Assembly: GCF_009905605.1 (NCBI RefSeq)
Contig: NZ_JAAAKZ010000002.1
Location: 558,001 to 622,000, forward strand
Length of the DNA: 64,000 nucleotides
Reading direction: 5' to 3'
Source of the DNA: Runella sp. CRIBMP
Lineage (GTDB): Bacteria > Bacteroidota > Bacteroidia > Cytophagales > Spirosomataceae
The notes under the pieces are model-generated. The model did not search any database, was not told the origin of the DNA, and saw only the letters and a program-made list of their open reading frames with translations. The position numbers and the translations under genes were made by a program. Below, one piece after another: positions 1 through 64,000 of the stretch (its first letter is position 1; every line of letters starts with the position of its first letter).

Positions 1-816
1 TCGATTCAGTCTGAATTATTGGATTTGTTTTGGTCAGACGTTGAAGAATTGGTAGAGCACCCCGAAAAATACAAAATGTGGGCGCGCATCGACCTTCCAA
101 AGTTTGACCCTGTCCGCGAACGCCACATCAAAGATTTCCCAAAAGAAGATCTCCAGGGAAAATACGTGAAGTTAAATGACTTTCATAACCTATCGGTGGC
201 GGGCAAAAAACTCATGACTCACCCCGCCATTGTTAACTTTTTGGATGCGATTTTCCAACAAAATACGGTGGTAATGCAAAGCCTAACGTTTATGTATGGC
301 AGTCAGCAGCCTACCCACCAGGATTATCCGTGGGTAACGGCCAAAATTCCTAGTCATTTGGCCGCCGCATGGATTCCGTTGGAAGACATCAAAATTGATT
401 CTGGTCCGTTGTATTATTATATCGGCTCTCATAAAATGCCTAAGTTCAATTTTGGCAACGGAATTCTGTACAATAACCGCTCGACCAAAACAGCCCTCGA
501 ATTTGCGGATTATCTTGACACAAAATGTGCAGAATTAAAGCTTCCCAAAGATACCCTTCTTATCAAACGCGGCGATGTCTTAATCTGGCACGCAGCCTTG
601 GCCCACGGCGGTGGTCTGATTACGAATCCAGACCAAACCCGCAAATCATACGTATGCCACTATTCTACCGAAGAAGCTCTTCCTTTTCACCGTCATCGGT
701 TTGGCCAAACGCCAGTCACCGAATATCATAATGGTGTTGCGATTTATCAAAACCCTGATTTTGGTGACCAAGAAAATGTTTTGAATGCTGGCGAAAAATG
801 GGATTCAAAAAAGTAA
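1..816 (+). CDS. Phytanoyl-CoA dioxygenase (PhyH) family protein, 5'-truncated
   Basis: The reading frame is open from base 1, so the start lies outside the window; the first in-window start-like codon is TTG at 19. The fold is that of Fe(II)/2-oxoglutarate oxygenases of the PhyH family: a proximal HxD iron motif (His-Gln-Asp, bases 316-324, within PTHQDYPW), a conserved stretch GPLYYYIGSHK that usually packs by the active site, a distal His in WHAALAHGG (about 596-620) and an Arg in PDQTRKSYV that would bind 2-oxoglutarate. Substrate unknown; members hydroxylate lipids or small molecules. It converges on the next gene with a single base between the stop codons. A second, distantly related PhyH protein lies at 24551-25378. 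Confidence 0.85.
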   Translation, partial: SIQSELLDLFWSDVEELVEHPEKYKMWARIDLPKFDPVRERHIKDFPKEDLQGKYVKLNDFHNLSVAGKKLMTHPAIVNFLDAIFQQNTVVMQSLTFMYGSQQPTHQDYPWVTAKIPSHLAAAWIPLEDIKIDSGPLYYYIGSHKMPKFNFGNGILYNNRSTKTALEFADYLDTKCAELKLPKDTLLIKRGDVLIWHAALAHGGGLITNPDQTRKSYVCHYSTEEALPFHRHRFGQTPVTEYHNGVAIYQNPDFGDQENVLNAGEKWDSKK

Positions 817-817
817 A

Positions 818-1537
818 TTATTCATTGATATGTCGGACGCGAAAGCGCAACAACACCCATAAAACCAGATAAAGCATACTCAAAAGTAGGCCAAATTCTA
901 GGCTAAGAACCAACGCAGTGCGGTCGGTGAGGCTTTGCCAGACCGCACTTAAAAGTTCTTTGGGGTTATGAATAATGTCCCAACTGTTCCAGCGGCGAAT
1001 CCGGCCTAGATAAATACCAAAGCCCGCCATCGGCAAGCTGATGGCCAACAAGACGTTGCCAGTGGTATTTGTGAAGGTTTTTTGCCAACAACGGTGCATC
1101 CAATACAAAGAAACAAGCCCGTTGAAAAGACTGACTTCGGCGTAATAAAAAAGCATGATGATATCATGCCAAGTCAAATCGCTGCCCATATTGACCGATA
1201 TGTGCAGTAAATCGGTAATCATGTAAGGAGCATTGGGAAAAAACAATAACCAGATGAGGCTCCAAAACCCTACCCATTTGGGCAATTTTCCGAATCGTTT
1301 TACGGTTACATCCACCAAAAAAGCAACTAACAAAGGAATCCAACTTAAGAATAAATTCCAATCCATCGAAAAATCTACCGCTTCTTTAAATTGAATACGT
1401 ATCATGTGATAGGTAAGCGCCACCATACTTAGCAGCAAAAGAAGCAAAAGTGGGTACAACCCTTCCATCGTAATGATAGGAGGATCTGACACGTAGAAGC
1501 GATACTTCCAAAACCTATTGAATAAACTTTTGAGCAA
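818..1537 (-). CDS. DUF1361 family integral membrane protein
   Basis: About 239 residues with roughly six hydrophobic segments. The DUF1361 signature is visible: WNLFLSWIPLL followed by the conserved LLFFPNAPYMITDLLH motif and WNSWDII near the C-terminal third. The function of this family is not known. The longest frame starts at a TTG (1537), directly after an in-frame stop; the first ATG is at 1468 and would remove 23 residues, including a basic stretch that could orient the first membrane helix, so I keep the longer form with doubt. It ends 1 nt from the stop of the convergent PhyH gene and is not in an obvious operon. Confidence 0.8.
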   Translation of the reverse strand: MLKSLFNRFWKYRFYVSDPPIITMEGLYPLLLLLLLSMVALTYHMIRIQFKEAVDFSMDWNLFLSWIPLLVAFLVDVTVKRFGKLPKWVGFWSLIWLLFFPNAPYMITDLLHISVNMGSDLTWHDIIMLFYYAEVSLFNGLVSLYWMHRCWQKTFTNTTGNVLLAISLPMAGFGIYLGRIRRWNSWDIIHNPKELLSAVWQSLTDRTALVLSLEFGLLLSMLYLVLWVLLRFRVRHINE

Positions 1538-1850
1538 GATTTACGATGATTTGTTTCCTAAAGAACGTCTAAATCCCGGTCACCGTTTATGAATTTACTG
1601 AAAAGTTTTAGATTTCGGCATTAAATGGTTACTTATTTCTATTTTATCTATGCTTATTACAATTTATTCCAGTTAGGCAGTAATCGTATAAGAATGAAAA
1701 ATTGCCTGAAGGGTGCCTATTCACCAACATTCTGCACATTATCCAGCCCCATTCGGCTAAAACCAGAGAAATCCTGTTTCTCATTCAGTTATTTTCCGTA
1801 ATTTGGCACGGTAAAACAAAAAATTACAAACACTCACCGGAATATATAAT
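1538..1850. other. Intergenic region upstream of sucC
   Basis: About 313 bases, AT-rich, between two genes transcribed away from each other. I see no RNA gene or clear repeat. A stretch TAATTTGG at about 1799-1808 resembles the Bacteroidota -7 element (TAnnTTTG) with one deviation and could drive sucC, but no matching -33 TTTG was found at proper spacing. Confidence 0.4.
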
Positions 1851-3074
1851 ATGAACATTCACGAGTACCAAGGAAAAGAAATACTCAAGAAATACGGTGT
1901 TCGCATTCAAGACGGTATCGTCGTTGATACCCCAGAGCGCGCCGTAGAAGCCTACCGTTCGATTGCCGAGCGTACGGGTTCAAAATTTGTCGTCGTAAAA
2001 TCTCAAATCCACGCGGGCGGACGCGGTAAGGGTCAAATTCAAGGTTTGGAGCAACGCGGCGTGCAAGTGGCGAAATCGCCCGACCAAGTGCGCGAAATCG
2101 CTACTAATCTTTTGGGTAACGTTTTGGTCACTCACCAAACAGGGCCTGAAGGCAAAAAAGTAAACAAAATCTTTTTGGCCGAAGATGCCTACTATCCTGG
2201 TGCATCTGAGCCCAAAGAATACTACATTTCAATTTTGCTCGACCGTGCCAAAGGCTGTCCAGTCATTATGGCAAGTACTGAAGGTGGGATGGATATTGAG
2301 GAAGTAGCAGAGCATACTCCCGAAAAAATCATCAAAGAATGGGTAGATCCACGCGTAGGTTTGCAAGGATTCCAAGCCCGTAAAATTGCCTTTGCTTTCG
2401 GCCTTTCAGGCAATGCTTTCAAAGAAATGGTGAAGTTTATCACTTCCCTCTATACTGCCTATTGGGAGTCTGACGCTTCTATGTTTGAAATCAACCCTGT
2501 GTTGAAAACATCAGACGATAAAATCATGGCCATTGATGCCAAGGTAAACTTGGACGACAACGCCCTGATTCGCCACCCTGAACTCGCCCTCATGCGCGAT
2601 ACCAACGAAGAAGATCCGTTGGAAGTTGAAGCGGGCGAAAGCAACCTCAACTACGTAAAACTTGACGGAAACGTAGGTTGTATGGTAAACGGTGCTGGTT
2701 TGGCCATGGGTACAATGGATTTAATTAAACTTTCGGGCGGTGAGCCTGCCAACTTCCTCGACGTAGGGGGTGGTGCCAATGCCAAAACAGTAGAAGCGGG
2801 TTTCCGTATTATCTTGAAAGACCCTAACGTGAAAGCGATTCTTATCAATATCTTCGGAGGTATTGTACGTTGCGACCGCGTAGCAACGGGGGTGGTGGAA
2901 GCCTACAAGGCCATCGGCAACATTCCAGTGCCCATCATTGTACGTCTTCAAGGAACCAACGCTGAAGAAGGTGCGCGCATCATCAATGAGTCTGGCCTGA
3001 AAGTATATTCAGCCATTGAATTCAAAGAGGCGGCGGCCAAAGTAACCGAAGTACTGAAGTCACTTGGATTATAA
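1851..3074 (+). CDS. sucC: Succinyl-CoA synthetase (ADP-forming) subunit beta
   Basis: Catalyses, with SucD, the substrate-level phosphorylation step of the TCA cycle (succinyl-CoA to succinate). The 407-residue product begins MNIHEYQGKEILKKYGV, the standard N-terminus of the ATP-grasp domain; KSQIHAGGRGKG (about residue 50) is the nucleotide-binding loop, FEINPVL carries the Mg-ligand region, and GGGANAKTVEAGF plus NIFGGIVRCDRVATG form the C-terminal ligase-CoA domain that meets SucD. Length is slightly above the usual 385-390. sucD is not adjacent, so the two subunits are encoded at separate loci here. Monocistronic, ending at a hairpin terminator shared with the convergent neighbour. Confidence 0.97.
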   Translation: MNIHEYQGKEILKKYGVRIQDGIVVDTPERAVEAYRSIAERTGSKFVVVKSQIHAGGRGKGQIQGLEQRGVQVAKSPDQVREIATNLLGNVLVTHQTGPEGKKVNKIFLAEDAYYPGASEPKEYYISILLDRAKGCPVIMASTEGGMDIEEVAEHTPEKIIKEWVDPRVGLQGFQARKIAFAFGLSGNAFKEMVKFITSLYTAYWESDASMFEINPVLKTSDDKIMAIDAKVNLDDNALIRHPELALMRDTNEEDPLEVEAGESNLNYVKLDGNVGCMVNGAGLAMGTMDLIKLSGGEPANFLDVGGGANAKTVEAGFRIILKDPNVKAILINIFGGIVRCDRVATGVVEAYKAIGNIPVPIIVRLQGTNAEEGARIINESGLKVYSAIEFKEAAAKVTEVLKSLGL

Positions 3075-3102
3075 GCCAGAGATTTATCAATTATAAATAC
3101 CT

Positions 3103-3143
3103 AAAAATAGGCAGTTTGCTTCGGCAGGCTGCCTGTTTTATTT
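3103..3143. terminator. Bidirectional hairpin terminator between sucC and the T9SS substrate gene
   Basis: AGGCAG (3109-3114) pairs with CTGCCT (3129-3134); an inner TGC/GCA helix closes on a TTCG tetraloop. It is followed by TTTTATTT on the plus strand and preceded by a run of A that gives a T-run on the minus strand. Confidence 0.7.
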
Positions 3144-4953
3144 ACCGCAGAAGCAACACTTTCCCCCGCAATACGTGCCCGTTTGGTTCAGTAAGGATAA
3201 CGTAGGCATATTCGCCAACGGGCAATACATTTCCATTAAACGTACCATCAAACGGTTTGGGTGCTTCACCTGTTTCATAAAAAACGGCCTGTCCCCAACG
3301 ATTGAAAATGGTAATTTGGGCTTGGGGATACTGCTCTAAGCCTTTCAGTTCCCATGTATCGTTTTGACCATCCCCGTTGGGCGTAAAAACATCCGGAACA
3401 TACACGCCTGAAAATACAGTAATGATAATGCTGTCTTCGGCCATGCACCCCATCGGTCCCATTGCTACGATATGATAAGTCGTGGTTTGTTCGGGCCTAA
3501 ACAACGCCTTGGGCGAAACGGGATTATCAACGCCCGCCGTGGGTGTCCATTGGTATGTATAACCAATGCCCAATTCAGCGTCAAGCGATAAGGAACTTCC
3601 CTGAAAAATAATGCGATCTTCTCCCAAATTGAGCGTTGGAGGTCGGGAAATAATGACTTTTTTCTGGGCTTCCCCGTTCAAACAATCCAAGGCTCCTTGT
3701 ACAACATAAGTAACAACATGCTCACCAACGCCCGCCAGTTTTGAATCAAAGGCTCCATTAACAACGCCCGTTCCCGAAAAAAAACCACCCGAAGGTATAC
3801 CTTTAAGCGGAATCGGGTTGCCAAATGGCCCACAAAAATCGGGGAGTGAGTCGATTCGTACCGTAATTTTGTCCACTTTTTTTACTTCAACGGCTTTTGC
3901 TACCGCCTTACAACCATTCGTATCAATGATACTTACGGAGTAGCTCCCTTCCACATTTACCTCAAACTTATTTTTGGAGGCACCCTTAATCGGTTGCCCA
4001 TTCATAAACCATTCAAACTTTTTCAAATCAGTTCCTGTGGCCGTTAAAGGCAGCGCCGCCCCTGGACAAAATTCATTTCCAGGACTTTCGATGGAAACAA
4101 CGGGTTCGGGATGACGTATCACGGTGATGGGCAACGACGTAGTGGAGCACGAATTAGGCGCGGTCACTTTTACGCTGTACACCCCTGCCTGTGCAATAAT
4201 AATCGTGTCTTTTATTCCCCCAATCGGCTGTCCGTCTCGCATCCACTGATATACGTTGGTTCGGCCTCTGGTCGAAAAAAGCGTTACGTTTTCTCCCGCA
4301 CAAAACCCTCCTTTTGAAGCACTAATTTCGGCTTTGGGCGGTGTAGCTGGTATAACTGTTAAATTACCAGATACGGTGGCACATCCGTCAGAGTCCGTGA
4401 CCCTTACGGAATAAACCCCTGTTTCAATAACGTCAAATGAGGTTGAATTTGCCCGCTCTATCGGCCTGTTTTCACTCAACCATTGATAACTTAACGAACT
4501 GTTTCCCGTGGCGGTTACGGTCAGTTTTTCGTAGCCATCCACGCAGGGCGTACCCACAAAGCCGCCTCGCATCAATGGCCCTACAATCGGTTTTGGAATC
4601 AATGAAATAGCAACGGGGTCAGATACGACTGGATTTGTACACAACACATTGTTTTTAACAGTACAAGTGTAAACTCCTGCCTGATTGTTTCTGATTACCA
4701 AAATGGTATCCTTTGCGTTTGGAATATCAGTATTATTCAACCTCCACTGCACCACCGTCCCTTTTTCGTAATTCTTTAGATTAAGTTGGACTAAACTATC
4801 CTGACAAACGGTCGTTAGGGCGGCTACCGCGGGTCTTCCTGCTTTTGATACGCTAACAATCGGCTTGTTGATTGACAAATTACAGTCATTTCTTTGGGCT
4901 CTTCCTTGCAGCGCCAACCACCAAAGAAAAAAAATAATGTAACGCTTCGGCAT
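3142..4953 (-). CDS. Secreted Ig-like/PKD repeat protein with T9SS type B (CHU_C) sorting domain
   Basis: 603 residues. A signal peptide (MPKRYIIFFLWWLALQGRAQ) is followed by four Ig-like repeats, each ending in a GVYSVxVTDxxGC-type strand (near residues 95, 185, 265 and 345), a cysteine-containing spacer, a PKD-like domain with YQWTPTAGVDNP, and the gliding-motility-associated C-terminal domain (VFTPNGDGQNDTW, IFNRWGQ, GEYAYVI). That last domain is the type B signal recognised by the type IX secretion system, so the protein should be exported across the outer membrane and attached or released. Its ligand is unknown. Architecture is shared with the 906-residue protein at 37930-40650. Confidence 0.88.
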   Translation of the reverse strand: MPKRYIIFFLWWLALQGRAQRNDCNLSINKPIVSVSKAGRPAVAALTTVCQDSLVQLNLKNYEKGTVVQWRLNNTDIPNAKDTILVIRNNQAGVYTCTVKNNVLCTNPVVSDPVAISLIPKPIVGPLMRGGFVGTPCVDGYEKLTVTATGNSSLSYQWLSENRPIERANSTSFDVIETGVYSVRVTDSDGCATVSGNLTVIPATPPKAEISASKGGFCAGENVTLFSTRGRTNVYQWMRDGQPIGGIKDTIIIAQAGVYSVKVTAPNSCSTTSLPITVIRHPEPVVSIESPGNEFCPGAALPLTATGTDLKKFEWFMNGQPIKGASKNKFEVNVEGSYSVSIIDTNGCKAVAKAVEVKKVDKITVRIDSLPDFCGPFGNPIPLKGIPSGGFFSGTGVVNGAFDSKLAGVGEHVVTYVVQGALDCLNGEAQKKVIISRPPTLNLGEDRIIFQGSSLSLDAELGIGYTYQWTPTAGVDNPVSPKALFRPEQTTTYHIVAMGPMGCMAEDSIIITVFSGVYVPDVFTPNGDGQNDTWELKGLEQYPQAQITIFNRWGQAVFYETGEAPKPFDGTFNGNVLPVGEYAYVILTEPNGHVLRGKVLLLR

Positions 4954-5104
4954 AGCTTAAAAATAACAATGTATCAATGACTTAACTCCATTTCCAAAAG
5001 AAGGTTTTTGCAGATTGTACTATTTTTAAAACGCAAATTTTTAGGAAATGGTGAATTTTTCAAAAATTGAGACGGTTGTCTTTATAACTAACGTTTCAAT
5101 AATA

Positions 5105-5635
5105 ATGACAAAACCTCGCCTTATTTTAGACCAAGATGACGTACTGGCCGATACCCACGGCAAACTCGCTGATATTATCGTGCGTGACTTCGGAACGGGC
5201 CTTGCCCGCGAAGAATTCGACAAGATGTCTTTACACAAAATTCTATCTTCCGACCATCATCAACGCCTCTATGGACTCATTCATGAGCCAGGCTTTTTCA
5301 GCGATATTCCATTGGTGCCCAATGCACAGGAAACTGTTCTTGCCCTTAGTAAAAAATATGAAATTTTTGTGGCAACGGCGGCGATGGAATTCCCAAATTC
5401 GTTTCGTGAAAAATACGATTGGTTAAAAAAATATTTCGATTTTATCCCTTGGTCAAATATTATTTTCTGCGGCGACAAAAGTGTGCTCAGTGGCGATTAT
5501 TTGGTTGACGACCTTCCCCGTAACCTAAAGACGTTCAAAGGGAAAGGGTTATTGTTTAACGCACCTCATAATTTAGAAGATACCGAATTTGACCGAGTCA
5601 TGGGCTGGGACGAAATTGCATCACGCTTGCTCTAA
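5105..5635 (+). CDS. 5'(3')-deoxyribonucleotidase-like HAD phosphatase (NT5C family)
   Basis: About 176 residues. The chosen start is the ATG at 5105, because MTKPRLILDQDDVLAD places the HAD motif I (D-Q-D-D) right at the N-terminus as in the family; an in-frame ATG at 5048 would add 19 unconserved residues. Motif II is in FVATAAM, and motif III/IV is seen as a Lys-containing segment and GDYLVDDLPRNL. Family members dephosphorylate nucleoside 5'(3')-monophosphates, mostly dUMP/dTMP, to buffer nucleotide pools. Single gene ending in a strong terminator. Confidence 0.85.
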   Translation: MTKPRLILDQDDVLADTHGKLADIIVRDFGTGLAREEFDKMSLHKILSSDHHQRLYGLIHEPGFFSDIPLVPNAQETVLALSKKYEIFVATAAMEFPNSFREKYDWLKKYFDFIPWSNIIFCGDKSVLSGDYLVDDLPRNLKTFKGKGLLFNAPHNLEDTEFDRVMGWDEIASRLL

Positions 5636-5673
5636 AACGAAAAAGGGACGAATATTTCGTCCCTTTTTCGTTT
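5635..5673. terminator. Perfect 18-bp bidirectional terminator
   Basis: AAACGAAAAAGGGACGAA is followed, after a 3-nt loop TAT, by its exact reverse complement. It begins at the last base of the nucleotidase stop codon and carries A/T tracts on both sides, so it can end transcription from both convergent genes. Confidence 0.9.
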
Positions 5674-5696
5674 ATTATATAAAACACAAAAGTGAA

Positions 5697-6485
5697 TTAA
5701 TGCATCATTTCAGCCTTTTGCTTAGGCACTTCTACTCCTACTTTTGACTCTTTCATTTTAATGATTTTGGTCCAGCTCAGGAGTTTAATTACGGGGTAAG
5801 TTGGGTCAAATTCAAACCATTTTGCTCCAAAATTAACCCGGTTGGGCAATTTGTGGTGATTATTCTGAAACAACTCTCCCATCATCAAAATATCAAAAAT
5901 AAGTGAGTTTTTAGACTCATCTTTGTTGTCAAAATTTTGGTAACCGTATTTATGTCCGCTCCAGTTGACAATGGCACCGTGTACGGGCCCCATCAAATAA
6001 TGGATTGGCAACAATAGGAAAAACGCCCAGTGCATATCCAAATAGATAAACGCGAAGATGTAAAAAGCCGAATACAAAAGCCCCCAACCAAGACGCGACA
6101 TCCACGAATCACCCAGTTTTTCGAGTTTTTCCCAATAAGGATAATCACGCTCAAAACGAGCCTCAACTTTCATTTTACGGCTCAAAACCGCATTATATAT
6201 ATCTTTGGTTTTCCACATCATCGTAAATACGTTCTCAGTATGGTGCGGAGAGTGCGGATCTTTGTCGGTATCACTGAATGCGTGGTGCATACGGTGCAAA
6301 ATGGCATAAGCGCGTGGGCTTAAATACGATGAACCCTGTGAAATGTAGGTTAAAGCATAGAAAAACTTTTCCCAGAATTTGTTCATAGTGAACATTTTAT
6401 GGGCAGAATAACGATGCAAAAAAAATGTTTGACAAAACAAGGAAAGATACCAGTGTCCAAAAAAAGCGGCCAATACTGCGTACAT
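5697..6485 (-). CDS. Membrane fatty acid (acyl-CoA) desaturase
   Basis: 262 residues, stearoyl-CoA delta-9 desaturase type. The three histidine clusters that hold the di-iron centre are present: HRYSAHK (near residue 24), HRMHHAFSD (about 67) and QNNHHKLPN (about 210). Hydrophobic segments flank them, as expected for an inner membrane enzyme that introduces a double bond into saturated acyl chains to adjust membrane fluidity. It is shorter than many family members because it starts close to the first His box. A second desaturase of the other (linoleoyl-CoA/delta-6-like) subfamily is at 46082-47197. Confidence 0.9.
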   Translation of the reverse strand: MYAVLAAFFGHWYLSLFCQTFFLHRYSAHKMFTMNKFWEKFFYALTYISQGSSYLSPRAYAILHRMHHAFSDTDKDPHSPHHTENVFTMMWKTKDIYNAVLSRKMKVEARFERDYPYWEKLEKLGDSWMSRLGWGLLYSAFYIFAFIYLDMHWAFFLLLPIHYLMGPVHGAIVNWSGHKYGYQNFDNKDESKNSLIFDILMMGELFQNNHHKLPNRVNFGAKWFEFDPTYPVIKLLSWTKIIKMKESKVGVEVPKQKAEMMH

Positions 6486-6575
6486 GAAAATTAACGGGTT
6501 ATTTTAATGTGAAAACTTGTACAAATCTAAGAAATACTTTCGGCAAAACCAACAGAAAAAAGCGAATTTTCGCCG

Positions 6576-7250
6576 TTATTGGTTTACCGTAAGCGCGTAT
6601 TGTACCAAGTTGGCTCCCATGCGCAACGCCTGCTGTCTCAGTTCTTCAGGGTCGTTATAAACACTTTGGTCCTCCCAACCATTTCCTAAGTCGCACTCGT
6701 AACTATAAAAACATACCAAACGGCCCTCCCAAAAAAGCCCAAATCCTTGCGGAGATTTAGCATCATGCTCGTGTACTTTGGGCAGGCCGTTGGGAAAATT
6801 GAATTTTTGGTGATAGACAGGATGCGTATAAGGCACTTCAACAAACTCTAATTCGGGAAAGACTTTTTTCATCTCCCGCCGAATAAATTTATCAAGGCCA
6901 TAGTTATCGTCTAAGTGTAAAAAGCCCCCCGAAATCATGTAACGGCGCAGATTTCGAGCTTCCGAATCCGAAAACAGGACGTTGCCGTGGCCCGTTAAAT
7001 GCACAAATGGGTAGGAAAATAAGTCGGGACTTCCCGGTTCCACAATGTCTTCGTCCGGGAAGACATTCATGCGCAGGTTTTGATTACAGAATTTAATTAA
7101 GTTGGGCAATGATGTTTTATTGGCGTACCAGTCACCGCCACCACCGTATTTAAGCTTTGCAATTTTATACGCGTACTGCGCATGGGCGGAGGGCAAGAAA
7201 CAGAAAACCGTCAGCAGAGTGGATACAAAAAAAAGGCGAATAAGTGTCAT
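6576..7250 (-). CDS. Exported DUF4159 domain protein
   Basis: 224 residues with an N-terminal signal peptide (cleavage near SAHAQYAY). The mature part matches DUF4159: KLKYGGGGDWYAN at the start, YPFVHLTGHGNV, then RRYMISGGFLHLDDNYG and FGLFWEGRLVCFYSYECDLGNGW. The fold resembles a class I glutamine amidotransferase-like/ThuA-type flavodoxin fold, but no catalytic activity is known. In other Bacteroidota such proteins are often found near MoxR/VWA/DUF58 operons; a VWA/MoxR pair does lie 2 kb away on the same strand, although four other genes intervene. Confidence 0.85.
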   Translation of the reverse strand: MTLIRLFFVSTLLTVFCFLPSAHAQYAYKIAKLKYGGGGDWYANKTSLPNLIKFCNQNLRMNVFPDEDIVEPGSPDLFSYPFVHLTGHGNVLFSDSEARNLRRYMISGGFLHLDDNYGLDKFIRREMKKVFPELEFVEVPYTHPVYHQKFNFPNGLPKVHEHDAKSPQGFGLFWEGRLVCFYSYECDLGNGWEDQSVYNDPEELRQQALRMGANLVQYALTVNQ

Positions 7251-7295
7251 AGTTGCCTTGTCTGAAATGGATAATTTATGGTTTTACGAACTTAA

Positions 7296-7314
7296 CGTAA
7301 ACGAACGGTTTACG
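7296..7314. repeat. Short inverted repeat upstream of the DUF4159 gene
   Basis: CGTAAAC (7296-7302) and GTTTACG (7308-7314) form a 7-bp inverted repeat with a 5-nt centre, about 46 bases upstream of the DUF4159 start. It may be an operator or a weak hairpin after the LytTR gene; there is no T-tract. Confidence 0.4.
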
Positions 7315-7351
7315 CAAACATATATACCGATTTTATCCATCTCCAGCAAAA

Positions 7352-7756
7352 TCAATACCAAGTTCGGCGCTCGCGCAGTTTGCTAAAGAGCGAAACCACG
7401 TTCCGATTGCGTTTGAGGGCCCGCCCTTTGCGGCGTGAAACGGGCAGTTGAACCCCATTTTTGAGTAAAACAAAATCGGAAGTCATCGACACAATGCAAT
7501 TTCGATTGACCAAATAAGACTTATGAATTCTAATAAACTCCGTATCTTCCAGTACTTTATCAAAATGCTTTAATGTCTTAGCCTCCAAGTAGGTCTTTCC
7601 GTCTTTGGCAAAAAAACGGGTATAATTTACTTCTGATTGGAGGTACATGATGCTTTGAATATCAATCGTTCTGACCAATCCACCGATGTGAATGCAAAGG
7701 CGGTGAATGGGGGTTTCTTCAAGTTGAGGTAGCGAAAAGAGTTGTGGCTGCGACAT
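7352..7756 (-). CDS. LytTR-type DNA-binding protein without receiver domain
   Basis: About 134 residues from the ATG at 7756 (the longer frame begins with TTG at 7783). The LytTR domain fills residues 25-125: IHIGGLVRTIDIQSIMYLQ, NYTRFFAKDGKTYLEAKTL, FIRIHKSYLVNR and the terminal strand VQLPVSRRKGRALK are all recognisable. There is no CheY-like domain, so this is a stand-alone DNA-binding regulator instead of a full LytR/AlgR response regulator; input could come from a separate protein or through expression level. The adjacent genes give no clue to its targets. Confidence 0.85.
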   Translation of the reverse strand: MSQPQLFSLPQLEETPIHRLCIHIGGLVRTIDIQSIMYLQSEVNYTRFFAKDGKTYLEAKTLKHFDKVLEDTEFIRIHKSYLVNRNCIVSMTSDFVLLKNGVQLPVSRRKGRALKRNRNVVSLFSKLRERRTWY

Positions 7757-7881
7757 GGCTAAAATTGATTTAGGGTTTTTCAATGCCCCAAAGGTGGGGT
7801 TTGATGCGGCCCTAATTCAAATAAGAAACAGTGAATCGTACCAATAGCCAAGTGAACCGTGGAGAATTCCCTAGCGAAGCG

Positions 7882-8592
7882 TTAGGGTTGGGATATAATA
7901 TTAACCAAATGAAGCGTTTGACAAGCTACCAAAGCGGCCGTTTCGGTACGTAAACGAGTATTACCGAGCGTTACCATCTCAAATCCGTGTGCTTGGGTTA
8001 ACTGTATTTCGGCCTCCGTAAAATCTCCTTCGGGGCCAATCACTACGGTATAATTTTGGGCAGGACCCGCTTTTTTTAATAAATGTGCGGGGATTTTATC
8101 TTCGGGTAAATGTGCAATGAACCTTTGGGTTGTATTGACCATAGGGATATATTTTCCAAAATCACCCACTTCCCTGATTTGGGGCAAAAAAGCCTGCAAC
8201 GACTGTTTCATGGCCGAAACGGCGATTTTATGGAGGCGTTCCAACTTCATGTTGCGTCGTTCAGAATGCTTGGTATAAAAAAAGGAAATGGTATCAATCC
8301 CGATTTCGGTCGCTTTTTCCACAAACCACTCAATTCGGTCCATGTTTTTGGTGGGGGCCAACGCAACTTCAATCCGATAGTTTCGCGGGGTCTGTACGGT
8401 TTGTTGAACCACTTTTAAATCACAACGTTTGGGCGTACTGCTTTGCACAACGGCATCATACCAGCTCCCCTGCCCGTCCGTGACCCGCACCGCTTCCCCT
8501 TCACGCAAACGCAGTACTTTGGCGGCATGAAAAGCTTCGTCGTCGATTAAAGCGGAAAGTTCGGAGAAATTGGGTTGGTAAAAGAGGTGCAT
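7882..8592 (-). CDS. rsmE: 16S rRNA (uracil(1498)-N3)-methyltransferase
   Basis: About 236 residues. The start is placed at the ATG at 8592 (MHLFYQPNF), which matches the usual RsmE N-terminus; an in-frame upstream start adds seven residues. The N-terminal PUA-like RNA-binding part (HAAKVLRLREGE) is followed by the SPOUT methyltransferase core, with EKATEIGIDTISFF, the SAM-binding trefoil knot VVIGPEGDFTEAEI and LGNTRLRTETAA. It methylates U1498 of 16S rRNA in the small subunit. It is followed on the same strand by the LytTR gene after about 125 bases. Confidence 0.95.
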   Translation of the reverse strand: MHLFYQPNFSELSALIDDEAFHAAKVLRLREGEAVRVTDGQGSWYDAVVQSSTPKRCDLKVVQQTVQTPRNYRIEVALAPTKNMDRIEWFVEKATEIGIDTISFFYTKHSERRNMKLERLHKIAVSAMKQSLQAFLPQIREVGDFGKYIPMVNTTQRFIAHLPEDKIPAHLLKKAGPAQNYTVVIGPEGDFTEAEIQLTQAHGFEMVTLGNTRLRTETAALVACQTLHLVNIISQP

Positions 8593-8640
8593 GGTTAACA
8601 AGTCAGAAGTCAAGAAAAAGAAGTGCGTTTAAAGTTATCC

Positions 8641-9336
8641 CTAAAAGCCCTCAAAACACATTTTATTTTGAATAGTAGAATAATAAACTTTTTGGTTTTG
8701 TCCTTTCATCTCCACTCCATAGTCGTTATTATTCAACCATTTAGCCCTTTTAGACGTAAAGTATGAAGAATCCAAATAACCACCATTATCTCTGATTAAT
8801 GCTTCGTGTTTAGTAGTTGATGCACCATCTGAAACAACAAAATAGATTTTAGAAGTGAAAATATCTTTTTCCAAAATAACTTGCCCCGTATGAGATTGGA
8901 CCCTATTCAATTTTTTAGGATATTCTTTTACGAACCGAAAATCAGCATCTATTATTTTTTTATAAGCATTTTGAAAGACCTCTTTATCCCAACCCAAAGT
9001 GCTGGCAGTTACTATTACTGAGGAATGTAACAAATCAAGTAAATATCTTATTCTGACATTCCCTGAAAAAGCAAGGTATTTATCCTCTTCAAAGTAACAC
9101 CAGACGCTACATATTGAACCAAAATAAGAAGGTTTCCCCAAAATATCTGAAAAACGATGTGTAAAATGAATACCAAGTCGACTCGTTTTTAAGGGTTTGT
9201 ATCCATTCAACAATTGGTGGTAAAAATCGCAAATAAAATTAACGGTCTGACGAAAATGATTTGGATTATTGAGTGAATCAAAGTCAGATGTTTCTCTGTC
9301 AGAGTAATAAATTGTTATATCTCGAAAAGGCATCAT
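8641..9336 (-). CDS. Hypothetical protein, AT-rich orphan
   Basis: 231 residues; I do not recognise it. The start is a doubled ATG at 9336. No signal peptide, membrane helix or nucleotide-binding motif is visible; the sequence is mixed alpha/beta-like, rich in Tyr, Phe, Lys and Asn, with two Cys close together (SICSVWCYF). Its base composition is visibly richer in A and T than rsmE and the VWA gene on either side, which suggests recent acquisition. It sits 23 bases after the VWA gene on the same strand and could be co-transcribed with the MoxR/VWA unit, but nothing shows a shared function. Confidence 0.7.
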   Translation of the reverse strand: MMPFRDITIYYSDRETSDFDSLNNPNHFRQTVNFICDFYHQLLNGYKPLKTSRLGIHFTHRFSDILGKPSYFGSICSVWCYFEEDKYLAFSGNVRIRYLLDLLHSSVIVTASTLGWDKEVFQNAYKKIIDADFRFVKEYPKKLNRVQSHTGQVILEKDIFTSKIYFVVSDGASTTKHEALIRDNGGYLDSSYFTSKRAKWLNNNDYGVEMKGQNQKVYYSTIQNKMCFEGF

Positions 9337-9359
9337 ACTAATACAGAATTCACTAACTC

Positions 9360-10562
9360 CTAACTTTCAAATTTAACTTTAGGATTTTTTAAACATTTCA
9401 TTGCTTGGGTCAGTCCGCTGAGTGTGAGCGGAAACATTCGATTGTCGGCCCATTCCCGAATGATACTGATGCTGTGGGTGTATTTCCAGTAATCTGCCAC
9501 CGTAACGGGATTAAGCCACACAAAATGAGGATATTGTTCTTTAAAACGATTGAGCCAAACCAGCCCCGACTCTTCATTATAATGCTCTACGCTGCCTCTT
9601 GGATGCGTAATTTCGTACGAAGCCATGGAGGCGTCGCCCACAAAAATCACTTTGTATTCTTTGTTGTATTTATGCAATACCTCCAACGTAGGTACGCGTG
9701 AACTTCGGCGGGTATTGTCGCGCCAAAGGGTTTCGTAAACGCAGTTATGAAAATAAAAATATTCGATGTGTTTGAACTGGTACTTGGCCGCCGAAAACAA
9801 TTGTGAGCATTGCTCGATGTGCTCATCCATCGAACCGCCTACGTCCAACAACAGTAACACTTTAACGTTGTTTTTGCGCGACGGATGCATGTGAATGTCC
9901 AGAATGCCAGCGTTACGGCTGGTGCCTTCGATGGTGGCATTCATATCAAGCTCTTCGTCTATACCTTCGCGGGTCAAAATTCGCAACCGCCTCAGGGCCA
10001 TTTTCATGTTGCGGGTGTTGAGTTCGAGGTCTTCATCGTAATTTTTATACTCCCGATTTTCCCAAACTTTGGTGGCCGTACGGTTGCCCGCAGAAGGCCC
10101 TTTTACCCGAAAACCCTCTGGGTTATAGCCATTGTTGCCAAAAGGTGAAGTCCCCCCCATACCAATCCAAGTATTGCCTCCGTCGTGACGTTCATTTTGT
10201 TCTTGAAGCAATTGCTGAAACCGCTCAAAAAGCTTTTCTAAGCCGCCCATCCGTTCTATCATCTCTTTTTCTTCGTCGGTCAACTCGCGCGACAGCGCAT
10301 CTTTAAACCATTCGGGCGGCAAATGGGTCTCCATTATTTTTGCTTCGACAGTTTGGGCATTTTGGAAATACTCGGCAAAAAGGCGATCAAACAAATCATA
10401 GTGCATCTCGTTTTTGATGAGCGCCGTGCGACTGAAATAATAGAACTCCTCCGCACTCATGTCAATCACCTGTCGTTTGAGCCCTTCCAACAGGTTCAAG
10501 TACTCCCCGATAGAAACGGGCAAGGCGTGTTTTTTTAGCAGTAAAAAGAAGTCTAAAAACAT
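9360..10562 (-). CDS. VWA domain-containing CoxE-like protein
   Basis: About 400 residues from ATG 10562 (MFLDFFLLLKK, preferred because homologues begin there; ATG 10574 adds four residues). The N-terminal half is helical; the C-terminal half holds a von Willebrand A domain with VLLLLDVGGSMDEHIE as its metal-site strand. The metal site reads DxGxS, not the canonical DxSxS. Proteins of this type work with MoxR AAA+ ATPases as chaperone pairs that insert cofactors or remodel complexes. The MoxR partner is directly upstream, 46 bases away. What they act on is unknown here. Confidence 0.85.
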   Translation of the reverse strand: MFLDFFLLLKKHALPVSIGEYLNLLEGLKRQVIDMSAEEFYYFSRTALIKNEMHYDLFDRLFAEYFQNAQTVEAKIMETHLPPEWFKDALSRELTDEEKEMIERMGGLEKLFERFQQLLQEQNERHDGGNTWIGMGGTSPFGNNGYNPEGFRVKGPSAGNRTATKVWENREYKNYDEDLELNTRNMKMALRRLRILTREGIDEELDMNATIEGTSRNAGILDIHMHPSRKNNVKVLLLLDVGGSMDEHIEQCSQLFSAAKYQFKHIEYFYFHNCVYETLWRDNTRRSSRVPTLEVLHKYNKEYKVIFVGDASMASYEITHPRGSVEHYNEESGLVWLNRFKEQYPHFVWLNPVTVADYWKYTHSISIIREWADNRMFPLTLSGLTQAMKCLKNPKVKFES

Positions 10563-10608
10563 ATTCGCAACCATTAAATCAGAGAATCATCCTATCAAAA
10601 TCGAGTCA

Positions 10609-11457
10609 TTAATACGGTTTAAAACCCTTTGCCCGGAGGGCCGCGTACAAATCATTGTCCTGTTCATTTTTGAGCAAAGCACCCAAAAACGGTGGCACTT
10701 CGGGCAGAGATTCGAGGTCTTTGAGGTCGTCGGCGGAGACCTTTGCCCACAAAAGCAATTTTATCCAATCCAGTAGTTCGCTCGTAGAAGGTTTCTTTTT
10801 CAGGGCTTTTACGTCGCGCACGGCAAAAAATGCTTTCATGGCGCGTTCTAGCAGCTCTTTGTCCAGTTCGGGATAATGCACATGTACAATTTGTTGCATG
10901 GTATCACGGTCGGGAAAACGGATAAAGTGGAAAAAGCAGCGCCTTAAAAACGCATCTGGCAATTCTTTTTCGTTGTTTGAAGTAATGATGACAATCGGGC
11001 GCTGTTTGGCCGCGATGGTGCGGTCGAGTTCATAACAGTAAAACTCCATGCGGTCAAGTTCCTGCAACAAGTCATTGGGAAACTCAATATCGGCTTTGTC
11101 AATTTCATCAATCAGCAACACCACTTGTTCTTCCGACTCAAACGCCTCCCATAATTTCCCCTTTTTGATGTAGTTTTCTACGCTGTAAACGCGCTTATCG
11201 CCCAATTGCGAATCCCGCAAACGCGATACAGCGTCATACTCATAAAGCCCCTGATGCGCATTGGTGGTTGATTTTATATGCCACGTTATGAGCCGTTTAC
11301 CTAGTGCTTTGGCCACTTCGTAGGCCAGCATGGTCTTGCCCGTACCCGGTTCACCTTTCAGCAAAAGCGGCTTTTGTAAGCTAACTGCGGCATTGACCGC
11401 GACCGACAATTCTCGCGTTGCTACGTATTTATCGGTTCCTTCAAAGGGGAGATTCAT
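10609..11457 (-). CDS. MoxR-family AAA+ ATPase
   Basis: About 282 residues from ATG 11457 (MNLPFEGTDKYVATREL). Walker A is GEPGTGKT (about residue 46), Walker B is VVLLIDEIDKAD, sensor 1 is in IVIITSNNEKELPDAF followed by the LRRCFF arginine region, and the C-terminal lid is helical. Such ATPases form hexamers that act on VWA-domain partners; the partner is the next gene downstream on the same strand. It lies 83 bases after the TOPRIM-like gene, which leaves room for its own promoter, so its link to that pair is uncertain. Confidence 0.9.
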   Translation of the reverse strand: MNLPFEGTDKYVATRELSVAVNAAVSLQKPLLLKGEPGTGKTMLAYEVAKALGKRLITWHIKSTTNAHQGLYEYDAVSRLRDSQLGDKRVYSVENYIKKGKLWEAFESEEQVVLLIDEIDKADIEFPNDLLQELDRMEFYCYELDRTIAAKQRPIVIITSNNEKELPDAFLRRCFFHFIRFPDRDTMQQIVHVHYPELDKELLERAMKAFFAVRDVKALKKKPSTSELLDWIKLLLWAKVSADDLKDLESLPEVPPFLGALLKNEQDNDLYAALRAKGFKPY

Positions 11458-11540
11458 TAGTATAAAAATTGGGGTTTTCGATTGACGATTTTCGATTGCA
11501 TTAACCATCTAAATATCAACCAATTACTTTCTTTCGATTT

Positions 11541-12215
11541 CTAACTTAGGTTTGCTGTTTCAATCTTTACAAGATACTGCTCCACAAAATAGTTGAAACT
11601 TGGATTTTGTGGATATGCGTTTTTCAGAATCTTTGTTTTACAGAATTCTCGGGACAGTTTCTGATAGATTTTAGCATCTTTCCGAGTAGGATTTATAATG
11701 TCTTTTTTGCTTTTAGTCAACAATTGATTGAGTTTATGGATGCAATTATTGGATGATGCTTGCGTATTTTTGTCAGTTGAATAAAGTGGCAACAGCCAAC
11801 ACTCAATTTCATTGACCGATACTGCGAAAAGAATTCTACGTTGATACGATTCATAAAATTTCTCTCCAAAGCCATTTTGAAACAGTCCCACAAATTTGGC
11901 AATTACTCGTTCAATAAATTCTTCTGTCGACTCACCATGAATCGGAGGTACATCATAATTTTTCTCATGGGAGCAGTCAGTATCAATCTGAATAATAATG
12001 TAATCTATTTGAATAAACGCGTCTTTGAAAAACGAGGATTTACAATATTCAAAGACATTGTACCAACCACCAAACCCCTGCAAAGCATCAGTAGCATCCC
12101 GCAAAGGTGTTAGCGGACGAACATCAAGGTCAGGGTCATTGAAGTAGCCCACCAAAATATTTTCCAAAACCACATGGTCAGTGACGCCTTCCGCAATAAG
12201 TCCAAAAGTAGGCAT
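11541..12215 (-). CDS. TOPRIM-like (DUF4276/OLD-type) protein, partner of the adjacent ATPase
   Basis: 224 residues. The N-terminus has the TOPRIM-type acidic motif LIAEGVTDHVVL (Glu9, Gly10, Asp13), a second acidic motif IIIQIDTDCSH (Asp-x-Asp near residue 78) and later VNEIECWLLPLY, which corresponds to the E-x-W-L-L element of DUF4276-like proteins. This arrangement is that of metal-dependent nuclease or topoisomerase-primase folds seen in OLD and in the effector of PARIS-like systems. It starts 3 bases after the stop of the ATPase gene, so the two are translated together. Visibly AT-rich. Function as a nuclease is inference. Confidence 0.65.
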   Translation of the reverse strand: MPTFGLIAEGVTDHVVLENILVGYFNDPDLDVRPLTPLRDATDALQGFGGWYNVFEYCKSSFFKDAFIQIDYIIIQIDTDCSHEKNYDVPPIHGESTEEFIERVIAKFVGLFQNGFGEKFYESYQRRILFAVSVNEIECWLLPLYSTDKNTQASSNNCIHKLNQLLTKSKKDIINPTRKDAKIYQKLSREFCKTKILKNAYPQNPSFNYFVEQYLVKIETANLS

Positions 12216-12218
12216 ACA

Positions 12219-13352
12219 TTAAAAGTTTTTAGGTAGCCCGCCAATGTATCCTCTCAAAAACTGCTCCGACAGTCGCACGGGTTCCTGACCTTCGGGAGCA
12301 GATTTATGGGCAATGCGTAAGGCTTTGGTGTGCCCAAGCTTGTTGCGCGAAATAACAAAAAGACGCTGTTCGTCATCTTTCAAATCAAGCCCATCCAACA
12401 CCGCAGGGTTGTGGGTAGTCATGATTACCTGTTTATCATGTTCTTTGGCAAGTTGCGTTAATTGCTGCACCAATCGGCTCGCCAGTTTGGGATTCATGGC
12501 GTTATCGATATTGTCAATGGCAAAAAATTTGGGCGTATAATCGCTGATAAACAGTGAGAAGTAAAACAGCAGATACAAAAAACCTTCGTTGGAGCTGTGT
12601 TGGTCAAAATACGCCAATCCTTCTTCCAAAAAGCGGTCTTTGATACGAATCCGCCGTTCGGTAAAGCGCAAATCATTGGGAATATCAAAACCCTCAAACC
12701 AATCTATCAAGGCCAAGTTATCCCTTATTTTTTGGAATTTCTCAGGTTTTTCTTCATAAATTACAGATAGCAATTTGAATAAACCTTCCCCTCTGATGCC
12801 TAGCGGAGTTATTTGTGATTCATCTTCAAAACGACGGAGGAAATAGTTTTCGGGGGAATAAATGAGAAAATCATGAAAATCATTCCAGAACTTCTCCCAA
12901 AGTATCTGATTAGTTATATATGTGTCGTTTTTAAATTTAATAATTGATGGATCACTCAATTCTTTCTCATCTATTTGGGCGAACGCAGTTGCAAAACCTT
13001 CAATTGAGTCTATTTCTCGTTCCCATTTGGAATAAATTTCATTAGTATTTCTAAGTTTAAAACTTAATTGATGATATGGGGCAATTCTTGTTATATTTAT
13101 CTTAATGTCTTTTTTTAGATTTTTCTTCTCAAATCCACTTCTCATTGACTGGGGCTCACTTCGCCTAATTCCCCTTGAACTCAAAAATTCATTATCCAAT
13201 TTATTCTCTCCAGCTGCAGAACCCATCGCAATAGCCTCTAAAATATTGCTTTTCCCGCTGCCATTTTCACCAATAAAGACATTCACTCGCCCTAACTCCA
13301 ATGTAAGCGACTGAATAGATTTGAAATTTTCAATTGTTATCTGCTGAACCAT
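12219..13352 (-). CDS. AAA15/SMC-like ATPase (RecF/OLD-type head domain)
   Basis: 377 residues. MVQQITIENFKSIQSLTLEL and Walker A GENGSGKSN (about 28-36) are the typical N-terminus of ABC/SMC-type ATPases; GEGLFKLLSVI near residue 190 may be the signature-like helix; the Walker B region reads FFAIDNIDNAMNP and the switch histidine is in IMTTHNPAVLDGLDL. The residue after the Walker B Asp is Asn, not the usual catalytic Glu. The central 150 residues are a divergent, AT-rich insertion in place of a long coiled coil. Together with the next gene (3-base gap) it forms an ATPase/TOPRIM pair, a layout shared by several phage-defence systems. Confidence 0.8.
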   Translation of the reverse strand: MVQQITIENFKSIQSLTLELGRVNVFIGENGSGKSNILEAIAMGSAAGENKLDNEFLSSRGIRRSEPQSMRSGFEKKNLKKDIKINITRIAPYHQLSFKLRNTNEIYSKWEREIDSIEGFATAFAQIDEKELSDPSIIKFKNDTYITNQILWEKFWNDFHDFLIYSPENYFLRRFEDESQITPLGIRGEGLFKLLSVIYEEKPEKFQKIRDNLALIDWFEGFDIPNDLRFTERRIRIKDRFLEEGLAYFDQHSSNEGFLYLLFYFSLFISDYTPKFFAIDNIDNAMNPKLASRLVQQLTQLAKEHDKQVIMTTHNPAVLDGLDLKDDEQRLFVISRNKLGHTKALRIAHKSAPEGQEPVRLSEQFLRGYIGGLPKNF

Positions 13353-13466
13353 GTCTTTGCATTCGCTTCTTTTTCCTGCCGCAAATTACACTTTTTTTAT
13401 CGTCTCATTACTTCATTTAGTCGGCTTAAAAACAATGGGATTAAGAGTATAAAAAAACGCAGCTAG

Positions 13467-13482
13467 ACTTATTATAATAAGT
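13467..13482. promoter_or_regulatory. 16-bp perfect palindrome before the GMC gene
   Basis: ACTTATTATAATAAGT is a perfect inverted repeat centred 27 bases before the GMC oxidoreductase ATG, in the 149-base divergent gap. Its position would suit a repressor operator. No regulator gene lies next to it. Confidence 0.45.
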
Positions 13483-13501
13483 TAAAGTAAAACTTTATCA
13501 A

Positions 13502-15226
13502 ATGTACCTCAATACCGAAGTTCAGAAAAATAACACGTATGACGCCATCGTCATTGGTTCTGGCATCAGCGGTGGCTGGGCCGCCAAAGAATTGACCGAG
13601 AAAGGATTACGCACGCTGATGCTCGAACGCGGTCGCGACGTAAAACACGTTGTAGATTATCCCACCACTATGTCGGCTCCGTGGGAGATGGCCCACCGGG
13701 GACGCCTCCCGCTCGAACTCTCAGACCGCGTGCCGATTCAGCGCAAAACGGGCCCGGCTGCCAACGAGTACGGCAATCATTTTTTTGTCAAAGACGACGA
13801 GCATCCCTATACCCAAATCAAGCCTTTCGACTGGACACGCGGCTATCAGGTAGGCGGCAAGTCGCTGATGTGGGCGCGGTGGGTACAGCGCTGGAACGAG
13901 GATAATTTTGAAGAAAATGCCCGCGAAGGTATCGGGGTTGATTGGCCCATTCGTTACAAAGACCTAGCGCCGTGGTACAGTTACGTTGAGCGTTTTATTG
14001 GGGTTTCAGGCAATAAAGACGGCATTAAATCCTTGCCCGACGGCGAGTTTTTGCCTCCTTTTGAGCTAAATTGCCTTGAAAAACATTTCCAAAAAACCGT
14101 TGCCAATAAATACAACGACCGGCATTTTATCATCAGTCGCACCGCCAATCTAAGCAAGCCTTCGGCAATTCATACGGCCTTGGGTCGCTCGGCTTGTCAG
14201 TCACGCAATTGGTGCAGTAGAGGTTGTCCATATGGGGCCTATTTCAGTACCCAATCCTCCACCCTTCCGGCCGCTGTCAGAACAGGTAAGCTGACATTAC
14301 GCCCGTTTTCAATTGTTCATTCGATTATTTATGACGAAAAAAAGGGAAAGGCCACGGGAGTACGCGTCATTGACACCAATACCTTGGAAATGACGGAGTT
14401 TTATGCCCGCATTATATTTGTCAATGCCGCTACCATCAATAGTACCGCCATTTTAATGAATTCCACTTCGGGTCGTTTTCCCAACGGTTTGGGCAACGAC
14501 AGCGGCGCACTGGGCCGTTATTTGATGGACCATAACTACCGAATTCGGGTAAGTGGCATATACGAAGGAGCAGAGTTTAATGATAGCTATTATTTTGGTC
14601 GGCGTCCCGCAGGCTCGTACGTACCACGTTTCAGAAATCTCGGCAACGACCGACAAAAAGACTTCGTACGCGGCTATGCCTATGCCTGCGGAGCGGGGCG
14701 TCAAGGTTGGGAACGCGGCAACGGAACCGACAGTTTTGGGGCAGATTTTAAAGAAAGCATGACCAAACCGGGCCCTTGGACATTCAGCATGACGGGCATG
14801 GGAGAAATGCTTCCGCACGTGGACAACAAAATTGAACTTGACCCAGACAAAAAGGATAAATGGGGAATGCCAACGCTGAAAATTGATTGCCAATGGCACG
14901 AAAATGAAGATAAAATGGTGTTGGATGCACTCAATCAAGCGCAGGAAATGATGCACAATGCGGGCATTAAGGTTACGGCGGCGTTTGATAACCACCAAGC
15001 CCCGGGCCTTGCCATCCACGAAATGGGCACCGCCCGCATGGGCCGTGACCCAAAAACATCGGTTCTTAACGGCTTTAATCAGGTACACGCCTGCAAGAAT
15101 GTGTTTGTCACTGATGGGGCAAGCATGGCTTCATCGGCCTGCCAAAATCCCTCGCTGACTTACATGGCCCTCACGGCACGGGCCGCTGACCATGCCGTCA
15201 AAGAAATGAAAAAAATGAATCTATAA
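13502..15226 (+). CDS. GMC family FAD-dependent oxidoreductase
   Basis: 574 residues. The FAD-binding Rossmann motif is AIVIGSGISGGWAAKEL with the acidic end of strand 2 in LMLERGRD; YQVGGKSLMWARW is the GMC family motif; the C-terminal GMC_C domain shows the catalytic His in AIHEMGTARMG and VTDGASMASSACQNPSLTYMALTARA. A cysteine cluster SRNWCSRGCPYG lies near residue 240. The sequence is closest to the gluconate 2-dehydrogenase large-subunit-like branch that oxidises sugars or polyols. No subunit 3 or cytochrome c gene is adjacent, which such enzymes often have. No signal peptide was seen. Confidence 0.9.
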   Translation: MYLNTEVQKNNTYDAIVIGSGISGGWAAKELTEKGLRTLMLERGRDVKHVVDYPTTMSAPWEMAHRGRLPLELSDRVPIQRKTGPAANEYGNHFFVKDDEHPYTQIKPFDWTRGYQVGGKSLMWARWVQRWNEDNFEENAREGIGVDWPIRYKDLAPWYSYVERFIGVSGNKDGIKSLPDGEFLPPFELNCLEKHFQKTVANKYNDRHFIISRTANLSKPSAIHTALGRSACQSRNWCSRGCPYGAYFSTQSSTLPAAVRTGKLTLRPFSIVHSIIYDEKKGKATGVRVIDTNTLEMTEFYARIIFVNAATINSTAILMNSTSGRFPNGLGNDSGALGRYLMDHNYRIRVSGIYEGAEFNDSYYFGRRPAGSYVPRFRNLGNDRQKDFVRGYAYACGAGRQGWERGNGTDSFGADFKESMTKPGPWTFSMTGMGEMLPHVDNKIELDPDKKDKWGMPTLKIDCQWHENEDKMVLDALNQAQEMMHNAGIKVTAAFDNHQAPGLAIHEMGTARMGRDPKTSVLNGFNQVHACKNVFVTDGASMASSACQNPSLTYMALTARAADHAVKEMKKMNL

Positions 15227-15265
15227 ACTTTTTATTTCCTTCGTGGTTTTTATGAAAAACAACGT

Positions 15266-15946
15266 ATGAAACTCACCGTAGAACAACTGCACGACACTAA
15301 CTCTTATGAATTAATTGACTCTTTTCACGTGGATGAAATGGGAAAATTTCTGATGCAGGAATTAGGAATAAAACAACCTGATAATCAACCCACAAAACCC
15401 AAATTAAACGCCAAATCGCTGCTTTTTTTCGCAGTGTTTGCCGGCATTGGGGGCGTTGTGGGCTGGTCAATCGGAAAATTCATTCCAAAATCAGAAGGTG
15501 GATTAGATACCTTTGCCACCCAATTCGGTCTCGCGTTTCTATGTTTTTTCATTGTTTTACTCCCCATCCACGAAGCCATTCACGGGTTATTCTTTAAGCT
15601 GATTGGTGCCCAAAAAGTAGGTTTTGGGTGGTCAATGAAAAGCCTGATTGTGTACGCCTACGCTCAAAAATTTGTCATGACCCTCCGCGAAAATGCATTG
15701 GTGGCCGCCATGCCTTTTGTGGTCATTACAATTTCGCTCACTGTTTTATGGTTTATTTTTCCGCAATGGCAGTTTTTTTGGGGAAGCGCCCTATTCCTGC
15801 ATACTTTCGCTTGCATGGGCGATTTTATCCTGATTCGTTATTTTTACAAAAACCGCACCTCTCGGATGTACACTTACGACGATATAGAGGAGAAGAATTA
15901 TTCGTACTTTTTTCGCGAAAAATCAAGAAAACCCTCTGACGACTAA
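15266..15946 (+). CDS. DUF3267 membrane protein, putative zinc metalloprotease
   Basis: 226 residues. A soluble N-terminal part of about 50 residues precedes four membrane segments. The second segment ends in LPIHEAIHGLFF, a HExxH-type motif (His-Glu-Ala-Ile-His), and the last contains TFACMGDF with an Asp that may be the third metal ligand, as in DUF3267/YhgA-like zincins and site-2-type proteases. The substrate is unknown. It follows the GMC gene by 39 bases and may be co-transcribed, but a functional link is not evident. Confidence 0.8.
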   Translation: MKLTVEQLHDTNSYELIDSFHVDEMGKFLMQELGIKQPDNQPTKPKLNAKSLLFFAVFAGIGGVVGWSIGKFIPKSEGGLDTFATQFGLAFLCFFIVLLPIHEAIHGLFFKLIGAQKVGFGWSMKSLIVYAYAQKFVMTLRENALVAAMPFVVITISLTVLWFIFPQWQFFWGSALFLHTFACMGDFILIRYFYKNRTSRMYTYDDIEEKNYSYFFREKSRKPSDD

Positions 15947-15983
15947 AATATCTCAAACATAACCTTCGGAAGGTTTGGTTGTC

Positions 15984-16658
15984 TCAGTAGACTTTCATGG
16001 CCTCGCCCAATTTGAATTCTACCGAAACCTGTTGGGGTAATGCTTCAAAACGGTAGCCCAAAGCTGAAAAATGTTCAAGAAACCGGGGCAGTACATAACT
16101 CATATTACGCCATGCTTTGAGGCTGTCGTGCATGACCACGATAGAACCCGCCTGCGTGTGTTTCAGCGTTTTTTCGAGGCAATGCTCGGGAGAAAGATAT
16201 TTTTCGAAGTCACCCGTTAGTACTTCCCACATCACAATGTGGTAATCATTGAGGAGCGGCTTGGCCTGACTCAGTTTAATGCGGCCGTATGGAGGTCGAA
16301 ACAGGTTTGTTTTTACGGGCAAGATCTCTTGACATTGGGCCACGTTTTGCCAATAGGTTGAGTCGTCGGTTTTCCAACCGTTGAGGTGATTGTGCGTATG
16401 ATTGCCAATGCTATGTCCATTGACAACTAATTGCGAAAAAATATCGGGGTATTTCAACACATTATCGCCAATACAAAAAAAGGTAGCTTTGGCATCAAAG
16501 TAGTCCAATTGTTCCAATACCCACTCTGTCACGTCAGGAATGGGGCCGTCATCGAAGGTAAGGTAAATGATATTTTCGTCGGTCGAAATATTCCACACGA
16601 AAGGTGTGTAGAAAGCCTTGAGCAGGCGGGGTGATTTGTGAACAAACAATGGAATCAT
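15984..16658 (-). CDS. Polysaccharide deacetylase (NodB domain, CE4)
   Basis: About 224 residues from ATG 16658; a TTG at 16688 would add ten residues. All main CE4 motifs are present: YLTFDDGPIPD (motif 1), the metal-binding GHSIGNHTHNH (motif 2), RPPYGR (motif 3) and IVVMHDS (motif 5). It removes N-acetyl groups from an amino-sugar polymer such as peptidoglycan, chitin-like or capsular polysaccharide. No clear signal peptide. It is last in a run of three envelope genes (flippase-like protein, GT2, deacetylase), which points to a role in modifying a surface glycan or glycolipid. Confidence 0.92.
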   Translation of the reverse strand: MIPLFVHKSPRLLKAFYTPFVWNISTDENIIYLTFDDGPIPDVTEWVLEQLDYFDAKATFFCIGDNVLKYPDIFSQLVVNGHSIGNHTHNHLNGWKTDDSTYWQNVAQCQEILPVKTNLFRPPYGRIKLSQAKPLLNDYHIVMWEVLTGDFEKYLSPEHCLEKTLKHTQAGSIVVMHDSLKAWRNMSYVLPRFLEHFSALGYRFEALPQQVSVEFKLGEAMKVY

Positions 16659-16697
16659 TCGCTGTAAATAGTGAGTTTTGTCCGTCAACTGTACTTT

Positions 16698-17828
16698 CTA
16701 ACGCAATCTCCTCCCCTTCCACTCATACTCTTTCTGTTGGGCCGCCAGTCCAAAAAACAACACATAAAAAGGATAAAAAAGTTGCACTAAAGGAATATAC
16801 CAAACCAAGATACGTTTCTTCAAGAAACTGATAATCAAACCCAAAAATAGAAATTCAGGAAGAAATTTAAGAATTAAAATTGTATTTATTCCAAAATCTC
16901 TCATTTCTTCTTCCAATGCTTTGGCCACTAACACAATCGTCAAAGCATTGACAATAAACACAAAAACGGCCACAATCATCGTTGCTAGCCTACGATTTAC
17001 AGCCCATTTTCCCGCCCAGCGAATCCGTTGCCGATAAAACACCCGCCAATTTTCCTGCGGTTGAGTACGAACAATGGCCGCTTCATTTTTCAAAAAATAC
17101 ACACTTCCCGGATACCGCTGATGGATTTTTTGGAGTAAAAACTCATCATCTCCCGACGCTATCTGGTCTACCCCTTTATACCCCTCCACTTCGTCAAATG
17201 CCGCCCGTTGATACGCAAGATTAGCGCCGTTACACATCGTGGGGTGCCCCGCTTCTAGCAAGCAGGCACCCGTACCTATCAAGCTGGCAAATTCAATGGT
17301 CTGAAAAATATCAAAAGTATTTTTTTCATCCAAAAACGTTACAGGGCCACTGATAAACTTGGCGTTGGTTTGGAGATAAGTCTGCACAATCGTCTCCAAC
17401 CACTTCTCTCCCACCCGACAGTCGCCATCGGTAGCGACAATCAATTGGCCAGAGGCTACTTTCAATGCCGCAGTTATCGCCCGTTTTTTTGGTGACTTGA
17501 CGGCAACATCATTTAAAGAAATAAGCTTCAAATCATAGAATTGGTCTTCTACAAACGCCCGAACAATCGCTTCAGTGGCGTCGGTGGAAGCATCATTCAC
17601 GACGATTACTTCAATATGCCGCTCATCCAACGTCTGTTGATGTAAGTCATTCAACAATACGCCAATGTTCTGTTCTTCGTTGCGAACAGGAATAATCACC
17701 GACAATTTAAAATCGTTTGGGACGGAAATTGTTTCAGAATGTCGTTGAGGAATACGTATCCACTGTAGACAGAGCCACAGGCAAGCCACCGCATACAGAA
17801 AAAAAATAAAAAAGACGGCATACATCAT
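16698..17828 (-). CDS. Membrane-bound family 2 glycosyltransferase
   Basis: 376 residues. One N-terminal membrane helix (MMYAVFFIFFLYAVACLWL) precedes a GT-A domain with LSVIIPVRNEEQNI and VVNDASTDAT, the DxD-type motif ATDGDCRVG, the acceptor motif SGDDEFLLQK and the QRIRWAGKW motif of processive GT2 enzymes; two or three helices close the protein. It is predicted to transfer sugars from a nucleotide donor at the inner membrane. The downstream deacetylase starts 39 bases after its stop and the flippase-like gene lies 47 bases upstream on the same strand, so the three probably form one operon. Confidence 0.9.
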   Translation of the reverse strand: MMYAVFFIFFLYAVACLWLCLQWIRIPQRHSETISVPNDFKLSVIIPVRNEEQNIGVLLNDLHQQTLDERHIEVIVVNDASTDATEAIVRAFVEDQFYDLKLISLNDVAVKSPKKRAITAALKVASGQLIVATDGDCRVGEKWLETIVQTYLQTNAKFISGPVTFLDEKNTFDIFQTIEFASLIGTGACLLEAGHPTMCNGANLAYQRAAFDEVEGYKGVDQIASGDDEFLLQKIHQRYPGSVYFLKNEAAIVRTQPQENWRVFYRQRIRWAGKWAVNRRLATMIVAVFVFIVNALTIVLVAKALEEEMRDFGINTILILKFLPEFLFLGLIISFLKKRILVWYIPLVQLFYPFYVLFFGLAAQQKEYEWKGRRLR

Positions 17829-17875
17829 GCGGCGAAATTACAAAAAACTGGTCATTCCAAGTCTTAACTTATTAA

Positions 17876-18877
17876 TCACTCCCGCCACCACTTCATCTTC
17901 AACATCCAAAACGCCCCAACCAGTACTGGGAGCAAAATATTGATGCACCACAGCGTCAGGGTTACAGCCACCACCCGGGCAGGAGCGATGTCATAAAAGC
18001 TAAAAAAGTACAATGAGGACGCTTCTCGAATGCCCAAATCGCCCAAGAAGTTGAGGGCGGGAATGAGGGTTTTGGCAAAGAATACCAGAAAAATGCAGGC
18101 AAGGGCCGTCAAGATGGGCAATGAAACGTCAAAAATCAAAAGCAACAGACCAAACTGAAGCGTAAATACACCGTAACGTAGTACCGCCCAACGAAAAGCC
18201 CGACGAATTTCAACCAAATCGTATTGAGCAATAACGTCTACGTAGGGTTCAATCCACCTAAACCATTTGAATCGCTCCAAGTAAAGCTCCGCACTTTTAC
18301 GGGTGATAATCAACCAAATACCAAAAACCAAGGTAGCCGTTAATGTCCCTAGAAGCGTTAGCTGAGGCCAGCTTTGCAGCGTAGGATGCTGGCCAATGAA
18401 AAATCCCCAGCCAAGTGTTCCAAAAAATAATGATACATAAAATTGTAGGCCATTGGAAAGCAGCGCCGCTCCTACTCCAGTCAGGCGCTGATGGCTTTGA
18501 AGCGACAGCACCCGTCCTGCGGCATCACCTACGTTGTTGGGCATAATAAACCCTAATGCCAATCCTGACAGAACCCCTTTCAGCGATTGCAGAAAACTGA
18601 TGTTCTCAATCTTTTGGGCCAACAATTGCCACTTTCTGCTTTCGCAGGCCCAATTGAGCGGGGTCAACAAAATCACTAATGCCAATTCTGCAAAGTGATT
18701 GGTGGTGAGCCGTTCCCGCAGCAATTGAAAAACATCCTGTAAACTTTGGCCTTTTTCTTGAATTGTCACGTAGAGGTAAGAAAGCATGGCGACCAATAGC
18801 AGCCATTTGAAAACCCATCCGATTTTTTTGAGAGAATACCGCCGAGAAAACCACGAAGGGGTGTTACTTTGCATCAT
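17876..18877 (-). CDS. Lysylphosphatidylglycerol synthase-TM/AglD-like flippase-domain protein (UPF0104)
   Basis: 333 residues with about eight hydrophobic segments; GLALGFIMPNNVGDAAGRVLSL and the later FLGDLGIREASSLYFF are the typical motifs of the LPG_synthase_TM family, found in proteins linked to lipid-linked sugar or aminoacyl lipid transfer across the membrane. There is no C-terminal aminoacyltransferase domain, so it is not a full MprF. Its start (ATG 18877, followed by a second ATG) overlaps the divergent ruvC start codon. With GT2 and the deacetylase it forms an envelope glycan operon. Confidence 0.82.
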   Translation of the reverse strand: MMQSNTPSWFSRRYSLKKIGWVFKWLLLVAMLSYLYVTIQEKGQSLQDVFQLLRERLTTNHFAELALVILLTPLNWACESRKWQLLAQKIENISFLQSLKGVLSGLALGFIMPNNVGDAAGRVLSLQSHQRLTGVGAALLSNGLQFYVSLFFGTLGWGFFIGQHPTLQSWPQLTLLGTLTATLVFGIWLIITRKSAELYLERFKWFRWIEPYVDVIAQYDLVEIRRAFRWAVLRYGVFTLQFGLLLLIFDVSLPILTALACIFLVFFAKTLIPALNFLGDLGIREASSLYFFSFYDIAPARVVAVTLTLWCINILLPVLVGAFWMLKMKWWRE

Positions 18878-19466
18878 GCAACAAAACCTATCAAATCAGC
18901 CAACTGAAAAAATCATTTTAGGCGTCGACCCCGGCACCCGCATTGCGGGCTACGCAATCATCCGTATCATCGAACATCGCATTGAATTGTTACAATACGG
19001 CGTGTTAAAACTTGACAAATATAACAGCCACGAACTGAAACTGAAGAAAATCTTTGAACGCATCACGCAGTTAATCGAAGAGTTTTTGCCCGATGAAATG
19101 GCCATTGAAGACCCGTTTTATGGAAAAAACCCCCAATCCATGCTTAAACTCGGTCGCGCTCAGGGGGTTGCGATGGCCGCCGCCCTCAATCGCAGCATTC
19201 CGATTGTGGAATATTCACCCAAAACCGTAAAAATGTCGGTCACGGGTAGCGGAAGTGCCTCCAAAGAGCAGGTCGCCTACATGTTGGAAAGCATTCTTAA
19301 ACAAAAATTGGAAGCCCAATACCTAGATGCTACCGACGCTGTGGCCATTGCCATCTGTCACCACTACCACGCCAACGCGCTTCCCTCGGCAGCCTCCAAA
19401 AAGAAAGGAGCAAAAAAAGGGGGCTGGTCGGCATTTGTCAGCGAAAATCCCAACCGAATCAAATAG
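18876..19466 (+). CDS. ruvC: Crossover junction endodeoxyribonuclease RuvC
   Basis: About 196 residues from ATG 18876 (MQQNLSNQ); a longer in-frame ORF from 18786 lies inside the divergent gene and lacks conservation. The catalytic acidic residues are visible in ILGVDPGTRIAGYAI (Asp), MAIEDPFYG (Glu) and LDATDAVAIAICHHY (Asp-x-x-Asp). RuvC cuts Holliday junctions with RuvAB during recombination. A Lys-rich tail (KKKGAKKGG) follows the nuclease domain. The start codon overlaps the divergent flippase start by two bases, so the promoter must lie inside that gene; TACTTTG at 18865-18871 could be a -7 element and would give an almost leaderless transcript. Confidence 0.95.
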   Translation: MQQNLSNQPTEKIILGVDPGTRIAGYAIIRIIEHRIELLQYGVLKLDKYNSHELKLKKIFERITQLIEEFLPDEMAIEDPFYGKNPQSMLKLGRAQGVAMAAALNRSIPIVEYSPKTVKMSVTGSGSASKEQVAYMLESILKQKLEAQYLDATDAVAIAICHHYHANALPSAASKKKGAKKGGWSAFVSENPNRIK

Positions 19467-19473
19467 TTGAATC

Positions 19474-19504
19474 AGGAAATGAGGTTTTTTGCCTCATTTC
19501 CTTT
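19474..19504 (+). terminator. Rho-independent terminator of ruvC
   Basis: AGGAAATGAGG (19474-19484) pairs with CCTCATTTCCT (19492-19502) across a 7-nt loop, followed by TTTTAATAA. Confidence 0.85.
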
Positions 19505-19547
19505 TAATAAATAGTGGTAAAACCCCGCTAAGTTGTCTTCTTGTAAG

Positions 19548-19578
19548 TTTGTAAAGAAAGGTCTCTTGACTATTTTTG
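19548..19578 (+). promoter_or_regulatory. Bacteroidota-type promoter
   Basis: TTTG (19548-19551), a 19-base spacer, then TATTTTTG (19571-19578) match the -33/-7 consensus exactly. It lies 41 bases before the TTG start of the exported protein at 19620. Confidence 0.7.
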
Positions 19579-19619
19579 CAAATAAGTCTATAAACTCGAA
19601 CCCTTAGAAAATCTCGTCA

Positions 19620-20633
19620 TTGTTGAACTTTACAGCCAAAATAACGCTCGTCTATGCCCTTTTTATTGCTTTTTGCAGCGCCCAAGCGCAGGAAGTACGT
19701 ATTCAGGTGTTACAACAAGGCAAAACGTTTAAAGACTCTTCTTTTTATGATATAGTTCCTGTAGGCAATCGCTTCTGGATTGGGGGCAAGTATGGCACCT
19801 TAAAATCTAGTGATTCTCTCGGAAATCTAACGGATGTTTCCTACCCAAACCTTCACGTTGATATTTATAAAATTGATCGTTTTGATGCTCAAAATTTGAT
19901 TGCCTGTGCCGACCAAGGCGTTATTTATAAGCACAATCTTTTGGCCAAGACCTGGGAGGTTATCAAGGTAAAAGGGTACGAAAAAGCCTGTTTTTACAAC
20001 ATGGCGGTGGTAAATGATTCCACGGCGTTTGTGTGTGGGGGTAATACCGCCATTGCCCATTCTCAAAAAACCATCCCTTTGGGTTTTATTCTAAAGTCTA
20101 CCGACCGTGGTCGCACGTGGCGAAAAGTGTACAGCAATGCATTCAAAATGGTTTGGTGCGTCAAATACAACCCTCATAATCAGCAGGTTTATGCGCTTAT
20201 GTACACCCCCAACCGCACCCACCTGTACGCACTCGAAAATGACCGCTGGCAAAGAAAACAAAAAGTAGGGAACAGTATATTTCACGAAATACAGTTTGAA
20301 AACGCCACTGATTTTGTAGCCACGGGAGGCTGGATTGGCAAGAAGGGACGCATTTATCGTAACGCTCAAAAAAAGGTAATTAACAATGCCGGCTTGATTT
20401 GGGGGCGGGTTTCTAACCACAAATATGACCTGTATACCGCCTGCGACGGACAAATCGTGTTGGATAATAAAACGGGGAATTATAAGCGATTTGGCGTAAA
20501 GCTCAACGACCAATTTAGTATATATGAAGCTATTTTCACTTCCGACCACACAGCTTTGGCCATCGGGAGTGCGCAAACGCTGCTACACATCACCGTAGTT
20601 GATTCTGATATGACGGCTAGTCACGCCCAGTGA
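19620..20633 (+). CDS. Exported beta-propeller-like (BNR/Asp-box) protein
   Basis: 337 residues. An in-frame stop lies just before the TTG at 19620 and no ATG follows within the signal peptide, so translation must begin at TTG 19620 or 19623. The signal peptide ends near FCSAQAQ. The mature part has repeated GG-K-hydrophobic strands and one clear Asp-box, STDRGRTWRKV (near residue 165), typical of BNR/sialidase-like or photosynthesis-stability-factor (YCF48-like) propellers. Binding partner unknown. Its last 17 bases overlap the 3' end of the convergent gene at 20617. Confidence 0.7.
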   Translation: MLNFTAKITLVYALFIAFCSAQAQEVRIQVLQQGKTFKDSSFYDIVPVGNRFWIGGKYGTLKSSDSLGNLTDVSYPNLHVDIYKIDRFDAQNLIACADQGVIYKHNLLAKTWEVIKVKGYEKACFYNMAVVNDSTAFVCGGNTAIAHSQKTIPLGFILKSTDRGRTWRKVYSNAFKMVWCVKYNPHNQQVYALMYTPNRTHLYALENDRWQRKQKVGNSIFHEIQFENATDFVATGGWIGKKGRIYRNAQKKVINNAGLIWGRVSNHKYDLYTACDGQIVLDNKTGNYKRFGVKLNDQFSIYEAIFTSDHTALAIGSAQTLLHITVVDSDMTASHAQ

Positions 20634-22176
20634 TTGATTGACTGAGATTTTCCTGCATGATGTATTTTTGCAATGCTTGCGCCACCAGCGCCGTTGTGTA
20701 AGCATCTGATGTAAAATAGAGCACATTTCGCACCACCGTTCCACCAGAAAAGTAAACACCTCCTTTCCAAAACACCTTACTATCAACACATTGCCGTTGA
20801 CTACGCAAAAAATTTACGGCCCGATTAAATGTAGAATGGGGGACGTTTAGCCCTATCTTTTTAAAATTCAGCAAGGCCAACAACGCATAAGTCGTCGACT
20901 GTAACTCGTCACCATGATTTACCCGACGGCGACTCCGATAGCTTCCTGCCTGCCGTTGCGACTCCATCAAATGCTGAAGCATCAAGCGCGCAGTGGGGAG
21001 CAAGGCGGTATCTCCCGCCGCCAAAGCCCGCGAAACTGCATAATGAAAATGATATCGATTGGGATAATAATGCCCCGCCCGGCTCCAGCGTTTTCTTAGG
21101 GCCTGATGATAAATAAAACGATGAGCACCGCTTGTGCCTTTGCTCAAAACTAACTCACCATTTTGGGCCAAATAAGTCAGCACATTAGCATTTACGACGG
21201 CGTCAACGTCATTGGTTCCGTAGGGGATATAAGGGCGATACGGCTTTGGATAACAAATACTTTGTTTCAAATAAAATATCTGATTGTGGCCGAAGGTTTT
21301 GACAATGCTCCATTTTTTAAAAGCTGCCTCCTGCCCTAGCCAAGTCATATACGCTCCCGAATGTGCACAACCATTAAACAAATAATTATACCAATGCCGA
21401 TTTTTTCGGAGCGTGTCAAGATAGGTATCAAATAATTGAAAGGGTGCCAATCGACGTTCCGAAGCATCACTAAAATCCGATAGCGAGTCATTGACAACTG
21501 GCAAGGTTGTTTTTTTTTCGAAAATTTGACGATGATATAATCTCGCCAAATTGCCAGATGCAGTATCGTCGGCATCATTTTCGACATTGGCCGCATTGTT
21601 TATGTAGCGCGACCTAAGTTTGTAGTGCGTAGGTCGCCGCACCCACGGCACATAACTAGGTTGGGGACCTTTCTGCAAATCCCGATTGGGTGGTAGTAGC
21701 TTCCAAAAATTGTACCGTTGCTCGGTGGCATAGCTTTGAATCTCAGGAAACGAAGCACGCAACATCGGCAGGATTTGCGTCAAAGACGTATCGGTTAAGT
21801 ACATCTCCGACAATAAGTTATAAATACCTGACGTTGTAAAGCTATTGGAATCACGGTATTTTTGTCGCGTACCCAGCAAGACAAAACGTTTATACATTTG
21901 CATGTAAGCAGGCCATTCTCCAATGTACGTTTTTCCCTCAATGGTTTCCTTACACTGTGTATCCGCTAAAAATTGAAGCGCACCTTTCAAATCATTTTGA
22001 AGCGTATCAAATGAAATTTTCGACTGGGCTATTGTTTGTAAAGACGTAAAAAGTAGCCAAAACAAGCAAACCCATCTCCTAACCCATTGCGTAAGGAGAA
22101 AAGAGCTTAGGTTCAGGCGCTCCAATTTGTGCAGCTGTTCAAAACACCCTTTGATAATATTTATAGAAAATCTCAT
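20617..22176 (-). CDS. Exported protein with prenyltransferase/terpene-cyclase-like toroid region
   Basis: About 519 residues from ATG 22176 (a TTG at 22197 adds seven). A basic leader is followed by a hydrophobic segment ending in SLQTIAQS, so it is probably exported. The N-terminal 60-residue segment GALQFLADTQ...GEWPAYMQMY and the C-terminal TYALLALLNFKKIG, AVNFLRSQRQ are helical-repeat elements like those of alpha/alpha-toroid proteins; NDADDTASGNLA contains a DxDDTA motif similar to the class II terpene cyclase acid motif. No terpene genes are nearby and an exported cyclase would be odd, so function stays open. It overlaps the convergent gene by 17 bases. Confidence 0.65.
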   Translation of the reverse strand: MRFSINIIKGCFEQLHKLERLNLSSFLLTQWVRRWVCLFWLLFTSLQTIAQSKISFDTLQNDLKGALQFLADTQCKETIEGKTYIGEWPAYMQMYKRFVLLGTRQKYRDSNSFTTSGIYNLLSEMYLTDTSLTQILPMLRASFPEIQSYATEQRYNFWKLLPPNRDLQKGPQPSYVPWVRRPTHYKLRSRYINNAANVENDADDTASGNLARLYHRQIFEKKTTLPVVNDSLSDFSDASERRLAPFQLFDTYLDTLRKNRHWYNYLFNGCAHSGAYMTWLGQEAAFKKWSIVKTFGHNQIFYLKQSICYPKPYRPYIPYGTNDVDAVVNANVLTYLAQNGELVLSKGTSGAHRFIYHQALRKRWSRAGHYYPNRYHFHYAVSRALAAGDTALLPTARLMLQHLMESQRQAGSYRSRRRVNHGDELQSTTYALLALLNFKKIGLNVPHSTFNRAVNFLRSQRQCVDSKVFWKGGVYFSGGTVVRNVLYFTSDAYTTALVAQALQKYIMQENLSQSITGRD

Positions 22177-22316
22177 TAGAACGGACAATAGACCCAATTT
22201 TATGTTCGTTATTAGACCGGTAAATTAAACGGATTAATCCCTAGGTATAATCAAAAAATCGGGGTTATTTAAGTTTGGCAAAGTTATTGATACAGAACAA
22301 ATCAATAGAATTTTAG

Positions 22317-22345
22317 TTGTATTTTAGGCAATAATCGTATTTTTG
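22317..22345 (+). promoter_or_regulatory. Probable gldJ promoter
   Basis: TTG (22317-22319), an 18-base spacer and TATTTTTG (22338-22345) fit the Bacteroidota -33/-7 consensus. The predicted leader to the ATG at 22431 is about 80 nt. Confidence 0.55.
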
Positions 22346-22430
22346 CCCGATTCTTTACCAAGAAAGAGTATCACTTGTAGCACAATAACGAGCAACGAAT
22401 ATCAAAATAACGATTAACTATTTAATCTAA

Positions 22431-23738
22431 ATGGTCAAATTCAGTATGAAAGCGGCGATTTGGGTACTGGCAGCCACGGTGCTGTTTAGTGCTTGTAAGT
22501 CAAAACACCCTTCCAGCCTTAATCCAGGCAAAAAAAGTACGGCTACAAACTCCGACTTTGCCTCTAAGAATGGAAAGAAAAGTAAAAAGAAGAAAGGTGC
22601 GGCAGATTCGCAGGAATCAGACGGTTTTGTGGTATTACCTTACAAGTCACAAGTTGTAGGACCCAACCTTGTCTTTATTGAAGGCGGTCGTTTTACGATG
22701 GGGGCGTTGGAAGAAGATGTGATGAGTACGCACGACAACCGCGAGCGTACTGTGAGTGTGCAGTCATTTTACATGGACGAAACAGAAATTGCCAATTTGC
22801 ACTATTTGGAGTATTTGCACTATACCCAACGCGACTCGTCGGCAGAAGTATATGCAAAAGCGTTGCCTGATACCACAGTGTGGTACGATCCATTGTCTTT
22901 CAATGATTCATATGTAACCTATTATTTCCGTCACCCAGGTTTCCGTATGTACCCTGTTGTAGGTATTTCATGGGTTCAGGCCAACGATTATTCTACATGG
23001 CGGACCAATTTTGTGAACAGCAACTTGGCTAAACAAGCTAATGGCAAAAGCAAAAAAGGCTCTCCTATGAAGCGTAGCAAGAAAAAAGGACAAGCTGCGG
23101 CCGAGTCAGAGGCTTTGATGGCCAGTTCGCCTTCGGCACGCCCAGCGGTAGAAAGTGGCTATGTATTACCTGATTATCGCCTACCTACAGAAGCCGAGTG
23201 GGAATATGCCTCCAAAGCCATGATTGGTACGCAGTATGCCGACGAAAACCAATCCAATCAGCGAATTTATCCTTGGGACGGTTCATCGATGCGCAATCCT
23301 CGCGGCAAAAACAAAGGTCAAATGTTGGCCAACTTCAAACGGGCGCGCGGTGACTATGCGGGTATTGCTGGTAAATCAAACGATGGCGCCATCATTACTG
23401 AAGAAATTTACAAGTATCCGCCAAATGATTTCGGTTTGTACAATATGGCTGGAAACGTAAATGAGTGGGTGTATGACGTATATCGTCCACTTTCATACAT
23501 GGACTTCAAAGATTTGAACCCACTACGTCGGGATGGTTTTTTGGATGACGAAAAACGCTACGACGCCAAAAACAGCAACTCAGTCGTAAATGATAAGTTG
23601 CGGGTTTATAAAGGCGGCTCTTGGAATGACGTAGCCTATTGGCTTTCACCAGGTACGCGTCGTTTCTTATCGCAGGATTCATCTACCGCAACCATCGGTT
23701 TCCGTTGCGCAATGATTTCAACGGGAAGAAATAAATAG
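22431..23738 (+). CDS. gldJ: Gliding motility lipoprotein GldJ (formylglycine-generating-enzyme-like)
   Basis: 435 residues. The signal peptide ends in a lipobox (LFSAC), so the protein is a lipoprotein. A Lys-rich linker (about residues 40-60) leads into a sulfatase-modifying-factor-like domain: FIEGGRFTMGALEEDVM, FYMDETEIANLHYLEYL, ALPDTTVWYDPL, VVGISWVQANDY, RLPTEAEWEYA and the terminal WLSPGTRRFLSQDSS/IGFRCAM. The combination NLxYLEYLxY, ALPDTxVW and PGTRR is characteristic of GldJ more than GldK. GldJ is needed for T9SS function and gliding; this fits the T9SS substrates encoded in the same window. An extra Lys/Ser/Ala-rich insertion sits at about residues 198-240. GldK cannot be fully excluded. 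Confidence 0.8.
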   Translation: MVKFSMKAAIWVLAATVLFSACKSKHPSSLNPGKKSTATNSDFASKNGKKSKKKKGAADSQESDGFVVLPYKSQVVGPNLVFIEGGRFTMGALEEDVMSTHDNRERTVSVQSFYMDETEIANLHYLEYLHYTQRDSSAEVYAKALPDTTVWYDPLSFNDSYVTYYFRHPGFRMYPVVGISWVQANDYSTWRTNFVNSNLAKQANGKSKKGSPMKRSKKKGQAAAESEALMASSPSARPAVESGYVLPDYRLPTEAEWEYASKAMIGTQYADENQSNQRIYPWDGSSMRNPRGKNKGQMLANFKRARGDYAGIAGKSNDGAIITEEIYKYPPNDFGLYNMAGNVNEWVYDVYRPLSYMDFKDLNPLRRDGFLDDEKRYDAKNSNSVVNDKLRVYKGGSWNDVAYWLSPGTRRFLSQDSSTATIGFRCAMISTGRNK

Positions 23739-23762
23739 ACATTCCATTTTTTGAAATAGAAA

Positions 23763-23800
23763 GAGGGGCGATTGCAAATGCAGTCGCCCCTCCTTTTTTT
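23763..23800 (+). terminator. Terminator after gldJ
   Basis: AGGGGCGA (23764-23771) pairs with TCGCCCCT (23784-23791), with an inner TGC/GCA helix, followed by CCTTTTTTT. Confidence 0.85.
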
Positions 23801-23813
23801 GAGATAATTCCTC

Positions 23814-24521
23814 CTAATACGCCGCCGCGATTGTTATGACCGATACTTCCTTCGCGCCGTTTTTGCGCAATTCAATGATTGCCGACTCCAACGTTGAACC
23901 CGTCGTAACGATATCGTCTACCAAGGCAATGCGTCGGGTATGGATTTTTTCGGGCTGTGTGATTTCAAAAATGCCCGACACATTCTCAAATCGTTCGAAG
24001 CGGGTTTTATGCGTTTGAGTCTCCGTGAATTTGCCCCGTTTCAAAATTTCACCCGACCACGGAATTCCTAAACTTGCCGAAAGGCCCGCCGCAAATTGGT
24101 CGCTTTGATTATAGCCCCGCTGCGCCAATTTTCGGGGATGAAGAGGGATGGGAAGCACCCAATCAAAAGAATGCCCCTCGCCCGCTTGCAAAAGTTCATG
24201 CCCATAGATTTGTCCCAGCACCTTTCCCACTTCGGGGCGTTTGCCGTACTTGAGTTGATGTAGCATCCGTTGTACTCCGCCTCCTTTTTCAAACTTCAAA
24301 AAGGAGTAAACATTTTCCACGGGTACTTTCCCCGCAAATTTTTCTGCTAGTGCAGGAATCTTCATCAAATGAGACTGCGTACGGGGTAAATTTGCCCGGC
24401 ATTTAGTGCAGATACACTCCTCATTACCTACCAATTGCGCCTTACAAGAGCTACACAGATTTGGATAAAACAAATCAAGTACGTCGCGCCAGAAAAGGGC
24501 AAATTGCAGTTTTGGAGGCAT
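23814..24521 (-). CDS. comF: ComF family protein (phosphoribosyltransferase-like)
   Basis: 235 residues. Two CxxC pairs at the N-terminus (LCSSC and CICTKC) form the zinc ribbon, and the phosphoribosyltransferase fold ends in the PRPP-binding loop RRIALVDDIVTTGSTL. ComF proteins are required for uptake of transforming DNA in competent species, where they interact with ComFA and priming proteins; most genomes keep one copy without known competence. Here it stands alone on the minus strand, followed by no related gene. Confidence 0.9.
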   Translation of the reverse strand: MPPKLQFALFWRDVLDLFYPNLCSSCKAQLVGNEECICTKCRANLPRTQSHLMKIPALAEKFAGKVPVENVYSFLKFEKGGGVQRMLHQLKYGKRPEVGKVLGQIYGHELLQAGEGHSFDWVLPIPLHPRKLAQRGYNQSDQFAAGLSASLGIPWSGEILKRGKFTETQTHKTRFERFENVSGIFEITQPEKIHTRRIALVDDIVTTGSTLESAIIELRKNGAKEVSVITIAAAY

Positions 24522-24550
24522 TTTGGTATATTATTAGTCAAATCTATTTT

Positions 24551-25378
24551 TTAACGACTGAATAAAATCGGATTCAGCGGGCTATCTGGTATACTTCCAA
24601 CGGGCGCCGACGCCAGCCATGTTTCCCAATCGGCGGTTTGATAGCTGTTTCGGGGTTGCATCACGCGTTGGTCTTTGTCCATGTATATCATCGTCATTAC
24701 TTTACGAGCAGTTTTAGAGACATTGGGTCCCGCGCGGTGAAACAGCCAACCAGCATGATAACTCACTTCTCCTAACTCAAAAGGACCTTCGTTGAGATTA
24801 AATTGCGTCAGACTTTGAGACATCAAAGATTCGCTTTCGTCACTAATTTCGAGGTCACGCCCAATCTCAACGGCTTGGCTTTTTTCAGCAAACGCCAACG
24901 GGCCCATTTCCATCGGTGTAGCCTGCAATGGAATCCAAACGGTTATGGTCTTAGGTGAAGCCAATGGCCAATAAAACTGATCCGCGTGCCAAGGCGTAAT
25001 ACCGCCCGTCGGTTCTTTATAGAGGGCTTGATCGTGGTATAAACGAACTCCGTCCACTTCCATTAAGTCGGCGGCAATTTGGGCGAGGCGCTTCGAAAAC
25101 ACAAATTCCTTGGCCGTTTCGTCTTCCCGCCAAAGGTTCATGATTTGCAAAAAGGCGCGTTCATACGTGGTGCGCTCTTCCATCGGTTTGGTCAATTTAT
25201 TAAGTTTAAAAACCAAATCAGTAATGATGTCACCGTAATACGAAAGTACTTCGGGACTCAACACATTTTTGAGTTTTATGTAGCCAAATTCCTGATAAAA
25301 TGCAATGGCTTCGGGCGAAACCGAATAAGGTGTATTTAGTTCTTCCTTCAACACCGTGGTATCAATTGTTGCGAGCAT
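24551..25378 (-). CDS. Phytanoyl-CoA dioxygenase (PhyH) family protein
   Basis: 275 residues. The iron-binding facial triad is visible as His-x-Asp in TPWHADQFYW (about residue 130) and a distal His in GWLFHRAGPNVSK; the Arg in RKVMTMIYMD is placed to bind 2-oxoglutarate. TVWIPLQATPMEMGPLAF is the conserved strand pair between them. Substrate unknown. The gene diverges from an AraC-family regulator (171-base gap), a layout that suggests the regulator controls it. Only distantly similar to the truncated PhyH protein at the left end. Confidence 0.88.
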   Translation of the reverse strand: MLATIDTTVLKEELNTPYSVSPEAIAFYQEFGYIKLKNVLSPEVLSYYGDIITDLVFKLNKLTKPMEERTTYERAFLQIMNLWREDETAKEFVFSKRLAQIAADLMEVDGVRLYHDQALYKEPTGGITPWHADQFYWPLASPKTITVWIPLQATPMEMGPLAFAEKSQAVEIGRDLEISDESESLMSQSLTQFNLNEGPFELGEVSYHAGWLFHRAGPNVSKTARKVMTMIYMDKDQRVMQPRNSYQTADWETWLASAPVGSIPDSPLNPILFSR

Positions 25379-25451
25379 AAGTATAGATGGTTAGCTTAAC
25401 TGTTGATACAAAATAACAGAATTTTCAAAATGAGAAAATACGATTTTTTGA

Positions 25452-25480
25452 TTATAATATATGGTATATTAACTTATAAT
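25452..25480. promoter_or_regulatory. Direct repeats in the PhyH/araC divergent gap
   Basis: TTATAAT occurs at 25452-25458 and 25474-25480, 22 bases (two helical turns) apart, between the divergent PhyH and AraC-type genes. Tandem half-sites at such spacing are usual for AraC-family dimers. A -7-like TATTTTTG at 25515-25522 precedes the regulator. The A+T content makes chance occurrence possible. Confidence 0.35.
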
Positions 25481-25549
25481 AGACTACATAAAAACAAATA
25501 AGGCAAATATTTGATATTTTTGGTATTGCAGTCCTAACAACTTAAAGCC

Positions 25550-26425
25550 ATGAAACCACAACTTGAAAAATTAAGCATCGAAGGTTCTTTGTCTTACTTG
25601 GCCCGTGGTTTCAACATGGCGTTTTTCGACGCACCATGGCATTATCATCCAGAATATGAACTTACTTATATTGTAAAAAGTCACGGACAGCGGTTTGTGG
25701 GTGATCATATTGGGCCATTTTACGAAGGTGATTTGGTCTTGTTGGGGTCAAACCTCCCCCATTTTTGGCGAAATGATGACGCCTTTTATCAATCCAACCC
25801 CGCGCTATGGGCCGAATCGGTAGTGATACAATTCCCGCAAAGTCTGGTTTATGATTTCATCGAAAAAGTGCCCGAATTCACTTCAATTCAGGAATTAATG
25901 AAACGGTCAGCGCGGGGTATTAAGTTTAGTAATGAATCTACCCAAAGAATAGAAAAAGACATTCTCCAATTGCCGTATTTGCCCGAAGGTGTCCGCTTTA
26001 TTTCATTTTTAGGCATTCTTTTAGCTTTGACTAAGGATAAATCTGCCGAGGCATTGGCCAGTTCCGCCTACCAAATCACACCCGACGACGCAGATACCGA
26101 GCGGATGAAACGTATCATTGAGTTTACTTTGAGGCATTTTCAGGAAGAAATTCGGCTGGAAATCGTGGCCGAAACGGCGCACATGACCGTTCCTGCATTT
26201 TGTCGGTATTTCAAAAAAAGGACGCAGAAAACGTATGTTGAATTTCTAAATAATTTTCGCCTCAGTCACGCCCGAAAGCTTCTCAGCAATTCTGATCTTA
26301 GTGTAGCGCAGGTTGGGTTGGAATGCGGCTTTCGCAATTTATCTAACTTTCATCAAATTTTTAAACGTCACACGGGCCTCTCTCCGCTCCAGTATAAAAC
26401 TGAACAAAAAAAACGAATCCGTTAA
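25550..26425 (+). CDS. AraC family transcriptional regulator with cupin-like sensor domain
   Basis: 291 residues. The N-terminal half is cupin-like with a His-rich strand (APWHYHPEYELTYI) and GDLVLLGSNLPHFW, probably a small-ligand sensor. The C-terminal half has two helix-turn-helix motifs: LEIVAETAHMTVPAFCRYFKK and LSVAQVGLECGFRNLSNFHQ, ending in the AraC signature FKRHTGLSPLQYK. It is likely to bind a sugar or related metabolite and activate its neighbour(s); the divergent PhyH gene is the obvious candidate. A possible pair of half-sites lies in the shared gap. Confidence 0.9.
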   Translation: MKPQLEKLSIEGSLSYLARGFNMAFFDAPWHYHPEYELTYIVKSHGQRFVGDHIGPFYEGDLVLLGSNLPHFWRNDDAFYQSNPALWAESVVIQFPQSLVYDFIEKVPEFTSIQELMKRSARGIKFSNESTQRIEKDILQLPYLPEGVRFISFLGILLALTKDKSAEALASSAYQITPDDADTERMKRIIEFTLRHFQEEIRLEIVAETAHMTVPAFCRYFKKRTQKTYVEFLNNFRLSHARKLLSNSDLSVAQVGLECGFRNLSNFHQIFKRHTGLSPLQYKTEQKKRIR

Positions 26426-26428
26426 AGG

Positions 26429-26489
26429 CAAATCAGCGTCAATTGCATTCTATTCAATGAAAAATTAGAACGCGATTGAAGCTGATTTG
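26429..26489. terminator. Long inverted repeat between araC-type gene and arsM
   Basis: CAAATCAGCGTCAAT (26429-26443) and ATTGAAGCTGATTTG (26475-26489) pair over 15 bases with one mismatch around a 31-nt loop. It sits between convergent genes; there is no clear T-tract, so terminator function is probable but not certain. Confidence 0.55.
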
Positions 26490-26526
26490 TATTATTAAGG
26501 TATTTTCAAAACCACTCTACCTTAGA

Positions 26527-27897
26527 CTAGCAGCAACCCGAATTGGGTGTGCAACAAGCCGAAACTTGCTCCAAGTCAGACAACTTGATTTTAGGCTTTT
26601 CAATGCTTTTTTTCATGATAACAGCCGAACTTGGACATAAACTACTGAACTGCTGTGATTGGGCAATTTCAGTGGGAACAGCCGCACGTTCTACGCGCTC
26701 ATAGCCTTGTTTTTCAAAATAACCATCCGCTGTGGTGGTGATAAGATACAATTCTTTCACTCCTTTTAGCCTCACTTGTTTGCTTAAATCATTCACCAAA
26801 CGGCCGGCAATTTTATAGTTGCGAAAGTCTTCCTGTACCGCAACTGAGCGCAGCAATCCGATAGTACCGTTGACTTCCACACCAGCCGAGCCTACCAATT
26901 TTTCGTTGACAAAAGCCAATAAAAAATCGGGCAATTTCACATTTAGGTCTTCAGTAGGTAATCCAACCGACTTCAGAAGCGCGACAACCGACTCATAATC
27001 AGCGGGCTGCGCCAGTCGAATTTCGATTTCGATAGCGTCTGACGATTTGGAACCGTCGGGTGCCGTGGAAATCGCAGTCAACAATGGTTTTTCGGCATAA
27101 ACCGTAATACTGTAAATTCCAGTACCACTTGTTCGGAAAGAAGCGATTTCTTCGGGCGACAAAAAGGTACTCAGAATTGAATCTGGCAGAAAAATCTCAC
27201 GGTCTTTTTGCAACGTGATGTTTGTAAAACCCGCTTGCTCAATCAAGCCAAGATAGGACTCCTTCTGTATGGCCCCCGATACGCAGCCCGCGTACATTTC
27301 GGCTGCCTGCTGCAAGCCCGCAGGCAGCTGACCTACCAATACAATATCCGAAATACTAAAATGTCCGTTGGGTTTTAAAACCCGGTAAATTTCGTTGAAC
27401 ACATTTACTTTATTGGGCACCAAATTTAGTACGCAATTGCTCACAATCACATCTGCAACCGAATCATTGACAGGCATTTGCTCAATATCTCCTTGACGAA
27501 ACTCCACGTTATTGAATCCCAATTTTTCGGCATTGGCACGGGCCTTGGTGAGCATAGCTTCCGTAAAATCAATCCCGATTACTTTGCCTTCTGGGCCCGT
27601 TTCGGCACGCGCTACAAAGGCATCATTGCCCGCTCCGCTGCCTAAGTCAATGACCGTATCACCAGGTTTGATTTGTGCAAATTTTGTGGGCAAACCGCAG
27701 CCTAATCCCAAGTCGGCATCGGCTACGTACCCACCCAGCTTAGAATAATCTTCGGCCATGATACCGATAAAATCTTCGTCGGTACCGCAGGTAGGGCCGC
27801 AACCGCAGCAAGAAGCAGCATTTTGGTCTTTGGATTGGTTAGCGACTTCCGTGTATTTTTCGCGGACAATTTCTTTGAGTGACTGTTCTGTGTTCAT
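26527..27897 (-). CDS. arsM: Arsenite methyltransferase fused to an ArsN2-type GNAT acetyltransferase
   Basis: About 456 residues from ATG 27897 (MNTEQSLKEIVREKYTEVA). Residues 1-270 are ArsM: a cysteine cluster SCCGCGPTCGT, SAM motif IDLGSGAGNDAFV, GIDFTEAML, NCVLNLVP and the catalytic Cys in MYAGCVSGAI. Residues about 285-430 form a GNAT domain (LRSVAVQEDFRNYKIAGRL, YLITTTADGYFEKQGYERV), like ArsN2. The tail ends in SACCTPNSGCC, a possible As(III)-binding Cys cluster. ArsM methylates As(III) to volatile or less bound forms; ArsN acetylates organoarsenicals. It is 50 bases after arsR with an operator-like palindrome in between. Confidence 0.9.
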   Translation of the reverse strand: MNTEQSLKEIVREKYTEVANQSKDQNAASCCGCGPTCGTDEDFIGIMAEDYSKLGGYVADADLGLGCGLPTKFAQIKPGDTVIDLGSGAGNDAFVARAETGPEGKVIGIDFTEAMLTKARANAEKLGFNNVEFRQGDIEQMPVNDSVADVIVSNCVLNLVPNKVNVFNEIYRVLKPNGHFSISDIVLVGQLPAGLQQAAEMYAGCVSGAIQKESYLGLIEQAGFTNITLQKDREIFLPDSILSTFLSPEEIASFRTSGTGIYSITVYAEKPLLTAISTAPDGSKSSDAIEIEIRLAQPADYESVVALLKSVGLPTEDLNVKLPDFLLAFVNEKLVGSAGVEVNGTIGLLRSVAVQEDFRNYKIAGRLVNDLSKQVRLKGVKELYLITTTADGYFEKQGYERVERAAVPTEIAQSQQFSSLCPSSAVIMKKSIEKPKIKLSDLEQVSACCTPNSGCC

Positions 27898-27913
27898 AAG
27901 TATTTGATTTTCT

Positions 27914-27929
27914 ATTGCAATATTACGAT
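27914..27929. promoter_or_regulatory. ArsR-type operator in the arsR-arsM gap
   Basis: ATTGCAATATTACGAT, a near-perfect palindrome that matches the copy upstream of arsR at 15 of 16 positions. It lies 17 bases before the arsM ATG, so arsM may have its own regulated promoter. Confidence 0.7.
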
Positions 27930-27947
27930 ATATAAGGGTAAAAAATT

Positions 27948-28274
27948 TTAACAGCAACCTACTTTTGAAAAAAGGGCAAATACGCCACCAAATGCTTCTT
28001 CGGCCTCTCCCCACACTTGTTCGTTGATACAGTAACAAACGCGCGGTGGGTCAATGCTTCCCTGAATGATACCAATGCGTTTGAGCTCTTTCAAATGCTG
28101 CGATACAGTGGCTTGTGAAAGGGGAAGCTCATCTACTAAGTCTCCACATACACAGGCCTTTCTTTGGGCTAACAGCCGCAAAATAGCAACCCGCGCGGGA
28201 TGCGCAAAGGCTTTGGCTAAATCGGCCATCCGGTTATCTGCCTCGCTGAATACTTCACTTTTGGAAAGTCCCAT
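27948..28274 (-). CDS. arsR: ArsR/SmtB family arsenic-responsive repressor
   Basis: 108 residues. Winged helix-turn-helix with [16 protein letters not shown], the As(III)-binding motif [12 protein letters not shown] in helix alpha-3, and the recognition helix [14 protein letters not shown]. The C-terminus ends in VGCC, which may supply more ligands. It should repress its own gene and arsM and release DNA on binding As(III). Two near-identical palindromes, one upstream of arsR and one between arsR and arsM, are the expected operators. No arsenate reductase or arsenite efflux gene is present in the window. Confidence 0.93.
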
Positions 28275-28295
28275 AATAGTTGCTACATGTTTTAT

Positions 28296-28311
28296 ATCGC
28301 AATATTACGAT
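28296..28311. promoter_or_regulatory. ArsR-type operator upstream of arsR
   Basis: ATCGCAATATTACGAT is a palindrome with one imperfect pair (C/A), 22 bases before the arsR ATG. The same element recurs before arsM at 27914-27929. Confidence 0.75.
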
Positions 28312-28461
28312 GATATATTTTATAAAACAAGATTAAGCTCATTTTTCACTCATCTTCAAGGAGTTAAGTCAAGAATTGAAAACAAATAAAAATTGGAGAA
28401 CTTGGTATTAATTGGAGATTTATATCAACAAAATTGGTTTTTGCCAAATTTTTTACTTTAC

Positions 28462-28477
28462 TTGGCATAGTCTTTGT
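28462..28477 (+). promoter_or_regulatory. Possible sigma-54-like or shifted -7 promoter element
   Basis: TTGGCATAGTCTTTGT has the GG-N10-G(C/T) geometry of a sigma-54 -24/-12 element, although -12 is GT. The same bases could be read as a -7 element with one extra base (TAgtcTTTG). The start codon follows 33 bases later. Confidence 0.3.
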
Positions 28478-28509
28478 ATTAAACAGAGTCAACCCGTTCC
28501 TCAGAACTT

Positions 28510-29001
28510 ATGATAAAAAAAATAATTTTATTACTGGTGTTCTCCAGTTTTGGCCAAACTATTGTTGCCCAAACGGCCAAAAAGGACACCACGCAAAAAG
28601 CTTCGATGTCGGCTGATTTGCTTAGTTTTGCCAAAAAGCACTTGTCATTGCGCTACCGCTCAGGAGGTACTTCCAAAAAAGGTTTTGATTGTTCAGGATT
28701 TGTCCGCTATTGTTTTTCTCAATTCGGTTTTACTTTGCCGCATTCTAGCGCCGCCCAGATTTCTCACGGCACCGAGGTAGGCATTGACCAAGCCAAAGCA
28801 GGAGATTTAATTTTTTTCAAAGGCCATAATTCAAGCAGCCAACGCGTAGGACACGTCGGCATGATTGTGGAAGTGGGCACCAACTACGTCAAATTCATTC
28901 ATTCGGCCTGGAAAGGCGGCGTACGCTACGATTTTCTGAATGCCGATTATTATCGCAAACGTTACGTGGGTATCCGTCGCATCATCAACGAATCCAATTA
29001 A
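28510..29001 (+). CDS. Exported NlpC/P60 (C40) cell-wall peptidase
   Basis: 163 residues with a signal peptide (MIKKIILLLVFSSFGQTIVAQ). The catalytic triad is visible: Cys in GFDCSGFVRYCF, His in RVGHVGMIVE and a second His in VKFIHSAWKGG. These enzymes cut the gamma-D-Glu-diaminopimelate bond in peptidoglycan stem peptides. It is a short form with only the catalytic domain and no SH3 or LysM binding module. Single gene; two promoter readings are possible upstream. Confidence 0.93.
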   Translation: MIKKIILLLVFSSFGQTIVAQTAKKDTTQKASMSADLLSFAKKHLSLRYRSGGTSKKGFDCSGFVRYCFSQFGFTLPHSSAAQISHGTEVGIDQAKAGDLIFFKGHNSSSQRVGHVGMIVEVGTNYVKFIHSAWKGGVRYDFLNADYYRKRYVGIRRIINESN

Positions 29002-29111
29002 ATCAAGAAGCAAGAAATCAGTCCAGAGCTCCGCACCTATTTTAAAGAATAGCCACGTAGTAATCCAACTCTAACTTTCAACTTCTTAATAATCAACGTT
29101 AAAACCAACTA

Positions 29112-30257
29112 CTAGGCGGGAAATACCTTCACTAATCGCTCCACGGCTCGCTCCAGCGTTTCTTCTTTTTTAGCAAAACAAAAGCGCACAACGCCGTTGT
29201 CAGTCGCTTCTTGATAAAAAGCCGATACCGGAATACAAGCCACTTTGTGCTCTTTGGTCAGCCAAATGGAAAAATCTTTGTCTGATTTTTCGGACAGATG
29301 ATCAAAATAATAAAGCTGAAAATAACTGCCGTAGCTTGGCAAGGGTTTAAAACGGGTTTGTTCCATGAGTTTGGCAAAATAATTGCGCTTGCCCTCATAA
29401 AAACCCGCAATGCTTCGGTATTCGGCCGAATCTTTTAGGTGCTCCGCCAATCCTACCTGCGCGGGCGTAAAACATGAAAAACAATTGAATTGGTGGATTT
29501 TACGAAATTCTACGGTAAAAGCGGGCGGCGCTACACAATAACCCATTTTCCAACCCGTGCAATGGTACGCTTTCCCAAACGAAAAACACACAAATGCGCG
29601 TTGGCGTAAATCTTCGTAGCGCAACATACTCCGATGCGGCTCGCCGTCATAAATCAAGTGCTCGTAGACTTCATCCGACATAATCAGCAAATCGTATTCT
29701 TGAACAATCTGACGTAATTGCGCTATATCATCGTCGCGTAGAATACTCCCCGTAGGATTATGGGGCGTATTGAGCGCAATCATACGTGTGCGGGGCGTGA
29801 TGCGCGCCCGCACTTCGTCCCAATTGATACGGTAAGTCGGAAAATCGAGGGAAATTCGAACGGCAACGGCTCCGTTTACTTCAATATTTGGGATATAACT
29901 ATCGTAAGCGGGTTCAAACACTATGACCTCATCACCAGGGCGTAATACGGCCGTAAAGGCGGTATAAATCGCATAAGTACCGCCAGGGGTGATGGTAATT
30001 TCGGTGTCGGGATTAACCGAAACTCCGTGCAAATCATGGATTTTGGCGGCGATACTTTCCCGCAGCGGCATCCAGCCCGCCATGGGCGAATACTGGTTGA
30101 ACCCTTTCTGCATGGCCTCACTTGTGAGGCGTACGAGTGCTTCGGGCATGTCAAAATCAGGAAAACCCTGCGAAAGATTGATGGCTTTATGCTCAGTGGC
30201 CAACGCCGACATGACCGTAAAAATCGTCGTACCGACGTTGGGAAGTTTTGACTCCAT
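29112..30257 (-). CDS. Methionine aminotransferase (PLP-dependent class I/II)
   Basis: 381 residues. Fold-type I aminotransferase with INLSQGFPDFDMPE, the PLP ring-stacking and phosphate region TPGGTYAIYTAF, NTPHNPTGS, the Asp/Tyr pair in MSDEVYEHLIY, and the PLP lysine in SFGKAYHCTGWKMGY. It is most like YbdL/kynurenine-aminotransferase-type enzymes that transaminate methionine with 2-oxo acids in methionine salvage. It starts at ATG 30257; the upstream in-frame stretch has no other start codon. A tandem 15-base repeat sits just before the start. Confidence 0.9.
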   Translation of the reverse strand: MESKLPNVGTTIFTVMSALATEHKAINLSQGFPDFDMPEALVRLTSEAMQKGFNQYSPMAGWMPLRESIAAKIHDLHGVSVNPDTEITITPGGTYAIYTAFTAVLRPGDEVIVFEPAYDSYIPNIEVNGAVAVRISLDFPTYRINWDEVRARITPRTRMIALNTPHNPTGSILRDDDIAQLRQIVQEYDLLIMSDEVYEHLIYDGEPHRSMLRYEDLRQRAFVCFSFGKAYHCTGWKMGYCVAPPAFTVEFRKIHQFNCFSCFTPAQVGLAEHLKDSAEYRSIAGFYEGKRNYFAKLMEQTRFKPLPSYGSYFQLYYFDHLSEKSDKDFSIWLTKEHKVACIPVSAFYQEATDNGVVRFCFAKKEETLERAVERLVKVFPA

Positions 30258-30260
30258 TTC

Positions 30261-30287
30261 TAGACCTTCTGTTTTTAGACCTTCTGT
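30261..30287. repeat. Tandem repeat before the methionine aminotransferase start
   Basis: TAGACCTTCTGT occurs at 30261-30272 and 30276-30287 (period 15). On the minus strand it reads ACAGAAGGTCTA twice, so an AAGG Shine-Dalgarno-like core is duplicated right before the ATG at 30257. Confidence 0.6.
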
Positions 30288-30427
30288 GTAGTGTTAGGTA
30301 ATTTCGTGTAAAAATATTGTATTCATTTTTAAAAATCGCCCATTTTTGCATTTCTATTGCTTTATTTGTTAATCGTATTGCCTTTATTAGCAACATTTTC
30401 ATTTTTCGCTCATTTATTCATTCAACG

Positions 30428-31255
30428 ATGGAATCATTATTTACGGCTGAAGCACTCATCAGTTTATTAACCCTGACGTTTTTAGAAATCGTTTTAGGCA
30501 TCGACAACATTATCTTTATTTCCATTGCGGCCAACAAACTTTCCCGCAAAGACCAACCCAAAGCCCGCAACATAGGTTTGCTTCTGGCCATGATTTTTCG
30601 GGTGAGTTTACTTTTTGGAATTTCGTTTATTATTTCACTTTCTCAACCTTTTACCCACGTAGACGCGGGGTGGTTTAAGGCGGCTTTTTCGGGGCAGAGT
30701 GTTATTTTGGTCATTGGAGGACTCTTCCTGCTTTATAAAAGTACGTCAGAGATTCACCACAAACTAGAAGGAATCAATGAGGAAGTACAAAAGCCAAAAG
30801 GAAGTGCCAGCAACAAACTTACCAGCGTAGTATTACAAATCGCTCTCATCAACGTTGTGTTTTCGATTGACTCTATTTTGACGGCCATCGGTCTCACCAA
30901 CAACATTCCCGTTATGATTGTGGCCGTGGTCCTATCGGTCATTATCATGATGCTTTTCTCAGGCCCCGTCGGCGACTTTGTCAACCGTCACCCATCCGTT
31001 CAAATGCTCGGACTGGCTTTTTTGATTGCCATCGGATTTATGCTCATTGCCGAGGGCGCTCACTTGGCCGAAGTGTCCATTTTTGACTCAGAAGTGGGTT
31101 CTGTCCCTAAAGGCTACCTATATTTTGCCATTGCATTCTCTCTTTTGGTCGAAGTACTCAACATCAATATGCGTAAAAACTCACAGCCCGTCAAATTGCA
31201 CGATTATAAGTCGCAAGCCGAGCGCGAAGGTATATTGGGTAAACAGGAGGAATAG
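30428..31255 (+). CDS. TerC family integral membrane protein
   Basis: About 275 residues from ATG 30428 (MESLFTAEALISLLTL); an earlier in-frame ATG at 30317 would add 37 hydrophobic but unconserved residues. TerC motifs are visible in TFLEIVLGIDNIIF and the repeated NVVFSIDSILTAIGLT, with seven or so membrane segments and conserved acidic residues inside them (Glu and Asp) that bind metal. TerC/Alx-type proteins are linked to Mn(II) export, tellurite resistance and loading of metals into exported proteins. Monocistronic with a strong terminator. Confidence 0.9.
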   Translation: MESLFTAEALISLLTLTFLEIVLGIDNIIFISIAANKLSRKDQPKARNIGLLLAMIFRVSLLFGISFIISLSQPFTHVDAGWFKAAFSGQSVILVIGGLFLLYKSTSEIHHKLEGINEEVQKPKGSASNKLTSVVLQIALINVVFSIDSILTAIGLTNNIPVMIVAVVLSVIIMMLFSGPVGDFVNRHPSVQMLGLAFLIAIGFMLIAEGAHLAEVSIFDSEVGSVPKGYLYFAIAFSLLVEVLNINMRKNSQPVKLHDYKSQAEREGILGKQEE

Positions 31256-31278
31256 TTCAAGCCATTTTCCTGCAATTC

Positions 31279-31320
31279 AATCAAAGAAGGCGAATCCTCG
31301 GATTCGCCTTCTTTGATTTT
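31279..31320. terminator. Perfect 19-bp bidirectional terminator
   Basis: AATCAAAGAAGGCGAATCC and its exact reverse complement (31300-31318) flank a 2-nt loop, followed by TTTT. It separates the convergent TerC and TonB receptor genes. Confidence 0.9.
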
Positions 31321-31347
31321 TTATATCTCCCAGCAGATTACAATTTT

Positions 31348-33777
31348 TCAAAAATTAATCCGATAAAAGAATACGGGTAAAAAGCCCAGTTGGTACTCCT
31401 GCTTTACGTAAGGAGCCTGCGGCACATAGCTCAGACTCAGCAAATTCTGAATCCCCAGCACGTTGACCAAATCAACGGCGATGGTATGGGTAAGGCGGTT
31501 ACGGTTTATTTTATATTCCGTCTTGATGTCGAAGCGATTGTAAGGACTGAATTGCAGCGAATTGCGGGTAGCGTCGGCATAAATCACTTCCTGACTTTGA
31601 CGTGACGCAGTAATATCTGCCGGACCGTACCAACGCCCGCCAGTGGCGGTATACTTGGCACCGATGTTCAGCGATTTACGTTTTTTGAAGGTAAATTCTT
31701 TAGAAAACAACGCATTGAAAGCGTATTTTCCGTTGAAATCGGTATTGCGCCAAACGCCGTCTGACCCTTGATATTTAGCGTCAAAAACAGAAGCCGTCAC
31801 CAGAAAATAGTAGTTATTGCTAAAAAACTTCTCCAGAGTCAGCTCTACGCCGTAGTTGCGACCTTTGCCTGCGTTTTGAAGAGGATTTGGAAAAAACCTC
31901 GAAAATCCCGCGCCACTGTTTAGGATAGAAAATGACGATTTCTGAATTTCTACGGGAACATCATACAAACGCTGATAATAGACTTCAGCCAACAATCGCA
32001 GGTTTTCTGCCAACATTTTACTGTATCCTGCCACAAAATGCCAGCTTTTCATCAAACCCACGTTTTTGGCGGGGAAAGCATTGGCCGTACCAGTATTTGC
32101 AGGATTGTAAAAGTACAAATAGGTTGGCAATCCTTGACTGTGAAGGCCCGTTGCAAACGTAATCTTCTGACGATTAGGCAATTCCCACGAAAGTCCCGCC
32201 CGTGGTTCAATCGGAGAATAACTGTTTTTATTGATCGAACTGTAAAAACTGCTCAATCCGACGTTCAGCGCAACATTTTGGGTCAGGTAATGTTTGAACT
32301 GAATGTAAGGTTGCAACTGAATAAAACCTTCAGCATCCGCATTCCAACGTCGGCGCCAAGGTGTCAGCTGATTGGTTGTTTCATTCAAGTTTCGAACATC
32401 ATCAAAAGCCGTAAAACGTATCATATCAGCATTAACTCCCACTTTCAGCGTGCTCTTCGCCCCCCATTTCTTGTTCAGGGCTGTGGCCAACGAATACTTG
32501 GTATCCGAAAATTTATAATCAAGAATCGGTCGCAGCGAATCAATAACGTATTTTTGGTTCTGCACCAGTGGGTTGCCCACGGCATCTTTTCGGAGGAATA
32601 AAAAATCGTGATTGGCGTCCTGAATATTGTTGGAAACCGCCAGCGTTGCTTTAAAAAACGTGCTTTTATTGAGCGGTTGGTTATACGTAATTCCACCCAG
32701 CGCCATCTTGGACGTAAAATACTGGTCGCGGTCGTTCTGACCAAAAATATTACGGTCGCTTACTTCCTGTTCGCTCACCAAAATATCAACGGTACTCGTG
32801 CCGCCAATCCCCCACAATGCCACATTCCCACCGTTTTTGATCGGAAAATTGAATCGTGCAAAACCGTCAGCATAGGATGGCACGGCCTGCGTACCAATGT
32901 CGATACCCGCTTTGTTGAATAGCCAAAGGTTGGCGTAGCGCCCCGTGACCAAATACGAAGCTTTGGACTTTTTGGAAAGCGGCCCTTCGGCGGTGGCTTC
33001 GGTGCCCAAAAAGCCAAACTGAGCACCAAATTCGTGTTTTTCATTGTTTCCGTTTCGTAATTTCAGGTCAAAAACCCCCGCAGTGGTGTTGCCAAATTCA
33101 GCAGGGAAAGCGCCCGTAAAAAAGTCAGAGTTGGCCAAGTATTTATTGTTGATAATGCTCACTGGCCCACCCGACGTACCCGAAATGGCAAAGTGGTTGG
33201 GATTGGGAATACTGACGCCTTCGAGTCGCCACAGCACGCCTGAGGGTGAGTTTCCGCGAATCACAATGTCGTTGCGCGAATCATCGGCTCCCTGCACCCC
33301 CGCAAAATTGGATGCCATCCGCGCAGGTTCTCCCCTGCTGCCTGCGTAGCGCTCTGTTTCCTCCACCGAAAACTGACGCGCACTGACCATTGCCATTTCG
33401 TTGGCCGCTTCGCCGCTCCGTTTGACTCTCACCACCACGGTATTGAGTTCAGTAATTGACTCCTCCATTTCCAGATTAAGCACCGTTTCGCGGCCCGCTT
33501 CCACCACGATGTTATTAAGCAAAATTTCTTTGTATCCAACCAGCGTGAAGCGCAGCGTTTGCCGCCCAACGGCCACATTGACCACCCGAAAAGTACCATC
33601 TAAATCGGTAACAGTTCCCACAGGTTGCGCGGCGTTGTTCATCAAAAGTGCCGTAACACCTACCAATGGAAACTTTGATTCTTTATCCACAATTTTACCA
33701 CGAATGGTTTGGGTAGGCTGGGCAAAACCAACAAGTGAAATGATTGAGCAGGTAAAGAGTAAAAGAAGATTTTTCAT
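31348..33777 (-). CDS. TonB-dependent receptor with carboxypeptidase-regulatory-like N-terminal domain
   Basis: 809 residues. Signal peptide MKNLLLLFTCSIISLVGFAQ; residues 25-105 form a CarboxypepD_reg-like domain (TIRGKIVDKESKFPLVGVTALL, GTFRVVNVAVGRQ); then a plug with DIVIRGNSPSGVLWRLEGVSI and NSDFFTGAFPAEFGNTTAGVFDL; and a 22-strand-type barrel ending in an aromatic C-terminus (FFYRINF). Outer membrane transporter for an unknown substrate; no SusD partner is adjacent, so it is not a polysaccharide utilisation SusC. The gene upstream stops 6 bases before it and is probably in the same operon. Confidence 0.9.
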   Translation of the reverse strand: MKNLLLLFTCSIISLVGFAQPTQTIRGKIVDKESKFPLVGVTALLMNNAAQPVGTVTDLDGTFRVVNVAVGRQTLRFTLVGYKEILLNNIVVEAGRETVLNLEMEESITELNTVVVRVKRSGEAANEMAMVSARQFSVEETERYAGSRGEPARMASNFAGVQGADDSRNDIVIRGNSPSGVLWRLEGVSIPNPNHFAISGTSGGPVSIINNKYLANSDFFTGAFPAEFGNTTAGVFDLKLRNGNNEKHEFGAQFGFLGTEATAEGPLSKKSKASYLVTGRYANLWLFNKAGIDIGTQAVPSYADGFARFNFPIKNGGNVALWGIGGTSTVDILVSEQEVSDRNIFGQNDRDQYFTSKMALGGITYNQPLNKSTFFKATLAVSNNIQDANHDFLFLRKDAVGNPLVQNQKYVIDSLRPILDYKFSDTKYSLATALNKKWGAKSTLKVGVNADMIRFTAFDDVRNLNETTNQLTPWRRRWNADAEGFIQLQPYIQFKHYLTQNVALNVGLSSFYSSINKNSYSPIEPRAGLSWELPNRQKITFATGLHSQGLPTYLYFYNPANTGTANAFPAKNVGLMKSWHFVAGYSKMLAENLRLLAEVYYQRLYDVPVEIQKSSFSILNSGAGFSRFFPNPLQNAGKGRNYGVELTLEKFFSNNYYFLVTASVFDAKYQGSDGVWRNTDFNGKYAFNALFSKEFTFKKRKSLNIGAKYTATGGRWYGPADITASRQSQEVIYADATRNSLQFSPYNRFDIKTEYKINRNRLTHTIAVDLVNVLGIQNLLSLSYVPQAPYVKQEYQLGFLPVFFYRINF

Positions 33778-33783
33778 ATTTGA

Positions 33784-34575
33784 TTAATTCGTCAATGCTT
33801 GGATAAGTATCAATAATCCCATAGCACCAACAGTACCCGCCAAGGTTCTTAAGTAGCGTCGTCCTTCACGTTTTCGCTCGTCACGGGTCATGTCTTTGTA
33901 AGGTTTCATATTTTGGTCTATGCCCCGGCCAAAAAAGTAAAACCCGCCCGCAAGCACCCCGATTGCGAGCAAAAAAACCAGTACCGCCGCCACTCCGTAA
34001 CCCGAACAGGCGATATTACACGATAAGGCAGCCCCAAGAACCGCCAATCCGACTCCCAATAAAAATAATAGGAAGTAACCCACACGATGACCCGCGTTAC
34101 CATCAGCCGCACTAGCAGAACGACGTGCCATTTTTTGGTACATTTTCTCCCGAAAAGACAGTTTGGTTTCACCTGAGGTACGGCTATTTACGGTTTCAGA
34201 GGTAGACGAGAGACTACTGTACAAAGCAGTGGTTCCTTCAGGATGGGTCGTCATGCGTCCCAGAATCCCGCCCGCAATGGTATAAGTAAAGAGGTTAAGG
34301 CAAACAAGGCAAAAAAAGGTTTGTTTCTGAAAGATAAACCGCGTTCGCGAAGTAATATCAACCAAACGGAGTGCCGCATAACGGCGAATGATGACTTTAA
34401 GTAGAATTAATCCCACAATCATCCCCATAAAAACACCCGACGAACCTCCTTTAAAAAGGGCGCTGCCCACAATGATACCAATAAGGATATTGGTAATTTC
34501 AATTACGATAATCAGAGGAATGGCTTGATGCGGGTGGCGAGAAGCCCAAAACGAAAGTAGATTGGTCAATTTCAT
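33784..34575 (-). CDS. Hypothetical integral membrane protein
   Basis: 263 residues, not recognised. About five hydrophobic segments: near residues 20-40, 45-60, 85-105, 165-185 and 190-215, with one more near the C-terminus (AGTVGAMGLLILIQALT). A Ser/Thr-rich, then basic loop (about 115-160, containing REKMYQKMARRSAS) and a charged stretch KDMTRDERKREGRR lie outside the membrane. A Cys pair is in LSCNIACSGYG. It stops 6 bases before the TonB receptor, so the two are likely to be translated from one mRNA; a role in assembly or regulation of that receptor would be guesswork. Confidence 0.7.
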   Translation of the reverse strand: MKLTNLLSFWASRHPHQAIPLIIVIEITNILIGIIVGSALFKGGSSGVFMGMIVGLILLKVIIRRYAALRLVDITSRTRFIFQKQTFFCLVCLNLFTYTIAGGILGRMTTHPEGTTALYSSLSSTSETVNSRTSGETKLSFREKMYQKMARRSASAADGNAGHRVGYFLLFLLGVGLAVLGAALSCNIACSGYGVAAVLVFLLAIGVLAGGFYFFGRGIDQNMKPYKDMTRDERKREGRRYLRTLAGTVGAMGLLILIQALTN

Positions 34576-34791
34576 TCTGAAAATGAGGTTATAGGAGATG
34601 CTAATTTACCAAAAGTACAAAACTAGCCTCCATTTCCCCAAACCGTTGAATCATAAACACCATCGTTTTAGGATAAAAACACGGTGAATTTGACAAGGAC
34701 ATCGTTTCTCTAGGCTGTGCGGTTGGTAAGCGTTTAGAAAACCAATATCCTTGCCCTAATTCAACATATTTTTTTAACTGTGAGGTCCAAC

Positions 34792-37524
34792 TTATAGTCC
34801 TTCAAACGTCCAACCAATATACACAATGCGTCCAATTGAAGCCGCTCCGTATACTTGTACGGCATTGGCGTTCAACAAATTAGTACCTCCAATTTTTAAA
34901 TTGCTTTTTAGTTTTGGCAAACGATAATTTACCTGCGCATCTACCGTTCCGAAGGCATCAATGTAGCCTTCATCGATGGGCATAAAATACGTATAACCGC
35001 TTATGTGGCGATAGTTGACGGCGTAAGTCACATTTTTGAATGGCTCTCCATTGAGTCCTACATTTACTTTATGCGCTGGGGTATTAAAGCCCAAAATCAA
35101 ACCAGGAACATCGTCTTCATTGATATGCGACCATGTATAATTGGCGTTCAGATTGAGTTTTTTATTCCAAAAATATTCAACACTTCCAATTAGCCCCTGA
35201 GTACGCACTTGGCGGTCGGCATTGGCCCAGGTTTGAATCAAGCGGCCTCGGGTACGGTCGGTGGTAGGTTTGGCAAAATCGCCGCTGGCGGTTGGGAGCG
35301 GTGCGCCCGTGGGCACCAAGCCGTCTTCACGACCATAAAACCGAAGAGTACCGATAAAATCATTGTACCACGACCGATAATAACTCAAATCAACGTATAA
35401 CCCTTTAAGAAGCTGCGCTTTGTAGCCAATTTCCCACGTATTGACCTGCTCAGGAGTAATTTTTTTGATGGTAACGGGTTTTAAGAAATCAGGATTGGCC
35501 TGTCCATTTGGCAATGCCGAAACGGCGTTTAAGCCTTGGTAGCCATTTTCCACATTTCCCGCCACCAACAGCGTCCCAAAATCAAGGTAGATAAATTGAT
35601 CTAACTGCGCGGGTTGACGGTAAGCTTGCGCGTAGTTTACCCGAAAATTATGTTGGCGATTTTCTCCCAACGAAACCACTGCTGAAATACGGGGAGAAAA
35701 CCGACTGCCAAAATTGCGAAAACGGTCAAAACGGCCTGCCGCCGCCAGTTTTAAGCGGTTTTGCCATACGGCATACCGAAGTTGCCCATACGCCCCTCCA
35801 TCCCAATTGACAATGCGCTCGCGACGTTGAATATCGTTGGTATTGGCAGAAATGGGCGAATTAGGGCCATCAGAAAACAGTGTTCCTCCCGATTGCAGCA
35901 AATGCGTTCGGTAAGAGGCCCCCGCAATGAAATTGAGCTTGTTCATAGTCCATTCGCGTTGGGCGCTTATATCCCAAAAACGGGCCGTATTGGCAAAAGC
36001 CGCCCCCCGTACTGTTTTGGTCCCGTTTACGTCAATTAAACCTACACCACTGACAATCTGCTCCCGAAGCTGATTAAAATGAGGACTTCCTACTGGCAAT
36101 TGTACCCCCGCCGCCAACTGCGACGCCAATGCCTGCGCGGCTTCGATGCTCTGCCCACCAGCAATGGCTTGCGGTAATGTGTAAGCCGATGGAATACCAC
36201 CATTTGGATTGGCGGCAAATACGTTGGGAACCACCGCCCCCGCTGAAAGACCGTTGGTACGAGCCGCCGTAAATACCTGATTCCAAAGCGCATAGTAGTT
36301 AGACGCGAAGGTAGGGTAGCGGCTTCCGTTGGCTTGGGTTCCTGAGGCCATGGGAGCGTTGAGAAGACCGCCCGCGAGGGAGTTTAAATCGTAGGCTTTG
36401 CCACCGTAATCAAAAACGGTATACGCCCTTATGAACCATTTATCTGATTTTAGCTCTATCCGATGTACATCATACTTCATTCCGCGCTGGGCGTATCGAC
36501 TTGTACTTTGAAAAATACCATTGCTGACCGCCAATTTATATTCATACACCGCCCGAACTTTGGCGTTGATTTGCCAATGGAGCGAAGGATTAATCCGATA
36601 GTTTCCCGCTTTGTAGTTGCCATTATTGAATAATTTAAACGGGTTTCCTGACGATTCAGGCCAATTGGCCATTGCTGCTTCGGAGTAGCCCTGGGTATAA
36701 ATTCTGTAGGCTGCATTGTTGTTGAGCGCAGTCAAAGCAGGGCTACTGACCGTGGTCCCTACGTCACCGTACCGATTGACAGCATTCCATCCGGCTGGGT
36801 TTCCAGTTGCATTATTGACTGGGTCTGAGCCGGCCAAACCACCCGAAGTAACGCGCTTGATGGCAGCATTATTGGATGACAAAAATTCGTCGGCCTCAAA
36901 ATAATTGGCGTTGAATTTTAGGGCCACTTTATTCCCCAACACTTTAGCGTAGCGAATTTGCCCGTCAATCATCGAACGGTTCCCGCCGCGCAGTGAAGCC
37001 GACAGTCCCTGGTATTTAAAAGGGTCTTTGGAATGCATCAGCAACACACCGTTGAAGGCATTGGAGCCATAAAGCGCCGAGTTGGCTCCAAACACAATAT
37101 CTGCACTTTCTAGGTCCAGCTCACCAATGCCGACCCAGTTTCCGTAATACAACGACGCCGTGGGAGAAGTCACGTCAACGAAATCGGCCAGCTGAATCAC
37201 GCGTTCGGCCTTTGAACTGTTGAAGCCCCGAGTACTGAAGCTGGTAATCAACCAACTTGATTGACTCACATCGACACCTTTGAGCCGCGATAAGGATGAA
37301 ATAAACTCAGAAGAAGGTTGTTTTTGCAGCTGCGTGCCTAAAATACGCTCAACCGTGACGGGCGTTTCCATGATGGGCTCGGCCGTACGTGAAGCTGAAA
37401 CAATGACTTCATTGAGGTACAATGTGTCTAATTCTAGCGATTTTTTGGGTGAAGAGATTTGTGAAAATGAAAATTTAGTAATTGTTAAAATAAGTAAAAT
37501 TGGACTAAAATAACGATTTATCAT
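34792..37524 (-). CDS. TonB-dependent receptor
   Basis: About 910 residues from ATG 37524 (MINRYFSPILLILTITKFSFSQ), which begins with the signal peptide; an upstream in-frame ATG at 37593 only adds unconserved residues. No carboxypeptidase-like extension is present: the plug starts right after LNEVIVSASRTAEPIMETPVTVERI, followed by STRGFNSSKAERVIQLADF and DIVFGANSALYGSNAFNGVL. The barrel contains FRVNYAQAYRQP and YRSWYNDFIGTLRFYG and ends YIGWTFEGL. It resembles receptors for cobalamin, siderophores or similar small ligands. It stands alone; the substrate cannot be read from the context. Confidence 0.88.
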   Translation of the reverse strand: MINRYFSPILLILTITKFSFSQISSPKKSLELDTLYLNEVIVSASRTAEPIMETPVTVERILGTQLQKQPSSEFISSLSRLKGVDVSQSSWLITSFSTRGFNSSKAERVIQLADFVDVTSPTASLYYGNWVGIGELDLESADIVFGANSALYGSNAFNGVLLMHSKDPFKYQGLSASLRGGNRSMIDGQIRYAKVLGNKVALKFNANYFEADEFLSSNNAAIKRVTSGGLAGSDPVNNATGNPAGWNAVNRYGDVGTTVSSPALTALNNNAAYRIYTQGYSEAAMANWPESSGNPFKLFNNGNYKAGNYRINPSLHWQINAKVRAVYEYKLAVSNGIFQSTSRYAQRGMKYDVHRIELKSDKWFIRAYTVFDYGGKAYDLNSLAGGLLNAPMASGTQANGSRYPTFASNYYALWNQVFTAARTNGLSAGAVVPNVFAANPNGGIPSAYTLPQAIAGGQSIEAAQALASQLAAGVQLPVGSPHFNQLREQIVSGVGLIDVNGTKTVRGAAFANTARFWDISAQREWTMNKLNFIAGASYRTHLLQSGGTLFSDGPNSPISANTNDIQRRERIVNWDGGAYGQLRYAVWQNRLKLAAAGRFDRFRNFGSRFSPRISAVVSLGENRQHNFRVNYAQAYRQPAQLDQFIYLDFGTLLVAGNVENGYQGLNAVSALPNGQANPDFLKPVTIKKITPEQVNTWEIGYKAQLLKGLYVDLSYYRSWYNDFIGTLRFYGREDGLVPTGAPLPTASGDFAKPTTDRTRGRLIQTWANADRQVRTQGLIGSVEYFWNKKLNLNANYTWSHINEDDVPGLILGFNTPAHKVNVGLNGEPFKNVTYAVNYRHISGYTYFMPIDEGYIDAFGTVDAQVNYRLPKLKSNLKIGGTNLLNANAVQVYGAASIGRIVYIGWTFEGL

Positions 37525-37929
37525 CTCCTTTTGAATGGGTTTGTTTGGCTGCAAACTTATAGAGAAAGAATTACTTTCAATAAACATCCCCATAGCTTAG
37601 GCAACATTTAACTAATAAGTATATAATTTTAAATACCTTTAAAACTACACTCATCTCCCATTAGGAGCATTTCCATCCTGTTTTGCACACAACCATATCC
37701 ATTATAAAAATATTTATATACTCTTACGATATTTTATAGCTAAAGTATTGCATATCTGATTATTTATATAAACTTTTGTAAAACCTTTTGGTATATTTAC
37801 ATATCACTTTACCCTATTTTGAAAATTTATTATCATGAAAAACCTAACGAACCCGCTTCCGTTAAGCACAATTTCTGTGCATTTTCGAAGAACAAAAACG
37901 TCATTTTACGCTAATAGACCTTTCACAAT
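37525..37929. other. AT-rich divergent intergenic region
   Basis: About 405 bases between the divergent TonB receptor and the 906-residue T9SS substrate. It is strongly AT-rich. I found no exact TTTG-N19-21-TAnnTTTG pair. A 33-codon ORF at 37835-37936 overlaps the next start codon and is listed separately. Confidence 0.5.
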
Positions 37930-37936
37930 ATGCTGA
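37835..37936 (+). CDS. Possible 33-residue leader ORF upstream of the T9SS substrate
   Basis: ATG at 37835 opens a frame of 33 codons (MKNLTNPLPLSTISVHF at its start) that ends in TGA at 37934-37936, overlapping the ATG of the next gene at 37930 (ATGCTGA). The overlap would allow translational coupling. There is no similarity I can name and no clear ribosome binding site, so it may be a chance ORF. Confidence 0.25.
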   Translation: MKNLTNPLPLSTISVHFRRTKTSFYANRPFTIC

Positions 37937-40650
37937 AAGGGATATTTTTTATCCCCTACTTTTTTCTTCTGAGTACCTCTATCTTAATTGCCCAACCCAA
38001 AAAATGGGCAGCTAATTGGTATTTTGGGTATAATGCTGGAATCAGCTTTATTGATGGCACTCCCAAGCCATTGTCAGGGGGAGTAATAAACACTTGGGAA
38101 GGTTGCGCAAGTATCAGCGACAACAATGGAAATTTGTTGTTTTATACCGATGGAAGTACAATACGGAACAAAAAACACTTGGTCATGCCAGGAGCGGTAG
38201 ATCTGGGGGGGCACAACTCCACTACTCAATCGGCAACTATCGTACCGCTGCCCGAAGAGGACCACATTTACTATGTTTTTTCGATTGATTTTTCGGGAGG
38301 CAAGAAAGTATTACAATATTCTATTGTGGATATACAATTAAATGGAGGATTAGGAGGACTTGTTTCTAAAAACAATATCCTCTTAACCAACTCATCAGAA
38401 GGTCTGACTGTTATAAAACATTGTAATTCTAAAGATTATTGGATTTTAGCGAATGAACTGGGCACCAATTCATTCAAAGCCTTTAAGCTATCAAAAGAAG
38501 GCCTTAATCATAAATTCATTGAAAGTAAAATTGGCACTCGAAAAGGCAACGCTGGACATTTAAAAACTTCACCTAATGGTCAAAAAATCGCCATTGCTCT
38601 TTTCAACAATGCATTTGAACTCTTTGATTTTAACCAAAATACGGGCGTCTTATCAAATCCAATACTGATACGTCATCCTGAATTTTATCGCACGTATGGG
38701 TTGGAGTTTTCGGCCGACAACCACTATCTCTACATGGCGGGGACCCTTAGGGACGAAAAACAAATATATCAGTTTGACATCACTTCGGGCTCTTCAGCGG
38801 CTATACTTCAATCCAAGATAACAATAGGAAAAATCACGGATTCTTACTTTGGCGCATTACAATTGGGGCCTGACAATAAAATTTATGTAGCCATCAACGA
38901 ACACAATTATCTGGCTGTCATCAATAATCCAACCCTCAAAGGCATGGAGTGTGGATTTGTCAGGGATGGGGTTAGTTTAGGTGGCAAAAAAAGCGGCATT
39001 GGCCTTCCTAATTTCATTTCTGCGTCTTTCAATGTCCAACCAAGGGTTTTTATTTCCCGAAGTGTAGGAAACACTTGCAAGGATATTACTTTGAAAGCCG
39101 AGATTGCTCCCAACGTCGGCAATTGGCATTATCAGTGGTACTTGAATGGAAAACCCATAAATAAAGCTACCCAAAACAGCATCACACCAGCCCAATCTGG
39201 TAGCTATCAGGTCATTGTAAACGAAATAAGCGGTTGCCACAACGACACCCTCAACTCCGAGGAAATGGATGTTGAATTTTTAAATGCAAATCCAGAATTT
39301 ACCATCGCCAATTGCAACAACGTATTGCTAAAAGCCAATGCTAATGCACCATTTCAGTGGATAGGCAATAAAATTCCAAAAGAACAGGAATCGCAAGATA
39401 CGTTGAGCGTAGCGGGCGATGGTGTTCAAATATACAGGCTGAAAATGTTTTATTCAGATAATACATCTTGTTTTGCTCCCAAAGAACTTAGTGTCACATT
39501 TCCACCTATCCAAACCTACAAACTTGAAAAAAAATCGCTTGTCTCCTGTGATACCGTGACGCTTAATGCCCCCATCAGCCCAAATTGGGATACGTACCGG
39601 TGGAAACTCCCCAACAATTCAACTGTCAGTGCCAACAAAGTAACCGTACGCCAAAGCGGACAATACATTGTTTTCGTAGAAAACAAACAAACGAAATGTG
39701 TGGCCAACGACACCGTCAATGTGGTCATTCACCAATCACCCAGTCTGAAAAACAATGAAAGTTTTTGCATGTCGGCTTCTACATTAGAACTTCAGGCAGG
39801 GGCCAACGGCGAAAGTCTGATGTATGATTGGGCTCCAAATTCCTCCAAAAATGCATCATTGGTCGTTGATAAAGCGGGTAGCTACCACGTTAAGGTTACC
39901 ACTCCCCAAGGCTGTAGCTCGTCGCGTACCATCGACGTTGTCGAGATGCAAAAAGTAACGTTGGGCAGCAACATCACCCTCTGTGAAGGAGACCCCGTCG
40001 AATTATCACCAAGCATCACCAATGCCCCAAACCCCGTCTCCTACCGCTGGTCATCGGGGGAAAATGTTCGAACGATTATACCCACTAAGTCAGGCACATA
40101 CACCTTAACTACAAGGCAATCGGTATGCGAAACCGTTGATTCTATCAAGGTTATTATCCATCCATTACCCCAAATAAAAGCAAATGAAACCGTATGTTTG
40201 GACAAAGAAATTGATGCGGGTGGACTCGACAAAGATTTAACCTACCATTGGCAACACTCGGCCGAAACTACACCTGTGATTACGATTTCAGCGTTGGGGG
40301 TTTACAACGTAAAAATAACCAATTCACTCGGCTGCACCGCTACCCGAACCATCAACGTCAACGCCTATTGCCCTCCGCATGTTTATGCTCCCGATGCCTT
40401 CACTCCCAACGGCGACGGCATCAATGATGTTTTTAGCCTTTTTGTTGCTAGCGGCCAACCCGTTTGTTTGGACATCTATAATCGATGGGGTCAACTTATC
40501 AAAAGAAATGAAAACGAAAGCCCCGTATGGGATGGGCAAATAGACGGCACACTTTCGCCAGAAGGCACCTACCCTTATGTATTTCGGTACAAAATTCGCA
40601 ATGACAATCTGATTCATGAATACCGAGGTGTGGTCATTCTTCAACGATAA
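37930..40650 (+). CDS. Large secreted protein with Ig-like repeats and T9SS type B (CHU_C) domain
   Basis: 906 residues. After the signal peptide (ending STSILIAQPKKW) comes a beta-propeller-like half (residues 25-370) with NWYFGYNAGISF, ISDNNGNLLFYTDG, SPNGQKIAIALF and LQLGPDNKIYVAIN, the usual front part of Bacteroidota adhesin-like proteins. It is followed by several Ig-like/PKD repeats with WxLxGxxI and SGxYxVxVxxxxGC strands, and the C-terminal YAPDAFTPNGDGINDVF, IYNRWGQLI, GTYPYVFRY domain recognised by the T9SS. Exported to the cell surface; likely an adhesin or matrix protein. Confidence 0.88.
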   Translation: MLKGIFFIPYFFLLSTSILIAQPKKWAANWYFGYNAGISFIDGTPKPLSGGVINTWEGCASISDNNGNLLFYTDGSTIRNKKHLVMPGAVDLGGHNSTTQSATIVPLPEEDHIYYVFSIDFSGGKKVLQYSIVDIQLNGGLGGLVSKNNILLTNSSEGLTVIKHCNSKDYWILANELGTNSFKAFKLSKEGLNHKFIESKIGTRKGNAGHLKTSPNGQKIAIALFNNAFELFDFNQNTGVLSNPILIRHPEFYRTYGLEFSADNHYLYMAGTLRDEKQIYQFDITSGSSAAILQSKITIGKITDSYFGALQLGPDNKIYVAINEHNYLAVINNPTLKGMECGFVRDGVSLGGKKSGIGLPNFISASFNVQPRVFISRSVGNTCKDITLKAEIAPNVGNWHYQWYLNGKPINKATQNSITPAQSGSYQVIVNEISGCHNDTLNSEEMDVEFLNANPEFTIANCNNVLLKANANAPFQWIGNKIPKEQESQDTLSVAGDGVQIYRLKMFYSDNTSCFAPKELSVTFPPIQTYKLEKKSLVSCDTVTLNAPISPNWDTYRWKLPNNSTVSANKVTVRQSGQYIVFVENKQTKCVANDTVNVVIHQSPSLKNNESFCMSASTLELQAGANGESLMYDWAPNSSKNASLVVDKAGSYHVKVTTPQGCSSSRTIDVVEMQKVTLGSNITLCEGDPVELSPSITNAPNPVSYRWSSGENVRTIIPTKSGTYTLTTRQSVCETVDSIKVIIHPLPQIKANETVCLDKEIDAGGLDKDLTYHWQHSAETTPVITISALGVYNVKITNSLGCTATRTINVNAYCPPHVYAPDAFTPNGDGINDVFSLFVASGQPVCLDIYNRWGQLIKRNENESPVWDGQIDGTLSPEGTYPYVFRYKIRNDNLIHEYRGVVILQR

Positions 40651-40710
40651 ATAAAGCCAATATGTAGCGCATAAAAACCCCTCTCTCTCATTTTGATAAC
40701 TTTCTCCCCG

Positions 40711-40755
40711 TTGTGTTTTTAGTTTCTTTACTTTTGTAAAGAAACTAACACAAAA
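40711..40755. repeat. Long palindromic hairpin sequence
   Basis: AGTTTCTTTAC and GTAAAGAAACT pair exactly around TTTT (40721-40746), and outer TTGTGTT/AACACAA extend the stem. No T-tract follows. The loop region also reads TACTTTTG, a -7-like element (40729-40736). May be a terminator remnant, a repetitive extragenic palindrome or a promoter-overlapping operator for the gene at 40820. Confidence 0.55.
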
Positions 40756-40819
40756 CAGTTTCGCTATTGAGTGACGACAGCTCCTCTGTTTTCATTCCAT
40801 AGATATGCAGGGAATCAAC

Positions 40820-41551
40820 ATGAAAAACTCAAAACCTCGCCCTAAAAACCTAATAAGTTCGTCGGTCATAACTGTTATTGTTATTTCACTTGCCGTATGT
40901 ATTCTGTTGATTGTTAGGAGTATTTACGCACCTTCTTCACCTACTGATTCTGCTACCGAAATTTCAAGGGTAGAATCAGCCAACAATGATGCCGCCCTAA
41001 TAGACACCAATGCTTCCATCAAAGTGCCCAATATCACCGCAGAGCGCGCCGCTGAGAGAGCTTTTTATAAGAAAAAATTTGCCAAAATGGCCAAAAATTT
41101 CACTTTTGCAAAAGACGACTTTCAGGACAAAGGCTGGTATACACACAAGAATTTTGGCAAAAAAGCCGCCAGACGCAAAACCCTGAAAGCCCATGTCCGC
41201 GAAGACGGATTTATCTACTTAGAGTCGCAATTTTACGGGAACGATTGGATTTTTCACAACCATATTAAAGTGAAAGTAGGAAGTTTGTATTTAAGCAGTC
41301 CAAAAATTGAATCCTACAACAAGAACAATAAGCAGCAATACGAAGGCGATACCTTTTGGGAAAATGTATACTATCGTGAAACAGGCGACAACGGCATTAT
41401 TCAAGCCATTGCTGATTCCACTTCCAAACCTGTAAAAGTGCGTTTTGAAGGCCGAAAATTCAACCGCGACATTGTTCTGACCGCCGAAGAAAAGCAATCC
41501 ATTAAAGATAGTTACGAACTTTCGGTGGTGTTAAAAAAAATAAATCCGTAG
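40820..41551 (+). CDS. Hypothetical membrane-anchored protein
   Basis: About 243 residues from ATG 40820 (MKNSKPRPKN), chosen because a basic start directly before the membrane helix VITVIVISLAVCILLIVR is expected; ATG 40805 adds five residues. After the helix (residues 16-37) comes a Ser/Asn/Ala-rich linker, a charged helix (AERAAERAFYKKKFAKMAKNF) and a folded beta-rich domain with WYTHKNFGKKAARRKTLKA, YLESQFYGNDWIFHNHIKV and VKVRFEGRKFNRDIVLT. I do not recognise the domain. It would sit in the periplasm on an N-terminal anchor. Isolated gene. Confidence 0.7.
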   Translation: MKNSKPRPKNLISSSVITVIVISLAVCILLIVRSIYAPSSPTDSATEISRVESANNDAALIDTNASIKVPNITAERAAERAFYKKKFAKMAKNFTFAKDDFQDKGWYTHKNFGKKAARRKTLKAHVREDGFIYLESQFYGNDWIFHNHIKVKVGSLYLSSPKIESYNKNNKQQYEGDTFWENVYYRETGDNGIIQAIADSTSKPVKVRFEGRKFNRDIVLTAEEKQSIKDSYELSVVLKKINP

Positions 41552-41726
41552 CCCCCGCTTTACTTCTCATCTTCTTGTACTTGGCGTTTGAGGCAACAGC
41601 ATTTTCAGGAGCATTTTCAGAATAGACCTTAAAATAAGTAGAACGTCAGAAAATCAGGCGTTTAGTTGGTCATTTTAGGTTTTTCTTCAAACTTCGTCCC
41701 ACGAATTTTACGAAAAGAAAAACAAA

Positions 41727-42137
41727 ATGACAACAGCCATGTATCAAAAACCGTCAAGTGCTTTTATCGGTGCCTCTTGGGTGGCATTGGGCGCAGGAAT
41801 GTTAGGGTATCTCATCGGACTTTGGAGAGCCGAAATGCTACTTAACGAAAAAGGGTATTATTTTACGATTCTTATGTACGGATTATTCTCCGCCGTGTCG
41901 GTGCAAAAATGCGTCCGCGACCGTTTGGAGGGCGTCCCCGTCACCGATATTTACTACGGTATCAGTTGGTTTTCCACCATTTTGGCCATTACGCTTTTGG
42001 CCGTCGGGCTTTGGAATGCCACCATGCTGCCCAGCGAAAAGGGCTTCTATGCCTTCGCTTTTTTGCTGAGTATGTTTGGCGCCATCGCCGTACAAAAAAA
42101 CACCCGCGACAGTCAGGATTTTAAAAAACAAGGTTAG
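41727..42137 (+). CDS. YiaA/YiaB family inner membrane protein
   Basis: 136 residues with four membrane helices in two similar halves: [22 protein letters not shown] followed by [23 protein letters not shown], and [20 protein letters not shown] followed by [23 protein letters not shown]. The internal duplication (LNEKGYYF versus PSEKGFYAF, each followed by VQK) is the YiaAB two-helix domain. The function of the family is unknown. Confidence 0.88.
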
Positions 42138-42147
42138 AAAATGGAGC

Positions 42148-42177
42148 ACTGTGCGAAGTTTTTTAGCTTCGCACAGT
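42148..42177 (+). terminator. Hairpin after the YiaA/B gene
   Basis: ACTGTGCGAAG (42148-42158) pairs exactly with CTTCGCACAGT (42167-42177) around an 8-nt T-rich loop. No T-tract follows; it may act as a weak terminator or mRNA end protector before the VOC gene. Confidence 0.6.
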
Positions 42178-42241
42178 CTTACCGTTGAACCTTTTCATGG
42201 ACGATTGCGGTAATAAAACAACAAACTCCACCACTGCACCC

Positions 42242-42634
42242 ATGAGAATAGGACATCTTACATTGTTGGTCAACGACTACGACGAAGCCATCTTCTTCTA
42301 TACCCAAAAATTAGGTTTTATCCTCCTTGAAGACATTCAGCTCACACCCGAAAAACGCTGGGTAATCGTTGCCCCTTCTGATGCTCAAGGCGCTGGCTTA
42401 CTGTTGGCCAAAGCCGCTACGGACGAACAAAAACAACACATTGGAAACCAAACCGGTGGGCGGGTGTTCCTCTTTTTATACACCGATGACTTTTGGCAAA
42501 CCTACGAAAATATGAAGGCACAAGGGGTAGTGTTTTTGGAAGAACCACGCTCGGAGCCATACGGATGGGTGGTGGTATTTCAGGATTTGTACGGCAATAA
42601 ATGGGACCTTTTGGAAAGTAAAAGTAATGCTTAA
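42242..42634 (+). CDS. VOC family (glyoxalase-like) protein
   Basis: About 130 residues from ATG 42242 (MRIGHLTLLVNDYDEAIFFY), where the domain begins; an in-frame ATG at 42197 would add 15 residues. The VOC fold is seen as two beta-alpha-beta-beta-beta units: the first with a metal-ligand His in GHLTLLV, and the second with FLFLYTDDFWQTYENMKAQ and the final FQDLYGNKWDLLE where a Glu ligand sits. Such small proteins include glyoxalase-like enzymes and extradiol-type dioxygenase relatives; the substrate cannot be told. Confidence 0.8.
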   Translation: MRIGHLTLLVNDYDEAIFFYTQKLGFILLEDIQLTPEKRWVIVAPSDAQGAGLLLAKAATDEQKQHIGNQTGGRVFLFLYTDDFWQTYENMKAQGVVFLEEPRSEPYGWVVVFQDLYGNKWDLLESKSNA

Positions 42635-42704
42635 TAAGGCTATTTATCAAAGTTGCTCTTCATGACATTCTGAGAATAAAGCGAATAACTTCGACCAGAA
42701 ACAT

Positions 42705-42712
42705 TATTTTTG
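42705..42712 (+). promoter_or_regulatory. -7-like promoter element of the murF-alr gene
   Basis: TATTTTTG lies 20 bases before the ATG at 42733, giving a leader of about 15 nt. No convincing -33 TTTG is at the right distance. Confidence 0.45.
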
Positions 42713-42732
42713 GCGGAAATTTTAGAATTAAA

Positions 42733-45231
42733 ATGACCGCCACGATTTTTCAAAATACCCCGATTGATACCAACGCCACTTATTTGCTCACCGACAGCCG
42801 GCAGTTGGTTTTCCCGCAACAAACGATTTTTTTTGCCATCAAAGGCGCCCGCCACGACGGTCATCAATTCTTAGCCGAACTGTACAAAAAAGGCGTTCGC
42901 CAATTTGTAATTGAACAAAAAAGCCTTGATAACAAGCTCTTAGTCACCATTGAGTCTTTTGAAAACGCCAGAATTTGGAGCGTCGAAAGCAGTTTAAAAG
43001 CGTTGCAAGATGTGGCAAAACGCCACCGTGCTAAATTTGACATCCCCGTCATCGGCATCACGGGTAGCAACGGCAAAACCATCGTCAAAGAATGGCTCGG
43101 GCAACTCCTCAGTGCCGATTATCGAACCGTCAAAAGCCCTAAAAGCTATAACTCACAAATCGGCGTGCCGCTCTCGGTATGGCAAATGAACGACACCCAT
43201 ACTTTGGGGATTTTTGAAGCGGGGATCTCGCAGATTCACGAAATGAAAGCGCTTCAGGAAATCATTCAACCCAGCATCGGTATTTTTACCAATATCGGCT
43301 CCGCTCACGACGAGGGTTTTAGAAGTCGGAAACAAAAAGTAACCGAAAAGTTACGTCTTTTTACCCAATGCCAACAACTCATTTATCGCGCCGATTACAC
43401 CGACATTGACGAAGAAATTAACCTCATTTTAAAGTCTGTCAATCCAAAATGCGAGTTAATCAGCTGGGGTTCAGGCGAAAACAGCTTGATTCAGGCCGAG
43501 TGGCACCAAGATACTGAACAAACCTACGTGGTGCTGAAGTCAGCCATTGAAACCTACGACAACCAACTTTTTGCCGTTCCTTTTACCGACGAAGCATCGG
43601 TCGAAAACGCCATACATTGCCTGATTCTACTGCTTACGCTGGGCATTCCTTCGGCCGAAATCAGGCACCGAATAGGGCGTTTGCGGCCTATTTCCATGCG
43701 TCTTGAGCTGAAGGAAGGGATTAATAATTGCTATTTAATTGATGATACCTACAACAACGACCTTGTAGGGTTGACGATTGCGCTCAATTTTTTGAGCCAA
43801 CAAGAACAGCGTACCCAAAAAGTGGCGATTTTGTCTGATTTGCTGCAAACAGGCCAAAAAGAGGACGAACTGTACACGCAAATCAACACTTTACTGCACG
43901 AAAAGGGCGTTCAAAAACTCATTGCTATCGGTGATGCCTTTGAACGAAATGCCCAATTCATTGAGGTGGAAGCCCAATATTTTACGACTACCAATGACTT
44001 TCTTGCCAAATTATCTACCCACTCCTTCCGAGATTCGCTGGTACTTATCAAAGGAGCCCGCCCCTTTCAGTTTGAGCGGATTGTGCATCGTTTACAGCAA
44101 AAAGTACATGGTACAGTGTTGGAGATCAACTTGGATGCCCTAACGCACAACCTTAACTTTTACCGAAACCGCGTAGGCAACGATACGCGCATTATGGTCA
44201 TGGTCAAGGCGTTTGCGTACGGTAGCGGCAGCGCCGAGGTAGCCCAATTATTGCAGTTTCACCGGGTTGACTATTTGGCCGTGGCCTACACCGATGAAGG
44301 GGTTCAGCTACGCCAAAATGGTATTGAATTGCCCATTATGGTCATGAATCCATCGCCATCTACATTTGAAAAACTGATTGAATATCAACTCGAACCTGAG
44401 ATTTACAGCCACAAAATCTTGGACGAATGGCTCAGTTTTCAGCATTCAGGCCCAACCACGGAAGAGGAAGTTAAAGAAGCTACGCAAGAGGTGCTGATTC
44501 ACATCAAGCTCGATACAGGCATGCACCGGCTGGGTTTTACGGAGGTCGATTTGCCGTTGCTCATTCATAAATTACAACAATCTCCGACCCTAAAAGTGGC
44601 TTCAGTTTTCAGCCATTTGGCGGGAGCAGATGAAGCCATTCATAATGAATTTACCCGTTTACAATACGAGCGTTTTGTTTCGGGAGCCACGCTGCTTGAA
44701 CAGGCGTTGGGGTATCGACCGCTTCGCCATATTCTTAATTCGGCGGGCATCGTGCGGTTTCCCGATTATAAACTGGATATGGTGCGGTTGGGAATAGGAC
44801 TCTATGGTGTAGAAGTAAATCGGCTAGAACAACGGGCCTTGCAGCAAATCGGCACTTTCAAAACGGTGGTTTCTCAGGTAAAACACCTCCCCGCAGGCGA
44901 GACAATCGGCTACAGCCGCAACGGAATATTAGAGAAAGCCTCCTCCATCGCAACCATTGCCATTGGCTACGCCGACGGCTTTGACCGCCGTTTTAGCAAG
45001 GGAGTCGGCAAAGTACTTATCAACGGTGCTTTGTGCCCAGTAGTGGGCAATGTGTGCATGGACATGACCATGGTAGACGCAACGGGCGTTACGGTTCAGG
45101 AAGGTGACGAAGTCATTATATTTGGAAATGACCTGCCAATCGTACAATTGGCAGATCAAATCGGGACCATTTCTTACGAACTTTTGACTGGCATCAGTGA
45201 GCGAGTCAAACGCGTTTTTTACAAAGAATAA
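42733..45231 (+). CDS. MurF (UDP-MurNAc-tripeptide:D-Ala-D-Ala ligase)-alanine racemase fusion
   Basis: 832 residues, a bifunctional fusion usual in Bacteroidota. Residues 1-455 are MurF-like: the ATP loop GITGSNGKTIVKE, the NIGSAHDEGF segment, and the C-terminal ligase domain with SMRLELKEG and LIDDTYNNDL. Residues 460-832 are alanine racemase: the PLP lysine in MVMVKAFAYGSG, HIKLDTGMHRLG, the catalytic Tyr in AGETIGYSRNG, and VGNVCMDMTMVD and GTISYELLTGIS. The racemase makes D-Ala, and MurF adds D-Ala-D-Ala to the peptidoglycan precursor, so both late D-Ala steps are joined in one protein. Ligase activity in such fusions has sometimes been questioned. Confidence 0.95.
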   Translation: MTATIFQNTPIDTNATYLLTDSRQLVFPQQTIFFAIKGARHDGHQFLAELYKKGVRQFVIEQKSLDNKLLVTIESFENARIWSVESSLKALQDVAKRHRAKFDIPVIGITGSNGKTIVKEWLGQLLSADYRTVKSPKSYNSQIGVPLSVWQMNDTHTLGIFEAGISQIHEMKALQEIIQPSIGIFTNIGSAHDEGFRSRKQKVTEKLRLFTQCQQLIYRADYTDIDEEINLILKSVNPKCELISWGSGENSLIQAEWHQDTEQTYVVLKSAIETYDNQLFAVPFTDEASVENAIHCLILLLTLGIPSAEIRHRIGRLRPISMRLELKEGINNCYLIDDTYNNDLVGLTIALNFLSQQEQRTQKVAILSDLLQTGQKEDELYTQINTLLHEKGVQKLIAIGDAFERNAQFIEVEAQYFTTTNDFLAKLSTHSFRDSLVLIKGARPFQFERIVHRLQQKVHGTVLEINLDALTHNLNFYRNRVGNDTRIMVMVKAFAYGSGSAEVAQLLQFHRVDYLAVAYTDEGVQLRQNGIELPIMVMNPSPSTFEKLIEYQLEPEIYSHKILDEWLSFQHSGPTTEEEVKEATQEVLIHIKLDTGMHRLGFTEVDLPLLIHKLQQSPTLKVASVFSHLAGADEAIHNEFTRLQYERFVSGATLLEQALGYRPLRHILNSAGIVRFPDYKLDMVRLGIGLYGVEVNRLEQRALQQIGTFKTVVSQVKHLPAGETIGYSRNGILEKASSIATIAIGYADGFDRRFSKGVGKVLINGALCPVVGNVCMDMTMVDATGVTVQEGDEVIIFGNDLPIVQLADQIGTISYELLTGISERVKRVFYKE

Positions 45232-45239
45232 CCTAAGGT

Positions 45240-45884
45240 TTATTGTTTGGTAGGGACTTTGGCTTTTGCGTCTTCAAACGTCTTTTTCTTGGTTTCCAGA
45301 TCGGTCTGTGAAGTTGCTACGTCTTTTACGTTCACTTCTAGGTCTTTACGCAAATTAGCAAGTTCTTTTTCGGTTTTTTCAATGTCTTTTTTTAGACTTT
45401 CGCCTTTTCGCGTCAGTTTGCTAAAGTTCTTTTCTGATTCTTTCATGGCTTCTTCAGCTACCCGGGCGTCGTCGTAGAGGATGGCGTCTTCCGCAAATTT
45501 TTTCAGAAATGTTTCAGCTTCGGCGTATCCTTTGGTACCCTGCGTCACGTACGAGCCGTTGCCCAAATCTAGGTAAATAAACACCTGAGAAAGCCCCTTT
45601 TTTGAGCTTACTTGACTTGCCAAATTGATGGGCGAGGATGAAATACTAGGTATACTCGCACTCGGTGCCCGGTACACCCCGCCTCGTGAGCTGCTTACCT
45701 TACCGTACTGTTTGAGGTAATCTTCCCAATATTTACCAAGATACTTTTCTTCGATTTTTGTCGTTACATATAAGCCTTCAAAATTTGATTTATCAATTTC
45801 ACGCTTATCAGGCAAAACGGTCTGTGCTTCGCAAGTATACCCCCAAAAAATGCTTAAAGCAGCAATCAACAGAATCTTTTTCAT
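45240..45884 (-). CDS. Hypothetical exported protein with C-terminal coiled coil
   Basis: About 214 residues from ATG 45884 (MKKILLIAALSIFWGYTCEAQ), the signal peptide start. The middle contains LYVTTKIEEKYLGKYWEDYL and LSQVFIYLDLGNGSY, not assigned to a family. Residues about 140-205 are a heptad-rich Lys/Glu/Leu coiled coil (FSKLTRKGESLKKDIEKTEK onward). It is convergent with murF-alr with 8 bases between stops. Function unknown; probably periplasmic. Confidence 0.72.
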   Translation of the reverse strand: MKKILLIAALSIFWGYTCEAQTVLPDKREIDKSNFEGLYVTTKIEEKYLGKYWEDYLKQYGKVSSSRGGVYRAPSASIPSISSSPINLASQVSSKKGLSQVFIYLDLGNGSYVTQGTKGYAEAETFLKKFAEDAILYDDARVAEEAMKESEKNFSKLTRKGESLKKDIEKTEKELANLRKDLEVNVKDVATSQTDLETKKKTFEDAKAKVPTKQ

Positions 45885-46081
45885 TTTTTTACCAGTTAAA
45901 ATTACCAATCTTACAATGTAATTATTTGACATTACGAACACAATTTAGTCCGCAATGTTACAAATAACAATGACATTTCACCGAATTGTAAAGGTCTATT
46001 TTATTAATCGTTAGAAATTTTAGCCTACCGTCCTTATTTTTACACCACTTATGCCAGTCAATTCACCTAACCTTATGAAAA

Positions 46082-47197
46082 GTGAAACAAAAAACACAAA
46101 TTAGATTCGTAAACAAAGACAAAAACCAATTCTTCCCTACGTTAAAGAAAAGAGTCGATGCCTATTTTCAAGACCGCCAACTCTCAAAAAACGCCAACAG
46201 CACGCTGATTATAAAAACAGCTGTTCTGACGGCAATGTATCTACTTCCTTTTATCGTTTTGTTGTGGTTGCAACCTCCCTTCGGCATCAGCCTTGCGCTA
46301 TGGTTTATTATGGGACTGGGATTAGCGGGGCTGGGAATGAGCGTAATGCACGATGCCAATCACGGCGCGTATTCAGAAAACACAAAAACAAACTACTGGA
46401 TTGGCAATATTTACCTCAATATGCTGGGTGGCTCCACCTTCAATTGGAACCTGCAACACAATGTGTTACACCACATGTACACCAACGTGGTGCACGTCGA
46501 CGAGGACATCAATGATAAGTTGGTGCTAAAATTTTCGCCCCACACACCTATCAAATCCTTCCATCAGCTTCAGTGGGTTTACGCCTTTTTTTTCTACGGA
46601 ATTTTGACGCTGTATTGGGTGTTGGCCAAAGACTATATTCAGTTTATTGGCTTCACCAGAAGCGGCGTAAATAAGGGAACCAAAGCCGAAAATGCCATGA
46701 CGCTGCTCAGAATCACACTGGTAAAAGTCATCTATTTTGCCATTATTATCGGCCTACCCACGTTGGTATTTCATTTGCCATTGGGCGAAGTAATCCTTGG
46801 ATTTTTGGTGATGCACTTTGTAGGCGGCGTGATTCTGACCACGGTGTTTCAACTTGCCCACGCGGTAGAAGGAACGAGTCATCCGCTTCCTAACGAAAAA
46901 GGCATCATCGAAAACGATTGGGCCATTCACCAGTTGAATACAACCGTCAATTTCTCGCGCCATAACAAATGGCTTTCGTGGTACGTAGGCGGGTTGAATT
47001 TTCAGGTAGAGCACCATCTTTTCCCCAAAATTGCGCACGTTCACTACCCAGAATTGGCTCCGATTGTCAAAGAAACCGCCGAAGAGTTTGGGATTCCCTA
47101 TTTAGAAAATCCGTCGTTTGGGGTGGCTTTGCGCTCACACATTGCCAATCTACACCAACTTGGACGCCTTCCCGACCTCAACGAAGCCATCGGGTAG
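46082..47197 (+). CDS. Membrane fatty acid desaturase (linoleoyl-CoA/delta-6-like)
   Basis: 371 residues. The three His boxes of front-end-type desaturases are present: HDANHGAYS (about residue 91), HNVLHHMYTN (about 124) and QVEHHLFPKIAHVHY (about 310, with Gln in place of the first His). About four membrane segments surround them. There is no cytochrome b5 domain. It starts with GTG at 46082; ATGs upstream are in another frame, so a start-codon or frame question remains. With the delta-9-type enzyme at 5697 it implies two routes of acyl chain unsaturation. Confidence 0.9.
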   Translation: MKQKTQIRFVNKDKNQFFPTLKKRVDAYFQDRQLSKNANSTLIIKTAVLTAMYLLPFIVLLWLQPPFGISLALWFIMGLGLAGLGMSVMHDANHGAYSENTKTNYWIGNIYLNMLGGSTFNWNLQHNVLHHMYTNVVHVDEDINDKLVLKFSPHTPIKSFHQLQWVYAFFFYGILTLYWVLAKDYIQFIGFTRSGVNKGTKAENAMTLLRITLVKVIYFAIIIGLPTLVFHLPLGEVILGFLVMHFVGGVILTTVFQLAHAVEGTSHPLPNEKGIIENDWAIHQLNTTVNFSRHNKWLSWYVGGLNFQVEHHLFPKIAHVHYPELAPIVKETAEEFGIPYLENPSFGVALRSHIANLHQLGRLPDLNEAIG

Positions 47198-47211
47198 CGT
47201 CTTGGCCGGGG

Positions 47212-47862
47212 CTAAAGCAAATCGTTTTTGAACGCGTATGCCACTAGCCCCGCCGTATTTTTGGTACCCGTTTTTTCCAACAACCGCAGCCGGTGGCCTT
47301 CCACCGTGCGGGGGCTCACAAACAGCTTTTCGCTGATTTCTAGCGTTGAAAGGCCCTCGCAGAGCAATTGTAATACTTCCATTTCTCGCGGAGAGATTTG
47401 TACTTTGCTGTTAAACAGCGGCGCCGGTGGCGTAGCCCGCGTGATTACTTTGCGGTGCAGGGCTTTGGATACAAAATCGCTGTAATAAAAACCATCAGAC
47501 ATGACGCGGCGAATGGCGTTTTCGACTTCTCCCGGCTCGGAGTCTTTCAGCAGATAGCCGTTGACGCCCTTTTCAAGCAGGTGAATGATGAAACGGTCTT
47601 CTTCGTGCATGGAAACGATAATCACCTTGACGTGCGGAAACTGCGACTGAATGTGCTCGGTCGTTTCGACTCCATCCATTACGGGCATCTGAAGGTCCAG
47701 CAGGGCAATGTCGGGCGTGACGCGGGCCAACAAATCCAACAATTCTTTGCCGTTGGCAGCCTCCCCAATCAACTCAAAATCACCGATTTGATTCAACATA
47801 GCCGTCATCCCTTTTCTGAAAAGGTTATGATCATCTGCTATTACGAGTTTAATCTTTTCCAT
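47212..47862 (-). CDS. NarL/LuxR family response regulator
   Basis: 216 residues. Receiver domain: acidic pair in VIADDHNLFRKG, phospho-acceptor Asp in IALLDLQMPVMDG, Ser in IIVSMHEED and Lys in GYLLKDSEPG. The C-terminal LuxR helix-turn-helix is ISPREMEVLQLLCEGLSTLEISEKL and VSPRTVEGHRLRLLEKTG. It is paired with the HisKA_3 sensor kinase upstream (38-base gap) as a two-component system. Targets are not evident from the context; the desaturase gene is convergent, not downstream. Confidence 0.93.
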   Translation of the reverse strand: MEKIKLVIADDHNLFRKGMTAMLNQIGDFELIGEAANGKELLDLLARVTPDIALLDLQMPVMDGVETTEHIQSQFPHVKVIIVSMHEEDRFIIHLLEKGVNGYLLKDSEPGEVENAIRRVMSDGFYYSDFVSKALHRKVITRATPPAPLFNSKVQISPREMEVLQLLCEGLSTLEISEKLFVSPRTVEGHRLRLLEKTGTKNTAGLVAYAFKNDLL

Positions 47863-47900
47863 CCGATTTTTACACTTTGAATTTGTCTGCTACCGTCGTC

Positions 47901-48731
47901 TTATTGTGCTTTTTCAACGTCTCGTTTTTTTGCTTTCTCAAACAGCACCAACTGCCTGAGTTCCACCACCGCACGACAGCCTTTTTGGGGACCTGTTTCG
48001 TAGTTAATTTTTCCGTTGATAACCCGCAATCGCCCTTCAATACTATCCAGCCCCAACCCCGGCGAAGGACGCGTATGGGCCTCTTGCAAATTAAACCCGT
48101 GGCCGTTGTCTTCCACAACCAAGCCAAAAGTTTCAGGCGGCAACGACAGCTGAACGTGAACGTTGGTTCCGCCTGAATGTTTGAGCGCGTTGTTGATAAG
48201 TTCCTGCGCCACCCGGTACAGCATCAGTTCTACCTTCGGCTCCATGCGTATACTTTCGTCTCCCGAATAGCCAAACGTAATCCGAACCGTATGGCTACCG
48301 ATGCTTTTGGCCGCAAATTCCTGCAACGCTGCCGGCAACCCAAAGCGCTCCAGCGTGGTAGGCACGAGTTCGCGACTGATGCGCCGCACGTGGCTGATGG
48401 TTTCGTCGAGGGCTTCTCGTACCTGCTTGGCGAGCCGCTCGGCTTGGTCTTTGGAGCCTAGCTGTCCGTATAAAGCATTGAATGTCAATTTTGTAACCGA
48501 CAACAACGCCCCAATATCATCGTGCAAATCCTGAGCAATGCGCCGGCGCTCAGCTTCGGTTGAGGCCATAGAAACCTCCAGAAGCTTACGTTGAAATTCG
48601 GCTTCCATGTCTTTGACGCGCATCTGTTGTTCAATCTGCTTGCGTTGATAATACATCACAAACAGCACAATGAACATTGCCATAATCAGCATGATGCCCG
48701 TCCCGATAATGATGACATAGGGAGATTCCAT
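47901..48731 (-). CDS. NarL-type sensor histidine kinase (HisKA_3)
   Basis: 276 residues. One N-terminal membrane helix (VIIIGTGIMLIMAMFIVLFVMYY) with almost no periplasmic part, then a coiled region, the HisKA_3 dimerisation/phospho-acceptor sequence RRIAQDLHDDIGALLS (His near residue 68) and the HATPase_c domain (QELINNALKHSGG, VEDNGHGFN, GLGLDSIEGRL). There is no extracellular sensor, so it probably senses an intramembrane signal or through another protein, as in LiaS/DesK-type kinases. It is directly upstream of its response regulator. Confidence 0.92.
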   Translation of the reverse strand: MESPYVIIIGTGIMLIMAMFIVLFVMYYQRKQIEQQMRVKDMEAEFQRKLLEVSMASTEAERRRIAQDLHDDIGALLSVTKLTFNALYGQLGSKDQAERLAKQVREALDETISHVRRISRELVPTTLERFGLPAALQEFAAKSIGSHTVRITFGYSGDESIRMEPKVELMLYRVAQELINNALKHSGGTNVHVQLSLPPETFGLVVEDNGHGFNLQEAHTRPSPGLGLDSIEGRLRVINGKINYETGPQKGCRAVVELRQLVLFEKAKKRDVEKAQ

Positions 48732-48814
48732 ATCCGGGCTAGATGACTGTAATATGAGCCGCTCAAAAATACGTAGAAAAACTCGGGACGCTTTATTTTT
48801 TTAGTTAACGGCAC

Positions 48815-48839
48815 AAAAAAACCGAGCGAGTGACTCGGT
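48815..48839 (-). terminator. Minus-strand terminator after the 7-TM gene
   Basis: ACCGAG (48821-48826) and CTCGGT (48834-48839) pair with a 7-nt loop; on the minus strand a run of seven T follows. It lies downstream of the minus-strand genes at 48924-49991. Confidence 0.75.
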
Positions 48840-48855
48840 ATGGTGTGAGATTAAA

Positions 48856-48897
48856 CGTCGGCGAGGTTGCATTATAATTAACAAAACCTCGCCGACG
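48856..48897. repeat. Perfect 13-bp inverted repeat
   Basis: CGTCGGCGAGGTT (48856-48868) and AACCTCGCCGACG (48885-48897) flank a 16-nt AT-rich loop. It begins 26 bases after the stop of the 7-TM gene, just ahead of the terminator at 48815. GC-rich arms in an AT-rich gap are unusual here. Confidence 0.7.
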
Positions 48898-48923
48898 ATG
48901 AATACTCGTTTCAGCTAAAATTA

Positions 48924-49580
48924 TCAAACGGTTTTCTCGGGCTTCATGTACCAGATAGAAAAACAAAGAAAAACGCTGAAAACTATTGACAGGACTGCAT
49001 CAATCATCCAATATTGTTGCCTCAATTCAATAGTACTGTTAAAAGTAGTTTCAATAAAAATATAAGAAAATATGGTACCTGCATAATAAAGTAAAGCACC
49101 TGCACTAAACCAAAACAAAGGGTATCTTGTCAAATTAGGAACGTGAAGGCTTTTCAAAAGTTGATAAAAGTAAAAAAGAATAAAAACGATTGCAATAAAG
49201 CCTGATACATTGTAGGAAAATTGATTAAAGTCTTTTGTTTTGGCATTAAGTAGTGTATTGTAATCCAAAAATGCGGTACATATTACAATAAGAATGCCCC
49301 CAATTGTTAAATATTTGAAATAGTGGTTTTTTACAGCAATCCTGTAAATGATTGCAATAAGAATAAACTCCAACAAATTATGCCAGTTATAGATGTAAAT
49401 ATTATACACTCCTAACTGATTCATTATAAGGGTCACCGCATTTCTTAATAGTGTTAAAAAACCATAGATACCTATTAGTTTGTAAATGTCAGTATTAAAA
49501 TAGCCCCTTCTAATTATTGCAATAATTGTAGGTATAACAATACTTAAATCAGCAAAATATGCAAGAAATAAAGTAATCAT
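48924..49580 (-). CDS. Hypothetical 7-TM membrane protein
   Basis: 218 residues, AT-rich. About seven hydrophobic segments can be counted: MITLFLAYFADLSIVIPTIIAII, LIGIYGFLTLLRNAVTLIM, LLEFILIAIIYRIAV, YLTIGGILIVICTAF, FIAIVFILFYFYQLL, FWFSAGALLYYAGTIFSYIFI and DAVLSIVFSVFLCFSIW. No catalytic motif is recognised. It starts 6 bases after the stop of the small Gly/Cys-tailed protein gene, so the two are surely one operon. I recall similar small-protein/membrane-protein pairs in other Bacteroidota, but cannot verify this here. Confidence 0.72.
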   Translation of the reverse strand: MITLFLAYFADLSIVIPTIIAIIRRGYFNTDIYKLIGIYGFLTLLRNAVTLIMNQLGVYNIYIYNWHNLLEFILIAIIYRIAVKNHYFKYLTIGGILIVICTAFLDYNTLLNAKTKDFNQFSYNVSGFIAIVFILFYFYQLLKSLHVPNLTRYPLFWFSAGALLYYAGTIFSYIFIETTFNSTIELRQQYWMIDAVLSIVFSVFLCFSIWYMKPEKTV

Positions 49581-49586
49581 AGAATT

Positions 49587-49991
49587 TTATGGATTACAAA
49601 ATCCGGGACAAGGCAATCCCCCTCCGGCACCGCCATCTCCTGGGGTTCCATCCTTCTCACCCGAAGCACTTTTGATAGCTTTAAACTGAAAATCTCTTCC
49701 GTTGCCTTTTTCGTCAATCTTTACGGGCACCAAAAACAGGCGGCGCATCATGGCTGTGCCTGCGGGGTCAATTTCTCCGTTGGTTTCGGGCGCTACGCCG
49801 TAGTAAATACGCAAGCCGTCGCAACCGGTGTCGAGGAGTTGTTGCAATATCTCACGGCTAAAGTATTCTGCCTGTCGGTTTTCATCTGGATTTTGGGGCT
49901 CGTGGGCTAAGGGCTGATGGGCTTTTTTGAATTCGCCACGGTACTTGTCGATTTCTGCTTTTGAAAAAAAGCGCCCTGCAATTTTTGGCAT
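49587..49991 (-). CDS. Hypothetical small protein with CPxxC-type C-terminus
   Basis: About 134 residues from ATG 49991 (MPKIAGRFFSKAEIDKYRGEF); the longer frame from 50057 is not conserved-looking. The core includes EYFSREILQQLLDTGCDGLRIYYGVAPETNGE, then MRRLFLVPVKIDEKGNG, and the tail is Gly-rich, ending GGGLPCPGFCNP. The two-Cys, CPxxC-like end is striking for a cytoplasmic-looking protein without signal peptide. It is the first gene of a pair with the 7-TM protein (6-base gap). Function unknown. Confidence 0.7.
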   Translation of the reverse strand: MPKIAGRFFSKAEIDKYRGEFKKAHQPLAHEPQNPDENRQAEYFSREILQQLLDTGCDGLRIYYGVAPETNGEIDPAGTAMMRRLFLVPVKIDEKGNGRDFQFKAIKSASGEKDGTPGDGGAGGGLPCPGFCNP

Positions 49992-50346
49992 GTTGGTAAA
50001 AGGGATTAAAAAAGTGAAACAATGCCGCAAGCTAAGGAAGGGGTTATAGATATGCAAACCGTTGGATAATTGAAGAAACTAAATTTGCGTTTTGTGAAAA
50101 ACAGGTATTTCTACGCTAAAATATTTCGGCCTCAGGCACGACATTTGTAACGGGTTTGGTTGAATCAGCATCTCAATGATGCAAGATTTTTTCTCATAGG
50201 TTAGGTTAGGAAAAAAAGCCGGAGGCAGTTGCCTCCGGCTTTTTTAGTTTTTTAGAAAAATAACCACTCGAACTTTTGTGATTCAATAATAAACATATTC
50301 ATTTGCACGTAAAGTTATTAGCAAACTAACCAAAATTAGCCCAAAA
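49992..50346. other. Divergent gap containing an orphan terminator
   Basis: About 355 bases between the minus-strand pair and the plus-strand beta-barrel gene. It holds a TAAATTTG (-7-like, plus strand, 50080-50087) and, 125 bases later, a strong hairpin terminator, although no annotated gene ends here. A short plus-strand RNA of about 150 nt is possible. Confidence 0.35.
50212..50245. terminator. Strong bidirectional hairpin terminator
   Basis: A-run plus GCCGGAGGC (50212-50226) pairs with GCCTCCGGC plus T-run (50231-50245) around AGTT, a 15-bp stem. It is found between divergent genes, where no annotated transcript ends. Confidence 0.8.
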
Positions 50347-51096
50347 ATGAGATTTAAAGCATTTTTATCCTTATTAGCATATATATATTTATCATTTTTT
50401 TCCAAAACGTCATACGCCCAGTTGTTTAATCCCATCCAAACCAGAATGGATGTGGGAGTGGCTTGGAAAGATAAGTCATCAAATATCAGTTTTCTTTACA
50501 ATCAATACCTCAAACTGGATAGAAAAGGCATTTTCCAAGTAGGTTGGGGAGTGAGAGGTTCTCATCTGATAACCAATACGTTAGACTACACAACTGCCCC
50601 GTCAGAACTAACCCGTGGAAAGTCGGGATTGGCCATCAATGCGCCCCTAGTCATGCAAAATATTGATACGCTTCAACTCAAAACAGCCATCACTTCCTTT
50701 AATTTCAATCTAGGTTTTCAGCTATCGTTATTCAACCGATTGGAGCTTGGAGCCAACGCCGATATTTTAGGTTTTGCCTTAGGAACACGCCGTTCTGGCT
50801 TTTATTTGGGCTCCTCTGGTTTCAACAAAGTAGATTCTTTAAACCTGCACCGAACCTACCAAGAAGCAAGCCCCTCTGGCTTCGCGCTCCAACTCCCCCA
50901 AGACCATGTAAAAGGCACGCTAAACAGTGAGTTATTTGCACGTTTGCGTATTACAGAACGAGTTGCGGTCAAGGTAAGCTACCTACTGGCAGTGAGTGAA
51001 TATAAAACAAACAATATTCTGGTAGACGACAATAGACGTTTTCGATTACGCTCCCAAATGCTCTACGTCGGGCTTAGCTTTCCAATCAACCAGTAG
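50347..51096 (+). CDS. Probable outer membrane beta-barrel protein
   Basis: 249 residues with a signal peptide (ending SKTSYAQ). The rest is made of alternating amphipathic strands with aromatic ends, such as DVGVAWKDKSSNISFLYNQYL, FNFNLGFQLSLFNRLELGANA and RLRITERVAVKVSYLLAVS; the last strand MLYVGLSFPINQ suits a barrel C-terminus. No specific family. It follows a divergent gap with an orphan terminator and ends in a strong bidirectional terminator. Confidence 0.7.
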   Translation: MRFKAFLSLLAYIYLSFFSKTSYAQLFNPIQTRMDVGVAWKDKSSNISFLYNQYLKLDRKGIFQVGWGVRGSHLITNTLDYTTAPSELTRGKSGLAINAPLVMQNIDTLQLKTAITSFNFNLGFQLSLFNRLELGANADILGFALGTRRSGFYLGSSGFNKVDSLNLHRTYQEASPSGFALQLPQDHVKGTLNSELFARLRITERVAVKVSYLLAVSEYKTNNILVDDNRRFRLRSQMLYVGLSFPINQ

Positions 51097-51188
51097 CCAC
51101 AAAAACACAAGCTATTTTCCTGATTTTCAGCACACTACATTCTTTTCACTTCGGTTCAAGGGGAATATATTTCCTCCAACATAAAGTC

Positions 51189-51237
51189 AAAAAGGGAGGA
51201 TTTTTATCAATAAGTTTTGATAAAATCCTCCCTTTTT
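51189..51237. terminator. Bidirectional terminator between the barrel gene and nadC
   Basis: AAAAAGGGAGGATTTTTATCAA (51189-51210, shown here only in part as arm) pairs with TTGATAAAATCCTCCC plus T5 (51217-51237), one bulged T, 6-nt loop. It ends both convergent genes. Confidence 0.88.
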
Positions 51238-51255
51238 AGATTATACAAATGCAAA

Positions 51256-52089
51256 TCAATACGCTTTCAGGCTCAAGTCAAGGCTTTTGATTTGATGGGT
51301 AAGTGCGCCGCATGAAATGTAATCTACGCCCGTTTCGGCAACTGCTCGAATTGAATCTTCCCGGATACCGCCCGAGGCTTCGGTAGGGTACTTCCCTCCT
51401 ACTCGCTCCACGGCAGTGCGGAGGTTTTCGAGGCTAAAATTATCGAGCATAATGCGCTGAATTCGTCCTACTCGCAGGGCTTCTTCCAGTTCGGTGAGGC
51501 TTCGTACTTCAATTTCGATGTGCAATTTTCGTCCCGTACGAGCCAGATAATCATTGGCTTGCGTAATGGCTGCCTCAATCCCCCCCGCATAATCCACATG
51601 ATTATCTTTGATTAAGATCATGTCATAAAGCGCGTACCGGTGATTGACCGCTCCGCCGATTTTCACGGCCATTTTCTCAAAAATCCGAAAATTAGGGGTG
51701 GTTTTACGGGTATCAAGGAGCTTAGTTGGCAATCCATCCAACATATTTACCAACGAACGCGTATAAGTAGCAATACCGCTCATGCGTTGCATCGTATTGA
51801 GTACCAAGCGCTCCGCCTTTAAAATAGCCTGTGCATCGCCGCTAACGGTCAAAACAATATCGCCTTTTTGAATGGCCTGCCCATCGTGCATCAAAAGCTC
51901 CACCTGCAACAACGGGTCAACTTCTTCAAAAATGATTTTGGCCACCTCGACTCCCGCCACAATGCCGTCTTCTTTGACCAACAGTCGGGCGCGGCGCTCA
52001 GCGTCGCGGGGGATGGTAGAAAGGGAAGTGTGGTCGCCGTCGCCCACATCCTCTGAAATTGCTAAACGAATGTAATCACGAATATCCAT
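51256..52089 (-). CDS. nadC: Nicotinate-nucleotide pyrophosphorylase (carboxylating)
   Basis: About 277 residues from ATG 52089 (MDIRDYIRLAISEDVGDGDHTS); the longer frame from 52137 adds 16 unconserved residues. Quinolinate phosphoribosyltransferase motifs are seen: LNTMQRMSGIATYT, LLDTRKTTPNFR, the basic region KMAVKIGGAVNHRYALYD and MILIKDNH. It converts quinolinate and PRPP to nicotinate mononucleotide in de novo NAD synthesis. nadA and nadB are not in the window. Confidence 0.96.
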   Translation of the reverse strand: MDIRDYIRLAISEDVGDGDHTSLSTIPRDAERRARLLVKEDGIVAGVEVAKIIFEEVDPLLQVELLMHDGQAIQKGDIVLTVSGDAQAILKAERLVLNTMQRMSGIATYTRSLVNMLDGLPTKLLDTRKTTPNFRIFEKMAVKIGGAVNHRYALYDMILIKDNHVDYAGGIEAAITQANDYLARTGRKLHIEIEVRSLTELEEALRVGRIQRIMLDNFSLENLRTAVERVGGKYPTEASGGIREDSIRAVAETGVDYISCGALTHQIKSLDLSLKAY

Positions 52090-52246
52090 GCCGCAAGATA
52101 AGTTTTTGTTTAGTATACCCCAAACCCATGCGGTCATCTGATGAATGTCAAAGCCGCTATCGGTCTCCCTTCGAGTAAAAAGGGGGAAAATATTCCCCTA
52201 TGCGTTGAGAAATAAATTCTACAAAAATTTACTAAAAAAAAGGGGG

Positions 52247-52786
52247 CTATATTTTTTTGGCAAGAATCACCATTCCGCGAAGTTCTGACTTCAAACGACT
52301 GAACTCAATGTCGTCGAGACGGGAAGGCGCAAGCAGCGAAAAGCCCGCTTTTTTGTAACTTTCAATGGCTTTTTGCGAAGAGTCCATCGCCATTAACCAA
52401 ACTTGTATAAATTCGGATTGACGGGCTTTTTCAAATACCCAATGCATGGTTTTCTGACCCAACCCCAAACCCGTATACGATTTTAGGAAATAGATTTTTT
52501 CGAGATAAAGACACTGCAGCGGATTTTGGTCAAGCGGCGCTTTATTCTTGACGAGTTTGAGCAGACCAGCATCTTCACCGTTGACCCGAATACAAAAATA
52601 AGATACGTCAGGATTGGCTAAGTCAAGGGCGAGTTGTGTTTCATTAAAACATTTATGCAAGTACCAATCTATGCCCTCAGTGTTGTACCACAAATGCGCA
52701 TAATGCGGCAAATACGTCTGATAACCAAGGTGTTTTATTCGTAAAATATCCGTTAACGGCTGTACTTCAAAATTAAAATCACTCAT
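52247..52786 (-). CDS. GNAT family N-acetyltransferase
   Basis: 179 residues. The acetyl-CoA-binding core is LEKIYFLKSYTGLGLGQKTMHW (motif A, with the Q/RxxGxG-like YTGLGLGQ) followed by WLMAMDSSQKAIESYKKAGF (motif B). Substrate unknown. It stands 3 bases after the arfB stop on the same strand, so the two are co-transcribed and perhaps translationally coupled; whether it acts on a ribosome-associated target is open. Confidence 0.88.
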   Translation of the reverse strand: MSDFNFEVQPLTDILRIKHLGYQTYLPHYAHLWYNTEGIDWYLHKCFNETQLALDLANPDVSYFCIRVNGEDAGLLKLVKNKAPLDQNPLQCLYLEKIYFLKSYTGLGLGQKTMHWVFEKARQSEFIQVWLMAMDSSQKAIESYKKAGFSLLAPSRLDDIEFSRLKSELRGMVILAKKI

Positions 52787-52789
52787 TAC

Positions 52790-53191
52790 TTATTCCGATA
52801 TTTTCCGACGCAAGGCTTTTACTTCCGCGTCGCGCTGTTTGGTCTGTAATCTTTTTTCTTTGGAGGCTGCGGTGGGTTTTGAGGCTTTGCGCGGCTTGGG
52901 CTTTTCAAAACTCTTGCGAATCAGGGCGTCAAACTTTTTGACTACTTTTTCTTTATTGCCAAACTGCGAACGTTCGGTTTGGTGATACAGCACCAATACA
53001 CCTTCATTGGTCAATTTGTTGGCGAGTTTTTCCAATAGTACGGCTTTTTCCTCTTCCGACAAAAGCAATGAATTGGCGACGTCGAAGCGCAACTCAACTT
53101 TTGTCTCGACTTTATTTACATTCTGCCCGCCTTTTCCACCGCTGCGCGCGGTTTGAAACAGGAGTTCGGGATGAAGAATTTCAGGATTCAT
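52790..53191 (-). CDS. arfB: Alternative ribosome-rescue factor ArfB (peptidyl-tRNA hydrolase domain)
   Basis: 133 residues, close to the usual 135-140. The catalytic GGQ loop is in TARSGGKGGQNVNKVETKVEL, and the C-terminal tail is rich in Lys and Arg (KPKPRKASKPTAASKEKRL), as needed to enter the empty mRNA channel of stalled ribosomes. It releases peptides from non-stop complexes, as a back-up to trans-translation. The next gene downstream is a GNAT protein with a 3-base gap. Confidence 0.93.
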   Translation of the reverse strand: MNPEILHPELLFQTARSGGKGGQNVNKVETKVELRFDVANSLLLSEEEKAVLLEKLANKLTNEGVLVLYHQTERSQFGNKEKVVKKFDALIRKSFEKPKPRKASKPTAASKEKRLQTKQRDAEVKALRRKISE

Positions 53192-53265
53192 TTGATTCGA
53201 ATTTTATTACATACTTTGAAGCCTTACACCCTTTCAATGAGGAGCTTCATTTATAATCGTTATTT

Positions 53266-53298
53266 TTTGGGGGTTTTCGTCAAAAGTACGTAATTTTG
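53266..53298 (+). promoter_or_regulatory. Promoter of the yefM-yoeB operon
   Basis: TTTG (53266-53269), a 21-base spacer and TAATTTTG (53291-53298) match the Bacteroidota -33/-7 consensus. The expected transcription start is about 53303-53305, which leaves a leader of only some 15 nt and puts the operator over the start. Confidence 0.7.
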
Positions 53299-53314
53299 TA
53301 CAAAATCATGTACA
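53297..53314. promoter_or_regulatory. YefM-type operator: two TGTACA palindromes 12 bp apart
   Basis: TGTACA occurs at 53297-53302 and 53309-53314. The same core with the same 12-bp centre-to-centre distance is the operator of Escherichia coli yefM-yoeB. The first copy overlaps the end of the -7 element; the second ends 3 bases before the yefM ATG. Confidence 0.85.
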
Positions 53315-53317
53315 AAT

Positions 53318-53572
53318 ATGCAAGTTGTTACGTATTCTTCTTTCCGCAAAAACCTCAAATCCGCCCTTGACCAAGTAACAGAAGACGGTGAATTGGTGAT
53401 TATTAACCGGAGTGAGAACAAAAATGTCGTTTTACTCTCTCTTAACGAATATAATTCCATTCTGGAGACACTGCATTTACTCAGTACCGAAAATAACCGC
53501 GACAGACTACTGAAAGCAGTTGAGAGAAGCAAAAAAAATCTGTATGAATCCCACGATTTAATTGGAGATTAA
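53318..53572 (+). CDS. yefM: YefM/Phd-family antitoxin
   Basis: 84 residues. The N-terminal DNA-binding domain is typical: MQVVTYSSFRKNLKSALDQV, then DGELVIINRSENKNVVLLSLNEYNSI, followed by a C-terminal helix and an extended tail that would cap the toxin. YefM neutralises YoeB and represses the operon by conditional cooperativity. It is directly upstream of yoeB (3 bases between stop and start). Two TGTACA operator palindromes overlap its promoter; there is no room for a Shine-Dalgarno sequence. Confidence 0.95.
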   Translation: MQVVTYSSFRKNLKSALDQVTEDGELVIINRSENKNVVLLSLNEYNSILETLHLLSTENNRDRLLKAVERSKKNLYESHDLIGD

Positions 53573-53575
53573 GTA

Positions 53576-53830
53576 ATGAATCTATCATGGGACAGCGATG
53601 CCTGGGAGGATTACCTCTATTGGCAACGCACTGATAAAAATGTTCTCAAACGTATCAATGAACTTATAAAAGAGTGTCTTCGGACCCCATTTGAAGGAAA
53701 AGGAAAGCCTGAATCGTTGAAGGCAAGCCTAAGTGGATATTGGTCTCGACGAATAACCGAAGAACATCTTTTAGTTTACCAAGTGCTCAATGACCGAATC
53801 CATATTCTTCAATGCAGATTTCATTATTGA
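53576..53830 (+). CDS. yoeB: YoeB-type mRNA interferase toxin
   Basis: 84 residues, the standard length. Recognisable features are WDSDAWEDYLYWQ at the start, the catalytic Glu in TPFEGKGKPESLK, Arg in SGYWSRRITEEHLLVY and the essential C-terminal His-Tyr pair (CRFHY). YoeB cuts mRNA in the ribosomal A site in a translation-dependent way. Its stop (53830) is one base from the stop of the convergent thioesterase gene at 53832. No truncation or catalytic residue loss, so it should be functional. Confidence 0.95.
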   Translation: MNLSWDSDAWEDYLYWQRTDKNVLKRINELIKECLRTPFEGKGKPESLKASLSGYWSRRITEEHLLVYQVLNDRIHILQCRFHY

Positions 53831-53831
53831 C

Positions 53832-54233
53832 TCACCCCAAAAAGCAATCCAACAGCGCCCCTTCGAGGCGTTTAATGCGATGGGTTTGACGGTCGAGCGG
53901 CACCCAAACGCTCATGGCCTTGACCAATAACCGATTATCACTGACCCGATAAATCTCATAATGCCGGTCCCAAGTGGCGGCGGTGTATTGGCCTACCCAC
54001 GTTTTGATGAGGAGTGTATCTCCCAGCATGGCCTGTCGCAAATAATCTATTTCATGACGTCTTACCATCCAAACTACCTCATCCTGAAGGGATTTCGAGG
54101 CTACACTCTGCCAATGGCTCATGGCTGCTTCTTGCACGTATTGCAGATAAACGGCGTTATTGACGTGATTAAGTTCGTCAATATCTGCGGCTGAAACAAC
54201 CATCGTTAGTGCGAAAGCAGCGTTAGGCGACAT
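53832..54233 (-). CDS. Acyl-CoA thioesterase (hotdog fold, 4HBT family)
   Basis: 133 residues. The hotdog signature is the Asp-x-N-x-HVNN loop: AADIDELNHVNNAVYLQYVQEA, with the Asp/Asn pair and the following long helix; then YLRQAMLGDTLLIKTWVGQY and a final strand. It resembles YbgC/FadM-type thioesterases that cleave acyl-CoA or acyl-ACP. It is convergent with yoeB with one base between stops, and precedes uvrB downstream by 23 bases, without obvious functional connection. Confidence 0.88.
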   Translation of the reverse strand: MSPNAAFALTMVVSAADIDELNHVNNAVYLQYVQEAAMSHWQSVASKSLQDEVVWMVRRHEIDYLRQAMLGDTLLIKTWVGQYTAATWDRHYEIYRVSDNRLLVKAMSVWVPLDRQTHRIKRLEGALLDCFLG

Positions 54234-54256
54234 CAGGGAATGGTAAGTTCGAAAGT

Positions 54257-56275
54257 TTAGTTCTTCAATTTTTCTTTTAGCTGCAACATCTCATCACGAT
54301 AACGGGCCGCCTCCAAAAAGTTGAGTTCTTTAGCCGCAATTTCCATCTTACGCTGGGTCTCGGCAATAAGTTTTTCAATTTCGGGCTTGCCCAAATATTG
54401 AATAACGGGGTCGGCTGCAATCCGAATCTCGTCTGGCTCCACATAAAACCGTTTTCCAGACCCTCTGGAATCCGCCACCGAAGTCTGCTCCATGATGGCT
54501 TCTCGACTCTTGAAGATGGTCTTGGGCGTGATGCCGTTTTCTTCATTATAAGCCAACTGAATGGCGCGACGGCGGTTGGTTTCGTCAATCGCTTTTTGCA
54601 TTGAGCCCGTCATTCGGTCGGCGTACATCAGCACTTTTCCGTTTTCGTTCCGCGCCGCGCGGCCAATGGTCTGAATCAACGAACGAATATCACGAAGAAA
54701 ACCTTCTTTATCGGCATCCATAATAGCCACCAAAGATACTTCAGGCAGGTCTAGCCCCTCACGCAGAAGGTTAACGCCGACCAACACATCAAACGCCCCC
54801 AAGCGCAAATCGCGCAGGATTTCGACCCGTTCGAGGGTTTTTACCTCGGAGTGAATATAGCGCCCCTTCACTCCCACGCGTTCCAAATATTTGCTCAATT
54901 CTTCCGCCATCCGTTTGGTGAGTGTCGTCACCAATACACGTTCGTTTCGTTTGACTCGCTTATCAATTTCTTCCAATAAATCATCAATTTGGTTGATACT
55001 CGGCCGCACTTCAATCTCAGGGTCAAGCAGGCCTGTTGGTCGAATTATCTGTTCTACCACTACGCCGTCCGTTCGGCGCAATTCGTAATCAGCGGGGGTA
55101 GCACTCACAAACACCGATTGTCCAGCCAATTCTTCAAATTCCTGAAAAGTAAGCGGACGGTTGTCCAACGCGCTTGGCAGTCGAAATCCAAAGTCGACCA
55201 AAGACTCTTTCCGCGAGCGGTCGCCTCCCCACATGGCCCTGATTTGGGGCATGGTCACGTGGCTTTCGTCTACCACGAGCAGAAAATCCTCCGGGAAATA
55301 ATCAATCAGACAAAAAGGGCGTTCGCCAGGCTTACGACGGTCAAAGTAACGCGAATAGTTTTCGATGCCCGAGCAATACCCAAGTTCGCGCATCATCTCC
55401 ATATCAAACTCCGTACGCTCCCTGATGCGCTGGGCCTCCATGTGTCGGCCTTCCAGCTCAAAATAGCGCACTTGAGCCACCAAATCATCCTGAATTTCGT
55501 GAATGGCATTCAACAGCACCTCTCGCCCTGTCACAAATAAATTGGCGGGGAAAATAGCCACCATTTTTTCGGACGATATTTTCTTGCCGTTGGTGGGATT
55601 TATACGTTGAATTTCCTCAATTTCATCGCCAAAGAATATAACACGATACGCAAAATCAGCGTAGCTGGGATAAATATCGACGGTATCTCCCTTGACCCTA
55701 AAATTTCCCCGGGCAAACTCTGCCTCGGTGCGACTGTAAAGAATTTCAACCAATCGAAACAAAAACTGGTTTCGACTCATGATTTCGCCCACCCCAACGC
55801 GCAATATACTTTTTCGGTATTCTTCGGGATTGCCCGCGCCATAAATACACGACACCGACGCCACCACGAGCACATCGCGCCGCCCCGACATCAGAGACGA
55901 TACAGTAGAAAGACGTAACTTATCAATCTCTTGATTGATGGCCATGTCTTTCTCAATGTATGTATTGGTGGTTGAAATGTACGCTTCTGGCTGGTAGTAG
56001 TCGTAATAACTAATAAAGTATTCGACGGCATTATCTGGAAAAAACTGTTTGAATTCTCCGTACAGCTGAGCAGCAAGGGTCTTATTGTGGCTCAAAACCA
56101 AGGTCGGTCGGTCCAGTTGCGCTACCACATTGGCTACGGTAAAGGTTTTTCCCGAACCCGTCACCCCCAAAAGGGTTTGGGCCCGCTCTCCCTCGCGTAT
56201 TCCTTCAACTAATTTGGCAATGGCCTGCGGTTGGTCTCCCGTGGGTTGATAATCAGAAATGAGTCTAAATGACAT
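54257..56275 (-). CDS. uvrB: UvrABC system protein B (excinuclease subunit B)
   Basis: 672 residues, normal length. Walker [16 protein letters not shown], beta-hairpin [11 protein letters not shown] that inserts into damaged [16 protein letters not shown], the helicase motifs in [51 protein letters not shown] and [14 protein letters not shown], and the C-terminal UVR motif ([20 protein letters not shown]) that contacts UvrC. It does damage verification in nucleotide excision repair. uvrA and uvrC are elsewhere. The thioesterase gene lies downstream by 23 bases. Confidence 0.98.
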
Positions 56276-56351
56276 AAGAAGGCTGTTAAGTCCATAATTA
56301 GCAACAAACTAACTTATTTTAAAAGTTCGCTCCAATTACTTCCTCCCCATA

Positions 56352-56384
56352 AAAAAACATGGCCTCACTTCAAAGAAGTGAGGC
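56352..56384 (-). terminator. Perfect 10-bp hairpin terminator, minus strand, no annotated upstream gene
   Basis: GCCTCACTTC (56362-56371), AAA loop, GAAGTGAGGC (56375-56384). Read on the minus strand it is followed by CATG and seven T. No annotated minus-strand gene lies to its right, so it probably ends a non-coding RNA. Confidence 0.75.
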
Positions 56385-56572
56385 TAATGCCAAATTACCC
56401 TACTCTATTATATTATACAAAAAACTAAACAAGGATAATGCCAAACTATATAAAAAACAAAAAAAATATACCCTACAATTTGCTTTACAAGAATACAAAA
56501 GCAATATATTCACCCACAAACCGCTCTTTATTAATCAATTACAACAAAAAAAATACACTATCAATACCATAA
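56352..56572 (-). ncRNA. Candidate small RNA between uvrB and the SDR gene
   Basis: Inferred only from a promoter (TTG-N19-TATTTTTG, minus strand, 56606 to 56577) and a terminator (56352-56384) about 200 nt apart. The enclosed sequence is AT-rich and contains a repeated TTTGGCATTA (near 56437-56446 and 56385-56395 in minus-strand reading). No ORF of note and no known RNA family is recognised. Confidence 0.35.
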
Positions 56573-56576
56573 ACCT

Positions 56577-56606
56577 CAAAAATAAGCATGCTTTTTACTT
56601 CATCAA
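56577..56606 (-). promoter_or_regulatory. Minus-strand Bacteroidota-type promoter
   Basis: On the minus strand TTG (56606-56604), 19 bases, then TATTTTTG (56584-56577). It would start a transcript near 56572 heading towards the hairpin at 56352-56384. Confidence 0.45.
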
Positions 56607-56742
56607 TTGCGGGAGAATAAAAACCTCCAATACAAGTCCCGCGCTTATTTCACGGTATTTTTTTCGGGTCTGTACCACTTTTTGGGCGTATATTTAGTTT
56701 ATAGGTTAGTACTCTTTTCAACTCATGTAAAAAAGGCACAAG

Positions 56743-57657
56743 ATGTCCAAAACTGTTTTAATTACGGGAGGCACCGGAATGATTGGAAGCCGCCTTACCA
56801 CACTTTTATTGGAAAAAGGCTATGAAGTCTCTTACCTTAGTCGAAAAAAAGAACCAGTCCCCAATGTGAAGGTGTATAAATGGGACGTTGCCAAAGGAAT
56901 CATCGAAGAAGAGGCCTTGGCCAAGGCTGACTATTTGATTCATTTGGCGGGAGCAGGAATTGCCGACCAACGTTGGACGCGCGCGCGGCAACAAGAAATC
57001 ATCACGAGTCGTACCCAAAGCATTGAGCTCATAGCCCGTCACTTGCAAGGACGTCCCTATAAGTTAAAAGCCTTTGTATCTTCTTCGGCAACGGGTTTTT
57101 ACGGGGCAAATACTGGCGATATTCGTTTAACGGAAGAAACCCGCTCTGGCACAGATTTTTTATCACATGTAACTCGGTCGTGGGAAAACGCATCTGAGCT
57201 CATCCATAATGTAGGGGTCAGAACCACTAAATTGCGGGTGGGTGTGGTATTGAGTATGCAAGGAGGTGCATTGCCAAAAATCGCCGCCCCCATTCGCTGG
57301 GGAGTCGGCTCCCCGCTTGGTAGCGGCAAACAATGGATTTCATGGATTCACATTGAGGATTTATGTAAAATGTACATTGAAGCCCTAGAGAATGAGAAAT
57401 GGAGCGGTATTTACAATGCGGTCGCCCCAGCACCTGTGACGAATCAAGACTTTACAAGTCAAATAGCTAAAGTGTTGAAACGCCCCCTATGGCTTCCAAA
57501 TGTTCCCTCTTTCGCTTTAAAAATTTTGTTTGGCCAAATGGCAGATGTAGTACTCGGTAGCAATTATGTAGTTAACGATAGAATTGCAAAAACAACCGAT
57601 TTTACCTACTCATTTGAATCCGTATCAGCGGCCCTGCAAGACTTGCTTAAATCCTAA
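56743..57657 (+). CDS. TIGR01777 family SDR/epimerase-like protein
   Basis: 304 residues. Extended SDR fold with the NAD(P)-binding motif VLITGGTGMIGSRLTTLL, DYLIHLAGAGIADQRWT, the segment FVSSSATGFYGANTG (Tyr of the active site) and the C-terminal DUF1731-like end with AVAPAPVTNQDFTSQIAKVL and WLPNVPSFALKILFGQMAD. These fit the YfcH/SulA-type family TIGR01777, whose substrate is unknown. It is followed on the same strand by a CapD-type dehydratase gene after 95 bases. Confidence 0.92.
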   Translation: MSKTVLITGGTGMIGSRLTTLLLEKGYEVSYLSRKKEPVPNVKVYKWDVAKGIIEEEALAKADYLIHLAGAGIADQRWTRARQQEIITSRTQSIELIARHLQGRPYKLKAFVSSSATGFYGANTGDIRLTEETRSGTDFLSHVTRSWENASELIHNVGVRTTKLRVGVVLSMQGGALPKIAAPIRWGVGSPLGSGKQWISWIHIEDLCKMYIEALENEKWSGIYNAVAPAPVTNQDFTSQIAKVLKRPLWLPNVPSFALKILFGQMADVVLGSNYVVNDRIAKTTDFTYSFESVSAALQDLLKS

Positions 57658-57696
57658 AAAGGCAAAGGACCATAGTACAGTTTTGAAATGTTTTTT

Positions 57697-57704
57697 TAAC
57701 TTTG
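57697..57704 (+). promoter_or_regulatory. -7-like element before the CapD-type gene
   Basis: TAACTTTG fits TAnnTTTG and lies 49 bases before the ATG at 57753. No -33 element at suitable distance was found. Confidence 0.4.
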
Positions 57705-57752
57705 ACAATTAAATTTTACCCTATTTCAAGTAAAATTGCAGTTTTACATCCA

Positions 57753-59690
57753 ATGATTGAGCATTTACTGACTAAATATTCTACCCGCTTCGTATCACGA
57801 CATTTGATATTAGCCATTGATATAGCAGTCGTTATTGTCGCTTTTTTTATTGCCTGTACCCTCCGATTCAACCTCGAAATCTCGGCCGTAAACTGGTCGC
57901 TCTATAAATATTACCTGTTGGTTCTGCTGGCCACCAGAATCATTTTTTTCTTCTATTTTCGGTCGTATACTGGCATTGTTCGCCACACCAGCATTGCCGA
58001 TACCTCCCTGATTTTTAAGGCCATTACGACAAGCAGTCTGCTGACCATGATTATCTCGGTGGCCTTGTCTCGTACTACCGACAACAACCTTTTTTACATT
58101 CCAATTTCCATCCTTAGCATTGAGTATTTCATCTCATTGTTTTTGATGATTGCGAGTCGTTTATTGGTAAAAAATATTTATAAAACACTGATTGTCAACG
58201 CTCCTGGAGAAAAAGTTAACGTTCTAATTTATGGTGCGGGAGAACTAGGAATTTTAATCAAAAACACCCTGCTTCGCAACCGCCACAAAAAATATAATAT
58301 CCTTGGTTTTATTGATGATAATCCGTCATTAAGTTTTAAATCACTTGAAGGAGTAGTAGTTTATTCCGAATCAGACGCTGTCCATCAGTTCATCGAGGGC
58401 CATAATCCAGAAGATATTGAAGTAATTTTGGCCATCAACGACATTAAACCACAGCGTAAAAACCAAATCATTGAGCGTTTTTTAAAGCAGGACATCATCG
58501 TCAAAGTAGCCCCCTCTATTTACGATAAACTGGGTGACTATCAACTAAAAACGGAAGAAATCCGTAATATCCGTATCGAGGATTTGCTCGAACGTGACCC
58601 CATTCAGATTGATAATCAAAACATAAGCCGCCAACTGGCCGGAAGAGTGGCGTTGGTGACGGGCGCGGCGGGTTCTATCGGGAGTGAAATCATTCGTCAA
58701 CTGATTCGTTTTCAGCCCAAAACTCTCATTTTACTCGACCAATCCGAATCGGGGCTTTATGATTTGGATAATGAATTAAAGCAACAATTCAAAAAATATT
58801 TAGGCGACGGAACAAGGGTTATTTTACAAGTAGCAGATGCAACGGATGAAATCCGGATGCGGCATATTTTCAGTCAGTACCATCCTAATTTTGTTTTTCA
58901 CGCGGCCGCTTACAAGCACGTTCCGCTGATGGAAGACCACCCCTACGAGGCGATTAAAGTAAACGTTTTCGGAACAAAAATTTTGGCAGATTTGGCCGTC
59001 GAAACGGGCGTCAATAAATTTGTTATGATTTCGACCGACAAAGCGGTCAACCCCACCAATGTGATGGGCGCAACCAAACGTTTGGCCGAATTGTACGTTC
59101 AAAGTCTCAACAATCGTTTCCCCACCAGTACCCGTTTTATCACCACTCGCTTTGGAAATGTACTCGGCTCCAACGGTTCGGTGGTTCCGCTGTTTCAGAA
59201 ACAAATTCAGGCTGGCGGGCCGATTACCGTCACCCATCCCGACGTTATTCGCTATTTTATGACCATCCCCGAAGCCTGTCAGTTGGTGTTGGAAGCAGGA
59301 AGCATGGGGAAGGGCGGCGAAATTTTCGTATTTGACATGGGCGAACCCGTTAGAATTGCCGATTTAGCCCAAAAAATGATTAAACTCTCTGGTTTACGTC
59401 TGGAGAAAGACATCCAAATTACGTATACTGGCCTACGGCCTGGAGAGAAACTTTACGAAGAGCTACTGAGCGACAAAGAGCGCACCGTTGCCACATACCA
59501 CCCAAAAATTCAGATTGCAAAGGTATATTCTTCCCCTTTTACCGAAATTACTGCCACACTTCAAGACCTACGAAAAGCGCTCAGAGAAGGCGACAAAGCC
59601 CTGATGGTTACGCACTTAAAAACGATTGTGCCAGAATTCATCAGCAACAACTCGATGTACGAAGAATTGGATGGATTAGAACTCAGTTAA
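57753..59690 (+). CDS. CapD/FlaA1-like nucleoside-diphosphate-sugar 4,6-dehydratase
   Basis: About 645 residues from ATG 57753; an in-frame TTG at 57702 would add 17. Four membrane helices (residues 15-140) are followed by a first Rossmann-like domain (VLIYGAGELGILIKN) and the catalytic SDR domain: VALVTGAAGSIGSEI, FHAAAYKHVPLMEDHP, ISTDKAVNPTNVMGATKR and FGNVLGSNGSVVPLF. Such membrane enzymes (WbpM, PglF, CapD) make the 4-keto-6-deoxy sugars used for surface polysaccharides and O-glycans. The GT2/deacetylase cluster at 16 kb is far away. Confidence 0.93.
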   Translation: MIEHLLTKYSTRFVSRHLILAIDIAVVIVAFFIACTLRFNLEISAVNWSLYKYYLLVLLATRIIFFFYFRSYTGIVRHTSIADTSLIFKAITTSSLLTMIISVALSRTTDNNLFYIPISILSIEYFISLFLMIASRLLVKNIYKTLIVNAPGEKVNVLIYGAGELGILIKNTLLRNRHKKYNILGFIDDNPSLSFKSLEGVVVYSESDAVHQFIEGHNPEDIEVILAINDIKPQRKNQIIERFLKQDIIVKVAPSIYDKLGDYQLKTEEIRNIRIEDLLERDPIQIDNQNISRQLAGRVALVTGAAGSIGSEIIRQLIRFQPKTLILLDQSESGLYDLDNELKQQFKKYLGDGTRVILQVADATDEIRMRHIFSQYHPNFVFHAAAYKHVPLMEDHPYEAIKVNVFGTKILADLAVETGVNKFVMISTDKAVNPTNVMGATKRLAELYVQSLNNRFPTSTRFITTRFGNVLGSNGSVVPLFQKQIQAGGPITVTHPDVIRYFMTIPEACQLVLEAGSMGKGGEIFVFDMGEPVRIADLAQKMIKLSGLRLEKDIQITYTGLRPGEKLYEELLSDKERTVATYHPKIQIAKVYSSPFTEITATLQDLRKALREGDKALMVTHLKTIVPEFISNNSMYEELDGLELS

Positions 59691-59700
59691 TCAGCAACCA

Positions 59701-61185
59701 ATGAAAGTCTTTTCCGTAAATCAAATACGTGCATGGGATGCATTTACCATTACCCATGAGCCCATTCATTCCATTGATTTAATGGAGCGCGCCTCCGTTG
59801 CGTTTGTGAAGTGGTTTTGTGCCCACTTTGATGATCAATGCCTGGTAAATATCATCTGTGGAATGGGCAATAATGGAGGAGACGGTTTGGCCATCGCCCG
59901 AATATTGATTCAAAAATGTTACCCTGTTAAGGTCTACATTGTAAAACATACCGAAAAGGGCACACCCGATTTTGCCCAAAATCTGCAACGACTGCATCCA
60001 CAAACCTCCATTCAATGGATTGAACAAGAGGCAGAAATTCCAACATTTTCCCCCAACTCTTTTGTCATTGATGCGCTGCTGGGTTCGGGCCTCTCCCGGC
60101 CCGCCACGGGGCTCATCGCCAAAGTTATTCAGCAAGTAAATGGTTCGGAGGCAATGACTATTTCGGTCGACATCGCCAGTGGCCTTTTTGCCGATACTCC
60201 CAATGACTCCTCAGACGTCATCATCAAGCCTGCCTACACAATTGCTTTTCAGTGCCCAAAATTGGCTTTTTTTCAGCCTCAATGCGCCGAGTACGTTGGA
60301 GAATGGCATCTTGTTTCGATTGGCCTTTCGGAAAGTTACGAGGCCCAAACGCCAACCCCTTATTTTTACACCACGGCAGCCACCCTCTCGCCCCTTATTA
60401 AAGGCCGTAAAAAGTATTCGCACAAAGGTTCTTTTGGACACGCTTTGTTGATTGGCGGCAGTTACGGCAAAATGGGCTCGATTGTTTTGTCAGCCAAGGC
60501 CTGTCTCCGCTCGGGGGCTGGACTCCTTACGGTACAGGCGCCGCGTTGTGGCTACGACATTCTTCAAACAAGCTTCCCCGAAGCCATGGTGCTTCCTGAC
60601 TGGCATTGGATGGTCAATACAACCGTTCCTGACATTGAACCCTATTCCGCCATCGGAATTGGCCCAGGGTTGGGTCAGGACCCACAAACCCTCTTGATGT
60701 TACAGGGACTTTTAAGCTCGCTTGCTTCACCCATTGTTTTGGATGCCGATGCCCTTAATTTGCTCAGTAAACATCCAGATTTACTGCAATTGGTACCCAA
60801 AAACTCCATTTTAACCCCACATCCCAAGGAGTTTCAAAGGTTATTGAATAATCAATGGAAAGATGATTTTGAAAAACTAGTCTTGTTGCGTGCATTTGCC
60901 CAAAAATATCAACTCATCGTCTGTCTGAAAGGCGCTCACACTGCAATAGCATTGCCCGATGGAAGCGTTCATTTTAATTCGACGGGCAACCCAGGCATGG
61001 CAACGGGTGGCAGCGGGGATGTTTTGACGGGAATTATTACGGGCTTACTCGCTCAAGGAATGCCTCCCGCCGATGCGGCTATTTTCGGCGTATTTCAGCA
61101 CGGTAATGCTGGCGACCGCGCCGCCCAAAAATGTACGCAACCAGCGCTTATTGCGTCTGATATTATTAATGAGATGGGATGGTAA
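59701..61185 (+). CDS. nnr: Bifunctional NAD(P)H-hydrate epimerase/ADP-dependent dehydratase
   Basis: 494 residues, 10 bases after the CapD-type gene. The N-terminal 215 residues are the epimerase (YjeF_N): MKVFSVNQIRAWD, CGMGNNGGDGLAIARI and VIDALLGSGLSR. The C-terminal part is the dehydratase (YjeF_C, ribokinase-like): SFGHALLIGGSYGKMGSIVL, PIVLDADALNLL, LTPHPKEFQRL and GNPGMATGGSGDVLTGII. Together they repair R- and S-forms of NADHX and NADPHX, a general housekeeping function. The 3' end is convergent with trmD after 33 bases. Confidence 0.96.
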   Translation: MKVFSVNQIRAWDAFTITHEPIHSIDLMERASVAFVKWFCAHFDDQCLVNIICGMGNNGGDGLAIARILIQKCYPVKVYIVKHTEKGTPDFAQNLQRLHPQTSIQWIEQEAEIPTFSPNSFVIDALLGSGLSRPATGLIAKVIQQVNGSEAMTISVDIASGLFADTPNDSSDVIIKPAYTIAFQCPKLAFFQPQCAEYVGEWHLVSIGLSESYEAQTPTPYFYTTAATLSPLIKGRKKYSHKGSFGHALLIGGSYGKMGSIVLSAKACLRSGAGLLTVQAPRCGYDILQTSFPEAMVLPDWHWMVNTTVPDIEPYSAIGIGPGLGQDPQTLLMLQGLLSSLASPIVLDADALNLLSKHPDLLQLVPKNSILTPHPKEFQRLLNNQWKDDFEKLVLLRAFAQKYQLIVCLKGAHTAIALPDGSVHFNSTGNPGMATGGSGDVLTGIITGLLAQGMPPADAAIFGVFQHGNAGDRAAQKCTQPALIASDIINEMGW

Positions 61186-61218
61186 CGAAGAAAATGAGAT
61201 TCAACCCCTGCTAAAAGT

Positions 61219-61893
61219 TCAATCTAATAAATCAGGCCGACGGGTACGGGTGCGTTCCAGAGATTGCTGAAAACGCCAATCTGAAATTTTGGCCTCATGA
61301 CCCGAAAGAAGAATGTCAGGGACTTTCCAACCCTCAAATTCGGCAGGGCGGGTGTATACGGGTGGGGCTAGTAAGTTATCCTGAAATGAATCCGTTAAGG
61401 CCGATGTTTCGTCATTTAATACCCCCGGAATAAGCCGAATGATGGAATCAGCAACCACGCAAGCGGCAAGCTCTCCGCCCGACAATACATAATCACCAAT
61501 GCTGATTTCTTTGGTAATAAAGTGTTCACGAAGGCGCTCATCAACGCCTTTGTAGTGCCCACATAAAATGATAAGATTCTCGGTCATCGACAGCCGATTG
61601 GCCATTTTTTGCTCATAACGTTCCCCGTCGGGAGTCATATAAATCACTTCATCGTACGTGCGCTCTGCCTGTAATTGACGAATACATTTGGCAATGGGTT
61701 CAATCATCAACACCATGCCTGCCCCCCCACCAAAGGCATAATCATCCACCTGACGCTGTTTGTTGGTGGAATAATCGCGCAGATCGTGTACGTGTACCTG
61801 TGCGTGGTTGGCGTCTTGGGCGCGTTTTAAGATAGAATGAGCAAAAAAGCTATCCAACAAACGCGGCAAACAAGTGATGATATCAATGCGCAT
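61219..61893 (-). CDS. trmD: tRNA (guanine(37)-N1)-methyltransferase
   Basis: 224 residues. [17 protein letters not shown] begins the SPOUT domain; [19 protein letters not shown], the SAM-binding trefoil knot [16 protein letters not shown] and the C-terminal PEFEGWKVP-type segment with [21 protein letters not shown] are typical. It makes m1G37 next to the anticodon to prevent +1 frameshifting. It follows rimM with 2 bases between, in the conserved rpsP-rimM-trmD order. Confidence 0.97.
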
Positions 61894-61895
61894 AA

Positions 61896-62465
61896 TTATT
61901 CTTGTTCGTCTTCCTGTCCGTCTTCGGGCGTGGTGGTTTCTTCGGTGTATACTTCCAACAATCCTTCGGGCAACACCACATGCAGGATTTTTTGTTCACG
62001 ATCCACTCTCAAAACAATGTCATCATTGACGGGAATCAGTACTTCGTTTCCGTTGTAACTCATCGCAATCAAATCTTGCGTTGACATCGTATATACCGTC
62101 GTAACGGTGCCAAGCGCGCCCAATTTTTCATCCACTACTTTAAATCCAATGATTTCGTGGTAATAGAATTGGCTTCCGTCCAACTCATCCAAGTTTTCTT
62201 CGGGAAGAAACAACGCACAGTTAATCAACGGCGTAGCGGCTTCGATGGAGTTAATATCCTCAAATTTGACAATGGCCTTACTGCCCTTCTGAACGTTGAT
62301 ATTTTTGATAAAATAAGGAACAAGCTGCCCTTTTATTTCTACAAACACCGAATCTAGTTCCTCATAATCTTCTGGAAAATCAACATCCAGAAAAATGACG
62401 ACCTCACCGCGCGTGCCGTGGGTACGGGTGATGTGTCCTAATTGAAAACAATCGTTGTACTGCAT
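61896..62465 (-). CDS. rimM: Ribosome maturation factor RimM
   Basis: 189 residues. The N-terminal barrel has [19 protein letters not shown] and the C-terminal PRC-barrel-like part [18 protein letters not shown] and MLIPVND-type end; the tail is acidic ([15 protein letters not shown]). RimM binds S19 and helps mature the 3' domain of 16S rRNA. It lies between rpsP and trmD, as in many bacteria, and is preceded by a terminator. Confidence 0.95.
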
Positions 62466-62481
62466 AATTTCGTATTAAAAA

Positions 62482-62519
62482 AAATGGTATGAACCTATCA
62501 AAAGAGGCTCATACCATTT
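62482..62519 (-). terminator. Terminator between rpsP and rimM
   Basis: AAATGGTATGA..CCT (62482-62496) pairs with AGG.TCATACCATTT (62505-62519), with one A-C mismatch. On the minus strand a run of about eight T follows. It sits downstream of rpsP, so rimM-trmD must rely on read-through or an own promoter. Confidence 0.75.
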
Positions 62520-62535
62520 ATGAAAGCTTTCACAA

Positions 62536-63060
62536 TTATTCAGCAGCTTCTTCGGCAGGGGCAGCAGCTTCTTCAGCGGCAGGTTCTGCAGCAGGAGCTT
62601 CTTCCACTACGTTTTTCTTAGCAATAGCAGCAGCGCGAGCTTCATTTACTTTACGTTCAGCTTCCAATTGAGCTGATTTTGTAACCGCTTGTTTTTTGTC
62701 TAAGCCGTCTTTTTTGGCTTCAACTCTTCCAAGCTTCTCTTGTTTCCAAGCTTCGAAACGTTCGTCAGCTACTTCCTGGGTAATGGCGCCTTTGATTACA
62801 CCTACTTGCAAGTGTTTACGCATCAATACACCTTCGTGGCTCAGAATAGAACGGGTTGTGTCAGTAGGCTGAGCACCGTTAAGGAGCCATTTTACCGCTT
62901 TGTCCACGTTCAAAACAATCTTAGTTGGATTCGAGATTGGATTGTATGTACCCAATTTCTCAATAAAGCGACCATCACGTGGTGCTTTAGCATCAGCTAC
63001 AACGATATCATACATAGCTGCTTTTTTGCGTCCACGACGCGCTAAACGAATTCTTACCAT
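62536..63060 (-). CDS. rpsP: 30S ribosomal protein S16 with acidic Ala-rich extension
   Basis: 174 residues. The core is standard S16: VRIRLARRGRKKAAMYDIVVAD, GRFIEKLGTYNP and KWLLNGAQPTDT. About 80 residues follow the usual end, and the last 35 (VVEEAPAAEPAAEEAAAPA onward) are almost only Ala, Glu and Pro. Such acidic tails on ribosomal proteins are seen in Bacteroidota; their role is not known. First gene of the rpsP-rimM-trmD group, with a -7 promoter element at 63116-63123. Confidence 0.96.
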   Translation of the reverse strand: MVRIRLARRGRKKAAMYDIVVADAKAPRDGRFIEKLGTYNPISNPTKIVLNVDKAVKWLLNGAQPTDTTRSILSHEGVLMRKHLQVGVIKGAITQEVADERFEAWKQEKLGRVEAKKDGLDKKQAVTKSAQLEAERKVNEARAAAIAKKNVVEEAPAAEPAAEEAAAPAEEAAE

Positions 63061-63115
63061 GGTATTTGCATTGGTTTACTTATGAAGGATCACGTCCTTC
63101 GGATGAAACGTGGCG

Positions 63116-63123
63116 CAAAAGTA
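63116..63123 (-). promoter_or_regulatory. -7 element of the rpsP promoter
   Basis: On the minus strand TACTTTTG fits the consensus TAnnTTTG; it lies about 56 bases upstream of the rpsP ATG. A 6-bp hairpin GAAGGA/TCCTTC (63084-63100) is in the leader. No clear -33 element. Confidence 0.5.
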
Positions 63124-63173
63124 CGGTTTTTTTATAAAAAATAAAATAGGCACTTCCCATAAAATCAGAAAAA

Positions 63174-63875
63174 TCAGCACACACCTGTCTCAATATCACA
63201 GGCTTCGCCAGCAGCAACTGGGGCTTGAATCGGCGCTTTTAGGGCGATTTCGGGCAAGGCTTCCAAAAACAGTTCGGTAGGCTGCGCCCCCGAAACGGCA
63301 TATTTATCGTTGATGATGTAATACGGCACTCCACTTACCCCCATCAATCGATTTTGATACAATTGCTTATCAAGTTCTTCGGCCCCAACGTTGCCTACCA
63401 ATACCTCACGCACTTTTTCGGCATCCAAGCCAATCCCTGTAGCAAGTTGTACGACGGTTTCGGTCTGGGTCAAATCTACCCTATCTTCAAAATAAGCCTT
63501 AAAAAGTGTCTCGACCATTTCCAATTGTTTGCCTTGTTGTTGGGCGTAGCCAATCAAACGGTGCAACGTTTGGGTGTTGGGCGATACCGTTTGATTTTCC
63601 AAGTCAAAACGCAAGCCTTCAGCCGCTGCCACGCCCGAAACCTGTTGAATAATTTGATTGTAACGGTCTTCGCTACCAAACTTAGCAACCAAACGCTCTT
63701 TGGTATTTTCGCCTTCGGCAGGGGTATCGGGCGAAAGTTGAAAGGGTAAATAACGAAGTTCAAAAGTATAGTCGTCTTTCAGTTGCTCAATGGCTTTTTC
63801 GAGGCGACGCTTTCCAATATAGCACCAAGGACATACTACATCAGATACAATGTCTATTTTAAGATGCGGTTTCAT
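63174..63875 (-). CDS. DsbA family oxidoreductase (FrnE-like)
   Basis: 233 residues. Thioredoxin-like fold with the CPWC active site in SDVVCPWCYIGKRRLEKAI near residue 17 and the cis-Pro region GVSGVPYYIINDKYAVSGAQP. A second Cys pair lies at the very end (CDIETGVC), as in several FrnE proteins. There is no signal peptide, so it is probably cytoplasmic. FrnE-type proteins act as disulfide oxidoreductases/isomerases or glutathione-dependent reductases, often linked to oxidative stress. Confidence 0.93.
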   Translation of the reverse strand: MKPHLKIDIVSDVVCPWCYIGKRRLEKAIEQLKDDYTFELRYLPFQLSPDTPAEGENTKERLVAKFGSEDRYNQIIQQVSGVAAAEGLRFDLENQTVSPNTQTLHRLIGYAQQQGKQLEMVETLFKAYFEDRVDLTQTETVVQLATGIGLDAEKVREVLVGNVGAEELDKQLYQNRLMGVSGVPYYIINDKYAVSGAQPTELFLEALPEIALKAPIQAPVAAGEACDIETGVC

Positions 63876-63891
63876 TCGGCAATTTTTGTGT

Positions 63892-64000
63892 TTATTTAAT
63901 TACCTTCAAAACCCTCTCACGTTGATTATCGTTCATTTTTAGGAAATAGACGCCATTGGCCAACGGCGGAAAAGTCATTTTGGACGTGGCCTCATTTGCC
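63892..64000 (-). CDS. C-terminal end of a T9SS type A substrate, partial
   Basis: The frame runs from the window edge to a TAA whose complement is TTA at 63892-63894. The last 35 residues include TFPPLANGVYFLKMND and RVLKVIK, the signature (GxYxL, then a short basic hydrophobic end) of the type A sorting domain that the type IX secretion system removes. The bulk of the protein is outside the window. Confidence 0.8.
   Translation of the reverse strand, partial: ANEATSKMTFPPLANGVYFLKMNDNQRERVLKVIK

Follow-up and report, generated by a model that had tools for sequence, protein, structure and literature searches.

An ATPase that guards a TOPRIM-like nuclease is a common plan in bacterial immunity, and whether such guards must turn ATP over or only bind it is an unsettled question. 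The two-gene cassette treated here lies in a window of 64,000 nucleotides from Runella sp. CRIBMP (the window being the whole stretch of DNA that was analysed). The catalytic glutamate of its ATPase is replaced, and a replacement held throughout nearly all homologues is a natural experiment on ATP turnover in guards. To which family does this cassette belong, is it an accessory defence module, and what may its unusual Walker B motif mean?

The original prediction of two reverse-strand genes was borne out, since both open reading frames were found, with 3 bases between the ATPase stop and the partner start:

12219..13352, (-) strand: ATPase gene, PDC-M31A-like, with an ABC/SMC-head fold, 377 aa (from ORF, Pfam, PADLOC and fold comparison)
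11541..12215, (-) strand: partner gene, PDC-M31B-like, DUF4276/RloB-related, with TOPRIM-like motifs, 224 aa (from ORF, profiles, PADLOC and model)

These frames are real and not due to chance, because the ATPase matches Pfam AAA_21 (E=8.5e-20) and AAA_15 (E=3.7e-19) and, as judged against a 97% relative, G161 (L129), both genes have a dN much smaller than their dS (dN and dS of 0.018/0.306 for the ATPase and 0.017/0.106 for the partner). The neighbouring MoxR and GMC oxidoreductase genes give 0.004/0.249 and 0.004/0.236 in the same comparison, so that the dN of the cassette is about four times theirs, which indicates a faster protein change. The nearest named relative among the matches listed is R. 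aurantiaca YX9, whose ATPase is 97% identical. The raised A+T content anticipated for both genes is also present: their GC is 0.387 (ATPase) and 0.370 (partner), against a mean of 0.450 (sd 0.039) in the 54 other ORFs of the window, two of which have a GC below that of the cassette.

Regarding the family, the best PADLOC match of the ATPase is PDC-M31A (E=6e-80), followed by PDC-M25A (2e-29), and that of the partner is PDC-M31B (E=1e-11, over its first 84-90 residues). All the alignment members examined match PDC-M31 as well (59/59 ATPases, and 60/60 partners at E<=0.001). It is important to note that the counts of matching ATPases alone do not discriminate, because at E<=1e-10 the same 59 proteins also all pass the models of AriA, AbiLi and HEC-01A, whose best scores are weaker. 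For the window ATPase, AriA gives 1.5e-25 (not its best match) and AbiLi 3e-23. The AbiLii model had no PADLOC match in the window partner, and matched 5 of the 60 partner alignment members at E<=0.001. By these profile matches, the cassette is best filed as the PADLOC candidate defence system PDC-M31, whose two proteins are similar in size to those of the cassette, with no difference found; this candidate thereby gains a defined anatomy. In the open full texts searched, a body that leaves bioRxiv and most subscription journals outside, no paper naming PDC-M31 was found, nor any phage-protection or biochemical data for the family, nor anything on an anti-phage Walker B motif with Asn for the catalytic glutamate, and a search for DUF4276 gave no result. 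In the available excerpts of PMC11811056 and PMC12988326, PDC-M systems are named, but PDC-M31 is not among them.

The position that gives the cassette its interest belongs to an ATPase with the following elements:

13248..13271, (-) strand: Walker A GENGSGKS, aa 28-35, Lys invariant (101/101)
12873..13130, (-) strand: hypervariable insert, aa 75-160 (from conservation across 97 relatives)
12579..12596, (-) strand: ABC signature-like SSNEGF, aa 253-258, E256 and G257 invariant (101/101)
12489..12527, (-) strand: Walker B FFAIDNIDNAMNP, aa 276-288 (from motif reading and alignment)
12510..12512, (-) strand: codon of N281, at the usual place of the catalytic Glu
12405..12419, (-) strand: H-loop TTHNP, aa 312-316, H314 in 100/101
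12222..12242, (-) strand: conserved C-terminal tail GGLPKNF; a GGLPxxF-type tail ends 95/101 proteins

The set of 101 ATPases comprises the window, 80 genome loci (the best 80 of 458), 12 viral contigs, two relatives from a family search and six plasmid copies, the genome and viral sets being closer relatives. Loci were found through HNPA[VI]LDG plus GKSNILEA, or HNPA[VI]LDG plus a C-terminal FxGx(I/L)GGLP, and not through the Walker B motif; the FxGx(I/L)GGLP pattern could favour the conserved tail in the 12 viral contigs. Five pairs of rows are identical or nearly so (L080/L104, L105/L106, L060/L066, window/L024 and L049/L067). The phylogenetic tree leaves out L083, L050 and L058, and the region conservation leaves out these and L023.

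Walker A GENGSGKS and Walker B FAIDNIDNAMNP were read in the ATPase as originally described, with Asn (N281) in the catalytic place. Position 281 is Asn in 100 of the 101 ATPases and Ser in one (an Acinetobacter haemolyticus plasmid), and Glu in none. Ser is also found in a distant homologue of 29.5% identity, in an unverified phage record. The homologues collected span nine phyla, according to record titles, many of which are those of metagenome bins. A lineage oddity or a sequencing error is ruled out by this fixation: Asn281 is a fixed hallmark of the PDC-M31 ATPase family, and what had been noted in a single protein is a family-wide trait. In a profile alignment, N281 lines up with the Glu of retron PtuA 9n69 (IDEIDLHLHP) and with the Gln of the SMC1 chain 6zz6 (VLDQVDAALD), although the stretch is weak on its own (i-Evalues of 6.3 and 2e4 for the two); the register also holds because D280 is the Walker B Asp in the motif. 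The Gln of 6zz6 is, we take it, an engineered hydrolysis-trapping change.

The replacement sets the cassette apart from the AAA plus RloB/DUF4276 pairs, which otherwise share its plan. In the same bacterial family, 57 loci with an ATPase upstream of a DUF4276 or RloB gene have Glu in the Walker B of every readable protein (51/51; AbiL itself is outside this count). Among the DUF4276-linked ATPases, 29/30 were readable (15 DE and 14 EE), and among the RloB-linked ones 22/27, all DE; one and five, respectively, were not readable. The two paralogous pairs in the Runella genome itself are also EE. Many DUF4276-linked ATPases end, like those of the cassette family, in a GG(L/V)P-like tail (LGGGLPW, IGGTP and LLGGVP are comparable), which suggests a shared docking element. 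The most variable part is the insert at aa 75-160, with a mean majority-residue frequency of 0.29 (0.73, 0.62 and 0.72 in the conserved blocks) and a length of 49-149 aa in 97 rows; it is a candidate trigger-sensing or oligomerisation region.

The partner had been described as TOPRIM/DUF4276-like, with the acidic motifs EGVTD (E9-D13) and DTD (D78-D80). Both motifs were read in the protein, together with a third:

12177..12191, (-) strand: partner motif 1, EGVTD, with E9 and G10 in 93/93 (a selection criterion) and D13 as Asp in 88 and Glu in 5
11976..11984, (-) strand: partner motif 2, DTD, with D78 and D80 in 93/93
11796..11804, (-) strand: partner motif 3, ECW, with E138 in 89/93 and W140 in 91/93

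That E9 and G10 never vary is in part a result of the selection, because partner ORFs were accepted only with EG.[TSN][DE]. In the partner model (pLDDT 92.4), E9 lies just past the first strand (3-7) and D78/D80 end strand 72-78. TOPRIM-type acidic residues, that is, a Glu that follows a strand, plus a DxD, are therefore present, D78/D80 without selection and E9 with it. A similar layout, with Glu after one strand and DxD after another, is described for the TOPRIM of GajA in the available part of PMC10781630.

Concerning the profiles, Pfam finds only RloB in the window partner, at E=2.3e-4 and under the curated cut-off, while DUF4276 (PF14103) is absent up to E=0.1 and DUF4435 has no match at E<=0.1. 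Within the 60 partner alignment members (E<=0.01), DUF4276 is found in 34 and RloB in 22. Profile-profile comparisons, each a single one, give probabilities of 94.5 with DUF4276 (E=8e-8), 40.6 with OLD-TOPRIM (E=3e-4), 22 with RloB (E=1e-3) and 0.3 with DUF4435 (hhalign, E=0.2). As controls, the unrelated ATPase and partner score 0.2, and the related DUF4435 and OLD-TOPRIM score 88.4. The OLD-like_TOPRIM cut-off is also passed by two DUF4276-type genes in relatives. Judged by profile, the partner is DUF4276-like, and a TOPRIM fold is likely. The description thus holds for the DUF4276 profile and the acidic residues and less so for the fold itself, since two Foldseek searches with the partner model, against PDB and BFVD, gave no match at E<=0.001.

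The pair had also been related to OLD and PARIS-type systems. This stands insofar as an ATPase joined to a DUF4276-like protein is of the OLD/AbiL-type kind. AbiL, like the AAA plus RloB/DUF4276 pairs, has two genes, the first for an ABC ATPase and the next for a TOPRIM-like protein; it differs in that the window ATPase matches AbiLi far less well than PDC-M31A and the window partner misses AbiLii. PARIS (AriA/AriB), a class 4 OLD system, shares the split into an ATPase and a TOPRIM-like nuclease, and the AriA profile matches the window ATPase, though not as its best. Membership of PARIS itself is ruled out, as the partner lacks DUF4435 similarity (against the clear score of DUF4435 with OLD-TOPRIM) and the E-value of PDC-M31A is 54 orders of magnitude better than that of the top AriA model. 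Gabija GajA, a single-chain OLD protein, combines an ABC ATPase with TOPRIM-type acidic residues in the same way, but Gabija is ruled out too, since the cassette has two chains in separate ORFs and its three downstream neighbours, which include MoxR and VWA genes, contain no UvrD-type helicase.

Do the two genes travel together? A partner ORF was recognised by motif directly downstream of the ATPase at 93 of the 101 loci, and starts between -5 and 25 nt past the ATPase stop at 86 of the 92 loci measured (starts chosen by script). ATPase and partner distances correlate over the 93 loci (Mantel r 0.78; none of 999 permutations as high). The correlation and the tight spacing indicate that the pair travels as a unit. 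Among the 93 partners, three run to the contig end (L069, L082, L101) and one is split between frames (L086). Two downstream ORFs failed the motif: that of L029 is a different ORF, the partner there being a short remnant, and L059 has a full-length partner by tblastn. At L041, tblastn matches the partner as far as the contig reaches; L028 has too little downstream sequence to tell. No partner was found downstream by tblastn or motif at L050 (where only 931 nt are available), L056, L058 and L067. Consequently, an intact partner is missing from five loci where downstream sequence is available (L029, L050, L056, L058 and L067), in addition to the split L086.

The distribution of the cassette is patchy. 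The ATPase is found in 11 of 222 genomes of the bacterial family, its own included (E<=1e-30), in 3 of 13 of the genus, and in 2 of 395 of an even phylum sample (E<=1e-50), both in the genus of the window. The MoxR gene beside it is present in 13/13 genus genomes; MoxR and VWA are therefore core neighbours, and the idea that they form part of the module was ruled out. Five genus genomes have clean empty sites (G164, G165, G170, G171 and G172), with the MoxR and GMC oxidoreductase genes directly adjacent. Comparison with G164 and G170 maps the difference as follows:

11458..13360, no strand: indel interval against the empty sites L131 and L138, which have 79 bp of other sequence between the MoxR and GMC-oxidoreductase genes

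The edges are slightly different in the other three, with shifts of up to ~80 bp (L132, L139, L140). At this site, G167 retains a decayed remnant in which fragments of the two genes survive. The pair of G162 also borders the MoxR gene, in a stretch that gave no GMC match, and in G163, G166, G168 and G169 there was no ATPase and, in the stretch read, no GMC match. The three genus ATPases form one supported clade on the tree, so that, for the genus, an ancestor with the cassette and several later losses would account for the pattern no less well than several gains. A cassette always present and strictly vertical in its descent, which would have told against the original prediction, is at odds with this presence/absence variation.

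Beyond the genus, copies are found on plasmids of Pseudanabaena, Azospirillum, Paracoccus, Acinetobacter and Enterobacter. The Paracoccus plasmid is mobilisable and of 5.8 kb, those of Acinetobacter are MOBQ plasmids of 10.3 and 10.7 kb, and the Enterobacter copy sits on a conjugative plasmid, ~1.2 kb from a SAVED-domain gene. In the viral contigs L110-L113 the pair adjoins a portal gene (a PHROGs call in L110, 82-84% identical in the others), which is followed in L110 by terminase, scaffold and capsid genes, presumably the P2 order. The cos region of E. coli P2-like phages, flanked by gpA and the portal gene gpQ, is a hotspot for defence genes and carries old and tin (PMC9122126, excerpt). 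Only the portal side was matched to P2; on the opposite side, L110 and L113 have a Rha-like regulator, after which the contig ends. Phylum labels change 14 times on the ATPase tree, against a minimum of 8 and a mean of 45 when shuffled; transfer between phyla therefore looks limited, with most spread within phyla.

The association of the cassette with other defence genes is weak. PADLOC gave one match on 54 window genes. Flanks were scanned at the 35 of 80 genome loci with >=4.5 kb on both sides (130 genes, at most two on either side and each of 900 aa or less), where 35 PADLOC models matched at E<=1e-20; the 25 listed include PDC-M37B/DolB and PDC-S03 (3 genes each), mad3 and SoFic (2 each), and PD-T4-6, mad6 and MkoA (1 each). 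These matches are not counted as enrichment; the flanks are mostly ordinary, and a defence-island argument was dropped. Pfam ClpB-like domains occur in 3 of the 130 flank genes, probably the same ones as those of PDC-M37B/DolB.

We consider with moderate confidence that the cassette is an accessory anti-phage module of the abortive-infection type, PDC-M31, in which an AbiL- or PARIS-like ATPase would guard a TOPRIM-like nuclease. The ABC ATPase would keep the small nuclease inactive until infection: it would bind ATP, dimerise around it and hydrolyse it very slowly, and the ATP-bound form would dock the partner, perhaps by way of the conserved tail at the C-terminus of the ATPase. The complex would open when ATP falls or when the hypervariable insert senses a phage product, and the freed nuclease would cleave tRNA or DNA and stop growth. 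Phage protection, the nuclease target and slow hydrolysis in PDC-M31 are all predicted by analogy with better-known guards. For instance, AriA hexamers keep AriB inactive until a phage trigger (PMC12409363, excerpt), AAA proteins neutralise TOPRIM_OLD toxins, AbiLii being such an effector (PMC10440598, excerpt), and GajA works, as far as the available text of PMC10568477 goes, without ATP hydrolysis, with release by nucleotide depletion proposed, while P2 Old and TsOLD hydrolyse ATP (same excerpt). Since Glu is changed to Asn and the ATP-binding motifs are kept, an ATP-bound, non-cycling guard is the most economical reading. A bolder version, which we hold only tentatively and with some doubt, is that PDC-M31 does by nature what structural biologists achieve with the Glu-to-Gln trap: unable to hydrolyse ATP, the guard would stay bound to it and act across nine phyla as an ATP sentinel that fires once and does not cycle, its nuclease being freed only by a fall in ATP or by a phage product that pries the locked complex apart.

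The same defence module could instead have an ordinary cycling ATPase, in which another base (e.g., D283 or the H-loop His) supports hydrolysis and no ATP-locked switch exists. Position 283 is D or E in 101/101 proteins and H314 is nearly invariant, and in the archaeal OLD protein Cran1 alanine changes of the Walker B residues E246/E247 had no effect (PMC12796447, excerpt), so that residue 281 could be less important in certain OLD proteins. Nonetheless, an acid at 283 is not an evident replacement, because the comparison ATPases carry one next to their Glu as well (DEPE, DELD), and none of the 101 homologues has Glu at 281; a cycling enzyme is rather improbable. It is also unlikely that the pair serves to stabilise plasmids and prophages as a toxin-antitoxin or addiction module, with the ATPase as antitoxin, the TOPRIM-like protein as toxin and no phage sensing. 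The copies on small mobilisable plasmids of Paracoccus and Acinetobacter would fit it, as would the neutralisation of TOPRIM_OLD toxins by AAA proteins (PMC10440598, in an excerpt that terms AbiLii a TOPRIM_OLD effector) and the toxicity of F. nucleatum AbiLii in E. coli (PMC3985639, excerpt). Against it, AbiLi had no antitoxin action in the Fusobacterium pair, according to that same excerpt, a few loci keep the ATPase without the partner, and in the genus the cassette, cleanly absent or decayed in relatives, sits at a chromosomal site that neither plasmid nor phage genes adjoin.

A genome-maintenance pair, in which an SMC/RecF-like ATPase and its TOPRIM partner would act in DNA repair or recombination and not in defence, is very unlikely, even though SMC and Rad50 heads are among the best folds for the ATPase, the defence-island association is weak and Cran1 has a cell-cycle role (PMC12796447, excerpt). 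The patchy occurrence, which includes empty sites and a remnant, the copies on plasmids and viral contigs and the hypervariable insert all speak against housekeeping, as does the best defence-model match being a defence candidate, although the library holds defence models only. In this sense, the original prediction of a defence or DNA-repair module holds up as to a catalogued defence candidate of patchy occurrence, the function being putative.

Scans for regulatory signals, of which no use was made, gave 10 promoter-like sites (6.1, sd 2.2, in shuffles) and 2 terminator-like ones (2.2 in shuffles). The composition of the ATPase gene itself is uneven, with a GC of 0.343 in the 5' part (12700-13352) and of 0.447 in the 3' part.

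Copies of the ATPase and DUF4276-like partner pair are also found on mobile DNA, one of them a divergent pair carried by a conjugative plasmid.

4001-9179, Enterobacter hormaechei plasmid pE5_001 (L023): divergent pair, 30% identity

A SAVED-domain gene lies about 1.2 kb downstream of this plasmid pair. A P2-type portal gene adjoins the pair in four viral contigs (L110-L113), two of which (L110 and L113) carry a Rha-like regulator flanking the pair on the side away from the portal gene.

Among the genus relatives, G167 has, at the same site, a decayed cassette that retains residues 1-75 of the ATPase and fragments of the partner. The window also contains an additional open reading frame.

about 2402-2868, L135 (G167): decayed cassette remnant
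8641-9336, window, minus strand: ORF of 231 aa, flanked on one side by the gene at 7882-8613, on the other by the VWA gene

This ORF is probably a strain-specific insertion. In G161 (L129), the 97% relative, the matches to the two flanking genes are just a few bases apart, and tblastn found no match to the ORF in the stretches from 12 relatives, some of which end short of this region.

The source genome (G000) encodes two further pairs of an ATPase and a small partner.

C52:124264-125624 (L002, L005): ATPase and small partner
C54:205524-206450 (L003, L004): ATPase and small partner

Their ends read LGGGLPW and LGGVPA, and both have EE in the Walker B motif, making them useful natural comparators for the window pair. 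The same genome also encodes, separately from the window pair, an OLD-like TOPRIM.

C25:26041-26235 (L208): OLD-like TOPRIM, within a 651-residue open frame
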